From Gammaproteobacteria bacterium (lineage in GTDB: Bacteria; Pseudomonadota; Gammaproteobacteria; Steroidobacterales; GCA-2729495), in assembly GCA_024277915.1 (NCBI GenBank), contig JAJRUG010000112.1:1-64000 (forward strand): a DNA stretch of 64,000 bases, read 5' to 3'. Numbering within the stretch: the first letter of the stretch is position 1; the number at the start of each line of letters is the position of its first letter. Of the stretch, positions 1 through 64,000 are shown piece by piece. A program made the position numbers and the translations under genes. The notes below the pieces were generated by a model. That model had not been told where the DNA came from. It did not search any database and saw only the letters and a program-made list of their open reading frames with translations.

Positions 1-1
1 C

Positions 2-1741
2 AGCGGCGGAGCTATTCTGCCGACCTATGATGCGATTTTTCGCTACAACAACGACAACATGGATGACCAGGGCAACATACCCATGCCACTGATCGTCCCG
101 GCCAACGAGCAGGGTGCAGGATTCATGGCATCCGGTCATGCCCGGGTCAGCGGTAACGTTGGCGTCGTTGTCGTCACTTCCGGACCGGGTGCTACCAATT
201 GTGTCACGCCGGTTCGCGACTGCCAGGCCGATTCGATTCCGATCGTGGTGATCTGTGGACAGGTACCCTGTGCTGCAATCGGTACCGATGGCTTTCAGGA
301 AGCACCGATTCCATCGGTGATGGGGCCAGTCGCCAAGCACGTCTTTCTGGTAACCGACCCGCACAAACTTGAGCTCACAGTGCGCACAGCTTTTGAGATT
401 GCGCGGACGGGACGACCCGGACCTGTGGTGATTGATATCCCCAAAGACGTACAAAACTGGACTGGTGAGTTTCAGGGTACCGGCCTGTTGCCGGTTCCCG
501 GCTACCGGCAACGAATCCGCTCAGTCGTTGAAAACTCCCTGTGTAACAGTGACTGCAAGGAGTTCTTCCAGCTGCTCACAGCAGCTGAGCGACCGCTTAT
601 ATATGCCGGTGGAGGCGTCAACAGCAGAGCCAATGCCAAAGCGATGCGCCGGTTCGCACATCAGTACGGAATCCCGGTCACCACCACTTTGATGGGCATC
701 GGCTCCTATGACACTACCGATCCGCTGGCACTCAACATGCTCGGGATGCATGGTACAGCTTATGCCAACTATGCAGTACAAGACTGTGATTTCCTGATCG
801 CTCTGGGCGCGCGGTTTGATGATCGGGTAGCGGGCGTCCCGGAAAGATTTGCACCCAACGCCAAAAAGATTGCGCAAATCGATATCGACCCCTGTGAAAT
901 CGGCAAAGTGAAAACCGCCGACTGGTATCACATCGGGCTGCTCGACAAGGACCTGAATACCCTTTCCAATTACGGGGAAAAACATCAGATCAAACTTGAT
1001 CTGTCGCAATGGCACAGCGAGATTGCCGAGCTGAAAAAGCTCTACGGTCTGGCATACGACGGCAACAGCACGTTGATTCAGCCCTACTACATCATCGAGG
1101 AAATCAACCGGCATACAAAGGGTGAGGCGATTATCTCGACCGGCGTCGGGCAACACCAGATGTGGGCGGCACAGTATTTTGACTTCAAGCAGCCGCGCCA
1201 GTGGCTGACCTCCGGCAGTATGGGCACCATGGGATTTGGCTTGCCGGCCGCAATCGGCGCTCAGTTTGCCCGACCAGACCGGCTGGTCATCGATATCGAC
1301 GGCGATGCCAGTATTCGAATGAACCTGGGTGAACTGGAAACCGTGACGACCTATGACCTGCCGATTAAAGTGGTGGTGCTGAATAATTTCGGTGATGGCA
1401 TGGTGCGCCAGTGGCAGAAGTTCTACTACAAGGGTCGATTGTCAGCGACCGACAAATCCCTGCATCGCAAGGATTTCATCAAGGCCGCCCAGGCGGATGG
1501 TTTCGAATTCGCTGTGCGGCTGGATAACAAGGCGGATGTAGAGCGGGTCATCAAGGAGTTCATCGAGTTTGACGGGCCGGCATTTCTGGAAGTGATTATT
1601 GATCCCGATGCCTGTGTTTTCCCGATGGTCGGGCCGGGGATGACTTATGATCAGATGATTACCGGGGACTTTATTGCCAGTCGTAGTGATGATCCGCCGG
1701 GCGGTGCTTCAGAGTCACCGGACGGATTATCACTGTCTTGA
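2..1741 (+). CDS. ilvB: Acetolactate synthase large subunit (5' truncated by window edge)
   Basis: Thiamine-diphosphate enzyme that condenses pyruvate with pyruvate or 2-oxobutyrate in branched-chain amino acid synthesis. The reading frame is open from base 2, before the first ATG at 59, and those residues read GGAILPTYDAIFRYN, the usual N-terminal substrate/TPP region of IlvB, so the true start lies upstream and only about 20-40 residues are missing. Visible signatures are the GFQEAPI segment, the central FAD/NAD-like domain with ARFDDRV, the TPP motif GDASIRMNLGEL...LNNFGDGMVRQW, and the family ending VFPMVGPGMTYDQMI. No small regulatory subunit (ilvN/ilvH) follows; the next gene is convergent. 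GDA replaces the commoner GDG at the TPP diphosphate site, a tolerated change. A related TPP enzyme such as a sulfoacetaldehyde- or oxalyl-type paralogue is less likely. Confidence 0.9.
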   Translation, partial: SGGAILPTYDAIFRYNNDNMDDQGNIPMPLIVPANEQGAGFMASGHARVSGNVGVVVVTSGPGATNCVTPVRDCQADSIPIVVICGQVPCAAIGTDGFQEAPIPSVMGPVAKHVFLVTDPHKLELTVRTAFEIARTGRPGPVVIDIPKDVQNWTGEFQGTGLLPVPGYRQRIRSVVENSLCNSDCKEFFQLLTAAERPLIYAGGGVNSRANAKAMRRFAHQYGIPVTTTLMGIGSYDTTDPLALNMLGMHGTAYANYAVQDCDFLIALGARFDDRVAGVPERFAPNAKKIAQIDIDPCEIGKVKTADWYHIGLLDKDLNTLSNYGEKHQIKLDLSQWHSEIAELKKLYGLAYDGNSTLIQPYYIIEEINRHTKGEAIISTGVGQHQMWAAQYFDFKQPRQWLTSGSMGTMGFGLPAAIGAQFARPDRLVIDIDGDASIRMNLGELETVTTYDLPIKVVVLNNFGDGMVRQWQKFYYKGRLSATDKSLHRKDFIKAAQADGFEFAVRLDNKADVERVIKEFIEFDGPAFLEVIIDPDACVFPMVGPGMTYDQMITGDFIASRSDDPPGGASESPDGLSLS

Positions 1742-1874
1742 TGGGCTGAGGGGGCTTGGGGACGCCGTCCATGGCGGCCACAGTCTCAGAACAAGAAGCC
1801 TATCGGCCACGCCGCCCGGAACACTCCTGCAATATTTGGGCTAGAGCCTGGTCAGGAAAACCCGGTTCGACCTA

Positions 1875-3329
1875 TTATATTTCTGCCTGACTTTCGTCGA
1901 GACTATCGAGGCCTTTCGCGGGGTCCTTTCGAAATAGCAGCGCTTTTTGTCTCAGGAAGCGGGTGATGCCTGATCGTCCCATGCGGGATTCGCCCAGACC
2001 GGAGAGTTTGAATGCATTCTTGCCGGCATCGAATACTTCTGTGGTCAGTCCACCATCATTGATGCTGATGGCTCCGACGTCGATTCGGCGGGCGACGAAT
2101 TCCGCTTCTTCGAGATCTTCTCCTATTACTGAAGCCGATAGTCCGAAATCAGAGTCGTTAGCAAGTGCGATGGCCTCATCAAGCGTCTCATAGGGCATTA
2201 CAGGTATTACCGGACCAAAGGTTTCTTCGGTCATCAGTTTCATATCGTGGGTTACATTGGTCACGACGGTCGGCCGAAGCCATAGCCCGCCGTGATTCTC
2301 GATCGTGCCACCACACAGTATCGTCGCACCTTTGGCAACCGCGTCACTGAGATGGTCGGCAATGATCTCGGCCTGCTTGTCGAATATCAACGGGCCGAGC
2401 TGTCCCTTGTTAATGTCGGGATAGTTAAGCTGCGCGTTCTCCGCCCGGGCAACCAGCTCGTTGATAAATTGATCAAAGAGTGGCGCGTGAACATAGACCC
2501 GCTCCAAAGACTGGCAGGCCTGGCCGGTTGCCTGCACGGAAGCACGCAGCACGATCGTGGCCGCATGGCCCGGATCTGCAGAAGGCAGCACGACAGCCGG
2601 ATCCTTGCCTCCCAGTTCAAGGTAGGCAGGAATAAAATTCGCGGCACAGGCTTTGGCGACTCGTTGACCGGTTGCGACGCTGCCGGTGAAGCAAATCGTG
2701 TCAACATGATTGATCATTGCCTGCCCTGTTTCGCCGTCACCTGTCACCAGCTTCATGACATCACGGAGTTCCGGTATGGCATTGATTGAAGCTGCCAGGG
2801 GCTCAACAAATCTTGGTGTCACCTCACTGGGCTTGATCACTACAGCACAACCGGCAGCCAGTGCAGCAATTGAATCAATCGTCGAGAGCAGCAGCGGAAA
2901 ATTCCACGGGCTGATCACTCCGACAACCTGGTTCGGAATATAGTGGGATTTGATGCCGATACCGGGTGTTGCGGAAGGGCGTTCAACAGATTCCTCGAAT
3001 ACCTGCTCACCGAGATAGCACCAGCCTTCGACCAGCGCCTGCAGGGCGTTGATCTCGGTTGTTGCCAGCAATCGGCGCCCGGTGTCAGCCGCCAGGGCTT
3101 CTAGTAGCAGAGTCTTGTCTGCATACAAGTGTTCGATCCAGCTCCGCAGCACCTTCCTGCGGTGAGCGATGCCCGCAGCAGCCCATTCAGGTTGATGATT
3201 CCTGAGAGTGCTGACAATTCCGGCCATTTCGGCATCGTTACACACATCAATTGTGTGATCGGCAATACCGGTACGGGGATTGCGCACCGGCAATTGCCGC
3301 TGGGCATCGGAATTTTGTGTTGAACTCAT
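1875..3329 (-). CDS. NAD(P)-dependent aldehyde dehydrogenase
   Basis: A 484-residue aldehyde dehydrogenase, the normal length for the superfamily. It should oxidise an aldehyde to an acid in the cytoplasm. Visible motifs: the cofactor-site PWNFPLL and VVIKPSEVTP, the FTGSVATGQRV glycine motif, the general-base glutamate in LELGGKDPAVV, the nucleophile cysteine in ATGQACQSLERV, and EETFGPVIPVMPY near the C-terminus. The substrate cannot be told from sequence. It is divergent from the TonB receptor gene, with about 300 bp between them, and may take part in the same catabolic cluster (receptor, MaoC, enoyl-CoA hydratase, acyl-CoA ligase), but that is inference from position. Confidence 0.9.
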   Translation of the reverse strand: MSSTQNSDAQRQLPVRNPRTGIADHTIDVCNDAEMAGIVSTLRNHQPEWAAAGIAHRRKVLRSWIEHLYADKTLLLEALAADTGRRLLATTEINALQALVEGWCYLGEQVFEESVERPSATPGIGIKSHYIPNQVVGVISPWNFPLLLSTIDSIAALAAGCAVVIKPSEVTPRFVEPLAASINAIPELRDVMKLVTGDGETGQAMINHVDTICFTGSVATGQRVAKACAANFIPAYLELGGKDPAVVLPSADPGHAATIVLRASVQATGQACQSLERVYVHAPLFDQFINELVARAENAQLNYPDINKGQLGPLIFDKQAEIIADHLSDAVAKGATILCGGTIENHGGLWLRPTVVTNVTHDMKLMTEETFGPVIPVMPYETLDEAIALANDSDFGLSASVIGEDLEEAEFVARRIDVGAISINDGGLTTEVFDAGKNAFKLSGLGESRMGRSGITRFLRQKALLFRKDPAKGLDSLDESQAEI

Positions 3330-3637
3330 TGGCAGCTATCAATCATGGCGGGCAACTGGAAAGAACCGGATCGGGGACATGGTGTACAAGCTTAGCAAGG
3401 CAGTCTGCAAACTCAACCAGTTTGATGAAATATCCCTGTCTTCGTAGCAGCGATCCTGCCTGTCTTCGTACCAGCAATCCTGATAGAGGCGGTGGAATGC
3501 CTGTGCTGTGTTATCCTTCGCGTACCTGATGACAGAGACTATTCAGTGACCGGTGATCCTCCTGGAATCATCACTTGTTCACTCCTCGCGAGTCCTCTGC
3601 TCAGGTGCCGAACACAAATTGATCAGGAGTCATATCA
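3330..3637. other. Divergent intergenic region with control signals
   Basis: This gap of about 300 bp separates the aldehyde dehydrogenase (minus strand) from the TonB receptor (plus strand). It contains a 24-bp tandem repeat (listed separately) and a CAGGAG ribosome binding site just before the receptor ATG at 3638. I see no credible gene or RNA in it. It should hold the promoters of both genes. Confidence 0.5.
3435..3482. repeat. Two tandem copies of a 24-bp repeat
   Basis: Bases 3435-3458 and 3459-3482 are head-to-tail copies differing at two positions, each beginning CCTGTCTTCGTA. They lie between divergent promoters, so a double operator for a catabolic regulator is possible; a simple local duplication is equally possible. 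Confidence 0.7.
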
Positions 3638-6079
3638 ATGCTTGAGCCTCGCCAACAATCTTCAGTAGTTCACAGAATTATCCGGCAAATCACAATCGCC
3701 GGGTTTGCAACCGTTATCAGCGTGGCGACGGGGGCCAGTGTTCTGGTAGCGGAAAACGTGATCGAAGAGGTCATTATTACCGCTCAGAAACGCGAGCAGT
3801 CACTGCAGGAAGTGCCCATCGCAGTTGCTGCATACAGTGCAGAAACATTGAAAAATGCAGGCGTTGAAGATATTCGTGACCTGACCATGCTGTCACCCAG
3901 CCTGATACTTTCAAGCTCGGCATCGGAGACAGCCGGAACTGTGGCCAGAATCCGGGGCGTGGGCACCACTGGAGACAATGCGGGTCTTGAATCTGCGGTC
4001 GCTGTGTTCATCGACGGTGTCTATCGCAATCGAAACAATGTGGCTTTGACTGATCTGGGCAATGTTGAACGTATCGAAGTTCTTAGAGGGCCACAGGGTA
4101 CCTTGTTCGGAAAAAATGCTTCCGCGGGCCTGATCCATATCATTACCAAGAGCCCGAATACTGAAGAGTTCGAAGGCTATTTTGAAGGTAGTGCCGGCAG
4201 TTATGATTTCTACCGGTTGAGTGGTGGTGTCAGCGGGCCGGTTTTTGGTGACAAGCTGGCGGCCAGCTTCGATATGAGTGTGACGGAGAGAGACGGTTAC
4301 ATCGAAGATCTGCTGACAGGAGATGACTACAACACCCGTGATCGTGTCTCGTACCGAGGGCAGATTTTCAGCCAGCTCACCGATAATCTCGATGTCCGCA
4401 TTATCGCGGATTACTCTGACCGGGATGAAACCTGCTGTGCTGCGGTGACGATTCTTGATGGGCCTACACGGGCATTGATCGCGGCAGTCGGCGGTACGAT
4501 CATCTCCCCCGCCGACCCTTTTGAGCGTAAAACCACCGCCAACAGAGAGCGGGGCTTTGATCAGCAAGTTGAAGAGTGGGGTGTGTCCGCCGAATTCAAC
4601 TGGGATCTGGGGTTCGCTGATTTGACCTCGATCACCGCTTATCGGGACTGGGACGCCGCTCGCTCACAGGATATCGACTATACCAATGCCGACATCTTCT
4701 ACCGCGGCCCCGGCACCAACTCCAACCGCTTCGAAACCCTCACCCAGGAACTGCGCCTGGCAGGAGATGCCGGCCCCATAGAATGGCTGGTAGGGCTCTA
4801 TTTTGTGGATGAAACCCTGACACTCAAAGATGCAATCAGAACGGGCGAAGACTATGAGGCCTATATCGATTTGCTACTCGGAGGAGCTACAGGTTTGCCG
4901 AATACACTGTCCTTTTTCAGCGGTATTCCTGCCGGTTTCGTCTTTCTCGACGGGATGGGTGCGCAGCAAGACCTTTTCGAGCAACAATCCGACAACATCG
5001 CGGCGTTTACCCACAATAGCTGGCATATGACCGATCAGCTGACTATTAGCCTGGGACTTCGCTACACCAAAGAAGACAAGGATTTGCAGGCCAGTCTGCT
5101 TGCTGATAATCCCGGGTGTAACAGCATGGCAGCTCAACTGGGTGGGCTTATTCCACCCCCATCAGGCATTTTGCCTCCAGCAGGTGTCGCCGGGCTGACC
5201 TGTGTTGCATTCTTCAATACCCTGGTAGACGGTGACTACTCCGGCTCCCGGTCAGATGAGGAATGGACAGGATCAGTCAATATTGCTTACGATTTCGCTG
5301 AAGAATGGATGGCCTATGTTTCCTATGGGCGTGGCTTCAAGGCCGGCGGGTTCAATCTTGACCGTGCCGGGTTTGGCAATCCACTGCTTGGCTTGACGCC
5401 CTCAGCTACCGATCTCAAATTCGGTGCCGAGACCGTCGATGCATATGAAATAGGCGCCAAGGGAACACTGTTTGAAAATCGCCTGTCGGTAAACCTTGCC
5501 GTTTTTCGCGAAGAGTTTGATGATTTCCAGCTCAACACTTTTACCGGTATCTCGTTTATTGTCGAGAACCTTTCGGAAGTGACCTCCAAGGGAGTGGAGC
5601 TGGAGCTGGTCGGACATGCTACTGACAATCTGACCCTGACGGGAGGCATCACGTACACCGATGCCCGCTATGCCGACACTGTCAGCAATCCGGCGCTGGC
5701 AGGAAACAGGCTCACCAACTCTCCACTGTGGAGCGCATCTGGTGGTGCGCATTATGAGCGGCCTGTCATGGGGTCTGTTATCGGGTTCGCTGACCTGAAC
5801 TTCAGGTTAACCAGTGATATGAATACCGGTTCAGACCTCGATATAGAAAAAGTTCAGCCATCATTTGCCGTTTTCAATGCGAAACTCGGATTAGGTTCCG
5901 AGGATGGCACCTGGAAGCTGGAATTCTGGGCACGTAACCTGTTCGACAAAAACTACATCCAGATCGCATTTGATGCGCCGTTTCAGGGATCAGGCACCGG
6001 ACCAGGTTCAACCCAGTCATTCAATGCTTTTCTGGGTGACCCGCGAACAATTGGCAGCAGTGTAAGTTTCAATTTTTAA
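3638..6079 (+). CDS. TonB-dependent outer membrane receptor
   Basis: An 813-residue outer-membrane receptor that would import a bulky substrate using TonB energy. Residues 1-38 form a signal peptide with a basic start and a hydrophobic run. The mature N-terminus has the TonB-box-like IEEVIITAQKREQSLQEVP, then the plug domain with RIRGVGTTGDN and VERIEVLRGPQGTLFGKNASAG, and a beta-barrel that ends in NF (SSVSFNF), the outer-membrane C-terminal signature. The QKREQSLQEVPIAV plug type is common in marine and sphingomonad-like receptors for complex organic compounds rather than classical siderophore receptors. MaoC and enoyl-CoA hydratase genes follow at once on the same strand, suggesting import coupled to acyl-CoA breakdown. 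The ligand is unknown. Confidence 0.93.
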   Translation: MLEPRQQSSVVHRIIRQITIAGFATVISVATGASVLVAENVIEEVIITAQKREQSLQEVPIAVAAYSAETLKNAGVEDIRDLTMLSPSLILSSSASETAGTVARIRGVGTTGDNAGLESAVAVFIDGVYRNRNNVALTDLGNVERIEVLRGPQGTLFGKNASAGLIHIITKSPNTEEFEGYFEGSAGSYDFYRLSGGVSGPVFGDKLAASFDMSVTERDGYIEDLLTGDDYNTRDRVSYRGQIFSQLTDNLDVRIIADYSDRDETCCAAVTILDGPTRALIAAVGGTIISPADPFERKTTANRERGFDQQVEEWGVSAEFNWDLGFADLTSITAYRDWDAARSQDIDYTNADIFYRGPGTNSNRFETLTQELRLAGDAGPIEWLVGLYFVDETLTLKDAIRTGEDYEAYIDLLLGGATGLPNTLSFFSGIPAGFVFLDGMGAQQDLFEQQSDNIAAFTHNSWHMTDQLTISLGLRYTKEDKDLQASLLADNPGCNSMAAQLGGLIPPPSGILPPAGVAGLTCVAFFNTLVDGDYSGSRSDEEWTGSVNIAYDFAEEWMAYVSYGRGFKAGGFNLDRAGFGNPLLGLTPSATDLKFGAETVDAYEIGAKGTLFENRLSVNLAVFREEFDDFQLNTFTGISFIVENLSEVTSKGVELELVGHATDNLTLTGGITYTDARYADTVSNPALAGNRLTNSPLWSASGGAHYERPVMGSVIGFADLNFRLTSDMNTGSDLDIEKVQPSFAVFNAKLGLGSEDGTWKLEFWARNLFDKNYIQIAFDAPFQGSGTGPGSTQSFNAFLGDPRTIGSSVSFNF

Positions 6080-6102
6080 ACGATAACGATACAGGAAAAC
6101 AA

Positions 6103-6570
6103 ATGGGGCTCAACGAAGCACTGGCAGATCTGACTGGCAAAATCGACACTGAAGTACATCTCAGTGACTGGCTCACTATAGACCAGGAAATGATCAATGA
6201 GTTCGGCAAGGCAACGGGTGACACACAGTGGATTCATGTTGACCCAGATCGCGCTGCAAAGGAATCACCTTTCAGGAAGACCATTGCCCATGGTTATCTG
6301 ACGCTGTCACTCTACCCGCGCCTGAGAGGTCTGGTTAACGAATCAACCCCGATGTTTCCGGGTGTTACCAGTGTCATTAACTACGGCTCGGACAGGTTGC
6401 GATTTACCAATGCAGTCACCGTCGATAGCCGGATACGAGCCCGCTGCCGATTGTTGTCTGTTGAGGAAAAAAAGGGCAGCCTGCAGATCAAGGAACAGTA
6501 CACGGTAGAAATTGAAGGGCAAGAACGTCCCGCCTGTGTTGCCGAATGCATCATGCGGCTGTATTTCTGA
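6103..6570 (+). CDS. MaoC-like (R)-specific enoyl-CoA hydratase
   Basis: A 155-residue single hotdog-fold protein of the MaoC/NodN type, which hydrates trans-2-enoyl-CoA to (R)-3-hydroxyacyl-CoA. The hydratase signature FGKATGDTQWIHVDPDRA with the catalytic Asp and His is present, followed by IAHGYLTLSLYPRL, the usual substrate-tunnel segment. It starts 23 bp after the TonB receptor stop and is 15 bp before the next gene, so the three genes form an operon. Length is normal for the family. Pairing with an acyl-CoA ligase and a crotonase argues for a beta-oxidation-like route; no PHA synthase is seen. Confidence 0.88.
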   Translation: MGLNEALADLTGKIDTEVHLSDWLTIDQEMINEFGKATGDTQWIHVDPDRAAKESPFRKTIAHGYLTLSLYPRLRGLVNESTPMFPGVTSVINYGSDRLRFTNAVTVDSRIRARCRLLSVEEKKGSLQIKEQYTVEIEGQERPACVAECIMRLYF

Positions 6571-6585
6571 ACAGAATATTATCTG

Positions 6586-7347
6586 GTGGCCAGGTTACTG
6601 CTGACAGAACTGAGAAGCGAGGTTCTGTACCTGACGCTCAATCGTCCGGAGCAACGGAATGCATTGAGTCTTGAGCTGCTGAGGCTTCTGGGCCGGGTGC
6701 TTGAGGATCATCGTGACACACAGGCGCTCAAGTGCGTGGTTATTTCTGCCGCCGGGGATCGGTGTTTTGCGGCAGGCGGTGATCTGAAGGAGCTCTCTGA
6801 CGTACGCTCAAAGGATGAAGCGAAACAGATGTCTCAACATGGCCGGCAAGCGCTCGACCAGATTCGGAACTTCCCTCTGCCGGTGATCGCGGCATTGAAT
6901 GGCCCGGCACTGGGCGGCGGTGCGGAATTGGCCATGGCATGTGACGCACGAATTGCCGACCGGCATGCCGAGCTTGGATTTCTTCAGGGGCAACTCGGAG
7001 TCACGACGGCCTGGGGCGGCGGTATTGATCTGATTGCAGCACTCGGCCCGGACAGGGCACAGAAACTGCTGATCGAGGGCCAGCGCTTGTCAGCAGCGCA
7101 AGCCGGTAATCTCGGACTCATTGATCGCGTTTGCCGCTCTGATGAATCACTCACCGAATGCGTTGAGGATTTTATTCAGCCCTACCTGCAACGCAGCCAT
7201 GGGGTACTGCGAGGGTTCAAGGCACTGAGTACGGCAGCCCGGGCAACGCTCCACAGCGCTCTGTCCGGTGTAGAAGAAGCCCGTCTGATTGAAACATGGA
7301 CACATGATGACCACTGGGCGGCTGTGGAATTCGCGCTTCGTAAATGA
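6586..7347 (+). CDS. Enoyl-CoA hydratase/isomerase (crotonase family)
   Basis: A 253-residue crotonase-fold enzyme acting on enoyl-CoA thioesters. The start is a GTG at 6586, 15 bp after the MaoC stop. The CoA-binding and oxyanion-hole segments are visible: LNRPEQRNALSLEL, FAAGGDLKEL and ALNGPALGGGAELAMACD. At the second catalytic position the segment reads LGFLQGQLGVTTAWGGG, where many hydratases carry Glu; the Gln in FLQGQLG suggests it may be an isomerase, hydrolase or other crotonase member rather than a classical hydratase. The gene ends six bases before the original convergent end of the acyl-CoA ligase gene, now the fragment at 7354-7484. Confidence 0.87.
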   Translation: MARLLLTELRSEVLYLTLNRPEQRNALSLELLRLLGRVLEDHRDTQALKCVVISAAGDRCFAAGGDLKELSDVRSKDEAKQMSQHGRQALDQIRNFPLPVIAALNGPALGGGAELAMACDARIADRHAELGFLQGQLGVTTAWGGGIDLIAALGPDRAQKLLIEGQRLSAAQAGNLGLIDRVCRSDESLTECVEDFIQPYLQRSHGVLRGFKALSTAARATLHSALSGVEEARLIETWTHDDHWAAVEFALRK

Positions 7348-7353
7348 CCCTGT

Positions 7354-7484
7354 TTAATGCTCCCTGAGCGCACGCCGCAGGATTTTCCCGACATTGGACT
7401 TGGGCAGTTCCTGCCGAAACTCAACGTGTTTTGGTACTTTGTAGGCAGCGAGTCTTTCTCTGCAGAAATCCTGTATATCAGTTT
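7354..7484 (-). pseudogene. Detached 3' end of the long-chain acyl-CoA ligase gene
   Basis: On the minus strand this stretch encodes the last ~43 residues of the acyl-CoA ligase found intact at 13972-15648 ([10 protein letters not shown]...[11 protein letters not shown]) followed by TAA at 7354-7356. Bases 7360-7484 match 13990-14114 at 123 of 125 positions. The open frame is lost at 7485, where AT-rich sequence begins. It sits six bases from the convergent enoyl-CoA hydratase stop, which suggests this is the original terminus of the ligase gene, separated by the 6.5-kb insertion, and that the copy now joined to the gene came with the insertion. Confidence 0.88.
7360..7484. repeat. Left copy of 125-bp direct repeat flanking the islet
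   Basis: Direct repeat partner of 13990-14114, same orientation, offset 6630 bp. The only differences are T versus C at 7432 and 7435. Both fall in third codon positions of the ligase reading frame and are synonymous. It probably marks an attachment or recombination site at the 3' end of the ligase gene. Confidence 0.92.
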
Positions 7485-7559
7485 ATTATTAATATAAAAA
7501 AGGCTCTGAGATCAGCAATGTAACTTTTCCGGCAATTTCTTCGCTAGTCACCTGGCAAC

Positions 7560-7930
7560 CTGAAAATCCCGGTCATTGCCGTTATCCCACTCGGTATGGT
7601 TGCCGGTTACAACACCGGCGGCGGCGCTGTACTGCCGGTATTAGTCACCGTGGTGGGGGTCCTGGTGATCTGCTCAAACCCGCCCCCCAAGTACAGCGTG
7701 GTCACCGCATGGTTGCCACCTGCTTGGGCCCGCCCGGCCGGTGACCATGCTGCCGTTAGCATAGAAGCTGTACGAGCGATTGCTGCCGCCTGCCGTCACC
7801 GAGGTCACCACATGGGGTCCGGCATTGGCCCCGTAGCCGTAACTGAGGAATGGCCGGCTTTACTGCTGCGCTTGTTGGCGATCCGGCCGGTTGCGCTGTA
7901 ATCGTTGCTGTAGGTCAGCCAATTAATGGA
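7560..7930 (-). pseudogene. Decayed Rhs/YD-repeat protein fragment (left)
   Basis: Read on the minus strand in shifting frames, this region encodes typical Rhs/YD-repeat text: LTYSNDYSATGRIANKR, then YGYGANAGPHVVTSVTAGG and SYSFYANGSMVTG, then after a frame change TTLYLGGGFEQITRTP. At least two frameshifts and stop codons break it, so it is a relic. Rhs proteins are large secreted or surface repeat proteins that often carry toxins. It shares a stretch around the NGSMVTG codons with the right-hand relic at 13820-13965. Plus-strand open frames here are shadows. Confidence 0.75.
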
Positions 7931-7994
7931 CTTGCGAAGAAAAATATTTGAATCATATCTTTGAGTGAGTGTAGCGATTACTGCTCCGGTCTCC

Positions 7995-8000
7995 TATAAT
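7995..8000 (+). promoter_or_regulatory. Possible -10 element of the methyltransferase gene
   Basis: A perfect TATAAT lies 28 bp upstream of the ATG at 8028. No convincing -35 hexamer sits 16-18 bp upstream, so this is only a candidate promoter. A GGAG ribosome binding site at 8017-8020 precedes the ATG by seven bases. Confidence 0.35.
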
Positions 8001-8027
8001 ACTCCACGTATCCCTCTGGAGCATTTC

Positions 8028-9242
8028 ATGTCTGACCGTCCTTCTCGGTTGAGACTAAGGTGGCAAGATGCAGACCGCCTAATCACTGCGACTCTGTCAC
8101 AAAGCCCAGTTGATGGTCTCACTCACAACTTTTACAAATACCCAGCCCGATTTTCTCCTGATTTTGCTCGAGCTGCCATCGACTCCTTTTCAGAACCTGG
8201 TGACTTGGTTGCCGATCCGTTCGTCGGCGGTGGTACTACATTGGTCGAGGCGCGTGCGCGTGGGCGCACGGCCATCGGTACCGACATCAGCACTCTCGCA
8301 ACTTTTGTATCGAAAACGAAAACACAAATGCTGACAGGCAGCGACATTGAATACATGGCTTGTTGGTTTGAGAAACTCCCAGATCGAATCAACCTGCGCC
8401 GAAGTGCTACGTCGACGATTTGGACAGACATGGGCTACGACCGCAATCTTGATTGCAGCTCTACGTGGCCGATTCGCAAATCAATAGAACTTTCACTAGC
8501 TTCGGTAAAACGTATCAGAGATCACAAGCGGCAGAATTTCGCACGATGTGTCATACTGCGAACGGCTCAATGGGCATTGGATGGCAGGCGTACATTCCCT
8601 ACGGCGCAGCAATTCAGAGACCGCATATCCAGCAATACTTTATCTATGTTGGATGCCGCGGCAAATTACACGCGAACAGTCAGGCGTGCAGATCATGATG
8701 CACCAACCACCGGCAGAAAGAAAACTATCTGCCTGAATTCGAAGGCTGAGGGACTAGCAGACTACATACGGCGAACAAACAGAGGCAGTCCGCGCTTGGT
8801 AGTGACATCACCGCCATATCCGGGTGTCCATATTGTCTACCATCGATGGCAAGTGCGCGGTGGCAGAGAAACTCCTGCCCCTTTTTGGATTGCCAATCAG
8901 TTGGACGGAGCTGGTGAAGCCTATTACTTAATGAGTGCGCGCCGACCCGACTTGCGCCAATATAGCGAAGGCATACATAACGCGTTTTCAAATCTCTCGA
9001 GTGTCATTGATCGCAATTGTACGATTATTCAATTAGTGGCATTTTCCAACCCTCGCAACCATCTTCCCCTGTATCTCGATATCATGCGTAATGCTGGCCT
9101 GAAGGAATATGTTCTGTCAGACCATATTGATTCTAAGGACGGAAGAATCTGGCGCGATATTCCTGGCCGAAAATGGCACGCAAACAAAAAAGGGAAACTC
9201 GCATCGTCTAAGGAAGTATTGCTAATTCACAAAGTCCGTTAA
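8028..9242 (+). CDS. Site-specific DNA methyltransferase (N6-adenine or N4-cytosine)
   Basis: A 404-residue amino-methyltransferase that would modify DNA with S-adenosylmethionine. Near the N-terminus THNFYKYPARFSPDFA leads into the SAM-binding motif DPFVGGGTTLVEA (about residues 63-75) and TDIS; the catalytic motif TSPPYPGVH is at about 259-267, followed by YHRWQVRGGRETPAPFW. The SAM motif comes before the SPPY motif, so it is not the usual beta-class order. An in-frame GTG at 7965 exists, but the ATG at 8028 has the ribosome binding site. Its TAA overlaps the TAA of the convergent ATPase gene within the shared tetramer TTAA. No linked nuclease or specificity subunit is recognised. Target site unknown. 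Confidence 0.85.
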   Translation: MSDRPSRLRLRWQDADRLITATLSQSPVDGLTHNFYKYPARFSPDFARAAIDSFSEPGDLVADPFVGGGTTLVEARARGRTAIGTDISTLATFVSKTKTQMLTGSDIEYMACWFEKLPDRINLRRSATSTIWTDMGYDRNLDCSSTWPIRKSIELSLASVKRIRDHKRQNFARCVILRTAQWALDGRRTFPTAQQFRDRISSNTLSMLDAAANYTRTVRRADHDAPTTGRKKTICLNSKAEGLADYIRRTNRGSPRLVVTSPPYPGVHIVYHRWQVRGGRETPAPFWIANQLDGAGEAYYLMSARRPDLRQYSEGIHNAFSNLSSVIDRNCTIIQLVAFSNPRNHLPLYLDIMRNAGLKEYVLSDHIDSKDGRIWRDIPGRKWHANKKGKLASSKEVLLIHKVR

Positions 9243-11776
9243 GCGGCATCATCTATCGTGTCCTCAAGATCACTGCCTTCATCGATCACATAATTCACAA
9301 AATCATCTCGCCCCAATTCACGGACAAGCGGGATCAGGAATGGTGAGAGCGCGGTACTAACCTGAGCAATATTCTCAAGCACATCTATACCCTGCTCACT
9401 TTCGTCGGACTGCGCAGATTTATCATCCTTTTTATGCTGATTTAGCATTGCCAGCCCAATCACAGTCATTCCAGTAGAAAACTGAGCTTTGAGTATTGCC
9501 GCTGCTTCTTTCGATCCCTTTAGTTCATGCTTCAGGTATTCGTTATCCATATTGACGAAAAAATAGTACTCGGGGGCTTTCTTATTATCGTCGCGGTCCT
9601 TCTGTGAGACGCGGAGCGCCGAGTAATGATTGAAGTCATAATCGTCCCAATCCTTCTCGTATACAGGTACTGGTTCTGGAAGTGATATACCGGCGGGAAC
9701 CGTCCTATCGTCCCCTTCTTCGTCGCTGGGCGGCCTGACTCGTGATCGTTTCTTTTTATTTGGATCGATATGTTGCTCCGGCTTGACGTCAACAATGAAC
9801 TCGTTCGTAAAATCGCTCATGTTGTCATCGGTCACTGTTGCGACGTAACGAACTTCTTCGCCCACGAGACACTCATCAGGTAGCGATATGTTTACGTTCG
9901 CTAGTCCATGGAAGATGTATGGGCCGGTGTAATCAAGCACCGGTTCCATTTCCCCGTCATTCACAAAAAATAGCTCAAATTGTCCGGGCGAGATGCGCCG
10001 CTTGAAATACTCACGCTCAGCATCTGTTTCGAATTGCACTCGAAAACGCTGCCTCAGATGTCCGGTCTTATGCATTTCCCTCATATCTAACTTACCTTTC
10101 AGTCGAAAATAGGTGGGGAATAGCTTTTCATCGAAATGCTTTTGCTTTGCCTTGACCTTCTTCTTTTTGAAAGCCGAAGACAATCTCTGTCCCGGTGCAA
10201 ATAAAGTAGATAAGGTCGGAGAACGAGTAATAATATTCCTGAGCACATCCTCCAGCGGTTTCGAGTCCGCGATCCGCTCTTTTTGAGCCGCTTCCTGCCG
10301 TTCATTCCTCACTTCTCGCAAGCGCGGATGGCCTGAGAGAATTTCCTTTAGTCTCACGTGCACTTCTCTGTGAAAATCGCTATCTCTTGATCGGTCTCGG
10401 CTCGTCATTAATATGTCTGCTTTTGCGGGCTGGCTTAGTTTGCTGCAATCCAGAAAGACCAATAGCGATTTGTCGATAAAATCCAAGCCAACATCCTTAG
10501 TCCGAAAAAATCGTTTGTCAAACTGCGTGTGCACCTGACCATTATAGGTGTAGAGCAATCCTTGATTTTGCTTGTAGGCTTTATGTTGGTCTTTTTTGAA
10601 AAGAAAAATACTCGCGGTCAGGTCCTCGAACTGATCGACATCGTATTTGCAGCGAAAAGGCACGTGATCCGGAAAGCCAGCCTCCATGACTTTTTTGTCG
10701 TCGGATGATTCCTTCGCCTCGTCTTTGTCGAGCCTGACTCGGAGACCTGCGATTGGGGTATGAAAGCTGCCTGGCTTACCGACATATCCATTTCTGCATT
10801 CGTGCAGTCGAATTGGCAATGGCATCTCTGGTAACAACATATCGAGCCGATACAGGAGTCCGGTTTGCCGCAATATGTGACCATGCGCTGGATATCTGAA
10901 TTCAATCAACTTGATTAGCGTTCCCCACTCAGATTCACGTGCATAGGCCTCATTCGACTCGGGGAAAATCGGCATTGAGTCAGCGGAGAATCGGAGCACG
11001 CCGCCCAATTTAGAATTGTCATGGTTCAGAGGCGCCAAATAACTGTATCGAAATCGTTTCTCGTCTGTTTTTGGTGCCTCCCGTCGGACGACTGTGAAGC
11101 TCCACAGAAGATCATCTGGTTTGTGATCGTTGTCCAAGATCGCAGGATTTCTCCGAGTAAGCACGAATTGCATTTTCTTTCGGCCGCAAAACTCCAATAC
11201 ACCAGTGCCGCCTTGGTTGTACTCACCCTGCACGAACCGAATATTTCGTTTGTTTCCTTTATGGATGGATAGAATCGTTTTCGGCATGCCGTCGGGAGTT
11301 TGGCCCTCCCCACAATCCGCGATATTAATACAGGGCGATACTGGCTTTGTGACACCGGCATCACGCTGCTTCTTCGGTGAAATACCGGTCGTAGAAAGGG
11401 TAATGTTCTGAGACGCCTTTGTCCGTTGGCCTTCTGTCCAGTCTTGCAGGTAACCCTTACTTGGCGCATCGTAAAAGCGTGCAACGGCATCCCTTATCGA
11501 CTTGGGTGCCTCAGGGCTCCGCGGGTGGACACCTGACAGATAGCACTGATTAATTAGCGCCGCATCAATCGAATTCGTTAGTTTTTCGACAAGTGCATAT
11601 TCCGCCTTACTTTGCTGACCACCGATTGTCGAAATGTTGTCTTCGGTATCACCATAATCTCGCCAAGCGGCGGCATCATCCCAATAGTCTGCTTCTTTAA
11701 GTGCATCAACCATCTCCGATTCCGTATCGATATGCATCAACTTTTCGCAGAAAACCCGAACCTGATCGTTATTCAT
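9239..11776 (-). CDS. Large GHKL ATPase (MORC/MutL-like), candidate defence effector
   Basis: An 845-residue protein with an N-terminal GHKL (Hsp90/MutL/histidine kinase) ATPase domain. The N-box EKLTNSIDAAL is at 64-74 (E64, N68, D71), the G1 box NIADCGEGQTPDG at 151-163 and a second glycine box GEYNQGGTGVLEF at 184-196. A likely S5-like transducer domain and helical region follow, then a charged middle with KKKKVKAK near 560, a possible beta-sandwich region, an acidic linker and a helical C-terminus. GHKL ATPases linked to DNA methylases are known from MORC-related restriction-modification neighbourhoods (Iyer, Abhiman and Aravind). I see no PD-(D/E)XK or HNH nuclease motif. It follows the 226-residue gene by 20 bp and is convergent with the methyltransferase. 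Confidence 0.75.
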   Translation of the reverse strand: MNNDQVRVFCEKLMHIDTESEMVDALKEADYWDDAAAWRDYGDTEDNISTIGGQQSKAEYALVEKLTNSIDAALINQCYLSGVHPRSPEAPKSIRDAVARFYDAPSKGYLQDWTEGQRTKASQNITLSTTGISPKKQRDAGVTKPVSPCINIADCGEGQTPDGMPKTILSIHKGNKRNIRFVQGEYNQGGTGVLEFCGRKKMQFVLTRRNPAILDNDHKPDDLLWSFTVVRREAPKTDEKRFRYSYLAPLNHDNSKLGGVLRFSADSMPIFPESNEAYARESEWGTLIKLIEFRYPAHGHILRQTGLLYRLDMLLPEMPLPIRLHECRNGYVGKPGSFHTPIAGLRVRLDKDEAKESSDDKKVMEAGFPDHVPFRCKYDVDQFEDLTASIFLFKKDQHKAYKQNQGLLYTYNGQVHTQFDKRFFRTKDVGLDFIDKSLLVFLDCSKLSQPAKADILMTSRDRSRDSDFHREVHVRLKEILSGHPRLREVRNERQEAAQKERIADSKPLEDVLRNIITRSPTLSTLFAPGQRLSSAFKKKKVKAKQKHFDEKLFPTYFRLKGKLDMREMHKTGHLRQRFRVQFETDAEREYFKRRISPGQFELFFVNDGEMEPVLDYTGPYIFHGLANVNISLPDECLVGEEVRYVATVTDDNMSDFTNEFIVDVKPEQHIDPNKKKRSRVRPPSDEEGDDRTVPAGISLPEPVPVYEKDWDDYDFNHYSALRVSQKDRDDNKKAPEYYFFVNMDNEYLKHELKGSKEAAAILKAQFSTGMTVIGLAMLNQHKKDDKSAQSDESEQGIDVLENIAQVSTALSPFLIPLVRELGRDDFVNYVIDEGSDLEDTIDDAA

Positions 11777-11796
11777 TCCGATATCTCCCTATCTTT

Positions 11797-12477
11797 CTAC
11801 ACAGACCGTATTGGGAGTGACGCCCAATATTTGTCAACTCCGCCATTGGCCAGCGATCCATCGCGCAACACGTAACCGTCACGGCCCTTCTTTTCTACTG
11901 CACCTAGCTCTCGAAGCCAAGCTAAGGTCACATATACTTGATACGCAGGGATCGTGTCTCCGTTTCTGTCCTCTGCTGGTAGCACTGACTCGACCTCAAA
12001 TACTTGGCCTTCGTTCACCACAGAAGTCATGTGTTGTATGAAGCTGAGCAGCGTTTCTCTCGGGACGCGATGCTCGTAGGCTTTTTGGTTTTTCTTAGAC
12101 CAACCGAGCTTCACCAATCGATTTTCATCCCGCTCGAACTTCGGATAGCCACGTGGAGCAGCCTTGGCTTTTGCCTTCGACTTCCGTCTCGGGGTGGCCT
12201 TTGTTGGTTGGCTGGCCAATGTGTCACGCATCCTACTTGCCGCTGGTACACCGTGGGCGGATTTTTGACCCTTAACGCGCTCAGCTACCTGAAGAATAGT
12301 CTGCGTGGCAGCATCTGCGGGCGATTTTTCCCGCAAGAGCACCGCTACACCATCAGCTAGCGCCGCGATTTCTTTAACCTCGTTGTAATTGTGCTCAGCG
12401 AGGGACCTTTCGATCATCTTGTTGAGATTGGCTTCCGTCTCTCTCAAAAGATTCAGTGCTTTGAGTATTGATTCCAT
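11797..12477 (-). CDS. Unknown islet protein with Lys/Ala-rich linker and possible winged helix
   Basis: A 226-residue protein, first gene of a two-gene operon with the GHKL ATPase (20-bp gap). The N-terminal ~70 residues look helical (LNLLRETEANLNKMIERSL), then a basic low-complexity linker rich in Lys, Ala and Arg, then a C-terminal domain in which VYVTLAWLRELGAVEKKGRDGYVL resembles the wing of a winged helix. A DNA-binding partner or specificity factor of the ATPase is a reasonable guess, but I recognise no named family. Confidence 0.65.
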   Translation of the reverse strand: MESILKALNLLRETEANLNKMIERSLAEHNYNEVKEIAALADGVAVLLREKSPADAATQTILQVAERVKGQKSAHGVPAASRMRDTLASQPTKATPRRKSKAKAKAAPRGYPKFERDENRLVKLGWSKKNQKAYEHRVPRETLLSFIQHMTSVVNEGQVFEVESVLPAEDRNGDTIPAYQVYVTLAWLRELGAVEKKGRDGYVLRDGSLANGGVDKYWASLPIRSV

Positions 12478-12804
12478 GGTCGAATGGTATCAGCATAATA
12501 CAATGAATGTCAAACTCTATATCTTCTCTGTATATTCCCTATATTATGGCTAGCATAAGTCCAGATACGTGGGGCCTCATCGGTTGCGTAAAACAGACTG
12601 TCGCTTTACGAGTGGCTAGGGGAGTAGTTGAACGTCTCCTCGACATGGATGCTTGTCAGAGCTATCTCTGCCCTCCCATGCGCTGTCACTACGATCTTGC
12701 TTCGACGGATTGAAATATTATTGACCGCATGACCTACGTGGTCGCAACGGCCCGCCCGGCTTGCTAGCCTCATATCTGTCATGTCCGCATAGAAACAGGG
12801 AGAG
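12478..12804. other. AT-rich divergent intergenic region inside the islet
   Basis: This stretch of about 330 bp separates the leftward ATPase operon from the rightward 92-residue gene. It is AT-rich near 12500-12560 and holds a candidate leftward promoter (12484-12513). An open frame of about 55 codons from the ATG at 12546 to 12713 has no recognisable product or convincing ribosome binding site. I see no RNA gene. Confidence 0.5.
12484..12513 (-). promoter_or_regulatory. Candidate sigma-70 promoter of the ATPase operon
   Basis: On the minus strand a perfect TTGACA (12508-12513) is followed after 18 bases by TACCAT (12484-12489), preceded by TG. The -10 lies only six bases before the ATG of the 226-residue gene, so if used the transcript would be leaderless or nearly so. 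Confidence 0.35.
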
Positions 12805-13083
12805 ATGGCCGTGAGCGAGAAACTTCAAGAGAAAGAAGCCCAGCACGGTCAGAAGATGGTTGAGGTCAAATTGAGGTTTTGGACCAGCAATATTGCCGAG
12901 GGAGAGGGGAAAATAGTTCTGCGGCATGCTTGGGCGGGAGAAGTAGTCAGAATTGAGCGGAATGACGCTCTCGGAAGCGTCCCCGGCGACTCTATTCTGT
13001 TTCACTCGATGTTAGACGTTGGATGGGCTATCGAAAAGTGTCATTTGATCCCGAGATCAAGCTACACTCTAGTCGCAGAATGA
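12805..13083 (+). CDS. Small protein of unknown function (islet)
   Basis: A 92-residue, mostly beta-predicted protein with no signal peptide or membrane segment. An AGGGAG ribosome binding site precedes the ATG. The segment KMVEVKLRFWTSNIAEGEGKIVLRHAWAGEVVRIERND is the most distinctive part. It is followed 56 bp later by the 178-residue gene on the same strand, so the two may form an operon opposed to the ATPase operon. I do not recognise the family. Confidence 0.55.
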   Translation: MAVSEKLQEKEAQHGQKMVEVKLRFWTSNIAEGEGKIVLRHAWAGEVVRIERNDALGSVPGDSILFHSMLDVGWAIEKCHLIPRSSYTLVAE

Positions 13084-13139
13084 AAAAACATACACCCGGA
13101 ACGCCAAAGGCCACAGACGGGATTTATTAGGAAACCAAT

Positions 13140-13676
13140 TTGAGCGAGAACAGACCAGAATCGTTCCAAATCATGACGATTACCGGCGGTGACGAGTGGA
13201 CCGTAGAGGAGTTGACCGAGTTTCTCAGCCATATCTATGTCCTTTACAACCGGGTATCCGTCTTGCGAGAGGAGCGGCAACGAAAGCCCGCACGTTTCTC
13301 AAAACAGATGTATGCCTCCAAGAGGCGTGTTAGATCTGATAAGAAGATGACGATTGAATCATTGACCATCCAGAGCCCAATGGAGGTGAATCTTAAAGGC
13401 AGCGGCGGGATCATTAAGGAGGTTCGCGAAGGCATCAAAGATGCCTACCGCAATCCGCTGGAGCGGAGAAAGATAGAACAGCAATTGCAGCACGATGCGC
13501 AGATGAACAAAATCGAGCTCGCCGAGACCAAACTCAAGCTGATCCGATCTGCAAATCAGACCATGTTGGAAATTGGGGTATCAGACGAGGAACGACAGGC
13601 AACTCTGAAAGCTCTGCTTGGTCCAGCCGCGAACGCAGCGGATATCGTTGAACACAAAGATTTGAAAATCAAGTAG
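13140..13676 (+). CDS. Unknown coiled-coil protein (islet)
   Basis: A 178-residue protein from a TTG start at 13140 with an AGGA ribosome binding site six bases upstream. The N-terminal part (ITGGDEWTVEELTEFLSHIYVLYNRV) could be a small helical domain; the middle has a Gly-rich patch (NLKGSGGII) and the segment from about 110 to 145 (RRKIEQQLQHDAQMNKIELAETKLKL) should form an amphipathic or coiled-coil helix. No membrane segment or known motif. It is the last gene before the right-hand Rhs relic. Function unknown; association with the methylase/ATPase module is by position only. Confidence 0.6.
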   Translation: MSENRPESFQIMTITGGDEWTVEELTEFLSHIYVLYNRVSVLREERQRKPARFSKQMYASKRRVRSDKKMTIESLTIQSPMEVNLKGSGGIIKEVREGIKDAYRNPLERRKIEQQLQHDAQMNKIELAETKLKLIRSANQTMLEIGVSDEERQATLKALLGPAANAADIVEHKDLKIK

Positions 13677-13819
13677 CTCAGAAACATTTCCTGGGGCCAA
13701 ATATATTTTGGTCGTGCACGTTTCGGGTGCAAACTCTACCGTTATTGAGGGGAAGTGGTGCCGACAATTTCAGTTACTTTTCCGCTTACTAATTCCTGTC
13801 ACCTGTTGATTTTATTTAC

Positions 13820-13965
13820 TTTGCCTCAGTAGCACAGGGCCACCGCTTGTAGCCCGGGCCGGTGACCATGCTGCCGTTGGCATCGTAGCTGAAATCCTCC
13901 TCCAGGGTGGTCGGAGCACGAAATGACCGGTCAATCTGTTTGATCAGGTTGCTGGCACCGCTTTG
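13820..13965 (-). pseudogene. Decayed Rhs/YD-repeat protein fragment (right)
   Basis: On the minus strand it reads GASNLIKQIDRSF...TTLEEDFSYDANGSMVTG, ordinary YD-repeat text. It abuts the new stop codon of the acyl-CoA ligase and lies at the right inner border of the islet. Bases near 13857-13890 closely resemble 7737-7770 in the left relic. A single rhs-like gene may have been split by the defence genes, or two relics were brought together. Confidence 0.7.
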
Positions 13966-13971
13966 CATTCT

Positions 13972-15648
13972 TCAGTCAGCAGCATCCTTCTCCCTGAGCG
14001 CACGCCGCAGGATTTTCCCGACATTGGACTTGGGCAGTTCCTGCCGAAACTCAACGTGTTTCGGCACTTTGTAGGCAGCGAGTCTTTCTCTGCAGAAATC
14101 CTGTATATCAGTTTCTGAAACGTCTGCACCGGGCCGTATTACAACAAATACCTTGACCGCCTCCGTGGAACGTTTATTTGGCACACCGATACAGGCAGCT
14201 TCGACGACATCAGGGTGCAGCGTGACCGCATTCTCGACCTCGTTGGGATATACATTCAACCCCGATACCAGAATCATGTCCTTTTTCCGGTCGACTATTC
14301 GGAAAAACCCTTCGGCATCCATCACGGCAATGTCGCCAGTCATGAAATAACCGTCTGTTGTCATGCAGGCAGCTGTCACCTCTGGTGCATTCCAGTACGC
14401 TTTCATGACCTGTGGGCCACGAACACACAACTCACCGGACTCACCGAGGGGAACCTCCTGCCCGGCATCGTCACGGAGTGAAATATCGGTGTTTGGCAGT
14501 GGCAGACCAATACTGCCGTTATAACCATCGATATTCGGAGGATTCGTACAAACCACCGGTGATGTTTCCGACAACCCGTACCCCTCAAGCAACTCGGTAC
14601 CGGTCGCCTTTGACCAGGCACAGGCAGTCGCCTCCATGACAGCCATGCCGCCTGATGATGGCAGCTTGAGAGAACTGAAATCCACCTCTGACAGATCCGG
14701 GTGATCGACAAGGCTTTGATAAAGTGTATTCACTCCGGACATAGCTGTGAATCGCCACTTTTTCATTTCAGCGATAAATGCTTTGGTATTCCTTGGATCG
14801 GTAATCAGTATGTTATGACCACCAATTTCTATATACACCAGCAGATTGCAGGTCAGAGCATAGACGTGATAGAGCGGTAAAGGAGCCAGTGCAATCTCAC
14901 GCCCGCGTTCGCTGTAACCGCCTAACCAGGTATTGATCTGCCTGACATTTGCCACCAGGTTCGAGTGACTCAGGGTCGCACCTTTTGAGCGCCCGGTGGT
15001 ACCTCCCGTGTATTGCAAACACGCAGTATCAGCACCGGTGAGTTTTTCCGGTCTTGTATACAGGCTATCAGGGTTCTTCAACGCATCCAGGAACCTCAGG
15101 GCATCGGGAAACCGGTATGACGGCACCATGCGCTTGATAAAGCGAACCACAAAATTGATCAGCTGCCGTTTTGGAAAACCGAGCATGTCACCCACCTCGG
15201 TGACAATGACATGTTCGATGGAACTGTTGTCCATTGCCCTTGCGACTGTCGCAGCACTATTGGCCAATACCACAATGGCACGGGCTTCGGAATCCTGGAG
15301 CTGGTGCTGAAGCTCGGAAGATGTGTAGAGCGGATTCACACTCACAACCACCATTCCTGCCCGGAGAATCCCGAACAGCGCGATCGGGTACTGCAACAGG
15401 TTCGGCATCATGAGGGCCACCCTGTCACCGGGTTTCAATCCCAGATCAACCTGCAAACAGGAAGCAAACCGCTTCGAGAGATTATCCAGCTCGGCAAATG
15501 TGATGGTGCGTCCGAGATTGCTGTATGCGGGACGGTCGGAAAACTCCTCGCAGGCTCGTTCCAGGATGTCTACCAGCGATTCGCGGGGGTCCAGATCAAT
15601 CGTATGCGGCACGCCCGGCGGATAGTGTTTGAGCCAGATTTTCTCCAT
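13972..15648 (-). CDS. fadD: Long-chain fatty acid-CoA ligase
   Basis: A 558-residue AMP-forming acyl-CoA synthetase of the FadD type, activating a fatty or other carboxylic acid to its CoA ester at the inner membrane. Visible: the P-loop-like YTGGTTGRSKGATLSHSNL, the FadD-type SGVNTLYQSLV, the substrate/adenylate motif LLEGYGLSETSPVV, GDIAVMDAEGFFRIVDRKKDMI, and the C-terminal lysine in [12 protein letters not shown]. Length is normal. Its last codons after LRE (KDAAD) come from sequence at the islet edge, whereas the detached 3' end at 7354-7484 ends in LREH, so the islet has replaced the terminus without breaking the enzyme. Symbol by family resemblance. Confidence 0.9.
   Translation of the reverse strand: MEKIWLKHYPPGVPHTIDLDPRESLVDILERACEEFSDRPAYSNLGRTITFAELDNLSKRFASCLQVDLGLKPGDRVALMMPNLLQYPIALFGILRAGMVVVSVNPLYTSSELQHQLQDSEARAIVVLANSAATVARAMDNSSIEHVIVTEVGDMLGFPKRQLINFVVRFIKRMVPSYRFPDALRFLDALKNPDSLYTRPEKLTGADTACLQYTGGTTGRSKGATLSHSNLVANVRQINTWLGGYSERGREIALAPLPLYHVYALTCNLLVYIEIGGHNILITDPRNTKAFIAEMKKWRFTAMSGVNTLYQSLVDHPDLSEVDFSSLKLPSSGGMAVMEATACAWSKATGTELLEGYGLSETSPVVCTNPPNIDGYNGSIGLPLPNTDISLRDDAGQEVPLGESGELCVRGPQVMKAYWNAPEVTAACMTTDGYFMTGDIAVMDAEGFFRIVDRKKDMILVSGLNVYPNEVENAVTLHPDVVEAACIGVPNKRSTEAVKVFVVIRPGADVSETDIQDFCRERLAAYKVPKHVEFRQELPKSNVGKILRRALREKDAAD
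13990..14114. repeat. Right copy of 125-bp direct repeat flanking the islet
   Basis: Same-orientation partner of 7360-7484, 123 of 125 bases identical, and part of the functional ligase gene. The two copies delimit about 6.5 kb of inserted DNA. No integrase or transposase gene lies between them. Confidence 0.92.
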
Positions 15649-15839
15649 GTGTATGATCCTCTCCAGTTATCCGGGCGGAATGCTCATCATATCCGGCTAT
15701 GCCGCCAAGTTGAAATCCCTTTCGGGTAACGCCGGTTTTCGAGATGATCCGGGTGGTGATCATTTCGGATGGTGTCCCGTTTCGTCGTCGGCGGGTTACA
15801 ATGGTCATCTGGTTACAACAGTATTGTTTGGAGCAGATC

Positions 15840-18095
15840 GTGGCACGATCCAGAATTCCTGATTTCTATAAAATGTCGATCGATGAGCGGGTTCGTGCAG
15901 TTCGCCAGAAAGGGTTATTAACCGAGCAGGACTGTCGACTGCTGGCAAAAGGCGAGGCTACGCTGGACCTGGTCGCTGCCGATAAGATGATCGAGAACGT
16001 GATCGGTGTTCTGGGCCTGCCTATCGGGCTGGGCCTGAACTTCATGATCAATGAAAAAGACTATGCCGTTCCTCTTGTGGTTGAAGAGCCTTCTATTGTC
16101 GCTGCGCTCAGTGCCGCTGCCAAACTGGCCCGATCAGCCGGTGGTTTCAGGGCCAGTGCAACACCACCGATCCTGATCGGTCAGATCCAGATCATCAATC
16201 TGCCGGATATCAGCCGCGCCAGTGCCGCCATTCTGGAAAACAAACAGGCGATTCTGGATCTTGCCAACAGCTTTCACCCGCGCATGGTCGCACGGGGTGG
16301 CGGCGCAATTGACCTGGAAGTCCGCACCCACCCGCTCGCTTCCATGGACAGCGAAATGCTGGTGGTCCATTTGCTGGTTGATACCCGGGATGCGATGGGC
16401 GCCAACCTGGTCAACGGGATGTGCGAAGGCGTGACGTCACTGGTTGAATCAATCACTGAGGGTACGGTCTATCTGCGTATTCTTTCCAATCTCACAGATC
16501 GAGCACTGGCAAAGGCGGAAGTCACCATACCGACTCATCTGTTGGCAGGAAAAGGCTACCAAGGTGAGCGGGTACGTGATGGCATTATCATTGCTACAGA
16601 CTTTGCCCAGACCGACCCCTACCGGGCAGCCACCCACAACAAAGGCATCATGAACGGCATCGATGCGGTCGCTTTGGCTACCGGTAATGACTGGCGGGCA
16701 ATAGAAGCCGGAGCCCATGCCTATGCAGCCCGGCATGGCCGCTACAGCTCATTGTCACAATGGTGGAAGGACGATGATGGAAACCTGTGCGGACGACTGG
16801 AAATGCCGTTGAAAGTCGGCACCGTAGGCGGCCCCCTGGAGTCAAATCCCGGCGTAGCGATGAATCTGCGACTCGTTGGGGTTGAATCTGCTACGGAACT
16901 CGCGCAGGTCATGGTAACAACAGGTCTGGCGCAAAACTTTGCAGCGCTGCGCGCACTGGCAACAGAAGGTATTCAGGCCGGTCATATGACGCTTCATGCC
17001 CGCAGCGTTGTGAAAGCTGCCGGCGCACCCGACGAAGTATTTGATGAGGTTGTAGAACGGCTGGTTCGTGACGGAGAAGTCAAAGTCTGGAAGGCCCGGC
17101 AGATACTCGACGAAGTCAGCACAGAGCGGCGAACCGGCGGCCCGGTTATCAATCGGGAAAAGGATGCCGATCTTGGAGTGGGTTACGGCAAGGTCATTCT
17201 GCTTGGCGAACACTCGGTTGTTTACGGCCGGCACGCGATTGCCTGCCCGATATCATTGACGGTGCGTGCGCTCGTAGAGGATCACGATCAGGGCGTTGAA
17301 CTGGTCATTCCAAGGTGGGGCATTGAATATCAACTGGCCAAGGCACCGGAACAGCAGCGATCCTTCGAAAAAGCGGCGGGTATTATTCTGGATCAACTGG
17401 GTCTGAGCCAGCGGGAAATGCGTATCGAAGTATTCCCGGACGTGCCCCGCAGTATGGGCATGGGCGGCTCGGCAGCGCTGGCAGTCGCCATTATCAGAGC
17501 GCTGGACACGCATTTCAAACTTGGACTGAGTGATGAGGAGGTCAACGACCTGGCTTTTCTATCCGAGAAAACTGCTCACGGCACACCCAGCGGTATCGAC
17601 AATACGCTGGCAACCTACGGCAAGCCTCTTGTGTATCGAAAGGGAAACCCTCCGCTGGTTGAATTACTGAATGTTCCCGAACCACTATCGCTGGTGATCG
17701 GCATGACGCACACAGAGGGGCTTACGGCGCGAACTGTCCGCCTGGTACGTGATGCTCGTGAGCGAAACCCGAAACTCTACGAAAAAATCTTTGATGATAT
17801 CGATGCGCTGGTTCTGCAGGGGGTCTCGGCGCTGCAGGATCATAATATCCATGCCCTGGGTGACCTGATGAATATCTGTCAGGGTTTACTGAATGCATTG
17901 CAGGTTTCCACTCCGGAGCTCGAGCACCTGATCGGTATCGCCCGCAACTCCGGTGCACTGGGTGCGAAGCTGACCGGCGGCGGTGGCGGCGGCGCGATGA
18001 TCGCTCTTTGTGATACTAATGCTGACGAAGTAAAGACCGCGATTGAAAAGCAGGGTTTCGAGGCGCTGTCGTTGACTGTCGGGGGTCCGACATGA
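15840..18095 (+). CDS. Fused class II HMG-CoA reductase - mevalonate kinase
   Basis: One 751-residue protein joining two consecutive mevalonate-pathway enzymes. Residues 1 to about 425 are a class II HMG-CoA reductase: VVEEPSIVAAL with Glu83, THNKGIMNGIDAV with Lys268 and Asp284, and GHMTLHA with His382, all within one residue of the Pseudomonas mevalonii catalytic numbers (E83, K267, D283, H381). Residues about 440-751 are a GHMP-family mevalonate kinase: KVILLGEHSVVYG, PRSMGMGGSAALA (537-549), the catalytic Asp in HGTPSGIDN and the glycine motif KLTGGGGGGA near 710. The start is GTG 15840 with GGAG six bases upstream; an upstream in-frame ATG at 15744 has no such support. No stop or frameshift separates the domains. 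The stop overlaps the idi start by ATGA. Confidence 0.93.
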   Translation: MARSRIPDFYKMSIDERVRAVRQKGLLTEQDCRLLAKGEATLDLVAADKMIENVIGVLGLPIGLGLNFMINEKDYAVPLVVEEPSIVAALSAAAKLARSAGGFRASATPPILIGQIQIINLPDISRASAAILENKQAILDLANSFHPRMVARGGGAIDLEVRTHPLASMDSEMLVVHLLVDTRDAMGANLVNGMCEGVTSLVESITEGTVYLRILSNLTDRALAKAEVTIPTHLLAGKGYQGERVRDGIIIATDFAQTDPYRAATHNKGIMNGIDAVALATGNDWRAIEAGAHAYAARHGRYSSLSQWWKDDDGNLCGRLEMPLKVGTVGGPLESNPGVAMNLRLVGVESATELAQVMVTTGLAQNFAALRALATEGIQAGHMTLHARSVVKAAGAPDEVFDEVVERLVRDGEVKVWKARQILDEVSTERRTGGPVINREKDADLGVGYGKVILLGEHSVVYGRHAIACPISLTVRALVEDHDQGVELVIPRWGIEYQLAKAPEQQRSFEKAAGIILDQLGLSQREMRIEVFPDVPRSMGMGGSAALAVAIIRALDTHFKLGLSDEEVNDLAFLSEKTAHGTPSGIDNTLATYGKPLVYRKGNPPLVELLNVPEPLSLVIGMTHTEGLTARTVRLVRDARERNPKLYEKIFDDIDALVLQGVSALQDHNIHALGDLMNICQGLLNALQVSTPELEHLIGIARNSGALGAKLTGGGGGGAMIALCDTNADEVKTAIEKQGFEALSLTVGGPT

Positions 18096-18655
18096 CTGTA
18101 GCGAATCAGCAGTGTGTCGAGACACAGGACATGTTGATACTCGTCGACGATTCCGACCATGAAATCGGTTTCTGCCCGAAGGATGAATGCCATCAGGGAA
18201 CGGGGCAGCTGCATCGCGCATTCTCGGTATTTCTGTTTAACGAGAACGGTCAACTCCTGTTACAGCAACGTAGCGAAAAGAAACATCTTTGGCCTGGATA
18301 CTGGTCCAATAGTTGCTGCAGCCACCCCCGACAGGGAGAGCGTATTGAAGATGCGGCTTATCGGCGCGTGAGAGAAGAGCTCGGCGCGGGTTGCGAACTT
18401 GAGTTCCTGTACAAATTTCAATACCAGGCGCAGTTCAATGATACCGGCGCTGAAAATGAATTGTGCTCAGTTTTCACAGGCCGCCTGACAGGAGAAGTTG
18501 CAGTCAATCCGGATGAAATTGCTGACTTTCGCTATGTCTTTTCCACTACCCTGACCGATGAACTGGCCACTAACGGCTCACAGTTCACGCCATGGATAAA
18601 GCTTGAATGGGACAGGTTACGAGAAGACTTTGCAGATAAAGTATTTATCGATTGA
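18092..18655 (+). CDS. idi: Isopentenyl-diphosphate delta-isomerase, type I
   Basis: A 187-residue Nudix-fold isomerase interconverting isopentenyl and dimethylallyl diphosphate. It shows the type I landmarks: LHRAFSVFLFNENGQLLLQQRS, HLWPGYWSNSCCSHPRQGE with the catalytic Cys (second of the pair), the Nudix-like RREELGAG region with ARG/GLU metal ligands, and the catalytic Glu in ENELCSVF. Its ATG overlaps the HMG-CoA reductase-kinase stop, so translation is coupled. Together they supply mevalonate phosphate and the final isomerisation; the two later kinase/decarboxylase steps must be encoded elsewhere. Length is normal. Confidence 0.93.
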   Translation: MTVANQQCVETQDMLILVDDSDHEIGFCPKDECHQGTGQLHRAFSVFLFNENGQLLLQQRSEKKHLWPGYWSNSCCSHPRQGERIEDAAYRRVREELGAGCELEFLYKFQYQAQFNDTGAENELCSVFTGRLTGEVAVNPDEIADFRYVFSTTLTDELATNGSQFTPWIKLEWDRLREDFADKVFID

Positions 18656-18657
18656 TG

Positions 18658-18678
18658 CTGATCATGGAACATGATCAG
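18658..18678. terminator. Palindromic hairpin after idi
   Basis: A perfect 9-bp inverted repeat (CTGATCATG / CATGATCAG) with a 3-base loop begins two bases after the idi stop. There is no T-run after it, so it may be a weak terminator, an mRNA-stabilising hairpin or an operator for the next gene. Confidence 0.4.
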
Positions 18679-18820
18679 TTGAGGGTCATACCAGCATACG
18701 AGCTCAGGATTATGTAAAGGAAGGCGAAATGAAATTGCCCACCTGATCAGTATCGCGCCGACTCCGCTGAGTGTCGTCACCGCATATGGTAGGGTGATTC
18801 CAGAATAATAAGGAGCTGAT

Positions 18821-19480
18821 ATGCGCAGATTGCTGGTACTTTCTCTTCTTCTAACAGGCTTCTCAGTTCAGGCAGCTTCCGTTTCTGTCCGGATAACGGG
18901 TACGTTGACTGATTTTAGTGATCCTGATTCGTTGTTGCCGTTCGGAAGCCTGATCGTGGGTATAACGCAATTTACGATGTTGCTACACTTGGATCTGGGC
19001 GTTCCGGACCTAGCAGGAGCTGACCCTGTATTCGGTGTTTATCCCAATGCTGTGCAACAGACTTCATTGTCTGCGAATGGTAGTACCGTAAACGGCACAG
19101 GAAGCGCTCCCATTGTCGTCGCCAATGATCAACTAAACCCCGACACCGGTGATTTTTCTGATTCGTTAGTCATTCATAGCGGTAATGCTCCAAACGAAGC
19201 GGTGTTCGTTTTAGTCCTGGTAAACGTTGCATCGACATCGCCAGCGCCGCCGCTGACTACTGATGAACTTGTACTACCGTTCGACAGCCCTGATTGGCCA
19301 AATAAGAATATTTATGTCTCGATATTCGACGAAATACTAGATCCGGATATTCCTGCGGTGCGGCTTGCATCGGCATCTGTACTCGTGGACTCAATACAAG
19401 TTGTGCCGATACCCGCTGCTGCCTGGCTCTTTGGCTCAGCACTGGGGTTGCTTGTCTGGATGCGGCGTACAACGGCGTAA
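18821..19480 (+). CDS. Exosortase-sorted (PEP-CTERM-type) exported protein
   Basis: A 219-residue secreted protein. Residues 1-19 are a signal peptide (MRRLLVLSLLLTGFSVQAA). The C-terminus carries the sorting signal VVPIPAAAWLFGSALGLLVWMRR: a PxPAAAWLFGS variant of PEP-CTERM, a membrane helix and a basic tail, processed by an exosortase. An AAGGAG ribosome binding site lies before the ATG. The body is Ser/Thr/Asp-rich and beta-predicted with no known domain. Such proteins usually go to the cell surface or exopolysaccharide matrix. The exosortase gene is not in this window. Confidence 0.85.
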   Translation: MRRLLVLSLLLTGFSVQAASVSVRITGTLTDFSDPDSLLPFGSLIVGITQFTMLLHLDLGVPDLAGADPVFGVYPNAVQQTSLSANGSTVNGTGSAPIVVANDQLNPDTGDFSDSLVIHSGNAPNEAVFVLVLVNVASTSPAPPLTTDELVLPFDSPDWPNKNIYVSIFDEILDPDIPAVRLASASVLVDSIQVVPIPAAAWLFGSALGLLVWMRRTTA

Positions 19481-19557
19481 CCATCAAACGTCAGCACAAT
19501 AGTCGTATCGCTACCAGGAAGGCTGGCTGACAAAGTCAGTAATGAAAAGCTACCCGC

Positions 19558-20667
19558 TCATTGGTGGATAGAATCCATAGCGAGAATTACGTCAATCACT
19601 GATTTAGCCGCCGACCCACAATCTGCCTGCCCGAAATTGGCGAGGCAAATTACAGTTTCATCTCGGTCCGGCAATCTCACCATGTAAGTTGACACGCCAT
19701 AGTCACTCCCTTCGTACCAGATGGTCTTGATGCCTCGATACGATCCGTGAACAAGCCCAAAGGCATCATTGACTTTATCGTGCTCAAAACGCTGGGTCGA
19801 TAACATGATTCCTCGAAATACCGGACCCAGATCATTGCTACTGTAGAGTGCAGCATCCCATACTGCTAAATCCCGAAGCGAAGCAAACACACCACTGCCG
19901 CCATAGTGTGGTGACAATCGTGGTGCGATACGCCATCCGCTCGACTGTTCATCCCAGACATAGGAAGTCGCTCGTGGCACTCGGGCCACGTCAATCGGTG
20001 CATCCACCCAGCTATTCGTCATGCCGAGTGGTTCGAATATCGAAGACCTCAAATGCTCCGCGAACCCAGTCTGGTGTTTCCGTGCAACAAGCACAGCAAG
20101 CAGTTGGTAGTTGATGTTGGAGTATGACCACCGGGAGCCTGGTTCATATTGAAGCTTACCGGACGTAAATACTGCATGGATAGCATCGCTGACATTAAAC
20201 CGGTCTTCCGACTCCCAGCCACCTTTCGAAGCAGGTAATGTGTAATATTCCTGCAGACCACTACTCATGTAAACGAGGTGGCCCAGCGTTATGCCCCGCA
20301 TGAAGTCGGGCAGGCCATCCCAATGATCGGCCAGCTGATCCACGAGTTGCAGTTGCCCATGCTGTATCTCAAGAGCCAGGGCAGCGCCTGTAAATTGCTT
20401 TGAGAGCGAGGCAAGATTAAACGCAGTATCCGGAGATACCCCCCGCCCGGTTTCAATATCTGCCGCTCCGTAACCACGCGCGATGACCAGCTGACCCTTC
20501 CTGACTACACCTATCGAGTAACCCGGCCGGGAAGTGTCTGAATAATTCGCAAACAATGCATCGACGCGAGCTTCAAGCGTAAGAGCTTCCGGGATCGGCT
20601 GCTGAAAGCATGCGGTAGTGGCAGCCAGTAGTCCAATCAGCAGTACGCGTGGATAGCTTTTAAACAC
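19558..20667 (-). CDS. Serine beta-lactamase-like hydrolase, lipoprotein
   Basis: A 369-residue class C beta-lactamase/esterase-family protein (beta-lactamase-related serine hydrolase). The N-terminus has a lipobox ending in TTAC (Cys20), so it is membrane-anchored in the envelope. The SxxK motif is SLSK in FNLASLSKQFTG, the YxN motif is YSN in RWSYSNINYQLL, and a late HGS segment (VHGSYRG) may supply the third motif. Members of this group include D-aminopeptidases, esterases and peptidoglycan-acting enzymes; true beta-lactam resistance is unlikely from this sequence alone. It is downstream of hsp20 and separated from it by a terminator. Confidence 0.87.
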   Translation of the reverse strand: MFKSYPRVLLIGLLAATTACFQQPIPEALTLEARVDALFANYSDTSRPGYSIGVVRKGQLVIARGYGAADIETGRGVSPDTAFNLASLSKQFTGAALALEIQHGQLQLVDQLADHWDGLPDFMRGITLGHLVYMSSGLQEYYTLPASKGGWESEDRFNVSDAIHAVFTSGKLQYEPGSRWSYSNINYQLLAVLVARKHQTGFAEHLRSSIFEPLGMTNSWVDAPIDVARVPRATSYVWDEQSSGWRIAPRLSPHYGGSGVFASLRDLAVWDAALYSSNDLGPVFRGIMLSTQRFEHDKVNDAFGLVHGSYRGIKTIWYEGSDYGVSTYMVRLPDRDETVICLANFGQADCGSAAKSVIDVILAMDSIHQ

Positions 20668-20688
20668 TCACATTCCCTGGCTATGGGC

Positions 20689-20716
20689 AAAAAAGAGGAG
20701 GCATGATGCCTCCTCT
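20689..20716 (-). terminator. Rho-independent terminator of hsp20
   Basis: A 10-bp perfect stem (AGAGGAGGCA / TGCCTCCTCT) with a 3-base loop, followed on the minus strand by a run of T. It lies nine bases beyond the hsp20 stop codon. Confidence 0.85.
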
Positions 20717-20724
20717 CTAGTTAC

Positions 20725-21162
20725 TCAGTTAATGCTGATTGCAATCGGTTTTGGCTGCTTAATCTCTGTCTTGGGCAGGTGTATCTTCAGCACACCGTCT
20801 TTCGACTCAGCATGGATTGCCTGCTCATCCACATCCGCCGGTAACGAAAAGCTGCGGGTGAAAGAACCATAGGAAAACTCGATCCGATGCTGCTTCTCGC
20901 TCTCGTCGGCCGTTTCCAGCTTTCGCTCGCCCTTGATGCTGATCACACCGTCGTTGACAGTAATCTCGACATCCTTCTTGTCTACTTCGGGCAGCTCAGC
21001 CTTGATCAGGTATTCCTTGTCGGTCTCGGAAATATTGGCCATCGGCCGCCACTCTTCAAGTCCGGCATCCCGTCGTATCGCAGGTGTGCTGCCAAGCACC
21101 CGATTATATCTTCCAATCAGATCATCAAATTCCCTGAATGGGGTCCAGCTCACTAATGTCAT
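20725..21162 (-). CDS. hsp20: Small heat shock protein, Hsp20/IbpA family
   Basis: A 145-residue ATP-independent holdase chaperone. The alpha-crystallin domain spans about residues 40-135, with the conserved KDGVLKIHLPK near the end and a C-terminal I-x-I-type anchor (PIAISIN). The N-terminus WTPFREFDDLIGRYNRV is typical of bacterial Hsp20. It has a strong GGAGG ribosome binding site, a sigma-32 promoter upstream and its own terminator, so it is a monocistronic heat-shock gene. Confidence 0.95.
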   Translation of the reverse strand: MTLVSWTPFREFDDLIGRYNRVLGSTPAIRRDAGLEEWRPMANISETDKEYLIKAELPEVDKKDVEITVNDGVISIKGERKLETADESEKQHRIEFSYGSFTRSFSLPADVDEQAIHAESKDGVLKIHLPKTEIKQPKPIAISIN

Positions 21163-21223
21163 GACTCATCCTCCATCATGCAAACTAAACAAACACGCAC
21201 TTTCCCAGTGCCATGTCTATAAG

Positions 21224-21249
21224 ATGGGGGTGAGATTCAGGCTTTCAAG
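21224..21249 (-). promoter_or_regulatory. Sigma-32 heat-shock promoter of hsp20
   Basis: On the minus strand CTTGAAA (21243-21249) is followed after 13-14 bases by CCCCATCTTA (the CCCCAT core at 21224-21229), matching the RpoH consensus CTTGAAA-N11-16-CCCCATNT. It lies between the metB-like stop and the hsp20 start. Confidence 0.88.
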
Positions 21250-21259
21250 TTGCTCTGCG

Positions 21260-22411
21260 TTACCTTATCCCGAGAGCATCATCCAGGGCAGTGATAAGAT
21301 CCCGGCTGTCCTCCAGGCCGACAGACAGCCTGACCAGGCCATCGGTAATGCCTACCCGCTGCCGTTCCGATTCTTCAACATCCGCGTGGGTCATGGTAGC
21401 CGGATGGGTAATCAATGACTCAACAGAGCCAAGATTTTCCGCCAGGCTCCACAACTTGATGGAGTCCATCAGAACCTTGCCTTCTTCCAGCCCCCCCCGG
21501 ACTTCAAACCAGACCATGGCACCAAAACCGGTTGCCTGCTTTTCTGCCAGGGGTCGCTGCTCGAATGATTCCAGCCCGGGATAACAAACCCTCTGAACTT
21601 TTGGATGAGATTCAAGAAAACGGGCGATGTCCATCGCGTTACTGGACTGCTGGTCAAGGCGCACAGATAAAGTCTTGCAACCCTGCAACGTCAGCCAGGC
21701 GACCTGCGGTGACATGATTGTACCGGTGGCATTTTGAATAAATCTGACAGAGTCATCATGCTCCCGGGTACCAGCAACAATGGCGCCACCCACAGTGGCA
21801 TTGTGGCCGTCGAAATACTTGGTGGTACTGTGAATGACAAGATCAGCACCCAGTTCAAGCGGCTGCTGATAATAGGGAGTCAAAAAAGTGTTATCAACTG
21901 CATGGGGAATACCCTTGGCCCTGGCGATATCAGAAATTGCCTGAATATCGGTCAACTTGAGGGTCGGGTTCGCCGGTGTTTCTGTAACGATTAGCCGGGT
22001 ATTTTCCTGGATGCTGCGCTCAACTTCATCAGGGTTTGAAGTATCGACAAAACTGAAATCAACACCAAAACGACTGTACACCTTGGTCGCCAGACGGTAG
22101 GTGCCGCCATAGACAACATCAGATACGATCACGTGGTCGCCCGCGCTCACCATCGCAAGAAATAGTGCATTAATAGCCGCCATGCCTGTTGCAAAACAGG
22201 TTGTATCAGCACCCCCTTCAAGATCTGTCAGCTTTTTTTCCAGCGCCCGGACAGTCGGGTTGGCTGATCGGGAATAGGAGTACCCTTTGGCCATATACTC
22301 ATCGACAGACTTCTGGACATAGGTGGTCGTCTGATAGATCGGGGTCAGAATGGCTCCGGTAACCGGGTCGGGCTCTACGCCGCTGTGAATCTGTCGCGTG
22401 GTGAAACGCAT
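21260..22411 (-). CDS. metB: Cystathionine gamma-synthase/lyase family PLP enzyme
   Basis: A 383-residue Cys/Met-metabolism PLP enzyme. The N-terminal TRQIHSGVEPDPVTGAILTPIYQTTTY and YSYSRSANPTVRALE are characteristic, the PLP-binding lysine is in HSTTKYFDGHNATVGG and the phosphate-binding region is FATGMAAINALF. The family includes cystathionine gamma-synthase (MetB), cystathionine beta- and gamma-lyase, which sequence inspection alone does not separate; MetB or gamma-lyase is most likely from the GYSYSRSANPT and FLTPYYQQP segments. It is a single gene here, so context does not settle the reaction. Confidence 0.88.
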   Translation of the reverse strand: MRFTTRQIHSGVEPDPVTGAILTPIYQTTTYVQKSVDEYMAKGYSYSRSANPTVRALEKKLTDLEGGADTTCFATGMAAINALFLAMVSAGDHVIVSDVVYGGTYRLATKVYSRFGVDFSFVDTSNPDEVERSIQENTRLIVTETPANPTLKLTDIQAISDIARAKGIPHAVDNTFLTPYYQQPLELGADLVIHSTTKYFDGHNATVGGAIVAGTREHDDSVRFIQNATGTIMSPQVAWLTLQGCKTLSVRLDQQSSNAMDIARFLESHPKVQRVCYPGLESFEQRPLAEKQATGFGAMVWFEVRGGLEEGKVLMDSIKLWSLAENLGSVESLITHPATMTHADVEESERQRVGITDGLVRLSVGLEDSRDLITALDDALGIR

Positions 22412-22581
22412 GCCTTGGGCTCCTGTTCGCTTTTTGTTTGGCTGGGTAGTCTACCAGCCTGGCGGGGATTGCCCGAATATTGTGCGGCGCCTAGCCGAGC
22501 AGCGGCAACGCTGTGCGCGGGACGTGACTTGAAATCAGGACTATAATCTTGCTAAGGCGTATATATCAGTGAGGAGAACGT

Positions 22582-22926
22582 ATGACTGAAGGTAGTTGGC
22601 AGGTCTTCCAGCTTGACGATTTGCTGGAAAACGTCGAGGGAAGCGAGCCCAGGTTTTTTGAATTTCTGCGGGTTCCCTCTCTGAGTTGTGCGGTCTATCG
22701 GCTACCTGCCGGTGCAAAGGACATGCAGGCACCGCATCTAGAGGATGAGGTGTACATGGTGATCAAGGGCAAGGCCAGACTGCGTGTTGCCGACAAAGAA
22801 CACGAAGTTCGTAGTGGTTCGATTTTGTATGTTCAGGCCACTGCCGAACATTCCTTCTTTGACATTGAGGAAGATTTGTCTCTTGTTGCTTTTTTTGGTG
22901 CTTCGACGCCACTTTGGCAGGAATAG
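22582..22926 (+). CDS. Small single-domain cupin protein
   Basis: A 114-residue cupin with a strong GAGGAG ribosome binding site. The metal-binding first motif reads APHLEDEVYMVIKGKARLRV, with a His and Glu in place, and the second motif has the His in TAEHSFFDIEED. A TATAAT lies at 22542-22547 upstream. It stands alone, convergent with the acyl-CoA dehydrogenase gene. Cupins of this size range from isomerases to sensors, so no substrate can be given. Confidence 0.8.
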   Translation: MTEGSWQVFQLDDLLENVEGSEPRFFEFLRVPSLSCAVYRLPAGAKDMQAPHLEDEVYMVIKGKARLRVADKEHEVRSGSILYVQATAEHSFFDIEEDLSLVAFFGASTPLWQE

Positions 22927-22960
22927 GAAGAGTAAGGAGACAATAACCGTAACTCTTCCT
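22925..22960. terminator. Possible bidirectional terminator between convergent genes
   Basis: A 9-bp inverted repeat (AGGAAGAGT / ACTCTTCCT) with an 18-base loop begins at the cupin stop codon and lies ten bases before the dehydrogenase stop. It is followed by a pyrimidine-rich stretch with TTTT. The long loop makes it weak. Confidence 0.4.
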
Positions 22961-22969
22961 GTCTTCCTT

Positions 22970-24742
22970 TTAGAATTGATCTTCTTTCAGCGCCATGACC
23001 AGTTCACCGCCTGACTCAATGGCTTTCTTATAAGCACCGATGCCCGGCATGATGTGCTCGGCGTAGAATCTTGCGGTGATAACTTTTGCCTCGTGGAATT
23101 CCTTGTCCCGCCCCTCGGCAATCAGGTCACTTGCCACAATAGCGCTGCGTGCCATTTGCCAGCCTCCGGTCAGGACACCCATGAGCATCAGCAGGTTGAA
23201 TGAAATCGCACCGGGCATCGCAGGGTCTTTCTGAAATTGAGCCATCAGTGTTTCGGCTGAGGCGACGAGTGCTGTGCACCCATCCAGTAATGCTGAACGA
23301 ATGGTCGCCAGTGAGTCCCCGTGACGTTCAAGCTCGACGCAGGTTTCCTGCACATCAGCGAGAAAAACCTGCAGTGACTGTCCGCCATCACGAAGCAGCT
23401 TCCGCCCTACGAAGTCACCGGCCTGTATTCCGGTCGTACCCTCATAAATCGTGGTGATTCTTGCGTCGCGAAAATGCTGCGCGACGCCGGTTTCTTCTAC
23501 ATAGCCCATCCCGCCGTGAACTTGTAACGCAAGAGAAGTCAGATTCTGCCCTGTCTCCGTCGCCCAGCCTTTGACGACGGGGGTCAGCAAATCAACCCGT
23601 GCCTGGTATTTCTGTCGCTCGGCTTCGTCTTCTGCGCCGTGCGCCAGATCCAGTGCTGCACCCGTCATGTAGACCACCGCACGCATTGCTTCAATCTGGC
23701 ACTTCATGGTCATCAGCATGCGGCGTACATCAGGGTGATGAATAATGCTGACCCGGCCTTTGACGCCGGGCATCTGGCCCTGAATACGCTCAATCGCATA
23801 CTCGCGTGCCTGCTGGTAGGCACGCTCCGAGATTGATACGCCCTCTAGTCCCACACCCAGACGAGCGTGGTTCATCATGGTAAACATGTGTGCCAACCCG
23901 TGGTGCGGTTTCCCAACGATGTACCCGATGGCATCGTCAAACGCCATGACACAGGTAGGGCTACCGTGAATACCGAGCTTGTGCTCAACCGATACCGGCT
24001 TGACGCCGTTGCGCTCCGCCGCCAGCCCATCATCATTGACGAGATATTTCGGCACCAGAAACAATGAAAGCCCCCGCGACCCTTCGGGCGCATCAGGAAG
24101 CCGTGCCAGCACCAGGTGTATGACATTTTCAGTCATATTGTGGTCACCCCAGGTAATGAAAATCTTCTGGCCGGTCACCCGGTAATGATCTCCTTCGGGT
24201 ACTGCCTGTGATCGCACCGCAGCCAGATCAGACCCTGCCTGGGGCTCGGTAAGATTCATCGTGCCGGTCCATTTTCCGGAGATCATGTTGGGCAGGTACT
24301 TTTCCCGCAGTGCCTGGTCTCCGTGTGATTCAATGGCGTGGGCAGCTCCCGTGGTCAGCAGCGGGCATAAGGACCAGGCCATGTTGGCCGACTTCCACAT
24401 CTCCTGGGTTGCCAGGCCCACCAGATAGGGCAAACCCTGGCCGCCATAATCCTCTGACTGGGCGATACCGCACCAGCCACTCTCTACAAACTGGTCATAT
24501 GCAGCCTTGAATTCTCCTGGGACAACGACTTCGTCATTTTCAACCCTGCTGCCCTGGGTATCGCCAATCACATTGGTCGGAGCAATAACTTCGGTAGCCA
24601 GCTGTGCCGCCTCCTCAAGAACAGCCTCTACGAGATCCGGCGTGGCATCTGCAAATACCGGAAGCCTGTTGACGGCTGCCAGATTTCCCAAATCCCGCAG
24701 TGCGAACAACATTTCCTTGACTGGTGCATGATACTCAGACAT
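22970..24742 (-). CDS. Acyl-CoA dehydrogenase, DmdC-like
   Basis: A 590-residue FAD-dependent acyl-CoA dehydrogenase of the long form with an extra C-terminal domain, as in 3-methylmercaptopropionyl-CoA dehydrogenase (DmdC) and FadE relatives. The start at MSEYHAPVKEMLFAL fits the family; an upstream in-frame ATG at 24784 would add 14 atypical residues. Seen are MNLTEPQAGSDLAAV, ITWGDHN, the flavin-binding EGVSISERAYQQAREYA, the QVHGGMGYVEETG segment and the catalytic Glu region in TTIYEGTTGIQAGDF. The last motif, YEGTTGIQ, is diagnostic. Substrate could be 3-methylmercaptopropionyl-CoA or another medium or branched acyl-CoA; no other dmd genes are nearby. Confidence 0.9.
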   Translation of the reverse strand: MSEYHAPVKEMLFALRDLGNLAAVNRLPVFADATPDLVEAVLEEAAQLATEVIAPTNVIGDTQGSRVENDEVVVPGEFKAAYDQFVESGWCGIAQSEDYGGQGLPYLVGLATQEMWKSANMAWSLCPLLTTGAAHAIESHGDQALREKYLPNMISGKWTGTMNLTEPQAGSDLAAVRSQAVPEGDHYRVTGQKIFITWGDHNMTENVIHLVLARLPDAPEGSRGLSLFLVPKYLVNDDGLAAERNGVKPVSVEHKLGIHGSPTCVMAFDDAIGYIVGKPHHGLAHMFTMMNHARLGVGLEGVSISERAYQQAREYAIERIQGQMPGVKGRVSIIHHPDVRRMLMTMKCQIEAMRAVVYMTGAALDLAHGAEDEAERQKYQARVDLLTPVVKGWATETGQNLTSLALQVHGGMGYVEETGVAQHFRDARITTIYEGTTGIQAGDFVGRKLLRDGGQSLQVFLADVQETCVELERHGDSLATIRSALLDGCTALVASAETLMAQFQKDPAMPGAISFNLLMLMGVLTGGWQMARSAIVASDLIAEGRDKEFHEAKVITARFYAEHIMPGIGAYKKAIESGGELVMALKEDQF

Positions 24743-24820
24743 TGTTTTTTTTATCTCCGTCAGGTGAATATTTCTGATTAGCAATGGCAGAATAACACTA
24801 AGTCAAGTACCTTTTCTCTC

Positions 24821-25696
24821 GTGATATACCGCAACAACGCCTATATTCTCAAAATTATCTGCCCGGATACCACCGGTATAGTGGCAGCTGTTTCCGGCTA
24901 TTTGTCGGAACAACAGAGCTTTATTGAAGAATCGACCCACTTTGGTGATCGGGACACGGGGCGATTTTTCATGCGTACACGCTTCACGCCGGCATCAGGA
25001 TCGCCTTCCGGACCGGAATTCATGGACAATTTTTCCGGCAATTTCGCGGCTATCGCAAAGCAGTTTGAGATGGACTGGGAGCTGTTTGATACCACTGTAC
25101 TGCCACGGGTTCTGGTCATGGTATCCAGCCATGAGCATTGCCTGAATGACCTGCTGTATCGTTACCGCACCGGTATGCTGCACATGGAAATTCCGGCAAT
25201 TGTCTCGAATCACCCGGATTTTTCCGAGTTGGCCAAATGGCACGGCATCCCCTTTTTCCATATACCGGTCTCACCCGAGAGCAAAAAGCAAAGCGAAAAT
25301 CGTTTACTGGAGATCATGGACGATACCCGGACGGATCTCATCGTACTTGCCCGCTACATGCAGGTGTTATCGGATAAACTTTGCGAACAACTGCCCGGGA
25401 AAATAATCAATATCCACCACTCGTTCCTGCCCGGGTTCAAGGGCGCCCGCCCCTACCACATGGCCTACGAACGTGGCGTGAAACTGATCGGTGCAACCGC
25501 CCACTATGTGACCCCCGAACTCGATGAAGGCCCGATCATTGAACAGACTGTAGAGCGGGTAGACCACAAGCATTCCCCTGCCGAACTGGCAGCGGTCGGC
25601 AAGGACGTCGAGAGCCTGACCCTGGCCCGAGCGGTTAAACTGCACATCGATCACCGCATATGCCTGAACGGCAAAAAAACCGTAGTATTACGATAG
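24821..25696 (+). CDS. purU: Formyltetrahydrofolate deformylase
   Basis: A 291-residue PurU that hydrolyses 10-formyltetrahydrofolate to formate and tetrahydrofolate, balancing one-carbon pools. It has an N-terminal ACT domain (ILKIICPDTTGIVAAVSGYLSEQ) and a C-terminal formyltransferase-like domain with IINIHHSFLPGFKGARPYHMAYERGVKLIGATAHYVTPELDEGPIIEQ, including the catalytic His and Asp. The start is a GTG at 24821 with no strong ribosome binding site. It may share a transcript with the kinase gene 54 bp downstream. Confidence 0.95.
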   Translation: MIYRNNAYILKIICPDTTGIVAAVSGYLSEQQSFIEESTHFGDRDTGRFFMRTRFTPASGSPSGPEFMDNFSGNFAAIAKQFEMDWELFDTTVLPRVLVMVSSHEHCLNDLLYRYRTGMLHMEIPAIVSNHPDFSELAKWHGIPFFHIPVSPESKKQSENRLLEIMDDTRTDLIVLARYMQVLSDKLCEQLPGKIINIHHSFLPGFKGARPYHMAYERGVKLIGATAHYVTPELDEGPIIEQTVERVDHKHSPAELAAVGKDVESLTLARAVKLHIDHRICLNGKKTVVLR

Positions 25697-25750
25697 TCAA
25701 CCAGCAACCCGTTCTATATCAATCGGCAGACATTCAACAGGAACCATAGC

Positions 25751-26554
25751 GTGACAAGAAGAGAATTGCCCGGGGCCAGATTCCTGAGAGTGCGCCAGAG
25801 ATTGGGCAAGTACCGTATAGAACGACGCATTTCAAATGGCCCGCGAGCGGCTGTCTATCGTGCATTCGACACCATTCACGGCACCAAGGTAGCGCTCAAG
25901 ATTCCGCATCCCGAATGCATGGATGATGAAAATCTGGATGAGTTTCGGAGAGAAGCCAGGCTATCAGTCCGTATGGAACATCCGAATGTGCTGCCGGTAC
26001 AAAATGCCTGTTTCATCGATCACTACTTTGTCATCGCGATGCCGCTGGGAATAGAAACACTGGCAGATCGAATGACGCGCAGAATGTCGACGACGCTGGC
26101 TCTGGATTTTACCCGGCAGGCACTGGCGGCGGTCGCACATGCCCACAGTCGAAAAATCATCCACTGCGATGTCAAACCGGAAAATTTCATCATATTTGAT
26201 GACAACCGGCTGCGTATCTCGGACTTTGGTTTCTCGAAAGTCGTAGTACGCACAGTCAAGGCATCAGGTTCCGGTACCGTTGGCTATCTCGCTCCTGAGC
26301 AGGCACTGGGGCGGCCAATGTTTCAATCTGATGTGTTCTCCCTGGGACTGGTAATTTACCAGTTATTCAGCGGTCAGCTACCGGAGTGGCCACACAAATG
26401 GCCACCACCCGGCTACCCGAGAATACGCAGCAAGCTCCGGCCAAAAGTGTTGTGGTGGCTCAAAAAGGCAATGGAGTTAAGACCTCAGGAACGCTTTCGC
26501 AATGCTGTAGCAATGGAAAATGCATTTGAGAAAATCCGGATCAAGGTGCGCTAG
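25751..26554 (+). CDS. Serine/threonine protein kinase (minimal, soluble)
   Basis: A 267-residue Hanks-type kinase with almost no extra sequence. Motifs in order: Gly-loop region SNGPRAAVYRAFD, the catalytic Lys in VALKIPH, HCDVKPENFII (HRD with Cys for Arg), the DFG in ISDFGFSK, and GTVGYLAPEQALG before the C-lobe. The N-terminus before the kinase domain is short and basic. There is no membrane helix, PASTA or sensor domain. GTG start. Three bases after its stop begins a PP2C phosphatase gene, so the two form a kinase/phosphatase switch. A type VI secretion link (PpkA/PppA) is not supported by the neighbours. Confidence 0.9.
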   Translation: MTRRELPGARFLRVRQRLGKYRIERRISNGPRAAVYRAFDTIHGTKVALKIPHPECMDDENLDEFRREARLSVRMEHPNVLPVQNACFIDHYFVIAMPLGIETLADRMTRRMSTTLALDFTRQALAAVAHAHSRKIIHCDVKPENFIIFDDNRLRISDFGFSKVVVRTVKASGSGTVGYLAPEQALGRPMFQSDVFSLGLVIYQLFSGQLPEWPHKWPPPGYPRIRSKLRPKVLWWLKKAMELRPQERFRNAVAMENAFEKIRIKVR

Positions 26555-26557
26555 GCG

Positions 26558-27427
26558 ATGGCTATCAGTACTTCTTTGAATCGCGGGGCAATCACGTCAG
26601 CAAGGTTCTATACAGATGATACTGATTCGCAGCTTGATGTATTCCAGACACCGCAAGGAACCGTTGCAGCTGCCTGGATAGGCAACGCCGAAAAACCCGG
26701 CCCAAACGAAGACTCGGCTGCCATCATTCCGGTTGATGATCAGCACCTGATACTGGCAGTTGCCGATGGCGTCGGCGGAATGCCTGCTGCAAAAAGAGCA
26801 TCTAATGTCGCCCTGGAAACTGTCGCTGCCGCATTGAAGAACATGGATTCAGGCGCAAGGAAACTGCGATCCGTCATCATGGACGGGATTGAAGCGGCTA
26901 ACCAGGCGGTTCTTGACCTCGGTGTAGGGGCAGCCACCACACTCGCACTTGCAGAAATCGGACCAGACTATATCAGAAGCTACCATGTCGGCGATTCAGT
27001 TGTCTGGCTATGCGGGCAGCGTGGTAAAACCAAACTGCAAACCACACCACATTCCCCGGTCTGCTTCGCGATGGAAGCAGGCCTGATCAACGAATCAGAA
27101 GCCTTGCATCACTCCGAGCTGAACCTGATATTCAATGTAATCGGAAGCAGCGATATGCGTATTGAAATCGGGTCAGAGTTGCCGATGGCACCTCGCGATA
27201 CTCTGCTTCTGGCAAGTGATGGTCTCGTTGACAACCTGATGCAAGACGAAATCATAGAACTGATGCGTCGCGGCCCACTCGACAAGGCCATTCAGTCACT
27301 TTCACAGCTGGCACAGCACCGAATGATGAACGGCAACAGTACAATGCCATCAAAGCCGGATGACTTCACAACTGTGTTGTTCAGACAAACACTACCACGC
27401 AGAAAAACCAGGAAACATAAAGGATAA
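26558..27427 (+). CDS. PP2C-family protein phosphatase
   Basis: A 289-residue metal-dependent Ser/Thr phosphatase. The metal-binding aspartates lie in GPNEDSAAII, LAVADGVGGMPAAKRAS, LLASDGLVDNL and PDDFTTVLF, so it should be active. HVGDSVVWLC is the usual core beta strand. It has no membrane helix. Its start is three bases from the kinase stop, and it should reverse the kinase's phosphorylations. The C-terminal tail is basic (RRKTRKHKG). The ancestral partner could be a signalling protein elsewhere in the genome. Confidence 0.9.
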   Translation: MAISTSLNRGAITSARFYTDDTDSQLDVFQTPQGTVAAAWIGNAEKPGPNEDSAAIIPVDDQHLILAVADGVGGMPAAKRASNVALETVAAALKNMDSGARKLRSVIMDGIEAANQAVLDLGVGAATTLALAEIGPDYIRSYHVGDSVVWLCGQRGKTKLQTTPHSPVCFAMEAGLINESEALHHSELNLIFNVIGSSDMRIEIGSELPMAPRDTLLLASDGLVDNLMQDEIIELMRRGPLDKAIQSLSQLAQHRMMNGNSTMPSKPDDFTTVLFRQTLPRRKTRKHKG

Positions 27428-27512
27428 AACAGGATCGAACCGGGGTTTCCAGAAAATCCTGTATTCAGAGTCCGATACTACTCCTCGAATACCTGAGCAA
27501 CCGTTGCGGTCA

Positions 27513-27598
27513 GAGGATACGTGCCGTTAACCCTTGCGGCGAAATAAAGCGGACCGAAGGGAGCCATTCGCCTGCAAGGGTTAACGGCACGTATCCTC
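27513..27598. repeat. 25-bp perfect inverted repeat forming a long hairpin
   Basis: Arms 27513-27537 and 27574-27598 are exact reverse complements over 25 bases, with a 36-base loop; a further six base pairs can form after a one-base bulge. It lies between the convergent PP2C and cupin genes. It is far longer than an ordinary terminator and has no T-run, so a REP/MITE-like mobile hairpin that also separates the two transcripts is plausible. Confidence 0.85.
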
Positions 27599-27622
27599 GG
27601 GGGAGCACCGCCAAATCAGCTA

Positions 27623-28561
27623 TCAGTCATCGTCGTGATGATGGTGATGCCCGTGGATATCCAGAATATGACGATCACTCTGGTAATCCTTGTGCTCAAA
27701 ATCCATGGGGCCATGAGGATGATTGTGCCCATTTGATTCTACCCATTGAAATAGCTGCGGACGCTGGCGGTACAGATGCGCTGCTGCACGTTTCATATTT
27801 TCGTCAGGGTTAGACCAAGGATTAAAATGGAAATAGTTATGCAGCTTGGAATCAGTACGGCCGAATGCGATTGTTCCCAGCTTGCAGCGGAACCTTCCGT
27901 GGTTGATATAAGGGGGGCGCCAGAAATATCCGCCCGTCGGCAAATCGCCGAACTGCAACATCCAGGATGTACCCCAGATGTGGTAGCTCTCCTCTGCACA
28001 GTCATGGTATGAAATATTATTCTGCTCGAACTCGGGCGACATCATGTAGAGAAAGCTCATGGCTTCACTCAATGGGTCATAGCGAAGCACCTTGATCAAG
28101 CAACCGCTTGCGACTGATGGCCGCACCAGGTTACCCGGTGCCCATGGCATATCCCCATAGGTATTGACAGAGACATAGCCTTCTTTAAGTGTCAGCTGGT
28201 GGTTCTCATCTGATTCTTCATAGCTAGGCTCGCTGTTGTTATACATGACCAGTGCTTCACACCCGTCAGGAACGCTGATCGCGCCAATAGCCATACCCGC
28301 CGGGACGAACAGATAGTGCCCTTCTGTATACACCGTATCGCCGACTTTCATCGCACCGGTCAGCACGAACATTTCCAGATCAGAATAGCTCAGACCCGGT
28401 TTGCGGCTGAAACCGCCATCAAAACGAATCTTCAGCGTACAAGCACCTGTATCCAGATCGAGAGACAGGACTTTATAGTGACTCCCTTTGAATCCTGATA
28501 CCTGGAATTTCTTGAAATCTTCGTTTAGCTCAACAAATGGTTCTATATGTGGACGGGACAA
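27623..28561 (-). CDS. Two-domain cupin protein with His-rich C-terminal tail
   Basis: A 312-residue protein with cupin-like features, resembling ChrR-type or DUF4437-like cupins. The first cupin has LEMFVLTGAMKVGDTVYTEGHYLFVPAG; the second half has AEESYHIWGTSWMLQFGDLPTGGYFWRPPYINHG. The C-terminus is a metal-binding-looking tail with a run of His followed by Asp (ending HHHHHDDD). I place the start at TTG 28561, because a perfect AAGGAG lies six bases upstream; the longer in-frame ATG at 28630 has no such site. It follows the 88-residue gene, probably in one operon. A dioxygenase or metal-dependent isomerase is possible, but the reaction is unknown. Confidence 0.65.
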   Translation of the reverse strand: MSRPHIEPFVELNEDFKKFQVSGFKGSHYKVLSLDLDTGACTLKIRFDGGFSRKPGLSYSDLEMFVLTGAMKVGDTVYTEGHYLFVPAGMAIGAISVPDGCEALVMYNNSEPSYEESDENHQLTLKEGYVSVNTYGDMPWAPGNLVRPSVASGCLIKVLRYDPLSEAMSFLYMMSPEFEQNNISYHDCAEESYHIWGTSWMLQFGDLPTGGYFWRPPYINHGRFRCKLGTIAFGRTDSKLHNYFHFNPWSNPDENMKRAAAHLYRQRPQLFQWVESNGHNHPHGPMDFEHKDYQSDRHILDIHGHHHHHDDD

Positions 28562-28659
28562 GTTCGTCTCCTTAAATTCTGTTTTTAGCTGTTCGAGCCA
28601 GTCATCACAATGACCCGCCCTGTGTAACAATCCAACCCTTTTCGGATAGATTGTGCCTG

Positions 28660-28926
28660 TTAAAAAATTACTTTGTGCTTCCGGTCCGGTTCAACAGGAA
28701 GCTCACTGTCAGGAATCTTGCGTGTAAGATCGCCGTCAAAATTGAAGCCCTTGTTCTGAACCGTATCAAGAAACTCCTTGTACCATTCCACTCGCTGTGG
28801 CTCCAACTCATCCATTTCCTTAACGATCGCCTCGTAACGGGTAATCTGCTCGGCGATGTTTTCATCCAGCCACTGCTGCATTTCCTCGCTGCGAGATGGT
28901 GCTTTATCTTGAACTCTACTAGTCAT
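28660..28926 (-). CDS. Small acidic hypothetical protein
   Basis: An 88-residue charged, helix-rich protein (MQQWLDENIAEQITRYEAIVKEMDELEPQRVEWYKEFLDTV) with no signal peptide or membrane segment. It ends about 100 bp before the cupin gene on the same strand, and the two may be cotranscribed. The family is not recognised. Its size and composition fit a small subunit or partner protein. Confidence 0.65.
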   Translation of the reverse strand: MTSRVQDKAPSRSEEMQQWLDENIAEQITRYEAIVKEMDELEPQRVEWYKEFLDTVQNKGFNFDGDLTRKIPDSELPVEPDRKHKVIF

Positions 28927-29036
28927 GCGGTAGCTATCCTCTGTATAAGATCCAACAACTGATTAGTGACTGAATCAGGCTGCGCATAGTGTACCTCTAT
29001 TTCCGTAGTCATTGATGACCTAGATCACCAGTAGCC

Positions 29037-29107
29037 CTGCAGGAGCAGCTTCCAGCTGCGGTCTAACCCGGACACCCCAATCAATCACGGCTGGAATCCG
29101 CGGCTAC
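29037..29107. repeat. REP-like inverted pair
   Basis: GCAGGAGCAGCTTCCAGCTGCGG (written as its 5' part near 29038) and an inverted related unit near 29085-29107 flank a short spacer. Each unit can fold into a small hairpin and resembles the GC-rich extragenic palindromes of gammaproteobacteria. It lies directly after the indolepyruvate oxidoreductase stop. Confidence 0.45.
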
Positions 29108-32100
29108 ACTTGCTTGTAGCGCTTCATTAGCTCCTGCTGTACTTTTACAGCCTGCTTGACTGCGGCCATTTTCACAGGCCCGAATCCTCGAATGCCATCC
29201 GGCAAAGAAGCAAGCTCTACTGCAATACTATGGTTATTCGAAGACAGCCCCTCCAGAACGACCGCTATCGTCTGCTCATAGTCGGAAATCAACTGTCGCT
29301 CTTTCTTTCGCTCGGGATGCCATGCAAAAACATCCAGCCAGGTGCCACGCAGGAACCGAAGTCGCGCCAGAAGGCGAAAAAGAATCATTATCCAGCCGCC
29401 GAAAGTGAATTTCCTGGGGCGTCCACTATCAGGATCGACAGGAGCAATCATCGGCGGGGATAAATGGAATTTAAGGGTGAAATCACCATCCATCTTTTTT
29501 CGGATACGCTCAATAAAGCCGGTTTCAGAAAATAGCCGCCCAACTTCATATTCATCTTTATAGGCCAGCAGTTTGAAGTAGTTTCTAGCCACAGCCTCCG
29601 CCAAACTGTTTTCCGCATCACCGATGTGCTTGAACTCTGCTTGCTGCACCTGACGCACCAGGGCCTCATAGCGCTGTGCATAGGCCTTATCCTGATAGGC
29701 GACGAGAAAATTCTTGCGTCGATCTAGAACAGCTTCCAGACCGGATGCGATGCCATTCTCCGTATCAGTTGATTCCACATTGGCATCAAGACTGGCTTCT
29801 ACCGAGGCCATATCAACCGCGGCACGGCGTCCCCACCAAAATGCCTCCTTGTTTTGATCGATTGCCGCCCCGTTCATTTCGATGGCCTGGAGAATCGAGG
29901 ACTCCTCAAGAGGGATCAACCCCTTTTGCCAGGCATAGCCAACCATGAAAATATTGGTTGAGACTGTCCCTCCCATAAGTCCGTCAGCGAGGCGTGTTGC
30001 CTCAACAAAATATGTCTGACCCTCCATTACGGCTGACGATATCGCATCGCGCATCGCGCAGCCCGGCAGCGTGTAATCACGATCGTTGATCACCGTTGAC
30101 GGCATGTCGTGATGGGTGTTGACCACAGCCTTGCTGATACTGCGCGTCAATTTGCCCAGCGCCTCGGCTCCAGACCCGACCACAATATCGCAGGCCAGTA
30201 ACAAGTTGGCTTCACCTGCCGGAATTCGGGCAGCGTAGAGTGTACTTTTGTCCTTGCCGATACGGAGGTGACTGATTACGGCCCCGAATTTCTGTGCCAG
30301 GCCGGTCTGATCAAGCACTGCAACCCCTTTCTCCTCCAGATTTGCAGCCATGCCCAACAAAGCACCAACCGTGACCACACCCGTACCACCAATACCGGTA
30401 ATCAGAATGCCGTAATTCTTATCAAGCTCGGGCAGTTCCGGGGCAGGTAACCCCTCGGCTGTCATATGCTTGGCGGGAGGCTTATGCAATTGGCCCCCAT
30501 GCACCGTTACAAAACTGGGGCAAAACCCCTCCACACAGGAAAAGTCCTTGTTACATGCCCCTTGATTGATAGTTCGTTTCCGCCCGAATTCCGTTGCGAC
30601 CGGAACAACTGACAAACAGTTTGAAATCGTGTTGCAGTCTCCGCAGCCTTCACAAACCAGGTCGTTGATGAATACCCGGATCGGCGGGTCGTTCATTAGC
30701 CCGCGTTTTCGGCGCCGACGTTTTTCCGCGGCACACACCTGATCATAGATCAGCACCGATACGCCGGGATGCTCTCTAAGCTCTCTCTGCAATCGATCCA
30801 TTTCCCGGCGATGATGAAAGCTGACCCCCCTGGCAAAGTCCCGGGAATTCGTATTCCCGCCAGGCTCATCTCGCACGACAGCGATACGCCGAATACCTTC
30901 CCCGTATAGCTGCTGGGTAATCTGCTCGACGCTGAGCATACCGTCGACCGGCTGCCCTCCCGTCATCGCAACTGCATCGTTGTACAAGATTTTGTAAGTG
31001 ATATTCACACCCGCTGCCAAAGTTGCCCGAATAGCCAGCAGACCGGAATGAAAATAAGTGCCATCACCAAGGTTCTGAAACACATGGGCAGTCTCTGTGA
31101 ACGGCGCCTGACCAATCCAGGTAGCACCCTCACCACCCATTTGAGTGAAAGTCGCCGTATTCCGGTTCATCCAGGTCGCCATATAATGACAACCGATACC
31201 TGCCATAGCCCTGCTGCCCTCGGGAACCAGTGTCGAGGTGTTATGCGGACATCCCGAACAAAAATGCGGCAATCGCGGAACTATTGCCTTTGGCCTTGCG
31301 AGTGATTGTTCCTTGCGTTCCAGAAATGCGAGTCGCTCGGTGATCTTTTCACTGGTGTGGAACTTTCTGATCCGGGCTGCAATCACCCGCGCGATACCTG
31401 CCGGCGTCAATTCACCCGTCGATGGCAAGGACCACTCGCCCTGCTCATCAAACTTGCCAATCACACGTGGTCTTACCTGTGGGTTCCAGTTGTAGAGCTG
31501 TTCCTTGAGCTGATTTTCGATGAGGGCACGTTTTTCTTCAACAACCAGAACTTCCTCCAGCCCCTCAGCGAATGATCTGGTGCCTTCTTTTTCCAGCGGC
31601 CAACTCATTCCGACCTTGTAAACCCGCAACCCAATCTCACCGGCAAGATCATCATCGATACCCAGATCATCCAGCGCTTGACGTACATCAAGGTAACTTT
31701 TCCCGGTGGTGACGATACCAAGGCGCGGATTCGGGCTATCAATCACAACCCGGTCAAAACGATTGGCACGGGAAAAAGCGAGGGCGGCGTATACCTTCTG
31801 CCGGTGCAAGCGCTCTTCTTGTTCAACAGGAGAATCCGGCCAACGAAGGTTCAATCCTGCAGGTGGCATCTGAAAATCATTAACTGTCTGGATTTTGACG
31901 CGATTGATATCCGCGTCTGCTGTTGAGGATGAGTCCAGGAGCTCTGTCGCGCAGGTTATCCCTGTCCAGCAACCGCTGTACCGCGACATGGCCCAGCCCA
32001 TGATGCCAAAATCAAGCAGATCTTCGATACCCGCCGGGTTGAGCACAGGAATCATCGCATCCGCAAATGCATGCTCACTTTGATGCGGGAACGTCGACGA

Positions 32101-32547
32101 CTTGGCAGCATGGTCATCACCAGCGATTGCCAGGACACCTCCATGGGATGAACTACCCGCGGCATTCGCATGCTTGAATACATCGCCGCTCCGGTCTACA
32201 CCCGGACCTTTCCCGTACCACATGCTGAAAACACCGTCGTACTTTGCGCCCTGAAACAAATTGACCTGCTGGCTGCCCCATACAGCAGTGGCGCCAAGAT
32301 CCTCGTTAACACCTGGCCGAAAGTGAATATGCTGCTGATCCAGAAACCGCTGGGCATTCCACAGCTGCAGGTCAAGATTCCCCAAGGGTGAGCCCCGGTA
32401 TCCGGAAATAAATCCGGCTGTATTCAGCCCCTGCCGGGCATCACGTTGCCTCTGCACCAGCAACAGGCGCACCAGTGCCTGAATGCCTGTTAGGTAGATA
32501 CTGCCGGATGTTTTACTGTATTTGTCATCGAGAGAAAGCGTAGTCAT
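29104..32547 (-). CDS. Indolepyruvate ferredoxin oxidoreductase, fused alpha and beta subunits
   Basis: A 1147-residue fusion of IorA and IorB that oxidatively decarboxylates aryl pyruvates to aryl-acetyl-CoA with ferredoxin. Order of domains: N-terminal TPP/pyrimidine domain (SGYRGSPLGNLD, DDHAAKSSTFPHQSE), a C-terminal TPP domain (GCPHNTSTLVPEGS, GCHYMATWMN, GDGTYFHSGL...YNDAVAMTGGQPVDG), a ferredoxin-like stretch with CEGCGDCNTISNC, and the gamma-type domain (GILITGIGGTGVVTVGALLGMAA). I use the start at MTTLSLDDKYS (32547) because homologues begin there; an in-frame ATG at 32604 adds 19 untypical residues. It stands alone on the minus strand. Normal length for the fused aerobic form. Confidence 0.9.
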   Translation of the reverse strand: MTTLSLDDKYSKTSGSIYLTGIQALVRLLLVQRQRDARQGLNTAGFISGYRGSPLGNLDLQLWNAQRFLDQQHIHFRPGVNEDLGATAVWGSQQVNLFQGAKYDGVFSMWYGKGPGVDRSGDVFKHANAAGSSSHGGVLAIAGDDHAAKSSTFPHQSEHAFADAMIPVLNPAGIEDLLDFGIMGWAMSRYSGCWTGITCATELLDSSSTADADINRVKIQTVNDFQMPPAGLNLRWPDSPVEQEERLHRQKVYAALAFSRANRFDRVVIDSPNPRLGIVTTGKSYLDVRQALDDLGIDDDLAGEIGLRVYKVGMSWPLEKEGTRSFAEGLEEVLVVEEKRALIENQLKEQLYNWNPQVRPRVIGKFDEQGEWSLPSTGELTPAGIARVIAARIRKFHTSEKITERLAFLERKEQSLARPKAIVPRLPHFCSGCPHNTSTLVPEGSRAMAGIGCHYMATWMNRNTATFTQMGGEGATWIGQAPFTETAHVFQNLGDGTYFHSGLLAIRATLAAGVNITYKILYNDAVAMTGGQPVDGMLSVEQITQQLYGEGIRRIAVVRDEPGGNTNSRDFARGVSFHHRREMDRLQRELREHPGVSVLIYDQVCAAEKRRRRKRGLMNDPPIRVFINDLVCEGCGDCNTISNCLSVVPVATEFGRKRTINQGACNKDFSCVEGFCPSFVTVHGGQLHKPPAKHMTAEGLPAPELPELDKNYGILITGIGGTGVVTVGALLGMAANLEEKGVAVLDQTGLAQKFGAVISHLRIGKDKSTLYAARIPAGEANLLLACDIVVGSGAEALGKLTRSISKAVVNTHHDMPSTVINDRDYTLPGCAMRDAISSAVMEGQTYFVEATRLADGLMGGTVSTNIFMVGYAWQKGLIPLEESSILQAIEMNGAAIDQNKEAFWWGRRAAVDMASVEASLDANVESTDTENGIASGLEAVLDRRKNFLVAYQDKAYAQRYEALVRQVQQAEFKHIGDAENSLAEAVARNYFKLLAYKDEYEVGRLFSETGFIERIRKKMDGDFTLKFHLSPPMIAPVDPDSGRPRKFTFGGWIMILFRLLARLRFLRGTWLDVFAWHPERKKERQLISDYEQTIAVVLEGLSSNNHSIAVELASLPDGIRGFGPVKMAAVKQAVKVQQELMKRYKQV

Positions 32548-32648
32548 AACCTGGATATCGGAGTGATATTTGGATAGCTCTAGATTACTACAGATTCCCG
32601 ACACCTTCCTGACTCCGGTGGCTGTTACGCGAGCAATTTCTGCCTGGT

Positions 32649-33692
32649 TCAGGTACTGGCCTGCCTCACTATTTCTTCCGCCCGGGTCTTTTGATCGGTC
32701 AACGAACGGGCAACCGCCAACTGCCCCGCTGCACGGATCTGGTTGTGTTCACTGTGACCGGGGAATCGTTCGGGATCCCACCCGAAATAGGACTCGTTCA
32801 GCGCATCTGCACAAAACCTGGCGGCCAGTTCGATCAGGATTGTTTGGGTCGCCAGAACGATCGAATCTGTTTCTTCCGGCCGAATCCACCCGGCTGTTTC
32901 ACTCAGATAGGCTTTCACTGCCGGTGCGAATAAATCCATCGAAAACACACCCGTCGCTGAGTCCTCCCCCGCCGGGTTGCACCAGGAGCGGAATGCATCC
33001 CCCAGTTCGAGTGGCAGCTGCATGGTGCCGATCGTGTCAAAATCGATCATGCAAACCGGTTCGTCGCTCTCCCGGGTGAACAGGAAATTAGAAATCTTGG
33101 GATCGCCGTGAACGATTCGTTCCGGAACATCGGGTAAAGCGGGCAGTGAATCCGCAAAAACCAGAATCTGATCGGCCAGACTCGCGATCACTTCATAGTG
33201 CGAGTGATGTTTTTGCTCGTCGAGCGCAGCACGCAGAGCTGCAAGATGTTTGGCCGTATCGTGAACACCCGGACGTTGATTGCCGAACTGGTACCTCAAG
33301 TCGGCAACCGAGCGATGAAACCGGGCCAGCATCATTCCGGCACCTGCCGCCTGCCGACCGTTGTCGAGCAGATCATGGCTGACCCCTTCAATATAGGTCA
33401 GAATCCGCCAGGTTTCGCCGCCATGGTCAAAATAACAATCTCCTGTATTGGTTCGCAGTAGCCCAGGCGTTACCAGTCCTTTTGCGGCAAGGTGGCGGGT
33501 CACAGCATCAATGGCCTCATTGATCGCAGGGGGAAACATCCCATTGACTTGCTGCAAGACAGCGCACGACTGCCCGGGCATCCGGATTAGAGAAGTTCTG
33601 TTGATCAAGCCACTGCCCAGCGGAGAAATACCACTCGCCTCCAGCCCGAAAGCAGATAATATCGTTTGAAAATCGGGACTTAAGGAATCCAT
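32649..33692 (-). CDS. Aminoglycoside/homoserine-kinase-like phosphotransferase
   Basis: A 347-residue APH-fold kinase (homoserine kinase / choline kinase / N-acetylhexosamine kinase superfamily). The catalytic loop IVHGDPKISNFLF and the metal-binding CMIDFDTIG (the DFD Asp) are both present, and the middle holds the usual ITYIEG-like segment (LTYIEGVSHDLL). Its substrate is probably a sugar or amino alcohol rather than an antibiotic; similarity of the N-terminus GSGLINRTSLI to N-acetylhexosamine kinases is only suggestive. The start is uncertain between 33692 and 33746. It is 100 bp upstream of the indolepyruvate enzyme on the same strand. Confidence 0.75.
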   Translation of the reverse strand: MDSLSPDFQTILSAFGLEASGISPLGSGLINRTSLIRMPGQSCAVLQQVNGMFPPAINEAIDAVTRHLAAKGLVTPGLLRTNTGDCYFDHGGETWRILTYIEGVSHDLLDNGRQAAGAGMMLARFHRSVADLRYQFGNQRPGVHDTAKHLAALRAALDEQKHHSHYEVIASLADQILVFADSLPALPDVPERIVHGDPKISNFLFTRESDEPVCMIDFDTIGTMQLPLELGDAFRSWCNPAGEDSATGVFSMDLFAPAVKAYLSETAGWIRPEETDSIVLATQTILIELAARFCADALNESYFGWDPERFPGHSEHNQIRAAGQLAVARSLTDQKTRAEEIVRQAST

Positions 33693-33923
33693 ACAGAAAA
33701 ATGATGCTGCCGTCAGTGAGAGAGCGCCCGACTCATATTCCCACATTTTTTCCGTATCTTACAGGCATATCGCCTGTTTTCTGTTGTGAAAACAGTATTA
33801 TGGAAGGTGGGCTAAAGCGCGCAGAATTCCCCGAAAACAGGACTTGGAACCTGCGCCGGACGCCCATACAATATAGTATCGATACCGAACTATTTTTACA
33901 CGGCCAACCTGGATACCTCAGAC

Positions 33924-34259
33924 ATGAACAGCCTGACACTTAATTTTACCGATGCGGCGGCAGCCAAGGTCAGTACGCTGATCACCGAAGAAGATAATCC
34001 GAATCTGAAGCTTCGCGTTTTTGTTTCGGGCGGCGGCTGCTCGGGATTTCAATACGGCTTCACGTTTGATGAAGAATTGGGCGATGGCGATACCCGGGTG
34101 GAAAACCAGGGTGTTACATTACTGATCGATCCGATGAGTATTCAGTATCTGTCCGGCGCGGACATCGACTATAAAGATGACCTCGAAGGTGCGCGGTTTA
34201 TTATCCGCAATCCGAATGCCGCCACCACCTGCGGCTGCGGATCATCTTTCTCTGTTTGA
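33924..34259 (+). CDS. erpA: Iron-sulfur cluster insertion protein ErpA
   Basis: A 111-residue A-type carrier that delivers Fe-S clusters to apoproteins. The three cysteines are present: one in [14 protein letters not shown] and two in the C-terminal [28 protein letters not shown] is the family's core. Length is typical. It stands next to a Cys-rich MarR regulator and a glutaredoxin fusion carrying an IscA-like domain, so this stretch is an Fe-S and redox group. Confidence 0.93.
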
Positions 34260-34278
34260 CGCCCCGCTCTTTGACACA

Positions 34279-34902
34279 TCACCCGGGGACACATCCACCC
34301 GGGTCAGAACGAGCGCCAAACCGCATGCACAGTTGTTCGATCTCGTCAGGATCCAGCGATTCATCCATCAAACGACACTGAAAACGGCCGTCAGCCTGTT
34401 CCGGGCTGATGTGATGACAAAATGAACAGACGCCAACCTGCTGACTGCCGCGCTGCCTGGCCAGTTCCCCCAGAATCTGCCGGAGACCATCGGCGGTCTG
34501 TTCACATTGCGACCGGGTTAACTGGTTCGTCGCTTTGACAATCACCTCAACAGGATCCAGGTGTAGCAGGCTTTGTGCACTGTCGGTCAGACTAAAAAGA
34601 CTGCTCCTGCCATCGTGGGCACACCGGGTACGCTTCAAGTAGCTTTTCTCTTCCAGGCTCTTGACGGTCTGCGAGGCGGTACCCTTGGTCGTACCATGGA
34701 ACTCCGCAAAAGCAGAGACAGTCCGGGAGAATCTGTTCGCACGCGCAAAAAACCGCAATGCCATCCATTGTGCCGGGGTCAAACCACCGGAAAAACAATC
34801 GCCATACGCTGTCCTGCCCAGATGAAGGGCCAGCTCCGCCAGTTGAGTCTCGATTGCCACGGGTTTGTTCGGCATCAGCGGATAGTAGCGATTCGAAACC
34901 AT
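34279..34902 (-). CDS. MarR-like regulator with C-terminal Cys4 motif
   Basis: A 207-residue winged-helix regulator. The DNA-binding part (about 25-130) has LTPAQWMALRFFARANRFSRTVSAFAEFHGTTKGTASQTVKSLEEKSYLKRTRCAHDGRSSLFSLTDSA, a normal MarR core. Beyond it is an extra domain with cysteines 159, 162, 176 and 192 (CxxC-x13-C-x15-C), a fifth at 204 and two His at 163-164. Such an arrangement could hold Fe-S, Zn or a redox disulfide. It is divergent from the glutaredoxin fusion gene, with start codons only 67 bases apart (34902 versus 34970), and convergent with erpA, so it likely regulates that gene pair in response to iron-sulfur or oxidative state. Confidence 0.82.
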   Translation of the reverse strand: MVSNRYYPLMPNKPVAIETQLAELALHLGRTAYGDCFSGGLTPAQWMALRFFARANRFSRTVSAFAEFHGTTKGTASQTVKSLEEKSYLKRTRCAHDGRSSLFSLTDSAQSLLHLDPVEVIVKATNQLTRSQCEQTADGLRQILGELARQRGSQQVGVCSFCHHISPEQADGRFQCRLMDESLDPDEIEQLCMRFGARSDPGGCVPG

Positions 34903-34969
34903 ATTGACAATCAGCCTGAGAGCCGATAGGTTCGATTCCTCCTTACACCAAGCTCAGCAGGAATTGATT

Positions 34970-35887
34970 ATGGACCTTGATCCGGCGACCCGGGAAACCA
35001 TTGAAACGCTCTTGAATGCCAACGAAGTTGTGCTGTTCATGAAAGGAAACCCGCAGCAGCCGCAATGCGGTTTTTCAGCCAGCACAATTGCCGCGCTCAG
35101 CAAATTCGTACCTGACTTCGTTTCGATAGATGTGCTGCAGCACCCGGACCTGCGAGAAGGCATCAAGGCCTATGCAAACTGGCCGACTATTCCGCAACTG
35201 TATGTCAAGGGTGAACTCATTGGGGGCAATGACATTATTCTGGAGATGTCCTCCTCGGGTGAACTTGCCCAGGTTTTCGGCCTGGATACTCCGGAGCGCA
35301 CCGAACCCACCATCACCCTTGCTGATCAAGTGGCTGAAGCCATGCGTCACGCAGCACAGGATCAACCTGATCTGGCGATGCACCTTGATATTGACGCGGC
35401 CTGGCAACACAAGCTTAGCCTTGCACCGGCTTCAGGTGATGAAATCAAAGTAGTCATCGACAATATTGAAATCCTGCTTGATAACTGGGCCGCTTCACGC
35501 GCATCGGGTCTTCATATTGTTTTGGAAGAAACACTGACCGGAACAAGTTTTCGGTTCGATAATCCAAATGCACCACCACCGGTAAAAGACCTGTCGGTGC
35601 AAACCCTGAAAGAAAAACTGGACGCTGGTGAAATGACCAACCTGTACGATGTGCGTCCCAAAAAAGAGAATGCTGCTACGATCAGCCAGGCACAGCCTCT
35701 GGATGACAAAGCCGCCATGACAATCGAAGATCTGCCAAAAGATACGGCACTGGTATTTCACTGCCATTCCGGAAAAACCAGCCGGGTAGTAGCGGAACGT
35801 TATCGCCTCAAGGGGTTTACCGATGTCTATAGCGTTACCGGAGGAATTCTGGCCTGGATCAAGGAAACAGACTCTGCCGCGAGCTAG
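34970..35887 (+). CDS. Monothiol glutaredoxin - IscA-like - rhodanese fusion
   Basis: A 305-residue three-domain protein. Residues 1-105 are a monothiol glutaredoxin (Grx4/GrxD type) with the CGFS active site at Cys33 and WPTIPQLYVKGELIGGNDI. Residues about 125-205 read like an A-type carrier (VVIDNIEILLDNWAASRASGLHIVLEE...FRFDNPNAPPP, compare the ErpA core) but lack all three carrier cysteines. The C-terminal ~90 residues are a rhodanese with the active-site loop FHCHSGKTSR and the pattern YSVTGGILAW. I place the start at ATG 34970, which has CAGGAA six bases upstream. The combination suggests Fe-S trafficking or sulfur-transfer from persulfide. Near the erpA gene; the promoter is divergent from the MarR gene. 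Confidence 0.9.
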   Translation: MDLDPATRETIETLLNANEVVLFMKGNPQQPQCGFSASTIAALSKFVPDFVSIDVLQHPDLREGIKAYANWPTIPQLYVKGELIGGNDIILEMSSSGELAQVFGLDTPERTEPTITLADQVAEAMRHAAQDQPDLAMHLDIDAAWQHKLSLAPASGDEIKVVIDNIEILLDNWAASRASGLHIVLEETLTGTSFRFDNPNAPPPVKDLSVQTLKEKLDAGEMTNLYDVRPKKENAATISQAQPLDDKAAMTIEDLPKDTALVFHCHSGKTSRVVAERYRLKGFTDVYSVTGGILAWIKETDSAAS

Positions 35888-35947
35888 CGAGGTTGGCGAC
35901 AACACCATCAGAAAAATAAAAGGCGGCTGTGTACTGGTCGAACCTGG

Positions 35948-36036
35948 ACAAGCATCAACGGCGGAACCGGAATCAGCCTGAACTACTACGACCCCGACGC
36001 CGGCCAGTGGGTACAGAACAGGGTAGATGGAATTTG
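35948..36036 (+). pseudogene. Relic of the C-terminal core end of an Rhs protein
   Basis: The plus-strand frame reads TSINGGTGISLNYYDPDAGQWVQN followed by a stop at 36034-36036. LNYYDPDAGQW is the closing motif of Rhs/YD-repeat core domains. No other Rhs coding sequence is next to it. It is the third Rhs relic in the window. Confidence 0.65.
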
Positions 36037-36344
36037 AGGAGTCAGATGACTCGGGAAAGACTTGGAAAATATGGTTTGAAGGATTCTACGCACGGCAGGC
36101 AAAATGATCTTGTTTGATGTACCAGTCGGTGCAAGACAAGAATGCGAAAGTAGTACCGGCCATTGCGATCAGAAACAGTACCAATTTGAATTGGTTCTTA
36201 CCAATACTATGACCACGACCTCGAATCTATTGCTATACTGCATCAATTGATGGATTTGCCACTGCACCGCGGGTAACCACCAGGTCATTCCTCTAATATT
36301 ACTTGTTTTTTCAAGCAACTAACGAAGGTTTTCGAGAAGGGAAG
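36037..36344. other. Intergenic sequence without recognised genes
   Basis: After the Rhs relic there is about 300 bp with no supported gene before the SHOCT lipoprotein. It becomes AT-rich towards 36300, where the promoter of the next gene should lie. I see no tRNA, terminator hairpin or repeat. Confidence 0.5.
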
Positions 36345-36953
36345 ATGCTACATTCAAATGCGATGCGCAACCTGATTCTTGTCATCACTTTGGCTTCTTT
36401 CTTGACAGCATGCGGTGGTCGAAAACCGGATCCAGTCGCTGAGTATAAGGTCGGTGATGAAGCACTAACATGTAATGGTATAAGAGCCGAAGCCGCGTAT
36501 ATCGACATGCAGGTATCCAAGCTGATTCCTGAGCAAAAAAAGGCCGGAAAGAATGTTGTTCTTGGCGTAACTGGTTACTTCTTGTTAGTTCCTTGGTTCT
36601 TTATGGATTTCAGCCGAGCGGAACGCATTGAGATTGATGCATATCAGCAACGTTATTTGGCACTTCAGCAACTGGCGGATAAGAAGGGGTGCAATGTTGC
36701 TAACACAGATGAGTTGGCCGAGTTTGTGGATCGCACGGATACCAGTGATCGGACCGTTGATCCGGAGCAGGCCGATTCATTATCTGAGACAGAAAATCCG
36801 TTAGCAGCTGAGACCAACACAGTTCCTGAAAGAATAGACGCTGTAGCCAAGAGACTGGAGGTGCTGCACGACTTCTATGCGGCGGGCTTAATTTCAGACG
36901 AAGAATATGCGGAGCGCCGTAAAGTAATTCTGGATGAGGCCATGAAAGAATAA
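36345..36953 (+). CDS. SHOCT-domain lipoprotein
   Basis: A 202-residue lipoprotein from the ATG at 36345 with a GAAGGG ribosome binding site. The signal peptide ends in the lipobox FLTAC. A second hydrophobic segment (VLGVTGYFLLVPWFFMDF, about residues 70-90) suggests an additional membrane contact. The C-terminal KRLEVLHDFYAAGLISDEEYAERRKVILDE is a SHOCT helix pair. The region between is low-complexity and acidic. Function unknown; proteins of this kind sit in the envelope. Confidence 0.75.
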   Translation: MLHSNAMRNLILVITLASFLTACGGRKPDPVAEYKVGDEALTCNGIRAEAAYIDMQVSKLIPEQKKAGKNVVLGVTGYFLLVPWFFMDFSRAERIEIDAYQQRYLALQQLADKKGCNVANTDELAEFVDRTDTSDRTVDPEQADSLSETENPLAAETNTVPERIDAVAKRLEVLHDFYAAGLISDEEYAERRKVILDEAMKE

Positions 36954-37003
36954 AGCAATGCTGCCAGCATATTGCAATCGGCACAATAATCGGGTCGGAG
37001 AAT

Positions 37004-37675
37004 CTATTGCCCCCAGCCAACACTTGCAAGCCAGGTACTAATATTCGAAAACTCATCGATTGTTTGAACAATCATTGTCGGCTCCGCCTCCGCTAATTCT
37101 TCACGGCTCCCAAAGCCCCACAGCACGCCGATTGAACGAAGACCATTTTTTGATGCTGACTGTATATCCACGGCCCGATCACCCACCATGATTGCGTCAC
37201 CATCAATTGCGCCACTGCTCAGCAAAGCGGCTAATTGAGCTTGTTTTGTAACCCCTATATCTCCGCCATCAACAAACTCGAAGTGCTCTTGTATGTCGAA
37301 CATTGATACGATTCTTTTTGCAAAGTCACAGCGCTTCGATGTACACACTCCCAGTCGCATCCCTTTCCTTTTGAATTTATTCAGAGCTGGCACAATACCA
37401 AGGTACAACCGGTTCTCCGAGTACCCCACTTCCGAATACCGCTCCCGGTAGCTGCTGACCAGCTGCGGAATTTTTGAGACATCGAGGCCGGGAGCAAGAC
37501 TGATAAACATCTCGTCAAGCGGGGGGCCAATCTGTTTGCGAACTGCATTCTCAGAAACAACCGGCAACCCGTGCATCTCAAGCGCGTAGTTGGCACAGCG
37601 ATATATCCCCGTGCTGGGATCGCTGATCGTCCCGTCAAGATCCAGCACCAGCGTACTGCACTCAAGCTTTACCAT
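37004..37675 (-). CDS. HAD-family phosphatase (phosphoglycolate-phosphatase-like)
   Basis: A 223-residue haloacid-dehalogenase hydrolase. Motif I is LVLDLDGTISDPSTG with the nucleophile Asp, motif II is LGVCTSKR (Thr/Ser), the Lys is in VTKQAQLAALL and motif IV is IMVGDRAVDI. An insert cap of the C1 type fits a Gph/PGP-like enzyme acting on small phosphates. It is convergent with the SHOCT lipoprotein. The exact substrate is unknown. Confidence 0.85.
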   Translation of the reverse strand: MVKLECSTLVLDLDGTISDPSTGIYRCANYALEMHGLPVVSENAVRKQIGPPLDEMFISLAPGLDVSKIPQLVSSYRERYSEVGYSENRLYLGIVPALNKFKRKGMRLGVCTSKRCDFAKRIVSMFDIQEHFEFVDGGDIGVTKQAQLAALLSSGAIDGDAIMVGDRAVDIQSASKNGLRSIGVLWGFGSREELAEAEPTMIVQTIDEFSNISTWLASVGWGQ

Positions 37676-37730
37676 CGTAGTCCTGTAGCCTTTTGCGACT
37701 GTTTCTTGGACCCGGACTCAGGAACAGAAG

Positions 37731-39362
37731 CTACTCCCGCTCCAGCCGAAGATACCGGCTCGGCGGCGTGCCCCGGGATGAATCAATCCAGCCTTTAACA
37801 TCGGTGGATATCAGACGCTTGCCGATATAGTAGAAAAGCGGAATCATCGGATACTCGGACATAAATACTGTTTCTGCGCGTTGCAGTAATCTCTGGCGCT
37901 CATCAGGATCTTTTGCCAGGTTCGACTGATAGAGCAACTCATCATACTCCGTGCTGGAAAACCTTGGCCAGTTGTTCGGGCTATCGCCGTCCATGTTTTG
38001 CAAAAATGCGTAGGGGTCATTGTATGACGCCATGTAGAACCAGCGAATAACCTCGAAATCACCGGTATTGATTTTCCGGTTCAACATGCGGAATTCCATA
38101 TTGATAATTTCCGCCTGGACTCCTACGGCCTGCCACATGGCTGCCAGTGCAACCATGATTTTCCGGTTCTCCTGTTTGGTATCGTATTGCAGCGTGAAAC
38201 GCAACGGATTGTCCTCGCCAAAGCCTGCTTCCCGCAGCAGTTTTCTTGCCAGTTCTTGCCTTTCATTTAACGGCACAAGCTGGTCCGGAATGGTAATTCC
38301 ATCGTAATTATCAAATACCGTAGGGGTCCATGCATATGCCGGTGTCACACCTGTGCGCAACAACTTATCGGTTATCGCTTCACGATCCAGCGCAATGTTC
38401 AGCGCCCTTCTGACCCGCAGATCGTCGAAAGGCGGCTTGGCCATATTGATAACCAAAAAGTACGTTCCTGGCGAAGGTACACGATGCAGGGTTTCAGGAA
38501 TGTTTTCTCGAATCCATGCCAGCTTGTCGGAAGGATAGTTGAGCACGATATCCAGCTCTCCGACACGGAAACGCCGCAGTGATGTCGCAAGATCCTGAGT
38601 CGGGTGGTAGTAGACCTCATCTATCTGCACTGAATCCGCATCATAGAAATATGGATTCTTGACGAGCTTGACATATGACTGCGGCACCCGCTCAGCGAGC
38701 ACAAAGGGGCCACTGGAAACCATACGCCCCGGGCGTGTCCAGGCTTTGCCATACTTCTCGATCACATGACGTGGCACCAGACCCAACTGCATGTTACCAA
38801 TCAATTCGAGAAAGTAGGGCACGGGCTGGGTTAACCGGAATTCCACAGTGAATTTGTCAAGTGCAGTAACACCGAGCGATTCCACCTCTGCTTCACCGCG
38901 AATGATTTTGCGGGCATTCTCGAAAACGAAGAACGGCGCCCCCATAAAGGAACCCGTTTTGGGGTCTATGAGGCGCCGGTAGGAATAGACGAAATCATCC
39001 GCATCGATCAGTTTGCCATCAGACCAGCGCAGGTCCGTTCGCAGTTTGAATGTGTATACAGTGCCGTCTTCGCTGACAGTCCATTCAGTTGCTCCTGCCA
39101 ATTCCGGAACTGATTTTTCGTTACGGGCCATCAGGCCCACATACATATCCGTAACAATAGGCGATGCCATGGTGCCCGCTGCCAACGTCGGATCCAGCGA
39201 CCAGGGTGCGGCGGCCGTACCCCGGTGCAACACCACAGGGTCATCTGTGGCGGCAGATGCCACTGAGACCAGAACAATAAAAAGGCAGAAGAACCGGTTC
39301 AGGCGTACAAACCAGCCGGAAAGAAGCAACCGATGATATTCAGTCAAATGAAATTCATTCAC
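37731..39362 (-). CDS. Peptide/nickel-type ABC substrate-binding protein
   Basis: A 543-residue periplasmic binding protein of the OppA/DppA (SBP family 5) type. Seen are the signal peptide hydrophobic run RFFCLFIVLVSVASAA, LDPTLAAGTMASPIVTDMYVGL, the strand VPELAGATEWTVSEDGTVYTFKLRTDLRWSDGK, FDDLRVRRALNIALDREAI and the C-terminal repeats of the family. The likely start is GTG 39362, overlapping the stop of the upstream PD40 gene by eight bases (GTGAATGA), which suggests translational coupling; a longer frame to 39416 would overlap by 62 bases. No permease or ATPase genes follow. It may be an orphan binding protein working with the two propeller lipoproteins. Confidence 0.82.
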   Translation of the reverse strand: MNEFHLTEYHRLLLSGWFVRLNRFFCLFIVLVSVASAATDDPVVLHRGTAAAPWSLDPTLAAGTMASPIVTDMYVGLMARNEKSVPELAGATEWTVSEDGTVYTFKLRTDLRWSDGKLIDADDFVYSYRRLIDPKTGSFMGAPFFVFENARKIIRGEAEVESLGVTALDKFTVEFRLTQPVPYFLELIGNMQLGLVPRHVIEKYGKAWTRPGRMVSSGPFVLAERVPQSYVKLVKNPYFYDADSVQIDEVYYHPTQDLATSLRRFRVGELDIVLNYPSDKLAWIRENIPETLHRVPSPGTYFLVINMAKPPFDDLRVRRALNIALDREAITDKLLRTGVTPAYAWTPTVFDNYDGITIPDQLVPLNERQELARKLLREAGFGEDNPLRFTLQYDTKQENRKIMVALAAMWQAVGVQAEIINMEFRMLNRKINTGDFEVIRWFYMASYNDPYAFLQNMDGDSPNNWPRFSSTEYDELLYQSNLAKDPDERQRLLQRAETVFMSEYPMIPLFYYIGKRLISTDVKGWIDSSRGTPPSRYLRLERE

Positions 39363-40434
39363 CGAGCATAGGCTCGCCCCATTCAGGATCATAGGGTACG
39401 GCGTTTTCCGGGCCAAGGTTCAGTGAAGATACATCCATGATATGAGTACGTATCCCGCCAAACCCCTCGCCAGTGGCGCGACCCCAATTCATCTTCTTGC
39501 CGTCAGGAGAAACTGTGGCAAGAATATTCAGCTTATCGCTGAATGTCAGGCGCGTATGTTCGTCTGTCGCGAGATTGCCCAGAAAAATTTCCCAGTTGTG
39601 GTCCATGGCTTTTACGTACACGTAGTGCTGCCCGTCCGGTGTTGGATGCGGATGCCAGTTCATCGCACGATCATAGGTATGGCGCCGCCAGTTCGTGCCA
39701 TCTTTTTTAATCGTAAAAATGGTCATCGGGGTCGGCTTCACATCGCCAAAGTCTTCATCGCGCCAGGCCCGGAAAATAATATGCTCGTTATCCTGCATAA
39801 AAAATGGCGCGCCTTCATGCCAGTCGGTTGTGTTGGTAACCCTTTGTTCATCCGTGCCATCAGATCGCATCACCCAGATATCCATATTGCCGTCAATCTG
39901 GCGGCCAAAGGTAATCCACTCTCCGTCCGGTGATACCGAGACCTCGGCCTCGTAGTACTTGTTATTGGTCAATCGCTGGATATTCTTGCCATCCAGATCA
40001 GAGGTGTACAACTCGCCGCCCTGTGGATAGTTCGCCGGGTCAGTCCAGTCCCCCGGTGGCATATCCATGTTGTCCCGTGTCGATGTCCAGACCACGCGTT
40101 TTTGATCAGGGAAAAAATAGGAACAGCCATCCTGACCACGATCGTTGACCCGCCAGACTTCTTCACCATCGTCAGTGAAAATATAGGTCAGGTTTCCGTC
40201 TCCACCCCGAGCCGAGGGTACCGCATCCGGATCCTTGGTCTGGGCAATCAGGTATCTTGAATCCGGCGCCCAATAGGCCTCGGCAGCAACAGGGATATTG
40301 GGCACCATGTAGGACGGCAGTTCCCGGCTGTCCGCTCTTTTGAACTCGGGTTTCCCCGATTGGTCGGGAGCACAGGCAACCAATGCCAGAGTGGCAATTG
40401 CTATCGCCAATGCCGGTCGGATTGAGAAAGCCAT
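39355..40434 (-). CDS. PD40/WD40-like beta-propeller lipoprotein B
   Basis: A 359-residue propeller lipoprotein. The start is ATG 40434 with an AGGAGGGG ribosome binding site six bases upstream; the lipobox is LVAC. TolB-like PD40 blades recur: YYEAEVSVSPDGEWITFGRQIDGNMDIWVMRSDGTDEQRVT, MTIFTIKKDGTNWRR and KLNILATVSPDGKKMNW. It is a tandem paralogue of the preceding gene (40466-41617), with long shared segments. Its stop overlaps the start of the binding-protein gene. Likely a periplasmic scaffold. Confidence 0.85.
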   Translation of the reverse strand: MAFSIRPALAIAIATLALVACAPDQSGKPEFKRADSRELPSYMVPNIPVAAEAYWAPDSRYLIAQTKDPDAVPSARGGDGNLTYIFTDDGEEVWRVNDRGQDGCSYFFPDQKRVVWTSTRDNMDMPPGDWTDPANYPQGGELYTSDLDGKNIQRLTNNKYYEAEVSVSPDGEWITFGRQIDGNMDIWVMRSDGTDEQRVTNTTDWHEGAPFFMQDNEHIIFRAWRDEDFGDVKPTPMTIFTIKKDGTNWRRHTYDRAMNWHPHPTPDGQHYVYVKAMDHNWEIFLGNLATDEHTRLTFSDKLNILATVSPDGKKMNWGRATGEGFGGIRTHIMDVSSLNLGPENAVPYDPEWGEPMLGE

Positions 40435-40465
40435 GGATATCCCCTCCTGCTCGGGACTGGACAAG

Positions 40466-41617
40466 TTATGGTTTGGTGATACCTGGCACACCCTGATAAT
40501 TTTCCGGTCCGAGGTTGAACGATGTCATGTCCATCACATAGGTTAACAAGCCATTGTCACTTTCACCTTCCCGTGCACTGGCAAACAACATTTTTGTGCC
40601 ATCCGGCGACAGGGAGGGCAGACCATCAAACCCATCGTTGAAAGTAAGTCGAACCGGATCGCCACCTTTCAGATCGCCAAGATAGACTTCCCAGTTCCGT
40701 GGCGGGACGATTCGAACAAACACGTAATGCTGCCCGTCGGGAGCAGGATACGGCGCCCAGTTCATATCTTCATCAAAGGTTCTCTGGGTTCGCTCCGTAC
40801 CGTCATGCTTGACGGTAAACACCGTCATCGGTGTTGGAAAGATCGTGCCATAGGTGCTGCGTTTCCAGGCCCGGGTCAGAATGGTTTCATTATCCGGCAG
40901 GTAGAAAGGCGCACCTTCCTGCCATTCATCAGTGAAGGTGATCTGCTGCTCATCTGATCCATCCGGGCGCATCCGCCATAAATCCATCTTGCCATCGATC
41001 TGACGGCCAAAAACCACCCACTCGCCATTGGGCGAAACAGAGACTTCTGCTTCGTAGTATTCGTTATCCGTGAGCCGAACGATGTTCTTGCCTTCCAGAT
41101 CAGAAGTATAAAGCTCGGCTCCCTGCGGATATTCCTTCTCGTTGGACCAGTCGCCAAGCGGCATGTCCATGTTGTCCCGGGTGGAAGTCCAGATGATACG
41201 TTTCATATCCGGAAAGTAGTATGAACAAGCGTCCTGGCCGCGATCATTGATCCGGACGATATCTTCACCCGTATCCGTAAATATGTAGGTCAACGCGCCG
41301 CCGACTCTTGCGCCTTCCGGCTTCTGTGCAGCATCGTCCTGGGTCTGCGCAATCACATGGTAGCTGTCAGATGCATAGTAAGCCTCAGCAGCGGGCGGAA
41401 TATTGGGAATTTTACGGATTGGCAGCTCTGTCCCTGACATTTCAGGCATCGCGGCGCCCTCAGCCGGACTGGCCTCTGTCATCGCATCCTGCTCCGCGGC
41501 CATCGGGGCCTCATCACTACTATCTTGTTCTGAACAAGCAGCGAGAACGCCGAGTGAAATAATGAGCAAACCCATAACCAATGTACGGATCACTGACTGA
41601 ATAGGAAAAGTACTCAT
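40466..41617 (-). CDS. PD40/WD40-like beta-propeller lipoprotein A
   Basis: A 383-residue propeller lipoprotein. The lipobox VLAAC follows a 27-residue signal peptide, and an Ala/Glu/Met-rich linker (DEAPMAAEQDAMTEASPAEGAAMPEM) precedes the propeller. Blades share sequence with the next gene, such as YEAEVSVSPNGEWVVFGRQIDGKMDLW and DNMDMPLGDWSNEKEYPQGAELYTSDLEGKNI. It is the first gene of a three-gene set: propeller A, propeller B and a peptide-type binding protein. The genes face left. Its substrate is unknown; duplication gives two paralogues that differ mainly in the linker. Confidence 0.85.
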   Translation of the reverse strand: MSTFPIQSVIRTLVMGLLIISLGVLAACSEQDSSDEAPMAAEQDAMTEASPAEGAAMPEMSGTELPIRKIPNIPPAAEAYYASDSYHVIAQTQDDAAQKPEGARVGGALTYIFTDTGEDIVRINDRGQDACSYYFPDMKRIIWTSTRDNMDMPLGDWSNEKEYPQGAELYTSDLEGKNIVRLTDNEYYEAEVSVSPNGEWVVFGRQIDGKMDLWRMRPDGSDEQQITFTDEWQEGAPFYLPDNETILTRAWKRSTYGTIFPTPMTVFTVKHDGTERTQRTFDEDMNWAPYPAPDGQHYVFVRIVPPRNWEVYLGDLKGGDPVRLTFNDGFDGLPSLSPDGTKMLFASAREGESDNGLLTYVMDMTSFNLGPENYQGVPGITKP

Positions 41618-41861
41618 GACTTTGTCTCCTTCGCCGTGTTATTTACGGGCTGCTCTGCAACCCTTTGTGTGCGGGAACGGTCGATCATAGCAAGGGATCA
41701 AATCCCCGGCCACAACCGCTCCCGGCCAATACCTGCTGCATATATCGACCCGAAACAGAGCACCTGATCGCCGTAAGCGATACAGTGCACAAAGCAGTTG
41801 CGAATTGATTCAGCTCTGCCGTAAAGTGTCGCCCCCCCAACTCGCTTGAGACCATGTCACA

Positions 41862-43103
41862 ATGACCACGCTGATCAAACCTTTCCGGGCACTTCGGCCG
41901 GCTGCCGGCCAGGCTGAAGCTGTCGCAGCGCCTCCTTATGATGTATTGAATACAGAAGAAGCACGATTGCGGGCCCAGGATCGGCCCAATAGCTTCCTGC
42001 ATATCTCAAAGCCGGAGATTGACCTGCCACCGGAAACGGATCCCTATGCGCCAGAGGTCTATGAAAAGGGTCGGGAAAACCTGCAGCGAATGATCGAAGA
42101 ACATATCGTGGTCCGCGATGATCGCCCTCATTACTATGTGTATCGTCTGAAAATGGGGGAGCATGCCCAGACCGGGCTGGCAATGGTCGGGAATGTTGCG
42201 GATTACGATACCAACAGAATACGCAAACACGAGTTCACCCGCCCGAAAAAGGAAAATGACCGGGTGCGCCAGATAACCGCATTAAATGCACAAACAGGCC
42301 CGGTGCTGCTCGCGTATCGGAGTCATGCTGCTGTCAAATCTATACTCGATGAGGTGACAAAATCCGACCCTGTATACGATCTGGTAGCAGACGACGTAGG
42401 ACATACTCTATGGCTCGTTTCCGATTCTGAACAGGTGACTGCACTGACCGATACCTTTGATGCAATGGATGCATTGTATATAGCTGACGGGCACCATCGA
42501 TCGGCTTCCGCATCACGGGTTGCTGCCACTCGAAAAGCAAGTAATCCGGAGCATTCCGGCGAAGAGATGTACAACTACTTCCTCTGTGTTGCTTTTCCAG
42601 ACAGTGAAATGCAAATTTTCGACTATAACCGGGTAATTCGCGATCTTGCCGGTATGAACCCGGAAGAACTTGTGAACCGCATTCGTGAGCAATTCACAGT
42701 AACTCCCTGCAAGGATGCGCACCGTCCGGAACACCCGGCGCAATTCGGAATGTACCTGGGAGGACAGTGGTATCAGCTGGATATCAATCATGACCTGATT
42801 CCCACGGATGATCCCGTAGCACGTCTGGATGTCAGCCTGCTGCAGAATCACCTTGTTGCGCCTTTGCTGGGTATCAAAGATCAGCGGACCGACGACCGTA
42901 TCGATTTTGTCGGTGGCATCAGGGGGCTTGGCGAACTCAGCAAACGTGTGGACAGCGGCGAAATGGCCGTCGCATTTTCACTGTTCCCTACCAGCATGGA
43001 GGATCTGATGGCTGTCGCAGATGCCGATGAAGTGATGCCGCCGAAATCCACCTGGTTCGAACCAAAACTCGTTGACGGGCTGTTATCCCATGTGCTCGAC
43101 TAG
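41862..43103 (+). CDS. DUF1015 family protein
   Basis: A 413-residue protein with the DUF1015 hallmark start IKPFRALRPAAGQAEAVAAPPYDVLNTEEARLRAQDRPNSFLHISKPEI and the core ALYIADGHHRSASASRVA. It is widespread and soluble; a kinase-like or ligand-binding role has been proposed for relatives, but I cannot assign one here. Its stop comes 10 bases before the ATG of the next gene, so the two are probably cotranscribed. Length is normal. Confidence 0.85.
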   Translation: MTTLIKPFRALRPAAGQAEAVAAPPYDVLNTEEARLRAQDRPNSFLHISKPEIDLPPETDPYAPEVYEKGRENLQRMIEEHIVVRDDRPHYYVYRLKMGEHAQTGLAMVGNVADYDTNRIRKHEFTRPKKENDRVRQITALNAQTGPVLLAYRSHAAVKSILDEVTKSDPVYDLVADDVGHTLWLVSDSEQVTALTDTFDAMDALYIADGHHRSASASRVAATRKASNPEHSGEEMYNYFLCVAFPDSEMQIFDYNRVIRDLAGMNPEELVNRIREQFTVTPCKDAHRPEHPAQFGMYLGGQWYQLDINHDLIPTDDPVARLDVSLLQNHLVAPLLGIKDQRTDDRIDFVGGIRGLGELSKRVDSGEMAVAFSLFPTSMEDLMAVADADEVMPPKSTWFEPKLVDGLLSHVLD

Positions 43104-43113
43104 CAAGCAGAAT

Positions 43114-43980
43114 ATGAAACAACCGGAGATCAAAGCCTTTTTCGATCCTGCCACGTACACAATTTCCTACGTGGTCTGGGATCCTGATACTAGCGAAGCA
43201 GCAATCATCGACCCGGTGCTTGATTTTGATTCCAGATCAGGTCGAACCCAAACCCACTCGGCCGACAAAATCATTGCCAGTGTCAAAGAGCACGGCCTGA
43301 CAGTCGCCTGGATTCTTGAAACACATGCTCATGCTGATCACATCACCGCTTCTCGTTATCTGAAAAATGAACTGGGTGGACAAACCGGGATTGGCGCGGG
43401 GATTACTGATGTACAGGCAACCTTTGCAGATATTTTCAACCTGGAACCGGATTTCCCCACAGACGGCACACAGTTCGATCAACTGTTTGGCGACAATCAC
43501 TGCCTTGAACTTGGAGCACTTTCAATAGAGGTTCTGCATACGCCCGGCCACACACCAGCCTGTGTCAGCTATAGCATCGGTAACTGCTGTTTCGTCGGCG
43601 ACACGCTGTTTATGCCGGATTTTGGTACTGCAAGAACCGACTTTCCGCAAGGCTGTGCCGCTACATTGTATCGATCAATTCAACGACTACTGGCATTGCC
43701 ATCACCGACACGCATATTCGTTGGCCATGACTACAAAGCACCTGACCGTGATGAGTATGCATGGGAAACCACTGTTGCGGATGAGCTATTAAAAAATATT
43801 CATATCGGTAACGGAGCTTCTGAGGAAGAATTCGTCAAACTACGAACCGAGCGAGATGCAACTCTTTCAATGCCCGCCCTGCTACTGCCGGCTATTCAGA
43901 TCAACATTCGCGCTGGAGATTTCCCTCCTGCTGAAAACAACAGCATCAGTTACCTGAAACTGCCTCTGAATGCCTTGTAG
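43114..43980 (+). CDS. Persulfide-dioxygenase-like MBL-fold hydrolase
   Basis: A 288-residue metallo-beta-lactamase-fold protein resembling the bacterial persulfide dioxygenase/BLH group (ETHE1-like). The metal motif is THAHADH, followed by HTPGHTPACV, GDTLF and the final GHDY. FDPATYTISYVVWDPDTSEAAIIDPVLDFDSRSGRTQT is the family's N-terminal strand. The start is ATG 43114; an in-frame ATG at 43072 would overlap the DUF1015 gene. A rhodanese fusion is encoded 7 kb away, which suits a sulfide-oxidation function, but no sqr gene is seen. Confidence 0.85.
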   Translation: MKQPEIKAFFDPATYTISYVVWDPDTSEAAIIDPVLDFDSRSGRTQTHSADKIIASVKEHGLTVAWILETHAHADHITASRYLKNELGGQTGIGAGITDVQATFADIFNLEPDFPTDGTQFDQLFGDNHCLELGALSIEVLHTPGHTPACVSYSIGNCCFVGDTLFMPDFGTARTDFPQGCAATLYRSIQRLLALPSPTRIFVGHDYKAPDRDEYAWETTVADELLKNIHIGNGASEEEFVKLRTERDATLSMPALLLPAIQINIRAGDFPPAENNSISYLKLPLNAL

Positions 43981-44008
43981 ATACCATGACAGGGGTCGGT
44001 AGCATGAC

Positions 44009-44253
44009 AGGGGTCGGACCTCGATAACCACATGTTTATATTGAGCTATCTGCCATATTAACCAGCTATACCAACCTTAGAGCCAGCTTTTTTGCTGCAA
44101 AATTGAGCCCCTAAGACGTCCGTACAATAACCTTCACCACACAGATGCTTAAAGTAGTGTTTTTTCCCCGAAAACATGCCTATAAGCAGGAAATAAGTGA
44201 TGAACACCTCCATTTTTTTTTGCTTTTCAGCAGGTTATTGAGGTCCGACCCCT
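44009..44253. mobile_element. MITE-like element with 21-bp terminal inverted repeats
   Basis: A 245-bp stretch is bounded by 44009-44029 and 44233-44253, inverted repeats with 20 of 21 matching bases, starting AGGGGTCGGACCTC. Short direct repeats of the outer end lie beside it (CATGACAGGGGTCGG at 43985-43999 and 44003-44017; CGACCCCTTAATC on the right). It has no coding capacity. It sits between the MBL gene and the end of the molybdoenzyme operon, and may act as a terminator or a mobilised insertion. Together with its flanks it fills the 43981-44280 gap. Confidence 0.65.
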
Positions 44254-44280
44254 TAATCGACCCCTTAATCCTTCCGACGA

Positions 44281-45279
44281 TCACGCTTGGTTCTGGACAA
44301 TCTTTACATCGGGAATGTTAAACAAGGACTTCCACTCTTTGGCGATCAGTAGATCCATTAATTCAGATGCCTTGCCTTCTTTTCTCCGCTCCATTTCCTC
44401 ATGCAGCGTAATCAATGCAGCATCGACCTCCGGGCCGAACAAAGTGCGCAGGTACTCGATCGGAACGCGGGGATCTTCAGCAAACCTGCCCTGCTCATCA
44501 AATGTCGGCGGCAGGATCGGCGGTACGTAGAATACATTCGGCTCGGTGCCATATTCAGGATGCAGAGGCAAAGCCACTTTCCACTGGTATACAAGCTTGT
44601 GTATCGGGCCATCTTCATCTTCAAGCATGCCGACGAATCGCAGCCGGCCAGGGCATTGCCGTGCACAGGCGGGCGCTACGCCCTGCTCTATCCGCGGGAA
44701 ACAAAAAATGCACTTCTGCGATTTTTTCGTAACGTAGTTGAAATACACCTTGTCGTAGGGACAGGCCCGGTTACACATCCGGATACCCTGACACTTGTCC
44801 TGATCAACCAGCACAATGCCGTCTTCCTCACGTTTGTAGATGGCGCGTACCGGGCAGGCTTCCAGGCATGCTGGTTTGGTGCAGTGATTGCATAACCGGG
44901 GCAGGTAAAAATGATAGTTGTTCGGGTAGGTGCCTGAACTGGTGTCTTCGTCCTGGTTAGCACCGTAAGCCATGGGCTCATTCTGCTGCAGCCGCGCTTC
45001 GATACCGCTGGAAAAAACCTGCTCGTGGTTCAGCGAACTTTCACCGCCATGATCCGCTCTCTCGGGAAGCTTGCCGTACTGCAATGTTCCATTGTCGAAT
45101 CCGCCACCGTCCTGCTCCCAGTCCTTGGGATAACCCGGGCCTGGTTTGGTTTCGACATTGTTCCACAGCATGTACTCCTGACCTTCCTCGTCAGTCCACA
45201 GTGACTTGCACGCGGCGGTACAGGCCTGACAACCGATACACTTGTTAAGGTCCATGACCATTGCAATCTGTCTGCTCAT
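44281..45279 (-). CDS. Iron-sulfur (beta) subunit of a type II DMSO-reductase family enzyme
   Basis: A 332-residue electron-transfer subunit with four Fe-S cluster motifs, like NarH, EbdB and DdhB. They are CIGCQACTAACK near the N-terminus, CNHCTKPACLEACP, CQGIRMCNRACP and CIFCFPRIEQGVAPACARQCP. The CQGIRMC motif is the one that differs among type II members. Its start is two bases after the catalytic gene stop. It carries electrons from the molybdenum centre to a haem or quinone partner; no gamma (cytochrome b) gene follows. Confidence 0.92.
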   Translation of the reverse strand: MSRQIAMVMDLNKCIGCQACTAACKSLWTDEEGQEYMLWNNVETKPGPGYPKDWEQDGGGFDNGTLQYGKLPERADHGGESSLNHEQVFSSGIEARLQQNEPMAYGANQDEDTSSGTYPNNYHFYLPRLCNHCTKPACLEACPVRAIYKREEDGIVLVDQDKCQGIRMCNRACPYDKVYFNYVTKKSQKCIFCFPRIEQGVAPACARQCPGRLRFVGMLEDEDGPIHKLVYQWKVALPLHPEYGTEPNVFYVPPILPPTFDEQGRFAEDPRVPIEYLRTLFGPEVDAALITLHEEMERRKEGKASELMDLLIAKEWKSLFNIPDVKIVQNQA

Positions 45280-45281
45280 GG

Positions 45282-48074
45282 TCAGCTACCTCTTCCAACG
45301 GATTGCTGACCGGAAACAACAGCTGCTTCCTGAGCGGGTTCGATGTAGCGCTCGAAGTCACAGGTGAAATCACTGTAGGTCTGGTTGGGCACGTTATCCG
45401 GCGTTTTGAAATTCAGATGCCCATAGTCCCCCACCAGCGAAGTTGGCTTGATCAGGCCGCCCGTTGGGATCACTGCACTGAAGTTCTGTCGATCCCTGAA
45501 CATCATCGGATCCCAGCCGTGATACATGAATAAAGTCCCTGGCTGCATTCCCGACGTCAAGTGAGCGTTGGCAACAAATGATCCATAGGAGTTGAATATG
45601 CGGATCAGCTCCCCGTCAACAATGCCGCGCTGCCCGGCATCATCGCGATTCACATAGATGTCCGGTTCGCCGCGCTGCAGACTGAGCAGTAACGTATCGT
45701 CGCGGTACAAGCTGTGCACTCCGTGTCGAGCATGTCCCATCAGCATGCGCAATGGATACCCTTTGATGCTCAGAGGTTCTCTGTGTACCGGTAGCTGCTC
45801 CCCTTCCTTCAGAAACCAGTCATGATCAATGTAAAACTGCTGGCGAGAAGTTAATGTCTTGTAAGGTTTTTTATCAATCACACTTGCATAGATCTGGTAG
45901 TTATAGGGGGACTGCTTGCCAAACTGGGTACCTTCGGCATCATCAACCCTGATGATTCCCTTTTCAGACAGCTCGTCGAAAGACACTTTCGGCAGTCCGA
46001 AGGAATTGTCGATAATGAACTGCACCAGGTCCCTGGTATCGTTAATCTGACCATCAAGCGTGAATTGCTGATCCAGTTTTGAATAATCACGTTTGATCGG
46101 CTGACCATAAATATGATCATCGATAGGTGCGATCCCGCGTTCGATGACCACTTCCTGGATCGCACGCGCGAGCCGCGCCATGATTTCCCGATCATCAACG
46201 GATTCGCCCAGCGGTGCGACAGCCCGGTCGAGCACCTGCATATACGGCGTCCTGCCTTCCAGCGCGATGTCCTGGCGCTCGTAGTGATGGGCGACCGGCA
46301 GCACATAGTCGGCGTACATGGCCGTCGTACTCCAGTCCGGTGTGGTTGCAACGATCGTCTCAAGATCTTCCATGACTGTTTCACGCCAGGATTTTCCGGA
46401 TGCCCTCCAGTTAGCCGGATTAAGGCCGGCAAAAATTGCCATCTTCCAGGGGGTTTTTGCGTAATCCGGAATCCAGTCATTAGCAACCGACTCACGATGG
46501 TGTTTGTCCAGGTACTCGGCGTATTCTTCGCCATACACCTGGGCTGTGACTTCTTTATGATTCGCGTGTGCATAGTCCCAGAGCGAAAGCGCGGCGACCC
46601 TTAACCGGGGCCCAGTTCCGGCGAATGCATATTTCATGACACCGTCTGCCTTGGGTAGCTGCGTCGTCTGCATACCGCCCCCTTCACGGCCCGTATTGCC
46701 GGTTAACGCGCACATCAGCAGCCAGGCACGCTGGATCTTGTCCCCGTGCAGATATTTTGCCGACCGGTAACCTGCATAGATCATCGCCGGCCGGGCATCG
46801 GCAAAAATCCGAGCCACTTCACGAATCACATCGGGGTGCAGACCAGTCGTTTCGGTGATTTTTTCCGGAGCGTAGTCCTCTGCCATCTCCTTGACCAGCT
46901 CGAATACAGTAGTAACCTCGACCGAGCCTTCCTGTGTCTCCACAGTCCATCGACCTTCCAGAGCCGGAGCAATCTTGCCGAGGGTCAGAGTCTCACTTGC
47001 ATCTGCATTGCCGCCGGTCGCCGGCGCACGAACTGCTGCGCCCGAGGATTCATCCCACAGATAAAATGTATTTTCATCTGCACGATCACTACCGGCAGGA
47101 TACAAGTCCGTTGCACGAAGAAATTTCTGGTTGTCGGTGCGCACCAGAAAAGGCAGATCCGTCTGTTCACGAACATAGTCCCATTCAACGCTGCGATCCG
47201 CCAATATGGTATGCACCATCGCCATTGCGACAGCTGCATCGGTACCCGGCTTTGGGTTCAGCCATTTTGAAGAACGCATTGCAGTGGGAGAAAAATCAGG
47301 AGAAATTGTAATGATCTCGGCACCGTTATAACGAGCCTCCCAGAAAAAATGTGCGTCCGGAATCCGGGTCACGGCCGGGTTGCACATCCAGATCAGGCAA
47401 CAGCGAGATTTATACACTGCCGCCATGGTGTCGCAGGGCAGTGCCATGCCCAGGGTCATGTGCGCACCGATGGGCAAATCACCCACACCGGCAAAGGTCT
47501 CCGGCACAACCACCCCGGTCAGATTGGCAAACCGGAACAACGATGCCAATGCGGCACGTTTCAGAATCATGGCCGTGCCCATCGCAAAGCTGACCGACTG
47601 CGGGCCATGCTCGACGACGTTATCGACAAATTTCTCAGCGATTTCCCGGGTAGCCTGATCCCAGCTGATTCTCTCCCACTGGCCACCACCCCTGGCACCG
47701 GCCCGTTTCAGCGGATACAAAATCCGCTGTGAGCCATACATATACTTGGCCTGCCGCAAACCCTTCTGGCATCCTCTGGGGCCGTAGTCCGGCGCATCGC
47801 CTGATGAACCATACTCACCCTGCTGCTCTTCGCGCCAGACAATGCCGTTTTTGACATAGATGTTGAATGCGCAGTGGCCGGTGCAATTCACACCACGACT
47901 CCCGTGAACCACCCGGTCCCAGGTCCACTTCTCGCGCATGATGTCTTCCCACTGCCCGTACACCTGCTGTGCGGCACCGGCTTCGGAAATCGCACCGTAT
48001 TTCAGAGATAGCGCGATGGCAACCGCGCCACTACCCTGCAGAAACTCTCGTCTACCGACTTGCACCTGGCTCAT
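45282..48074 (-). CDS. Molybdopterin-dependent oxidoreductase, catalytic subunit (type II DMSOR)
   Basis: A 930-residue Mo-bis-MGD enzyme of the NarG/EbdA/SerA branch. The N-terminus has a twin-arginine signal (GRREFLQGSG), so it is exported to the periplasm. The first Fe-S motif is HGSRGVNCTGHC...RGCQKG with Cys64, Cys68 and Cys102; the residue four before Cys64, usually His, is Arg60, while His57 lies three earlier. Asp199 in FAGVGDLPIG is a candidate Mo ligand. The enzyme could hydroxylate or reduce an unknown substrate. It is preceded by a nitrilase-like gene and followed by the iron-sulfur subunit. No TorD-like chaperone or haem b subunit is adjacent. Confidence 0.9.
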   Translation of the reverse strand: MSQVQVGRREFLQGSGAVAIALSLKYGAISEAGAAQQVYGQWEDIMREKWTWDRVVHGSRGVNCTGHCAFNIYVKNGIVWREEQQGEYGSSGDAPDYGPRGCQKGLRQAKYMYGSQRILYPLKRAGARGGGQWERISWDQATREIAEKFVDNVVEHGPQSVSFAMGTAMILKRAALASLFRFANLTGVVVPETFAGVGDLPIGAHMTLGMALPCDTMAAVYKSRCCLIWMCNPAVTRIPDAHFFWEARYNGAEIITISPDFSPTAMRSSKWLNPKPGTDAAVAMAMVHTILADRSVEWDYVREQTDLPFLVRTDNQKFLRATDLYPAGSDRADENTFYLWDESSGAAVRAPATGGNADASETLTLGKIAPALEGRWTVETQEGSVEVTTVFELVKEMAEDYAPEKITETTGLHPDVIREVARIFADARPAMIYAGYRSAKYLHGDKIQRAWLLMCALTGNTGREGGGMQTTQLPKADGVMKYAFAGTGPRLRVAALSLWDYAHANHKEVTAQVYGEEYAEYLDKHHRESVANDWIPDYAKTPWKMAIFAGLNPANWRASGKSWRETVMEDLETIVATTPDWSTTAMYADYVLPVAHHYERQDIALEGRTPYMQVLDRAVAPLGESVDDREIMARLARAIQEVVIERGIAPIDDHIYGQPIKRDYSKLDQQFTLDGQINDTRDLVQFIIDNSFGLPKVSFDELSEKGIIRVDDAEGTQFGKQSPYNYQIYASVIDKKPYKTLTSRQQFYIDHDWFLKEGEQLPVHREPLSIKGYPLRMLMGHARHGVHSLYRDDTLLLSLQRGEPDIYVNRDDAGQRGIVDGELIRIFNSYGSFVANAHLTSGMQPGTLFMYHGWDPMMFRDRQNFSAVIPTGGLIKPTSLVGDYGHLNFKTPDNVPNQTYSDFTCDFERYIEPAQEAAVVSGQQSVGRGS

Positions 48075-48091
48075 TCAACACCCCCGTAAAA

Positions 48092-49165
48092 CTAGAGCAG
48101 GCCTGCCTTGACCAGCCGTTCAATATTCGCTTCCTGGCGTTTTACGAAAAACTCCTTCTCTGGAATCTCCATGACTTCACCATCTTTCATCAAGGAGTTT
48201 GCCTGATGAAATTTCGCCTGCGAATAACTTTCGGCAAAAAGATCGTAAGCCTGCCGCGAAAGAACATTCGACATGCCGCGGCGTCTTCGTGTTCTTCGCA
48301 ATGCAGCGATATCAATCACAGCATTCGCCGACATGCTTTCCCCGCCCAGACTGGCTTCAACCAGTACATTACCCAGGTAATCAACAATTTTTGACATGCC
48401 GCTGCAGGTATACGGCGGGATCGGCATTCCTTCAAAATTCGCTGTATTGGCAGCGATCACATAGGCCATGTTCTCAATCGCCCGGGCGCGCCGGCAGGTG
48501 TCTTTATAGGTCCATTGCGAGCTGCCGACTTCGCTGGTCGGATGGAGAATTACTTCAGCACCCCGCATCACATGACAACGGCTGATTTCCGGATACAGGA
48601 TTTCTTCAGAGGCGATCATCGCGAGATTGCCGATTTCGGTACGTGCCACCGGGAATACACCATCCAGCCCGTAGATGTCCAGATACTTCTCCCACACGTC
48701 ATGTGGTGTTGGTTCGAATGTTGATGTCAGGCGACGATAGCGCAAAATGACATCACCGGATGGCCCGATGATATAGCAGGTCTGGAAATACATATCGGGG
48801 AAGTTCGGGTCGATATCGTAGGCATTCCCCGCCAGATAGATATTGTTCTCCTGGGCAATTTTGCCCAGTGCTTCGTATTCCGGACCATCGTAGTGAAACG
48901 CGGCCTTGTCCCGCCATTCTGCCGGGCTTTCTTTCATCGGAAACCCTGACACTGAAAACTCAGGTAACAAGACCAGCCGCACGGGCGCACCGTAGAAAAA
49001 ATCCAGGAAGTTCACCGCAGTTTTTGTGTAGCCCCCTAGCGCCGCAATTTTCTTGCTCATCACTTCCTGGGCAGCCTTGCGGTCAGTGCAGAAATTGACA
49101 CCCGAGCAGGTTGTTTGCAGCGCGACCGCGATGTATTCAAGATCTTCGGTATTCTCGTCTGACAT
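48092..49165 (-). CDS. Nitrilase-superfamily protein lacking the catalytic Cys and Lys
   Basis: A 357-residue carbon-nitrogen hydrolase fold. The Glu is kept (VLLPEFSVSG, Glu69), but the Lys position (YRK in active members) reads YRRL (Arg145), and the nucleophile Cys position (ICYD or CND before the FPE) is Ser186 in AMIASEEILYPEISR. An amide or nitrile hydrolase would need Cys, so it is probably inactive or altered. It is the first gene of the molybdoenzyme operon, with 17 bp to the catalytic subunit. It may act in cofactor or substrate delivery. Alignment by eye; the Ser position could be an alternative nucleophile. Confidence 0.83.
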   Translation of the reverse strand: MSDENTEDLEYIAVALQTTCSGVNFCTDRKAAQEVMSKKIAALGGYTKTAVNFLDFFYGAPVRLVLLPEFSVSGFPMKESPAEWRDKAAFHYDGPEYEALGKIAQENNIYLAGNAYDIDPNFPDMYFQTCYIIGPSGDVILRYRRLTSTFEPTPHDVWEKYLDIYGLDGVFPVARTEIGNLAMIASEEILYPEISRCHVMRGAEVILHPTSEVGSSQWTYKDTCRRARAIENMAYVIAANTANFEGMPIPPYTCSGMSKIVDYLGNVLVEASLGGESMSANAVIDIAALRRTRRRRGMSNVLSRQAYDLFAESYSQAKFHQANSLMKDGEVMEIPEKEFFVKRQEANIERLVKAGLL

Positions 49166-49292
49166 ACTATTGTTCTCTCCCAGGTGAGCCTGAAATCCCA
49201 GCTATGGCAATAAGTATAAGAGGCCTGCCCGGCTAAAGCGAAATATGGCCATACCACCCACCACCTGCCAGCCAGAACAAAAAATTCAGGGC

Positions 49293-49320
49293 AAAAAAAT
49301 ACCCGGCATTGCCGGGTATT
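49293..49320 (-). terminator. Rho-independent terminator of the PEP-CTERM gene
   Basis: A 10-bp perfect stem (AATACCCGGC / GCCGGGTATT) with a 3-base loop at 49298-49320, followed on the minus strand by seven T. It lies 30 bases beyond the stop of the minus-strand gene that ends at 49352. Confidence 0.9.
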
Positions 49321-49351
49321 CTGAATACTCTTTCGAAACCGCCCGATCAGT

Positions 49352-50005
49352 CTATGATCGTACTGTGGCTGCCTGTACCCGCCGGCAAGATACCGCGGCC
49401 AGCGACAAAAGACCCAACATCATCAATATCAGAGTACCCGGCTCCGGCAGCGGCTTGGCTGTACCGTAAAGATCCAGTCCCCAACTTTGCTGTACGCAAT
49501 CACCCTGGTAGCAATTCCCGTTGCCGCCAGTATAGGCGGCCGTATTCTGCCCCCAGAGGAGCAGGTAATTACTGGTGATCTGATTGACCATGCTGTTGAT
49601 TTGTTCAAAGTAGAACCGCCCTTTGCCGGTGACATCCAGATACCACAGCGGATCCATGCTATTTGAGTAGTAGTCACCGCCCAGACTGCCACCGGTAACA
49701 TCATAGCCGTTGAGCATGCCGGTGATACCGGAAAGGATAGTTCCATCCCAATCACCAAATAACATTCCGGTTAATGCTGTCTTGGTGCCGCCCGAACCAG
49801 GACACATATAAAGCGTGTCGTTCGAACCGTTATTGTCCATATCCAGATCGCTGGAACCTGTGCATCCACCTGCGCTATGCAACCAGCTGGCAGAGTAACC
49901 GCTGGTCGCATAGGGTCCAATGTCATACCCCACCGGCACGGCCCAAAGCGACACTGGCGCAGCTATCAACAGAGCTGCCATGCTGGCAATTAATCTGATT
50001 TTCAT
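49352..50005 (-). CDS. PEP-CTERM sorting-domain protein
   Basis: A 217-residue secreted protein from the ATG at 50005 (MKIRLIASMAALLIAAPVSLWA signal peptide). The C-terminus is a classical sorting domain PLPEPGTLILMMLGLLSLAAVSCRR: PEP motif, membrane helix and basic tail. The body has Cys pairs and many Gly/Ser/Asn, with no recognised domain. A longer frame to 50086 exists but would add an atypical leader. It and the protein at 18821 indicate an exosortase system. Confidence 0.9.
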   Translation of the reverse strand: MKIRLIASMAALLIAAPVSLWAVPVGYDIGPYATSGYSASWLHSAGGCTGSSDLDMDNNGSNDTLYMCPGSGGTKTALTGMLFGDWDGTILSGITGMLNGYDVTGGSLGGDYYSNSMDPLWYLDVTGKGRFYFEQINSMVNQITSNYLLLWGQNTAAYTGGNGNCYQGDCVQQSWGLDLYGTAKPLPEPGTLILMMLGLLSLAAVSCRRVQAATVRS

Positions 50006-50329
50006 AGTGGTCTCCAATCCATGGATTTGTTGTTTTTCCGATCTCCAGATAAACAAAGCAACTAGCGTGCCAACTCTGCTAGTCATTGTTTTTATTTGCT
50101 TTTATCTGTTTATTGCTAGAACCATCAGGCCGACTGTAAATATTTTCGGCAACTTGTTTTTTGTTCCAGCTAGCCATAATCCCGGGCAGGGAAAATAAAT
50201 TGTGAACTGCGTCACAAGAATTCCTTAAATTGAAGCCTTATGCCAAAAACCGGCGCTGCGTGTTCCATTTGAGGCATTTTCGAGGTGTAAAACTGTCCGG
50301 CACCTCATAAGGCAAACAGCCTGGACAGG

Positions 50330-51127
50330 CTAAAGCCCCAGCGGCGACAGAATATCGCGTTTACGAAAACGTGATGCCAGAAACCGCCAGGCTATTTTAC
50401 GCCTGGTCAGCCAGCGAATTGCATCGCCATTCCCTTCGGATCTGAGCATCCCCTCGACAAGAAAGGGCGTCACCGTCTCAACCGTGTCCGCCAGAATGTT
50501 CAGAAACTTTCTGGACTGTGCCCAATTCTTGCCACGTGCTTCCGGCGGTGGCACCAGCATGTCCGTCAACACCATGCCTGGACTAAGGTAGCCCAGTTTG
50601 ACCGGAGTTCCATTCAATTCCTGAGATACAGCCTTGGTAAAATAACGGACTGCACATTTCGTTGTTCCGTAAACACTGGCTGTCGGTCGCACCATGCCAT
50701 TACTGCCAAACCCCTCCATGTTGAATATTTTCCCGTGCTTTTGCTGATACATGCCGGGAATTACCACTCTGTTACACATCATGATACCGACCAGATTAGT
50801 ATTGATGGTTTGAATCATGTCCTCGGGAGGGATCGCAAAAAATGGCATCTTCGCACCATCTCTGCCCGCATTGTTGACCCATATATCCACTGAGCCCAGC
50901 GATGATAGCGCCTGTTCCCATAACTTCTGCACCTGAACATACTCAGCGACATCGCAGGCCTGGCCATTGACGCTGCGACCCGGAAAATCTTTCTGCAAAC
51001 TGCTCACGGTCGCTGCGACAGCCTCGGCTCGCCGGCTCGAGATCATTACATCATGACCTCTGCCGAGAAATTCCCTGGCCAGGCCCAAACCTATTCCCTG
51101 GGTACTACCGGTAATTACGATATTCAT
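50330..51127 (-). CDS. Short-chain dehydrogenase/reductase
   Basis: A 265-residue SDR. The cofactor motif is TGSTQGIGLG, the NNAG motif is NNAGRDGAKM and the catalytic Tyr and Lys are in SVYGTTKCAVRYF; a Ser-like catalytic residue is expected in the preceding strand (FGSNGMV). The preference for NADP is hinted by the SRR after the second strand (ISSRRAEA). Substrate unknown. It stands alone between a PEP-CTERM gene and a divergent MFS gene; the gap of about 240 bp to 50087 holds no recognised gene. Confidence 0.87.
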   Translation of the reverse strand: MNIVITGSTQGIGLGLAREFLGRGHDVMISSRRAEAVAATVSSLQKDFPGRSVNGQACDVAEYVQVQKLWEQALSSLGSVDIWVNNAGRDGAKMPFFAIPPEDMIQTINTNLVGIMMCNRVVIPGMYQQKHGKIFNMEGFGSNGMVRPTASVYGTTKCAVRYFTKAVSQELNGTPVKLGYLSPGMVLTDMLVPPPEARGKNWAQSRKFLNILADTVETVTPFLVEGMLRSEGNGDAIRWLTRRKIAWRFLASRFRKRDILSPLGL

Positions 51128-51288
51128 TTTTCGGCTCCCGTCTAGCGCTCATGGTGGAATAGTGCCTGACCGGAAGGCAGCGTTCACCGCCTTGTTTGAA
51201 AACAACTACCATGTGAACAGCCGGAAAATGGTCGCAGAGTGAAATGCCCGGTGCAGCACGCCGGGCATCATGCGAATATTCAGCCATC

Positions 51289-52482
51289 ATGAAGGGGTCA
51301 GAACAGCGCGGCGGTCAATTTATCCTGATAGCCGGCATGACTCTGTATGCGATCGGACAATCGCTGGTATTCATCATCGTCGCGCCGCTGGCACGCAGCA
51401 CAGGGCTTACTGAATTCGAGTTCGGGCTGGTCTTCTCGATTGCCAATCTCAGCCTGCTCATCGGTGCGCCCTTTTGGGGCAAGAAAAGTGATGTGATCGG
51501 CAGAAAGCCGGTATTCGTGATTGGTTTGTTCGGTAGCGCAATCGGCACCACACTCGTTGCTCTCAGTATTCAGGGTGCAATTAATGGCTGGTATTCCACC
51601 ACCTGGCTAATCGTGTTAATGATCAGCGCGCGGGCAATTTATGGCCTGACTGTATCGGGCATTTATCCTGCAGTCGTCGGCTATATTGCTGATGTGACCT
51701 CGGTGCATACGCGCTCGCGCGGGCTGGCCAGAATGGGGGCAGCCAACAGCCTGGGCTCAGTCCTCGGACCAGCGCTTGGAGCCGGTCTGGCCTCTCTGGG
51801 TATTCTGTTCCCGATGTATGCTGCAGCCTCGCTCGCTTTTCTGGGAGGACTCTGGGCACTGTTTTTCCTGCCCGAGCCGGCTCGCGAACCGGTCAAACGA
51901 AAGTCTTCCGGACTCAAGATTACTGATCCGGTACTCAGGCCATTTATTTTTATCTGGATATGCTTTTTTGTGGTGTTCATTTCGCTGCAATTCATCACCG
52001 CTTTCTATATTCAGGATCGATTTGGTATTACCGGCCAGGCTGCCATTGTACGAACTGCGGGCCTCGCACTGATCATCATGTCAGGCGTGATCATCGTGCT
52101 CCAGTCTTTCGTCCTGCAGGTCTGGCATATCGCACCGAAAATTCTGCTGCGCATGTGCCCACCATTTTTTGTTATTGCGTTGATTATCATGGCGTGGGCA
52201 CCATCAATCAGCATGCTCATGGCCGGTTTCGCTGTGTTGGGAATATCCTTCGCTTGCGCAAGCCCCGGTATCAATGGCAGCGCCAGCCTGTGTGTTGAGC
52301 CGCGTCAACAAGGTGCTGCAGCAGGCTACCTGAGCGCTGCCAATATCGTCGGGGTCATTCTCGGGCCGATTGTCGGAACCGCTCTGTACAGGATTCAGCC
52401 CAACGCCCCGATGATCGCCGGTGCCGTTCTTCTGAGCCTGGCCAGTCTGGTGGCTTTTTCTATCAAAGTACCGGAACATTAG
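51289..52482 (+). CDS. MFS transporter
   Basis: A 397-residue major facilitator with about 12 membrane helices. The first cytoplasmic loop carries the MFS signature GKKSDVIGRKPVF (motif A, G-x3-D-x2-GR-x2), and the fifth helix region GAANSLGSVLGPALGAGL fits the motif C pattern of exporters. It is probably a drug or metabolite exporter of the DHA1 type. I use ATG 51289; the longer frame from 51244 adds a doubtful leader. It is divergent from the SDR gene. Confidence 0.88.
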   Translation: MKGSEQRGGQFILIAGMTLYAIGQSLVFIIVAPLARSTGLTEFEFGLVFSIANLSLLIGAPFWGKKSDVIGRKPVFVIGLFGSAIGTTLVALSIQGAINGWYSTTWLIVLMISARAIYGLTVSGIYPAVVGYIADVTSVHTRSRGLARMGAANSLGSVLGPALGAGLASLGILFPMYAAASLAFLGGLWALFFLPEPAREPVKRKSSGLKITDPVLRPFIFIWICFFVVFISLQFITAFYIQDRFGITGQAAIVRTAGLALIIMSGVIIVLQSFVLQVWHIAPKILLRMCPPFFVIALIIMAWAPSISMLMAGFAVLGISFACASPGINGSASLCVEPRQQGAAAGYLSAANIVGVILGPIVGTALYRIQPNAPMIAGAVLLSLASLVAFSIKVPEH

Positions 52483-52520
52483 CTGCAGCTAATTCCACGC
52501 CAACCGTCCGCAGAGGCGGG

Positions 52521-53333
52521 ATGTATACTTGGCTGATGAGAGCGATTCCCACTCATTCAACTACCCGGTTCCGGAGAGCTGTCGAAGCACTGTTGTTAGC
52601 CAGCTTTATCAGCATCAGCGGATGCAGTCTTCCTATTTACAGCGAATCCCAACTGGAAGAACAGTCCCGGCTGCAATTTGAACAACTTCGCTCAGATACG
52701 CCCGTATCGAACAATACCTCAGTCAATCAGTATGTGGATTGCGTCGCCGAGGCGATCATCGCTACTCTGAGCCCCGCATACGCAAATATGAACTGGGACA
52801 TCGTGGTTTTCGATTCCGAACAGGTTAATGCCTTTGCCATGCCTGGTGGATATATCGGGGTATTCACCGGAATACTTGATGTCGCCGAAAACCAGCATCA
52901 ACTCGCTGCAATCATCGGGCACGAAGTCGCTCATGTCACAGAGCGCCACTCTCTGGAGCGCATTAACCAGGCGGCGACCACACAAATCGGCATCATGGGT
53001 GCGACAGTAGCGCTGGGTGGCGGCCAGGAAACGGCTGATCTTTTACAAATGGGCGCCCAACTGGGGTTGACCCTGCCCTACGGAAGAAAACAGGAAAGTG
53101 ATGCGGACATAGTCGGTGTCATGTATATGGCTGACGCAGGATTCGATCCACGGCAAACTCCGAAGCTGTGGGCCAACATGAACAAAACTTCCGAATCAAG
53201 GCCACCTGAGTTTATGTCAACCCATCCGTCTCCTGATTCCCGAATACAGGAATTAACTGATCTGTTGACGACGGCCTTGCCTCGCTACAAGGCAGCAAGA
53301 GCGGCGGGAAAACGGCCGGGCTGCAGACTTTAG
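52521..53333 (+). CDS. M48-family metalloprotease, lipoprotein
   Basis: A 270-residue zinc metalloprotease of the LoiP/YggG type. The zinc motif is HEVAHVTERH, with the third ligand Glu in KQESDADIVGVMYMADAG. A lipobox SISGC indicates anchoring in the outer or inner membrane. FAMPGGYIGVFTGIL and MSTHPSPDSRIQEL are typical. It would degrade or mature envelope proteins. It is the upstream neighbour of the ten-gene operon, 130 bp before its first gene, and might be part of it or a housekeeping gene. Confidence 0.92.
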   Translation: MYTWLMRAIPTHSTTRFRRAVEALLLASFISISGCSLPIYSESQLEEQSRLQFEQLRSDTPVSNNTSVNQYVDCVAEAIIATLSPAYANMNWDIVVFDSEQVNAFAMPGGYIGVFTGILDVAENQHQLAAIIGHEVAHVTERHSLERINQAATTQIGIMGATVALGGGQETADLLQMGAQLGLTLPYGRKQESDADIVGVMYMADAGFDPRQTPKLWANMNKTSESRPPEFMSTHPSPDSRIQELTDLLTTALPRYKAARAAGKRPGCRL

Positions 53334-53462
53334 TCGCTACTTTGCAGACAAACGACTGCTCAGGTCGAGCATGCCTTGTTCCGCCTTACTTCCGGATTTT
53401 GGAACAAATAGCAGGTTTTTTACTCTATTATTACGGTGATCCAAGGAGCGTATTTTCGGACC

Positions 53463-54671
53463 ATGCAATTCCCGACATTCGTTTTTGTACTGTCTGCTGT
53501 CCTCGCCCTGTCAGGACTTGAATCCGTATCGGCAGACGAGCTGTTACCTGCTGCCATGGATTCACCTGGCGAGCATGAACTGCTGGTTACAAACTACCAG
53601 GCCATCATTGAAAAGCTGGAAGTTGAGCAGGGTGCCTATGGCTCGGGTTTATCCGAACCGTTACTCGATATGGGGAAAGCATACTATCAGGCCGGCTTGC
53701 GCCTGGAAGCGTTGCAACTGTTCAAACGCTCAATGCACATTAGTCGTGTCAATGCCGGGCTTTACAGCCTCGCCCAGGAACCAATGTTAAGAGGAATCAT
53801 TGGTATCTATAAAGACCAGAGTAACTGGGCAGATGTAACGGCAGCCTATGATCGGATTTACGCTATATATACCAACACTTATGGCGGAAACGGTCTCGAA
53901 ATTCTCCCGGTTCTGAAGGAAATTCGGGAATGGCACATTACTGCATATTTGAGACAGCCAGAGGATGGCTTTGGTCATCTGTTTCGAGCCGATACTATTG
54001 CGCGCTCTTCTATTGATCTGGTGTCGAGAAACTTTGGCGATAATGATATGAGACTTGTGGCGTTGCTTGAATCCCTGATCATCACACAATTCTATCTGGC
54101 GCAGCAAAAAGACGATATCGGGAACCCCCGATCTGGTGTATCTTTCGGCCATTCTCCCAATACCGAAATCAATAGCCGAAAAAAATTACTGGCAGATCGA
54201 GCTTTTTCGAACGGAAAAAATGCATACCGCAAAATCATGCAAATTATGGAAGCTGACCCGAGCATGACCATCCTTGATAATGCAGAAGTTTACGCTGAAT
54301 TAGGTGACTGGCATGCATTGTTCGACAAACGGGGAGCTGCGAAGACGCTCTACAAAGAAGCGCTCGCCATACTTGAGAATGATCCGGATGCAAATACTCT
54401 CAAGGAGACATTATTCGGCACTCCCAAGTTGCTTCCGGCATTCTCAGGAATGAGCACCGCGAGTTCGGAAGATGATCCTTCTGTTAAAGTCAGGCTCAGA
54501 GTAACCAAAATGGGATTTCCGAGAGATATAGAATTTATGGAAGAAAACTCAGAGAACAAAAATTACGGCATGCCCAGCATAAGGCGTTCCATCCGGAGTT
54601 TTCGCTTTCGTCCGAGATTTATCGATGGCGAAGCCGTATCTGCGGAAACGACCCTTACAATCAAAAGGTAG
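53463..54671 (+). CDS. Periplasmic TPR-like protein with TonB-C-like tail
   Basis: A 402-residue exported protein. The signal peptide is MQFPTFVFVLSAVLALSGLESVSA. Tetratricopeptide-like helices follow (LLDMGKAYYQAGLRLEALQLFKRSM, ...). The C-terminal ~70 residues (VKVRLRVTKMGFPRDIEF...IRRSIRSFRFRPRFIDGEAV) resemble the TonB C-terminal domain that contacts outer membrane proteins. I start at ATG 53463; a GTG at 53436 is in frame but lacks a ribosome binding site. It is the first gene of the operon: its stop TAG overlaps the GTG of the next gene. No TonB box helix or energising subunit is in the protein itself. Confidence 0.8.
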   Translation: MQFPTFVFVLSAVLALSGLESVSADELLPAAMDSPGEHELLVTNYQAIIEKLEVEQGAYGSGLSEPLLDMGKAYYQAGLRLEALQLFKRSMHISRVNAGLYSLAQEPMLRGIIGIYKDQSNWADVTAAYDRIYAIYTNTYGGNGLEILPVLKEIREWHITAYLRQPEDGFGHLFRADTIARSSIDLVSRNFGDNDMRLVALLESLIITQFYLAQQKDDIGNPRSGVSFGHSPNTEINSRKKLLADRAFSNGKNAYRKIMQIMEADPSMTILDNAEVYAELGDWHALFDKRGAAKTLYKEALAILENDPDANTLKETLFGTPKLLPAFSGMSTASSEDDPSVKVRLRVTKMGFPRDIEFMEENSENKNYGMPSIRRSIRSFRFRPRFIDGEAVSAETTLTIKR

Positions 54672-55420
54672 TGGCTCAGTTAATGCACAAGCACCTCTTC
54701 TTCATTTTATTTATAGCGGCATTCCTCCTCGGAGGTTGCAACAGTCCGCCCACCAGATCTTCTGACAGTTCATCCTCATCTGCTTCAGGTGCTCCTCCCT
54801 CAGGTTCAGGTACTCCTCCCTCCGGCTCAGGTGACTCACCCTCTTCGGGCGGCAAGCCTTCTCAAGGATCAGGAGACATGAGTGATCCGTCCCCTCGCGG
54901 TTCTTTCCCCGAAAGCCCGGCCAATGGGGACAACCAGATTTCTAGTGAGCCTGGCGCCTGGAATACCGGTGGCACAATCAGTTCCGAAGAACAGATCGCC
55001 GTGCTGGATGGCGCACTTGAGTCGTCCATGGAAGTTTTTGACGGCATGATTCTGGAGGAAAGAAATACGATTCGGGGCATTGAAGATGCCAACTCCGAGG
55101 AGGATCTACCAGGAGAAGGCGGGACTGGTGAGCCATTGTTTGAGGAAGGGGATCTTGCGGGTGGTGCTGGCCAGGAAGTGACGGTAGCTGCCGCACCCGG
55201 TAGTAATTCTGAGGGCGCCAGTCGCTCGACCCCGACCGGCCGAAGTGGTGCAGGCCATCAGTCAGGCAGCGATATCCCTGCAGATCTGGCTGACGGCAGC
55301 GACGACGATATCGTGGCACGCCAGATACGCGAGGCCGCTATTCAGGAATCCGATCCCGTACTCAAGGAAAAGCTTTGGGAGGAATACAGAAAGTATAAGG
55401 GCGAGGGAAGCAAAAATTGA
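54671..55420 (+). CDS. Acidic Ser/Gly/Pro-rich lipoprotein
   Basis: A 249-residue lipoprotein: the signal ends in LLGGC. After Cys comes a low-complexity stretch of Ser, Gly and Pro with tandem PPSGSG units, likely an extended tether, then an acidic region (EEDLPGEGGTGEPLFEEGDLAGG) and a C-terminal helix with IVARQIREAAIQESDPVLKEKLWEEYRKYKG. The GTG start overlaps the stop of the previous gene (TAGTG); an ATG at 54683 is an alternative. No known domain is visible. In the operon it sits between the TPR protein and another lipoprotein. Confidence 0.75.
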   Translation: MAQLMHKHLFFILFIAAFLLGGCNSPPTRSSDSSSSSASGAPPSGSGTPPSGSGDSPSSGGKPSQGSGDMSDPSPRGSFPESPANGDNQISSEPGAWNTGGTISSEEQIAVLDGALESSMEVFDGMILEERNTIRGIEDANSEEDLPGEGGTGEPLFEEGDLAGGAGQEVTVAAAPGSNSEGASRSTPTGRSGAGHQSGSDIPADLADGSDDDIVARQIREAAIQESDPVLKEKLWEEYRKYKGEGSKN

Positions 55421-56583
55421 TATTTCCGAGAATCATTCTCCCTTTATTTGCGATCCTGCTGCTGGTCGGCTGCGGCCAGACGGTGATTAGAACAACAGCC
55501 CATACACCACTGGATGTCCAGGCGGATGGTATTCCAGAGCCACAGTTACTCGATCTGGCAGTGCTCACATTCGATCCGGGGCTGGATAATATCGATGAGA
55601 ATGACGAAACGACTTTGCCGGAAGTAAGAAATGCCGAGGCCTTGTTTATGGCCAGCCGGTTGGCCGATACGCTTCAAAGAAGCGGTTCATGGGGAGCCGT
55701 TCGCGTTGTTCCGGGTAAACAGGTCATCATGGATGTTTATGTCGAAGGCGGAATTTTGTACTCGGATGGTGAAACGCTGGAGCTGTCTATCGAGGTAACC
55801 GACACCAGCGACAATGTCTGGCACAAAAAAAAATACAAAGAGGTTATCGGCAAGTATGCCTATGAGAAGCACGAGCAACTGGACAGAGATCCTTTTCAGG
55901 GTATTTTCAATCGCATTGCCAACGATCTGGCCGCGTACAAAAACAAATTATCTACCGCACGAATTGAGGAGTTAAGAGCTGTCTCCGGATTACGATTTGC
56001 AAGGGATTTTGCACCCGATGCCTATTCTTCGTATTTAACAGAGGGCAGCAACGGTAATATCAGAATTTTCCGGTTACCTGCCGACAACGACCCGACACTG
56101 GCTCGCATTAACAGCATTCGGGAGCGCGACTACCTGTATGTTGACACGCTGCAGGAATACTATAACGCGTTTTCTCGGCAGATGGATGTGCCTTACCAGA
56201 CCTGGCGAGCATTGAGCTACGATGAAAGATTGTCGTTACGAGAGTTGCAAAGGCAATATCGGCTTCGAGTACTGGCAGGGATTGCTACTGTGATCGGCGG
56301 TGTCATTGCCGCTGGCTCCGATAGCGGGGCGACTCAGCTAGGTGGCATTGTTGCGGCCAGCGCCGGCGGCATGCTTGTAAAAAGCGGGCTGTCCAAAAAA
56401 GCCGAGGCGCAGATCCATATCGAGGGACTGCTGGAACTAGGCGAGTCTCTCGAGATGGAACTCGAGCCCCGGATTATCGAGCTGGAAGACCGGACCATAA
56501 CGTTGACCGGAAATGTTGAGGCGCAGTACCAGCAATGGAAGCAGCTACTGAAAGAAATTTACCGTGCTGAACGTGAACAATAG
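55417..56583 (+). CDS. Envelope lipoprotein of unknown family
   Basis: A 388-residue lipoprotein from a TTG start overlapping the previous stop (TTGA). The lipobox is LLVGC. N-terminal half is beta-rich (LLDLAVLTFDPGLDNID, VIMDVYVEGGILYSDGETLELSIEVTD); a Gly/Ala membrane-like segment (VLAGIATVIGGVIAAGSDSGATQLGGIVAASAGGMLV, about 290-325) lies near the C-terminal third. The end has EPRIIELEDRTITLTGNVEAQYQQWKQLL. It may be anchored at both ends or form a pore-like element. I do not recognise a family. It precedes the membrane TPR/PEGA gene by 41 bases. Confidence 0.75.
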   Translation: MIFPRIILPLFAILLLVGCGQTVIRTTAHTPLDVQADGIPEPQLLDLAVLTFDPGLDNIDENDETTLPEVRNAEALFMASRLADTLQRSGSWGAVRVVPGKQVIMDVYVEGGILYSDGETLELSIEVTDTSDNVWHKKKYKEVIGKYAYEKHEQLDRDPFQGIFNRIANDLAAYKNKLSTARIEELRAVSGLRFARDFAPDAYSSYLTEGSNGNIRIFRLPADNDPTLARINSIRERDYLYVDTLQEYYNAFSRQMDVPYQTWRALSYDERLSLRELQRQYRLRVLAGIATVIGGVIAAGSDSGATQLGGIVAASAGGMLVKSGLSKKAEAQIHIEGLLELGESLEMELEPRIIELEDRTITLTGNVEAQYQQWKQLLKEIYRAEREQ

Positions 56584-56624
56584 TTCACGACCCTGGCGGC
56601 AATCTCTGTAGATCCGGGACGCTC

Positions 56625-58148
56625 GTGCCTGAAAAAAACACCTCTCGAAACAACGGGCCGGAAAAACCGGGCAACCGGAAAATATCTCCTATAGAGGTGC
56701 CGCTTAGCCATACCACTGATGCAAAACAGCAAACAGCTCCATGGTACTGGAATCGCCTGACATTTTTTGGCCTGTTAACCAGCATGCTACTTGCCATGTT
56801 TGCTATTTTCGTATTGCCGGCAATGGTGAAAACACCGCAAATCCTGCCGGAAACCCTGAAAACGATTCAAGCTGCTCCGGCAAAGCCTCTGGAATCCCCC
56901 TGGCAAGAAGCTCAGCTCGCCAAGGCACGGCGTGAGGCACAGGATATTCTCAGCCAAATACTTGCAAGGCAGAAAATGCTGGAACAGCGCCAGGTTACTG
57001 AATGGGGGAAAGAACGCTTTGATCTGGCAATGGCTACAGCCGCTGAAGGTGACAGCTATTACCGTCAGCGATACTTTGCCGAGTCAATCGGCGCCTATCA
57101 GTCCGCACTGACTGTTCTGGAGGCGCTGGAAGCGGAAATGCCTGCCCTGATCGAGACTGCATTCAACAATGGCATGGAACTGTTTGATCAGGGCGATGCA
57201 GAAGGATCCGGCAAATACTTCGAACAGGTACTCGTTATGGATCCCGGACACACCGGCGCTATTCGGGGACTGCAGCGGAGCAGTACACTGAACCAGGTGC
57301 TGGAGCTGGTATCCAGAGGCAAGGATTCACTTGACCAGGGGAAACCTGATGAAGCCAGTCAGTTCTTTTTGCAGGCTCTTGAGCTTGACAATCAATCCTC
57401 CCGGGCGCATGCCGGCAAGTCAACTGCAGACAATCTGATTCTTGATCGCAATTTTAATCAAGCTATGAGTGCCGGGTATAACTCTCTTGAAGCAGGCGAT
57501 CTCTCTCAGGCGGAAGCCGCTTTCGCACAGGCAGCGAGGCTCCGTCCGGAGGATGCTCCGGTTCGCAAGGCACTGGCTCAGACGCGAAATCAACTTGCCC
57601 GGGAGCATCTCAGTACACTGATGATATCGGCCAGGAAAGCGGAAGCCGGGGAAGAATGGAGCGATGCCACCGCAGTTTATCAGCAACTGCTTGATGCTGA
57701 TTCATCACTCATCGATGCTCGGGTCGGAAAACTGAGAGCCACAGCCCGAGCCAGACTCAACGATGAGATAGAGAACATTCTTTCAAACCCTCTGCGCCTT
57801 GCTACCGACAGGGTTTATCAGGCAGGAAGCATCATTCTTGCAGATGCGCGTGGTATCCGGGACCCTGGTCCAAAATTGCAAAAGCAGATTGAAGATTTGC
57901 AGGCAACCTTAACTGCAGCAGTTACCCCGGTTCCCATACAACTGGTTTCCGACAACTACACAGAGGTAGCACTATTGAAAGTGGGTGAACTTGGCCGCTT
58001 TAGCACCAAGAACCTGACACTGAAACCCGGCAACTATGTGGCAACCGGTATTCGCCCCGGGTACCGGGATGTAAGGCTGGAATTTCAGGTGACCGGAGAG
58101 TCCCCGGCAGAGCCGATAAGTATTATCTGTACTGACCCGGTTTCATGA
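56625..58148 (+). CDS. Membrane TPR protein with PEGA-like C-terminus
   Basis: A 507-residue protein from GTG 56625. A cytoplasmic N-terminal 43 residues precede one membrane helix (RLTFFGLLTSMLLAMFAIFVLPAMV, about 44-68), then a periplasmic coiled coil and TPR repeats (YYRQRYFAESIGAYQSAL, GNELFDQGDAEGSGKYFEQVLVMDPGH and others). The last ~80 residues (LLKVGELGRFSTKNLTLKPGNYVATGIRPGYRDVRLEFQV) look like a PEGA domain. The stop overlaps the next gene (ATGA). It probably builds a scaffold across the inner membrane. Confidence 0.8.
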   Translation: MPEKNTSRNNGPEKPGNRKISPIEVPLSHTTDAKQQTAPWYWNRLTFFGLLTSMLLAMFAIFVLPAMVKTPQILPETLKTIQAAPAKPLESPWQEAQLAKARREAQDILSQILARQKMLEQRQVTEWGKERFDLAMATAAEGDSYYRQRYFAESIGAYQSALTVLEALEAEMPALIETAFNNGMELFDQGDAEGSGKYFEQVLVMDPGHTGAIRGLQRSSTLNQVLELVSRGKDSLDQGKPDEASQFFLQALELDNQSSRAHAGKSTADNLILDRNFNQAMSAGYNSLEAGDLSQAEAAFAQAARLRPEDAPVRKALAQTRNQLAREHLSTLMISARKAEAGEEWSDATAVYQQLLDADSSLIDARVGKLRATARARLNDEIENILSNPLRLATDRVYQAGSIILADARGIRDPGPKLQKQIEDLQATLTAAVTPVPIQLVSDNYTEVALLKVGELGRFSTKNLTLKPGNYVATGIRPGYRDVRLEFQVTGESPAEPISIICTDPVS

Positions 58149-60226
58149 TTGAGCGATCAACTCACAGCAGTAAAAAGAAGCTGATTTCGGCTGAAGACTA
58201 TCAGCCCCTGGATACATCAGCATCGGCCAGGAGATCTTTTTCCGGATCACTATTGTCAAGGCCGATCACAATATTGATTATCTTTGCCGGTTTTATATCG
58301 GTAGTCATTCTGTGGTTCCTGCTAACCGCCAAAGTACTGATCCTGGAGGTAACCCCCGCCGGCGCATCAGTATCCGTTACCGGTGGCATCGTACTGCAGC
58401 TGTCAGGAAATTATCTCTTGCGGCCCGGTGACTATCGCATCATGGCAAGTGCCAGAGGCTATGTTGACTATCAGGCCGATATCAAGGTTACTGATGCCGG
58501 GAATCACCAGCATGAAATCTCGCTGCAGAAAAAACCAGGGCATCTGTCCATTACCTCGGTACCTTCGGAAGCCGATGTTTTTGTTAACGGGCATGCCAGC
58601 GGCCAAACACCATTGACCGTTTCTGACCTGTCTCCAGGACACCATACCGTACGAATAACAGCAACCGGCTATTTCCCCGAAACTACCGAAGTAGATATCG
58701 AAGGACTCGACACAACTCAGGCAATCAATCTGACCCTCAAACCTGCATGGGGCCAGGTAAATCTGGCCTCTCAGCCTTCGGGTGCCATCGTCACGGTTGG
58801 CGATGAAGACCGTGGCACGACTCCTGTCAGCACGCAATTGCTATCCGGAGGAGAGCAGGTGTCGATCAGCCTGGCCGGGTACAAGCCCTGGAGAAAACGC
58901 TTGTCTGTAGCACCTGATGCTACATTGACCCATGAACTGGTGATACTTCAGCCCCTTGACGGATTGCTGGCGATCACCAGTGTTCCCAAAGGCGCTGGAA
59001 TTACTGTCGATGGAAACTTTCGTGGAACAGGCCCGGCAGACTTGCAGTTGATTCCCGATCAGGATCATCAGATTTCTTTATTTCTTGACGGTTATCACAC
59101 TGAAAAGCGCATCGTACAATTGCGTTCCGGAGAAGAACGTAAATTGGTAGTCAATTTATCCGCACGCACCGGGAGTATGCGAATTTTAACATCGCCCAAG
59201 GATGCAGAAGTATGGATAGACGGGGAGCTGCGCGGCACATCGGATGTCACTGTCAGCTTGCCTGCCAAAGCGCATCGAATGGAGGTACGAAAAGAAGGCC
59301 ATACCAGTAAAGTACAAACAATTACGCCACAGCCCGATTTCGAGCAGGTACTTCGGGTCAGCCTGATGACGCACCAGCAAACACAACGGGCAAATCTGCC
59401 CGGACTGATATCCAGTGCCGGCGGGCAGAAACTGAAGTTATTCAGACCAGAGCAGACTTTCACCATGGGTGCTTCCCGTCGGGAAGCCGGTCGTCGATCC
59501 AATGAAGTAATCAGGAATGTGCGGTTGGAGAGAGCCTTTTACCTGGCATTAACCGAGGTCACCAACGCACAGTTCAAGGAATTCTCGCGACAGCATAGCT
59601 CCAGCCATGCCGCCGGCCGAACCCTGGATACACCGTCGCAACCGGTCGTTTCGGTGAGCTGGCAACAGGCGGCTTTATACTGCAATTGGCTCAGCGTAAA
59701 AGAAGGCCTGCCTCCCGCCTACCGGATACTGGACAACAATGTGACACAATTTAACCCGGATGCCACAGGCTACCGGATGCCAACAGAGGCAGAATGGTCT
59801 TGGGCTGCCCGGTATGCAGACGGACAGATGGCGAAATATACCTGGGGCAGCCAATTTCCGCCGACTGGCGCATCGGGCAATTATGCAGACAGCAAGGCGG
59901 CCTCAATCGTCGGTCGCATCATCAAGACCTATAATGACGGATTCTCCGTTTCAGCACCTGTGGGCAGTTTTCCACCCAATGGAAAGGGGCTGTTTGATCT
60001 CGGGGGTAATGTATCAGAATGGGTAAGCGACTATTATGGTATTGCGACAAGCCTGTCAGCCGAAGTGATTGTCGATCCGCCCGGCCCGGACAAGGGCAAA
60101 TACAGAGTGGTGCGCGGAGCGAGTTGGCGGCACGGCAGTATTGTTGAAATGCGTTTGTCCTATCGTGACTATGCCGATCAGGGAAGAGATGATGTCGGGT
60201 TTCGAATTGCTCGCTATGCTGAATAA
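58145..60226 (+). CDS. Membrane protein with PEGA repeats and Cys-less formylglycine-enzyme fold
   Basis: A 693-residue protein. Residues ~39-62 are a membrane helix (RPITILIIFAGFISVVILWFLLTAK). Several PEGA-type repeats follow, each with a signature such as GHLSITSVPSEADVFVNGHASGQTPL, GQVNLASQPSGAIVTVGDEDRGTTP and GLLAITSVPKGAGITVDGNFRGTGP. The C-terminal ~250 residues are a formylglycine-generating enzyme/sulfatase-modifying fold (TFTMGASRREAG, ALTEVTNAQFKEFSR, GYRMPTEAEWSWAARYADG, FDLGGNVSEWVSDYY, VRGASWRHGS), but the two copper-binding cysteines near the end are absent, so it should not make formylglycine. It may bind sulfated or glycan ligands. Its stop overlaps the next gene. Confidence 0.87.
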   Translation: MIERSTHSSKKKLISAEDYQPLDTSASARRSFSGSLLSRPITILIIFAGFISVVILWFLLTAKVLILEVTPAGASVSVTGGIVLQLSGNYLLRPGDYRIMASARGYVDYQADIKVTDAGNHQHEISLQKKPGHLSITSVPSEADVFVNGHASGQTPLTVSDLSPGHHTVRITATGYFPETTEVDIEGLDTTQAINLTLKPAWGQVNLASQPSGAIVTVGDEDRGTTPVSTQLLSGGEQVSISLAGYKPWRKRLSVAPDATLTHELVILQPLDGLLAITSVPKGAGITVDGNFRGTGPADLQLIPDQDHQISLFLDGYHTEKRIVQLRSGEERKLVVNLSARTGSMRILTSPKDAEVWIDGELRGTSDVTVSLPAKAHRMEVRKEGHTSKVQTITPQPDFEQVLRVSLMTHQQTQRANLPGLISSAGGQKLKLFRPEQTFTMGASRREAGRRSNEVIRNVRLERAFYLALTEVTNAQFKEFSRQHSSSHAAGRTLDTPSQPVVSVSWQQAALYCNWLSVKEGLPPAYRILDNNVTQFNPDATGYRMPTEAEWSWAARYADGQMAKYTWGSQFPPTGASGNYADSKAASIVGRIIKTYNDGFSVSAPVGSFPPNGKGLFDLGGNVSEWVSDYYGIATSLSAEVIVDPPGPDKGKYRVVRGASWRHGSIVEMRLSYRDYADQGRDDVGFRIARYAE

Positions 60227-60425
60227 ACGGTTGAAACAAAGCGCAATCGTTTTTTTTGCTGCAGCGCTCCTGTTTTCAGCGACGGCCGATGAACCGGCGG
60301 TCAAGGAGCCTGAAGCAGCCAGACAAGCTGAAACCGATAGCAACACAGCAGCGGAAGATGCAGAATTCAACCCGACAGAAGAGATTATCGAGGATCTTTC
60401 AGTGCCATTTCCGATAGACATCTAG
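60216..60425 (+). CDS. Small secreted acidic protein
   Basis: A 69-residue protein starting at ATG 60216, inside the end of the previous gene. A signal peptide (MLNKRLKQSAIVFFAAALLFSATA) is followed by a short acidic, Ala/Glu-rich region (EPAVKEPEAARQAETDSNTAAEDAEFNPTEEIIEDLSVP). A longer in-frame reading to 60069 is a shadow of the previous gene. It is 15 bases before the channel gene, so it is probably a small accessory subunit of the complex. Confidence 0.65.
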   Translation: MLNKRLKQSAIVFFAAALLFSATADEPAVKEPEAARQAETDSNTAAEDAEFNPTEEIIEDLSVPFPIDI

Positions 60426-60439
60426 GGAATTAATTCAAT

Positions 60440-61252
60440 ATGAAACAGCGTGCCAGTACTTCAGAGTTTATTTATCAGGTATTTGCTTTACTGATTTCCC
60501 TGATCGTTGTGCATGCTATTTACGTCACACTGATAAGACCGAATGCAAATGCAATCCTTGAACAACGGCTGGCGATGGAAGCTGCCGGAGAACCCTATAT
60601 CACTGAACGATCATTCTATATTGTTGTTAAGGACTATGAACAGGAAGCATGCTTTGTATTGATGCTATGGTCGATGGCGATTATGGGCTTCAAGGCACGC
60701 CGTATAGTGAATGAACGCAAGTTGTTCGATAGCGGTCTGTTAAGCGTCGCTGAGGGCACACGAATCCTGCCGGAAGATGCACGAAAAATGTCACGCCCGA
60801 TTCAGGCGCTTCAGGACGAACAACTCTCTTACCTTCTTCCCCGTGTGTTAAACGCAGCGTTGCTCAGATTTTCTGTGACTCAGAGTATTCAGGACGTATC
60901 CAGTGCCATCAGTGAGGTTCTTGAAACGGAGTCTGATCGGCTCGACTCAGAGCTGTCCATGGTGAGATATATTGCATGGGCTATCCCTTCTATCGGGTTT
61001 ATAGGCACAGTACGCGGTATCGGCGAAGCACTCAGCCAGGCTCATAAGGCGTTGCAGGGTGATATTGCCAGCGTGACCGCCAGTCTCGGCGTAGCGTTCA
61101 ATTCAACTTTCATCGCCCTGGTGATCAGCATTGTAGTGATGTTCCTGATGCATCAACTGCAACTCCAGCAAGAACGACTGGTGCTGGACACTCACCGCTA
61201 CAGCGATGAACGGTTAGTTCGCCACCTCAGGCCCGACCAGGCAAGTAAATGA
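60440..61252 (+). CDS. MotA/TolQ/ExbB-type proton channel protein
   Basis: A 270-residue inner-membrane protein. Four helices are predicted: TM1 at ~9-31 (EFIYQVFALLISLIVVHAIYV), TM2 at ~68-86, TM3 at ~174-195 (MVRYIAWAIPSIGFIGTVRGIG) and TM4 at ~214-240 (ASLGVAFNSTFIALVISIVVMFLM). The TM3-TM4 arrangement with IGFIGTVRGI and SLGVAFNSTFIALV matches the ExbB/TolQ/MotA core that forms the proton channel. The cytoplasmic loop between TM2 and TM3 is long. Its stop overlaps the ATG of the next gene (ATGA). It has no known partner ExbD/MotB gene, but two vWA genes with a helix like theirs follow. Confidence 0.85.
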   Translation: MKQRASTSEFIYQVFALLISLIVVHAIYVTLIRPNANAILEQRLAMEAAGEPYITERSFYIVVKDYEQEACFVLMLWSMAIMGFKARRIVNERKLFDSGLLSVAEGTRILPEDARKMSRPIQALQDEQLSYLLPRVLNAALLRFSVTQSIQDVSSAISEVLETESDRLDSELSMVRYIAWAIPSIGFIGTVRGIGEALSQAHKALQGDIASVTASLGVAFNSTFIALVISIVVMFLMHQLQLQQERLVLDTHRYSDERLVRHLRPDQASK

Positions 61253-62562
61253 CAGCTGCGATTATTGACATCAATGATATTGAACTAGGCTGCTTTCACG
61301 GGGATCAACAGGTAGCAACCCCGGGCTTTGCCCTGCTCACCAGCGACGGCATCCTGACGGGTGAACCGGCCTTGAGAAGAACCTGGCTTGAGCCACAACT
61401 GGCATTCAGTCGATTCTGGCGTAACCTGGATTTATCTCCCCTGCCCGTATCAAGCCGCTTTGCCCGCCATCATGCTGATCTTGCCTACGCCCACCTGTTG
61501 CAGGTGCACAGGGAAGCAGGCCAGCCAGCCAGCGTCGTGTTTGTCGTACCCGGCAGTTTCAGTGATGAGCAGCTTGGTATTCTACTGGGGCTCGGAAATG
61601 CCCTGCCGTTTGATGTATCAGGAATGGTCGACTCGGCCATCGCTTCCTCCGCTGAAATCGGGCCGGGGTCTTATATTCATATAGACGTACAGCTTCATCA
61701 AATCGTGCTGACGGAAGTATCAGTCAATAAACATGTAGAACGGGGATCCGTCGTAATCCTGAAAGAAGCAGGCTTGCAATCCTGCGTGGATGCGTGGGTC
61801 CGGCACATCGCCAAACAGTATATTGACCAGTATCGTTACGATCCTCAGCATACCGCCGACTGTGAACAGCAACTCCACGACCGGCTGCCTGCATGGATAG
61901 AGACGCTGTACAGGCACACTGAAATTCCAATCGAGCTGGACACAGCCCAGGGAACGCTGCGACTCACCCTGAACCCGGATGACCTTCTGCACACCATACA
62001 AAATCAGCGACAGGTCCTGTTAACGGGTATTCACAAAATGGCAGGAGCAGGTGCCCGGATAATATGCAGCCACCGTGTACGGCAGGTATATGGCCCCGAA
62101 TTCCCGATGATCGGTGCTGGTATTGCCGAGGTAATCACAGTTGAAGAAGACACTCTGGTTTCCAATTGCCTGAGCAACCTGGACATCATCAGCGATACAG
62201 ATGTCGAAGCAAATGGTGATATCAATTTTGTCACTCAACTTCCGGCTAACAACCGGACTATCGCATCACCCGGACAGCCCGAGGCTCGCTCCGGCGCCGG
62301 AATCGTGACGCATGTACTGATCGAAGGCCGCGCCTGTGTGATCGATGACCGTCTCGTCATTACGATTGGGTCTGATGGGCTGATATGTGGAGCAAAGCCT
62401 GCATCGGCAGATAAACAACTCGCTGTGATAAAACTCGATAACAGAGTTGCACTTGAAGCCGGCTCGGAAAACATTGATACCAGCGCCCGGCTCGACGATC
62501 TTCAACCGGGAGATGAGATCAGCGTCGGCCCCTTCAAGATGCAATTGATCGAGGTGTGCTGA
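61249..62562 (+). CDS. Actin/Hsp70-like protein with possible FHA-like tail
   Basis: A 437-residue soluble protein. The first ~350 residues show actin/Hsp70-like features: an N-terminal strand AAIIDINDIELGCFHG in the phosphate-1 position, a later GPGSYIHIDVQLHQIVLTEV in the phosphate-2 position, and the order of alternating domains. Key loop residues are not canonical, so ATPase activity is uncertain. The C-terminal ~80 residues (LIEGRACVIDDRLVITIG...AVIKLDNRVALEAGSE...GDEISVGPFKMQLIEVC) have an FHA-like beta pattern. It starts within the end of the channel gene (ATGA overlap). A cytoplasmic assembly or regulatory factor for the machine is likely. Confidence 0.6.
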   Translation: MTAAIIDINDIELGCFHGDQQVATPGFALLTSDGILTGEPALRRTWLEPQLAFSRFWRNLDLSPLPVSSRFARHHADLAYAHLLQVHREAGQPASVVFVVPGSFSDEQLGILLGLGNALPFDVSGMVDSAIASSAEIGPGSYIHIDVQLHQIVLTEVSVNKHVERGSVVILKEAGLQSCVDAWVRHIAKQYIDQYRYDPQHTADCEQQLHDRLPAWIETLYRHTEIPIELDTAQGTLRLTLNPDDLLHTIQNQRQVLLTGIHKMAGAGARIICSHRVRQVYGPEFPMIGAGIAEVITVEEDTLVSNCLSNLDIISDTDVEANGDINFVTQLPANNRTIASPGQPEARSGAGIVTHVLIEGRACVIDDRLVITIGSDGLICGAKPASADKQLAVIKLDNRVALEAGSENIDTSARLDDLQPGDEISVGPFKMQLIEVC

Positions 62563-63630
62563 ATGGCCAGGCGAAGGCGGCAGATGACGACCTTCAGTTT
62601 GTCCTTCCTGGATATAATGGCCTGCGGATTTGGTGCTGTGACCCTGCTTTTTCTGATCCTCAAGCACGATCCACAAACCATTGAGGCTTCAGACCCGGAT
62701 CTGGTAGCGGAAATAGAACTGCTGCAGGAGGACATTCGCCGGACTGAAGAGTATATGGTTGAGCTGCAAAACAGCCTCAGGAAATCCGAGCAGGATATTA
62801 CCCAGGCACAGGGCCTGTCCAGCAGGGTAATTCAGACGATTGATGAAAAGCAGCAGGAGTTGAGCCTCCAGGGTGATCCTGAAGCGGAAATTATTCTGCT
62901 GCGCCAATCGGTCAAGGAGCTGGCCGAACAGACCTCACTGCTGGAGCAAAGTGGCCAGGGCAGAGATTTACGACCCTTTATCGGGGATGGCCAGCGACAA
63001 TACCTGACCGGCCTCAAGCTGGGGGGGCGGCGTGTAATGATCTTGCTTGACGTGTCGGCAAGCATGCTTTCCGACTCGATTGTAAACATCCTTCGACGCC
63101 GTAACATGGACGATGCATCACAGCGACGTGCAGAAAAATGGCGCCGGGCGAAACGCACTGCGGAATGGCTGGTAGCCCAGCTCCCCAGTCAGAGTCTATT
63201 CCAGATTTACGGCTTTTCAACAACCGCCACACCCATGCTGGAAGGAACGGCAGGTCAGTGGCTGGATACCACTGATCGTGATCTGGTCGAGAACCTGTTT
63301 GTTTCGATCAATCAGGTAGTCCCGAAAAACGGTACCAATTTGCTACAGGCTTTCCTGACATTGGATGAATTCGAAGAGCCGCCGGACAACCTGTTCCTGA
63401 TTACCGACGGCTTTCCGACCCAGGGAAAAAGAAAGGCCGGAAAATCGACTGTTACCGGAAAGGAGCGGCTGGATCTGTTCAATGAGGCGGTTAATTCGTT
63501 ACCATCGGGTCTACCGGTCAATGTGATTCTTTTCCCGATGCAGGGTGACCCCCTGGCTGCGGCAGGTTTCTGGCAATTGGCCGTGCGATCGCACGGATCT
63601 TTTCTTAGCCCGTCGAGGGACTGGCCATGA
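62563..63630 (+). CDS. vWA-domain protein with MotB/ExbD-like N-terminal helix (1)
   Basis: A 355-residue protein. After a basic start (MARRRRQ) comes one membrane helix SFLDIMACGFGAVTLLFLIL (about 14-33) with a single Asp17 at its cytoplasmic end, then a coiled coil (about 45-130) and a von Willebrand factor A domain with the MIDAS motif DVSAS at 163-167, a Thr in KNGTNLLQA and the Asp in LITDGFPT. Topology should be N-in, vWA in the periplasm. It starts directly after the actin-like gene (TGA then ATG). The helix resembles the MotB DFMTAMMAFFLVMW segment, where Asp carries protons. Confidence 0.83.
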   Translation: MARRRRQMTTFSLSFLDIMACGFGAVTLLFLILKHDPQTIEASDPDLVAEIELLQEDIRRTEEYMVELQNSLRKSEQDITQAQGLSSRVIQTIDEKQQELSLQGDPEAEIILLRQSVKELAEQTSLLEQSGQGRDLRPFIGDGQRQYLTGLKLGGRRVMILLDVSASMLSDSIVNILRRRNMDDASQRRAEKWRRAKRTAEWLVAQLPSQSLFQIYGFSTTATPMLEGTAGQWLDTTDRDLVENLFVSINQVVPKNGTNLLQAFLTLDEFEEPPDNLFLITDGFPTQGKRKAGKSTVTGKERLDLFNEAVNSLPSGLPVNVILFPMQGDPLAAAGFWQLAVRSHGSFLSPSRDWP

Positions 63631-64000
63631 AACTGCGAAAGCGTTCCATGGCCGATACTAATATTTCTTTCCTTGATGTCATTAGCTGTGGCTTCGGTGC
63701 AATTGTTCTTTTGTTACTGATAGCCAGGGCAGTCGACCCCTCGGCATTTGAGAAAGGTGAGGATCCCGGAGGCAGTGTGGTAACACTTCAGCAACAGTTG
63801 TTCAGTCTTAGAAGTGATACCACTGTACTCACCCGCAATCTGACCTCAAGGGAACAACAGCTTTCGAAACTGCGAGACAATATCGCCAGGCTGCAAGAAC
63901 AGCTTGCCAGTATCAAGCGACAGATAGCTGCGGTGAATGAGATTGACACAACCGAGAAACAGGAGCTGGCCCTGGCATTGCAAGTGCTGACAGAGGAAAT
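63627..64000 (+). CDS. vWA-type protein with MotB/ExbD-like N-terminal helix (2), 3' truncated
   Basis: The gene runs off the window; 124 residues are visible. It is a paralogue of the preceding gene in its first part: MKLRKRSMADTNISFLDVISCGFGAIVLLLLIARAVDP, with Asp17 in the same place in the helix. A coiled coil follows (TLQQQLFSLRSDTTVLTRNLTSREQQLSKLRDNIARLQEQLASIKRQ). The vWA domain is expected beyond the edge but not seen. Its ATG overlaps the stop of gene 1 (ATGA). If it is a true paralogue, the pair could be two unequal subunits of one stator. Confidence 0.72.
   Translation, partial: MKLRKRSMADTNISFLDVISCGFGAIVLLLLIARAVDPSAFEKGEDPGGSVVTLQQQLFSLRSDTTVLTRNLTSREQQLSKLRDNIARLQEQLASIKRQIAAVNEIDTTEKQELALALQVLTEE

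Follow-up and report, generated by a model that had tools for sequence, protein, structure and literature searches.

Results

A nitrilase-like gene heads a molybdoenzyme operon

The window, the whole stretch of 64,000 nucleotides that was analysed, carries on its minus strand three genes in the order nit, alpha, and beta. The first, nit (49165..48092), encodes a nitrilase-superfamily protein of 357 aa with a substituted active site (E69-R145-S186) and no obvious signal peptide. Its stop codon is 17 nt from the ATG of alpha (45282..48074, minus strand), whose 930-aa product is a molybdopterin subunit of the type II DMSO-reductase family with a Tat-type signal (RR at residues 8-9). Another 2 nt separate alpha from beta (44281..45279, minus strand), which encodes a four-cluster iron-sulphur subunit of 332 aa and is the last gene of the operon, the genes beyond it being convergent. 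The sequence-only reading had placed nit at the head of a molybdoenzyme operon, and the two type II DMSO-reductase genes downstream bear this out. Measured against a genome of the same genus, at a dS near saturation, dN/dS was 0.035 for nit and 0.045 for both alpha and beta; the nit value indicates strong purifying selection on this gene. The region upstream of nit (49352-50086) encodes a PEP-CTERM protein by a weak match (21.9 bits versus a cut-off of 20.7 bits). Downstream of the operon, and on its strand, lie genes for two tandem PD40 beta-propeller proteins (39355-41617), with two opposite-strand genes in between that encode a DUF1015 protein and a metallo-beta-lactamase fold protein.

The alpha product scored 862 bits against TIGR03479, below the cut-off of 984.75; its alignment with the perchlorate reductase subunit PcrA (530 bits) spanned the full length. 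The beta product passed the TIGR03478 iron-sulphur model (512.4 bits versus a cut-off of 480.7) and aligned likewise with the ethylbenzene dehydrogenase subunit EbdB at 407 bits. Alpha Asp199, in the motif GVGDLP (47478..47480, minus strand), corresponds in the alignment to the Asp of GDHP in PcrA, and we take it to be the Mo ligand. All 15 Cys residues of beta were kept in each of the 17 betas compared. The operon thus shares with DMSO reductase subfamily II (PcrAB, EbdAB, and NarGH) the Mo-ligand Asp, the three FS0 Cys residues, and the 15 beta Cys residues, and since all of these are kept, the electron path seems intact. It differs from that subfamily in having a nitrilase-like gene and no gamma or delta gene, and in the FS0 site of alpha. 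The haem b gamma subunit model PF09459 matched nothing in the 40 family genomes, although a divergent gamma subunit could be missed by this model.

The linkage of nit to the molybdoenzyme was then compared across these 40 genomes, which include the window's own. Four could not be tested because contig ends had apparently split or truncated the matches. In all 36 testable genomes, nit and alpha were adjacent and on the same strand, with 20 to 212 nt between the matches. The conservation of this linkage, which had been noted in the window alone, together with the low dN/dS, led us to reject the possibility of a lone odd gene or an assembly accident. In the phylum sample, relatives of alpha (E <= 1e-120) were found in the window's own genome alone, and no linkage was found there outside the order. 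The closest named records were metagenome-assembled genomes labelled as Chromatiales, Gammaproteobacteria, or Pseudomonadota bacterium. Nit is locked into one operon with the molybdoenzyme throughout a family of mostly uncultured bacteria.

The active site of nit is Glu-Arg-Ser

The only Pfam domain matched by nit was CN_hydrolase (PF00795; 95.5 bits versus a cut-off of 23.2), and a Pfam profile search found no match in it to the TorD/NarJ family (PF02613). Within the nitrilase superfamily, its nearest branches are the amidases, formamidases, and N-carbamoylputrescine amidases; the best curated models, formamidase and agmatine_aguB, both scored far under their cut-offs, and there was no equivalog match. 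The AlphaFold2 model of nit (pLDDT of 91.2 and pTM of 0.92), for which one row from an annotated plasmid record was left out of the input alignment, has the nitrilase strand order, and the closest solved structures to it were amidases and formamidases, with 2uxy at the top (E of 3.8e-21), followed by 4gyl and 5g3p. Thus nit resembles the superfamily in its fold, catalytic Glu, elbow, and strand order and differs from it in that Lys has become Arg and Cys has become Ser; its identity to these solved structures is approximately 20%.

Catalysis in the nitrilase superfamily requires a Glu-Lys-Cys triad. In pairwise alignments with solved structures, nit E69 (48959..48961, minus strand) matched the catalytic Glu of formamidase, and R145 (48731..48733, minus strand) and S186 (48608..48610, minus strand) fell on the catalytic Lys and the nucleophilic Cys, respectively, of Nit2, NitFhit, and formamidase. 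In the predicted structure, a strand ends at E69, R145 comes right after a strand, and S186 opens the elbow helix. Arg145 was present in 45 of 45 aligned homologues, and the Cys of the nearest Cys-bearing relatives falls exactly at column 186. We therefore rejected a misalignment of the nucleophile; an alternative alignment that would restore the Cys was looked for and none was found, so the retained Glu and the two substitutions proposed from the sequence hold. D156 is the pairwise counterpart of formamidase's second acidic residue; being Asp in every group examined, it is not special to the nit clade. When homologues beside the same molybdoenzyme were aligned, all 27 distinct operon-linked nit copies had Glu-Arg-Ser (E-R-S) in place of the Glu-Lys-Cys triad, and none retained Cys and Lys. 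These results show that the nit product is a cytoplasmic protein with the nitrilase fold and belongs to a distinct subfamily, whose Glu-Lys-Cys site has become Glu-Arg-Ser.

A Cys-to-Ser exchange normally inactivates nitrilases. Judged by the titles of their entries, Cys-to-Ser and Cys-to-Ala mutants of nitrilases have been solved with a ligand bound (5h8l and 6ypa), which indicates that Ser is compatible with ligand binding.

The E-R-S site is older than its association with the molybdoenzyme

A set of 48 E-R-S sequences, consisting of the 27 distinct operon-linked copies and 21 others, was 43 to 100% identical to the query and represented several different groups within the Pseudomonadota plus one actinomycete. 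Across the set, 41 columns were invariant, among them E69, R145, S186, E187, and E188. In a tree of 83 nit sequences, the E-R-S proteins formed a single clade (SH-aLRT of 100) adjoined by E-R-C proteins that retain the Cys, and the operon-linked copies formed one clade (100) inside it. This nesting places the Arg and Ser in the protein before the association with the molybdoenzyme, and, on a tree that is midpoint rooted, made by a quick method, and has long branches, we reject the idea that the substitutions evolved for the molybdoenzyme. The operon clade has only two private fixed residues, E151 and T253. Glu151 (48713..48715, minus strand) was present in 27 of 27 operon-linked copies and in 0 of 21 other E-R-S homologues, and is part of the loop that runs from the catalytic Arg (R145) towards D156; by the order of secondary-structure elements in the model it would lie in the pocket, which suggests that the pocket of the operon clade is specialised.

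Outside the operon, E-R-S proteins occur in other settings. The window's genome has a second one (G000:C15), 56% identical to nit, with no molybdoenzyme adjoining and divergent from genes for an Fe-S flavoprotein and the POR alpha and beta subunits. This arrangement, with POR being 2-oxoacid:ferredoxin oxidoreductase, is seen at loci L029, L032, and L047, and some of the nits in this set have an amidohydrolase gene and an isochorismatase-like gene nearby. An aldehyde dehydrogenase gene is directly downstream of the E-R-S nit in genome G262 and adjoins that at locus L117, and likely also that at L118, judged there by the sequence start alone. Homologues with E-R-S were present in three other genomes among the 274 of the class sample and in one more of the phylum sample, and also in Nonomuraea gerenzanensis. 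The aldehyde dehydrogenase and POR neighbours of these non-operon members indicate catabolism rather than molybdenum maturation. The E-R-S site is not decaying: no member of the subfamily departs from it, irrespective of gene neighbourhood. In one member (L120:1345-2499, genome G640), the protein opens with a Tat-like leader, MNRRDVLMTALAAGASLA, and to judge by this leader some E-R-S members may be exported.

TorD genes are present elsewhere in the family genomes

The sequence-only reading held that the usual TorD-like chaperone was absent and that nit might replace it. The absence stands for the operon, and BLAST detected no TorD in 23 nit-linked loci. It does not stand for the genomes, because PF02613 proteins were found in 24 of the 25 family genomes searched, the exception being a genome (G020) that is 72% complete, and the window's genome has three. 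The candidate explanation that no TorD is available was therefore rejected at the genome level. A single contig of the window's genome (L077) carries two further molybdoenzyme operons, each with its own TorD-like gene. Two further groups of alpha paralogues were 56 to 60% identical to the alpha of the window. A sister group has the order alpha-TorD-beta (L080, L083, L103, L109, and L110), and alphas of the other group mostly have no adjacent beta; one alpha of this second group (L097) lies downstream of amidohydrolase, AMP-ligase, and DSBA genes. TorD/NarJ/DmsD proteins (PF02613) thus hold in the sister operons the niche that nit holds here, but their fold is unrelated to that of nit, and their genes lie elsewhere in nit-bearing genomes. 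Away from the nit operon, locus L085 (genome G016) has a type II beta gene that lacks a neighbouring alpha and is preceded by a TorD gene. One NarJ is known to mature two enzymes in trans (PMC6618116), which, together with these unlinked TorD genes, makes a TorD acting in trans plausible; with TorD available in this way, nit is not required to explain the missing operon TorD. Replacement of an absent TorD by nit was accordingly not borne out, given the TorD genes of these genomes and an E-R-S site that is older than the operon.

The FS0 motif of nit-linked alphas is rearranged

FS0 of DMSO reductase subfamily II is liganded by three Cys residues and one His that is described as fully conserved (PMC8840923). 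In the alpha of the window, the three Cys residues are kept, but alignment placed Arg60 (47895..47897, minus strand) at the position of the His ligand, and a new His67 (47874..47876, minus strand) lies inside the motif C64-T-G-H-C68. All 21 nit-linked alphas compared had both Arg60 and His67 (C64-T/S-G-H-C68). Neither residue was present in any of the 25 other alphas, of which 24 had His60 and one, a distant alpha, had Asn. The nit-linked alphas are thus an apparent exception to the described conservation of this His, and we found no report of such a change. The simplest idea is that the His ligand would have been relocated to position 67.

Discussion

The explanation that we prefer, and to which we give about an even chance, is that nit is a nitrilase with a substituted active site whose ligand or substrate is a metabolite from the pathway in which the molybdoenzyme acts. 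Because its E-R-S site is invariant across the subfamily, nit most likely retains the ability to bind a small molecule of carboxylate, amide, or ester-like type, which it would either turn over with Ser as the nucleophile or use as a bound ligand. By its sequence conservation the site looks retuned and functional, not decaying. In other lineages that have lost the Cys, position 186 is Gly, Ala, or Val, so that Ser is not the sole residue possible there. The trees and the linkage support the view that, in the family's ancestor, an operon resembling those of type II DMSO reductases took up one E-R-S copy as its first gene and that, after this recruitment, the private Glu151 would have been gained in the loop past Arg145. 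Nit would probably act on the substrate of the molybdoenzyme, its product, or a metabolite derived from either, and the Tat-exported alpha-beta pair would presumably be matured by a TorD encoded elsewhere. Counting against this explanation, a Ser in place of the Cys normally inactivates nitrilases, nit is without an export signal and alpha has one, so that a shared pathway would need transport, and the strict linkage (36 of 36) with the coincident FS0 rewiring would also suit a dedicated partner of alpha.

Such a partner could be a dedicated maturation or proofreading factor, which would attach to apo-alpha or to its Tat leader and aid insertion of FS0 or the Mo cofactor, replacing TorD, perhaps because the FS0 site was rewired (Arg60 and His67). 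Insertion of FS0 and the Mo cofactor in NarGH depends on NarJ (PMC5123574), so a rewired FS0 could accompany a changed maturation partner. The constant adjacency of nit and alpha fits this role, as do the lack of TorD by BLAST in the linked loci versus the alpha-TorD-beta order of the sister clade, and the coincidence of the R60/H67 clade with exactly the nit-linked clade (21 of 21 versus 0 of 25). This last correlation is the best argument for a maturation factor, yet it stems from one evolutionary event. The near-universal presence of TorD in the family genomes also speaks against such a factor, as does the ability of a single REMP to serve two different enzymes (PMC6618116); moreover, clade III alphas are also without an adjacent TorD yet have no E-R-S nit beside them, and the identical E-R-S site occurs in homologues beside non-molybdenum genes. 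We consider a dedicated maturation factor, the main alternative, rather unlikely, and the binding or maturation role proposed from the sequence is possible but is not the reading that we favour. The more specific proposal that the FS0 His moved into CxxHC (His67) and that TorD was simultaneously swapped for an E-R-S nit as dedicated maturation partner seems distinctly unlikely.

We also considered whether nit could have lost catalysis altogether, binding no ligand and serving only as a scaffold or regulator. Substitution of both Lys and Cys is what a plain pseudoenzyme would show, and the Cys has been lost in several other lineages (E-K-G, E-K-A, and E-K-V), some of them in the same genomes. 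A useless site, however, would not need to stay invariant over 48 sequences in unlike contexts, and a dead nit appears improbable. It is more improbable still that nit is a third structural subunit that binds alpha-beta, travels with them through Tat, and fills the place of the missing gamma. That no PF09459 gamma was found in the 40 genomes, that beta closes the operon, and that the L120 homologue has a Tat-like leader would agree with a structural role, but divergent gammas may escape PF09459, nit is of the nitrilase fold without a haem or electron-transfer motif, and its only two operon-specific fixed residues offer no obvious conserved new interface.

These results define a conserved Glu-Arg-Ser nitrilase-like subfamily and show that one of its members is tied to the operon of a molybdoenzyme. 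No description of this subfamily was found in the literature searched, which also yielded nothing useful on inactive or Ser-type nitrilases; the search was limited, and absence is not proven. Two questions are raised, whether Ser serves as a nucleophile and whether His67 is an FS0 ligand. The paralogous operons of one family (nit-alpha-beta, alpha-TorD-beta, and alpha alone) are a natural experiment on the choice of a maturation partner.

Other nitrilases were also observed in these genomes. Nitrilases of a third Cys-less type, E-K-V with a short deletion, lie within approximately 10 kb of TorD in three genomes (L078:13735-14811, L088:11878-13098, and L089:2700-3752), and at L078 the genes behind the nitrilase resemble ABC-transporter ATPases, by their sequence start only. 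Nine loci of alpha paralogues (L093, L094, L095, L096, L097, L098, L100, L102, and L108) carry a pair of other nitrilases, one with Glu-Lys-Cys and the other, from one E-K-G clade, with Gly at the Cys position, as if active and inactive copies were kept together.

Follow-up and report, generated by a model that had tools for sequence, protein, structure and literature searches.

A conserved operon with a TolQ-like protein, paired vWA proteins and a PEGA-FGE protein in a gammaproteobacterium: a candidate proton-driven trans-envelope machine

Genes of the operon and their products

The window, i.e. the whole stretch of 64,000 nucleotides that was analysed from the gammaproteobacterial contig JAJRUG010000112.1, contains at positions 53463-64000 ten genes that all lie on the plus strand and are spaced by short gaps or start/stop overlaps (Table 1), as the first-pass annotation had described. 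The conserved block is three genes longer than the window, comprising downstream two lipoprotein-like genes and one M48 protease gene. The original parts list stands, with three omissions: the FGE domain, the nearly invariant tail that ends the small protein, and these downstream genes.

Table 1. Genes of the operon, with their coordinates in the window
Product	Coordinates	Strand	Features	Class
TPR protein	53463..54671	+	TonB C-terminal-type domain	accessory
Lipoprotein A	54671..55420	+	lipobox Cys23; low-complexity middle	core
Lipoprotein B	55417..56583	+	lipobox Cys19	core
Single-TM protein with TPRs	56625..58148	+	C-terminus PEGA-like by eye only	core
PEGA-FGE single-TM protein	58145..60226	+	five PEGA domains; FGE/SUMF1-like domain	core
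Small, putatively exported protein	60189..60425	+	hydrophobic N-terminus; low-complexity linker; terminal P-x-D-I-COOH	core
TolQ-like protein	60440..61252	+	MotA/TolQ/ExbB-family A subunit	core
Hsp70-fold protein (model)	61249..62562	+	NBD fold without Gly-rich phosphate loops; C-terminal beta domain	accessory
vWA1	62563..63630	+	N-terminal helix with Asp17; coiled-coil-like stretch of ~90 residues; vWA with MIDAS DxSxS	core
vWA2	63627..64000	+	continues to contig base 64613 beyond the window; vWA1-type architecture, Asp17, MIDAS	core
M48 protease and two lipoprotein-like genes	downstream of vWA2, outside the window			conserved block of full operon

The first gene, which starts at 53463 (ATG) or 53436 (GTG), encodes a TPR protein whose one N-terminal hydrophobic stretch is read as a signal peptide; its TonB C-terminal domain was recognized by the match of the family profile to TonB2 (2k9k, E 2.5e-6). 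The alignment held 22 of 57 TPR/TonB-C sequences, picked for diversity (here and below, totals include the window), with 3 of 24 chosen loci omitted. Lipoprotein A has a conserved C-terminal motif, RQiR.AA..E.DP.L.ekLW.EYR. The predicted structure of lipoprotein B (pLDDT 82.8) combines a long helical hairpin, with a Gly-rich tip, and an alpha/beta domain of weak fold likeness to LptE (8h1s, E 9e-4) and TolB (4r40, TolB-N, E 4e-3); a PDB profile search with an alignment of 40 of 62 diverse sequences gave no convincing match. Matches of lipoprotein B to pore-forming toxin folds, at rmsd 16-21, were rejected as reflecting common long helices only. Both proteins had been annotated as lipoproteins and both have a lipobox; among homologues, the simple lipobox pattern occurs in only 41/59 for lipoprotein A and 29/61 for lipoprotein B, so that lipidation is less sure there.

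The next two products, first described as single-helix membrane proteins with PEGA repeats, are indeed both single-TM, but Pfam PEGA domains were found in one only. In that protein, a domain search also detected an FGE-sulfatase domain (E 1.6e-42). The active-site cysteine pair of FGE enzymes is located in the C-terminal segment, and an active enzyme was rejected here, as none of 66 aligned sequences has a Cys in the last segment (window residues 656-693). The small protein is putatively exported, as judged by a hydrophobicity filter, and its P-x-D-I-COOH tail was present in 96 of the 98 loci tested, i.e. within 760 bases in 94 and farther on in two (L104 and L123); of the exceptions, L069 ends in H-A-D-I and L132 yielded no tail. 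The tail is nearly invariant while the remainder of the protein diverges. When covariation was scored over 82 loci (Neff ~61) in search of a receptor for the tail, the tail scored top with the TolQ-like protein, lipoprotein B and vWA1, a ranking that singles out no receptor, since slow-evolving proteins generally score high.

Based on a score of 60.3 bits against PF01618 (MotA_ExbB), for which the cut-off is 22.9, the TolQ-like protein belongs to the ExbB/TolQ/MotA family to which it had been assigned; the four helices then ascribed to it were counted by eye, whereas a simple hydrophobicity window flags two. Its residues Thr190 and Thr223 align with TolQ T145 and T178, which we take to be pore-lining threonines, by positions counted from an alignment whose PDB match is weak (E 0.08). 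Both are kept in at least 97 % of 74 TolQ-like sequences, 20 of which were picked for diversity for the alignment.

The annotation of an actin/Hsp70-like protein is borne out by a structural model (pLDDT 91) that shows the Hsp70 nucleotide-binding-domain fold when compared with DnaK 2v7y (VIA Z 28.6, rmsd 3.3, 318 residues). This protein has no match in Pfam or NCBIfam, and a PDB profile search with 45 of 75 sequences, picked for diversity, gave no convincing match. At the places of the phosphate loops, which were assigned by eye, E/D-L-N-D and D-x-Q-L-H-Q predominate among the 75 sequences, in lieu of Gly-rich loops. The C-terminal beta domain was FHA-like in 1 of 45 members.

Conservation of the gene block

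Looked for in other genomes, a check proposed earlier, the same gene order recurs in 78 of the 80 named homologous loci once truncation at contig ends and gene splitting are taken into account: the exact 12-gene order in 45, the order with a gene split or doubled in 7, and a contig-cut part of it in 26, with 2 arranged otherwise. Of 110 homologous stretches confirmed in one search, 80 were listed. Because of these counts, the arrangement is far beyond chance. In another class, a reduced core is found, consisting of the two lipoproteins, the TPR, PEGA-FGE and small proteins, the TolQ-like protein, vWA1 and vWA2, without the TonB-C protein, the M48 protease and the extra lipoproteins. The core thus comprises seven proteins plus the small tail protein, and is scattered over two bacterial classes. 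Of 109 loci, 107 lack no internal core gene. The seven large core genes were seen together in 84 of these loci, the remainder being cut short except for L133, which lacks lipoprotein B inside the block, and L132, which lacks both lipoprotein B and the TolQ-like protein. The order, core-gene and vWA-presence counts omit L001, L083-L096 and L106-L117 as further regions, or duplicate loci, of genomes represented elsewhere, and some of the loci and genomes counted may belong to the same species. As for plasmid carriage, vWA2 had no match in 72,556 plasmid records.

The vWA proteins as candidate B subunit

That the operon encodes two vWA-type proteins, as proposed in the first-pass annotation, is upheld by a VWA_3 score of 31.5 for vWA1 (cut-off 27) and by the DxSxS motif of vWA2, though the latter is below the Pfam VWA_2 cut-off (19.9 versus 27). 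TolR/ExbD and MotB carry an Asp in the B-subunit helix. Such an Asp lies near the start of the single N-terminal helix of vWA1 in 110/110 sequences and of vWA2 in 109/109 (106 by pattern, with L082, L008 and L128 read individually), in keeping with the earlier suggestion that this helix fits a B subunit. vWA1 itself is present in 110/110 loci and vWA2 in 109/110, the exception, L040, being cut by the contig end. Asp17 and the MIDAS residues of both proteins are kept at 97 % or above; in L099-L102, the C-G-x-G flanking the vWA2 Asp is lost and the Asp retained. The coiled-coil stretches of the two proteins are of similar length, and PDB profile searches with alignments of 20 of 80 vWA1 and 20 of 76 vWA2 sequences, picked for diversity, returned mostly coiled coils, with no match better than E 0.01.

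Up to E 0.1, neither vWA protein was matched by a model for ExbD or MotB, so that their B-subunit status rests on helix, Asp and context. With regard to context, the operon in the window contains no ExbD or MotB gene, as reported earlier. ExbD genes occur in 27/27 operon-bearing genomes tested (G698, G132, G263 and further matching genomes stand outside this survey) and lie inside the operon in 0/27; thus, the finding that the first-pass annotation had named as counting against its proposal, a separate ExbD or MotB gene always present in homologous operons, did not emerge. As a control within the host genome, all five other MotA_ExbB genes adjoin an ExbD gene (three) or a MotB_plug gene (two), and a separate TolQ/ExbD pair with TolB adjoining is found on C57. 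Upon inspection of other candidates for the B subunit, no acidic residue was noted in the hydrophobic stretch of either the TPR or the PEGA-FGE protein. The assignment of the vWA proteins as the probable B subunit is well supported, because the helix Asp is found in both, the presumed pore threonines of the TolQ-like protein are kept and ExbD is never in the operon.

Proposed machine, alternatives and known systems

Ring motors driven by protons provide the power for flagella, gliding, nutrient uptake and maintenance of the outer membrane. Alongside the observed gene content, order and conservation, the ExbD-free operon and the kept Asp, Thr and MIDAS residues, we propose, as a reading that is probable but far from secure, a trans-envelope machine powered by a proton motor of the 5:2 type, in which the vWA1/vWA2 pair sits in a TolQ-like ring. 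Five TolQ-like copies would form the inner-membrane ring, whose pore would hold the N-terminal helices of one vWA1 and one vWA2; protons carried by Asp17 of each would turn or tilt the pair. The matching coiled coils of ~90 residues may serve as a shaft, ~13 nm long if fully helical, that lifts the two vWA heads, with their putative metal sites, to the peptidoglycan/outer-membrane zone. There, the heads would act on a fixed frame to which the two membrane proteins (TPR and PEGA-FGE), both lipoproteins (A and B) and, through its P-x-D-I tail, the small protein contribute. We think that P-x-D-I is a docking tail (a 'clutch'), which a core partner would bind. The Hsp70-fold protein, the TonB-C protein, the extra lipoproteins and the M48 protease would be lineage-specific additions, and the biological task may be to transmit force to the outer envelope, in a layout resembling that of GldKLMN. 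That this is a distinct machine class, in which a heterodimeric shaft turns in the ring and P-x-D-I is gripped and let go by the heads or by the TPR protein, as a clutch on the PEGA-FGE frame, is a speculative and rather unlikely further step.

A vWA1 homodimer and a vWA2 homodimer, each in a separate motor within the same cell, are an unlikely arrangement. Homodimers are formed by known B subunits, TolR and MotB among them, and two paralogous vWA genes accompany one A gene; against this, the single locus of 110 that lacks vWA2 is contig-cut, the coiled-coil stretches are alike in length, and PMC12204202 (Mol Biol Evol 2025, msaf138) reports mostly heterologous pairs. The first vWA family of that paper is of the kind that binds on the side of the ring, and the vWA proteins here might similarly be TolA/TonB-like transducers, with a TolR/ExbD from elsewhere as the true B subunit. 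The ExbD-family genes found elsewhere in all 27 genomes, in three of them at a distance of 4.4-4.7 kb from the M48 end of the operon, fit such an arrangement; however, it is highly doubtful given the helix Asp in every vWA1 and vWA2, and the host genome's ExbD genes each already adjoin another A subunit.

The constancy of the tail on an otherwise diverging protein, together with the linkage of the M48 protease in the full operon, would also suit an exporter or display machine in which the small protein is the substrate and P-x-D-I marks it for export or display instead of serving for docking. This we hold to be quite improbable: there is no general sorting signal, because no other F-P-x-D-I C-terminus exists in the genome assembly, and the protease and extra lipoproteins are missing from the reduced loci. 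Equally, there is little likelihood of a gated proton leak or sensor, in which the vWA heads sense the envelope state and plug the pore with no mechanical motor involved, since the relatives MotAB, ExbBD, TolQR and GldLM are force-generating and long coiled-coil stretches suit a shaft; on its side are that no report of a vWA member producing mechanical output was found and that, according to PMC12204202, deletion phenotypes have not been reported for its first vWA family. Under the preferred trans-envelope motor, a different B subunit in two bacterial classes would test which B-subunit features are essential, the conserved core tells which parts to reconstitute or delete, and the P-x-D-I tail gives a sharp handle for tracing what the motor pulls on.

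Among known systems, Zorya (ZorAB) was rejected, as the ZorA scores were low (NF033917, 17.4 versus 500 bits; PADLOC ZorA2, 20.4 bits) and the vWA proteins have no ZorB match; so was a defence system in general, for which PADLOC matches were weak, those of the vWA proteins falling within the coiled-coil stretches. In the literature searched, the paper judged relevant to the vWA pair was PMC12204202, which proposes a TolQ-like protein with paired transpore-helix (TPH) vWA proteins that have an Asp and no TolR/ExbD, and gives AlphaFold3 models that agree with vWA helices in the pentamer pore. The operon here likewise has a pair of vWA genes next to a TolQ-like gene, the helix Asp and no ExbD; consequently, the prediction of the motor core (TolQ-like protein and vWA pair) is already published, and the first-pass statement that no named system has this composition does not hold for it. 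The Idiomarina pair given there as an example is likened to ours by gene layout and description, with no named Idiomarina record among the loci. The available text and legend on the second vWA family do not name PEGA-FGE, TPR, lipoprotein, small-tail or Hsp70-fold genes, and 'pega', 'sumf1', 'hsp70' and 'small protein' have 0 occurrences in the main text. In the same literature, no paper was found that joins PEGA with ExbB and von Willebrand, and no description was found of the wider machine around the motor core, of the P-x-D-I tail, of an FGE domain without its cysteines in such a machine or of a predicted cytoplasmic protein with an Hsp70 fold that lacks the customary ATP loops.

TolQ-TolR-TolA and ExbB-ExbD-TonB have the A-subunit family in common with the operon, in which a TonB C-terminal-type domain occurs in one accessory protein, but they differ in that the operon has vWA heads on coiled-coil stretches and no ExbD/TolR. 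MotA-MotB has the same A-subunit family; the vWA proteins have no MotB_plug or OmpA match, unlike the two MotB genes of the host genome, which match both. In GldL-GldM, a ring motor has a long periplasmic shaft, and the layout proposed here, with a shaft beside an FGE-fold protein, is like that of GldL-GldM-GldK. The FGE region matches the GldK model TIGR03525 (E 3.7e-33), with 115.4 bits that fall below the curated cut-off of 350, and it differs from GldK in that the FGE domain forms part of a membrane-anchored protein together with PEGA domains.

The gene block and its conservation

The gene block is real and conserved. The plus-strand operon of ten mostly overlapping genes described in the first-pass annotation stands (see table), and the 15 kb past the window hold the rest of vWA2, followed by two lipoprotein-like genes and the gene for an M48 protease; the window is positions 1-64000 of contig C89 in the source assembly, which comprises 3.1 Mb in 178 contigs and is 92.5 % complete. 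Of the two membrane proteins to which PEGA repeats had been assigned, the second keeps them while the first has none by Pfam, and the second also bears an FGE domain that had been overlooked. No best match to the upstream M48 gene is listed in the homologous loci, and that gene therefore probably lies outside the conserved block. The secreted protein in the table has a C-terminal stretch that we take to resemble a PEP-CTERM sorting signal.

Coordinates of the operon and of other features discussed
Feature	Position	Strand	Remarks
Operon	53463-64000	+	Ten genes; start/stop overlaps at most junctions
Small protein gene	60189-60425		Predicted exported; nearly invariant C-terminal P-x-D-I
Upstream M48 gene	52521-53333		Lipoprotein-type protease; immediately upstream of operon
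Secreted protein gene	49352-50086	-	
Cytochrome-c-type protein gene	L002:7999-10350	-	C-terminal TPRs; immediately downstream of operon
L085, locus in the window's own genome	C176:20000-27500		TolQ-like gene with ExbD-type genes

A search of named genomes with vWA1 as the query gave 168 candidate stretches, 110 of which were confirmed; the best 80 of these were kept and derive, by record title, mainly from Porticoccaceae, SAR92, Lysobacterales and other Gammaproteobacteria. The prevailing order is TPR/TonB-C, lipoA, lipoB, TPR, PEGA-FGE, small, TolQ-like, Hsp70-like, vWA1, vWA2, lipoC, lipoD and M48. With the small gene disregarded, this order was exact in 45 of the best 80 of 110 loci, present with one gene split or doubled in seven, and represented in 26 by a contiguous part ended by a contig or locus edge; the two deviating loci are L038, which is without the Hsp70-like gene, and L079, which has a lipoC-like match upstream on the opposite strand. 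The gap between the PEGA-FGE and TolQ-like genes measures 210-631 bases in all 71 loci holding both. Among 29 additional loci, the full order was exact in six and cut short in three, and the other 20 were arranged differently, including reduced sets, short contig pieces, a TPR/TonB-C gene on the opposite strand (L118, L127, L131, L137) and a TolQ-like gene that follows vWA2 rather than preceding the Hsp70-like gene (L120, L133). With the window's own locus excluded, 107 of 109 loci had no internal loss of any core gene, the exceptions being L132 (lipoB and TolQ-like) and L133 (lipoB).

The occurrence of the system is scattered, not universal; of 398 genomes surveyed phylum-wide, 16 gave a match to vWA2 profiles (1e-10), and of 369 surveyed class-wide, 32 gave one to vWA1 profiles (1e-6). 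Of the 16 vWA2-positive genomes, 13 belong to a single family, f40, of a different class from the window's. The untruncated f40 loci examined (L099-L103) contain lipoA, lipoB, TPR, PEGA-FGE, small, TolQ-like, vWA1 and vWA2 only, and the same reduced set is found at four loci within the window's own class (L125, L126, L129, L130). At all nine, the spacing between TolQ-like and vWA1 is too short for an Hsp70-like gene.

vWA1 and vWA2 as the proposed B subunit

Every vWA protein examined (110 vWA1 and 109 vWA2) retains Asp17, in keeping with the B-subunit-type helix originally attributed to these proteins; in the vWA2 of L099-L102, the helix neighbours change from C-G-x-G to S-A-x-A with the Asp unchanged. 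The MIDAS metal-site motif DxSxS is retained in both proteins (among the added sequences, in 28 of 29 vWA1, the exception being L132, and in 29 of 29 vWA2), and the ~90-residue stretch after the helix in each gives a weak match to PDB coiled coils.

All 27 operon-bearing genomes tested contain ExbD (PF02472), and comparison of the PF02472 match positions placed it inside the operon in none of them, which bears out the earlier statement that the operon has no ExbD gene. The shortest distances to ExbD, 4.4-4.7 kb counted from the operon's M48 end, are seen in three genomes of family f224 (G532, G732 and G640; loci L121, L134, L135), and the intervening gene, recognised by eye, is presumably yebC; these ExbD genes perhaps belong to the tol-pal cluster. 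The window's genome has five MotA_ExbB genes besides the operon's, three of which adjoin an ExbD match and two a gene with MotB_plug and OmpA domains. At L085, downstream of a TolQ-like gene come two distinct ExbD-type genes, each scoring above the Pfam cut-off, and another protein. This ring-motor operon is a separate one, with B-type subunits of two kinds.

A prediction of the motor core has already been published. PMC12204202 describes a vWA family in tight linkage with tolQ homologues, tolR/exbD being absent, that occurs mostly as heterologous pairs, proposes for it a transpore helix with a proton-binding Asp, and presents AF3 models that put the family inside the pentamer. The central idea of the first-pass annotation is the same as the one proposed there, and novelty of the core is not supported. 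The main text of that paper makes no mention of PEGA, SUMF1 or Hsp70, and 'vwa' was not found in the available part of PMC12505986, on MotAB relatives. Within the open-licence literature searched, from which most subscription journals and all bioRxiv preprints are absent, neither the wider machine with its list of parts nor the P-x-D-I tail protein was found described.

The tail protein, the accessory domains and a proposed mechanism

A small open reading frame with a hydrophobic N-terminus is present in all 71 named loci having the slot. The protein usually ends in F-x-P-S-E-E-I-S-E-D-x-x-V-P-(F/L)-P-x-D-I-stop, and in the other bacterial class, that of f40, it is reduced to ~60 residues but still has the end (A/S)-(T/S)-F-P-V-D-I or a near variant. 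A P-x-D-I end was found within 760 bases in 94 of 98 testable loci and somewhat farther away in two more, against 4 of 3541 control windows from the same loci. In the genome assembly (92.5 % complete), F-P-x-D-I-stop occurs once, in this gene, and the reversed-pattern control gave 0. Whole-length BLAST with the window's small protein found a match in only one of the 80 named loci, because the rest of the sequence is of low complexity. The tail is free and acidic with a nearly invariant end, properties that, judged from sequence, would be expected of a docking tail. On the known principles of vWA metal sites and TPR carboxylate clamps, either could be its receptor; covariation analysis did not settle the matter.

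In an AlphaFold2 model (pLDDT 91), residues 1-319 of the Hsp70-like protein match Hsp70 nucleotide-binding domains; the protein ends in a C-terminal beta domain, and the Pfam FHA model matched one of 45 members (3.8e-7). Because a conserved N-D and D-x-Q-L-H-Q occupy the presumed positions of the Gly-rich phosphate loops, we expect this protein to be a scaffold, not an ATPase. The FGE domain is probably structural, as its last segment contains no Cys in any of 66 sequences. Lipoprotein B is predicted to combine an alpha/beta domain, with weak likeness to LptE/TolB-N, and a long helical hairpin.

On the best reading, the operon would encode a ring motor in which a vWA1/vWA2 shaft works on a frame of PEGA-FGE, TPR and lipoproteins. 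Signal sequences suggest a task at the outer envelope, and so does the likeness of the layout to that of GldKLMN.
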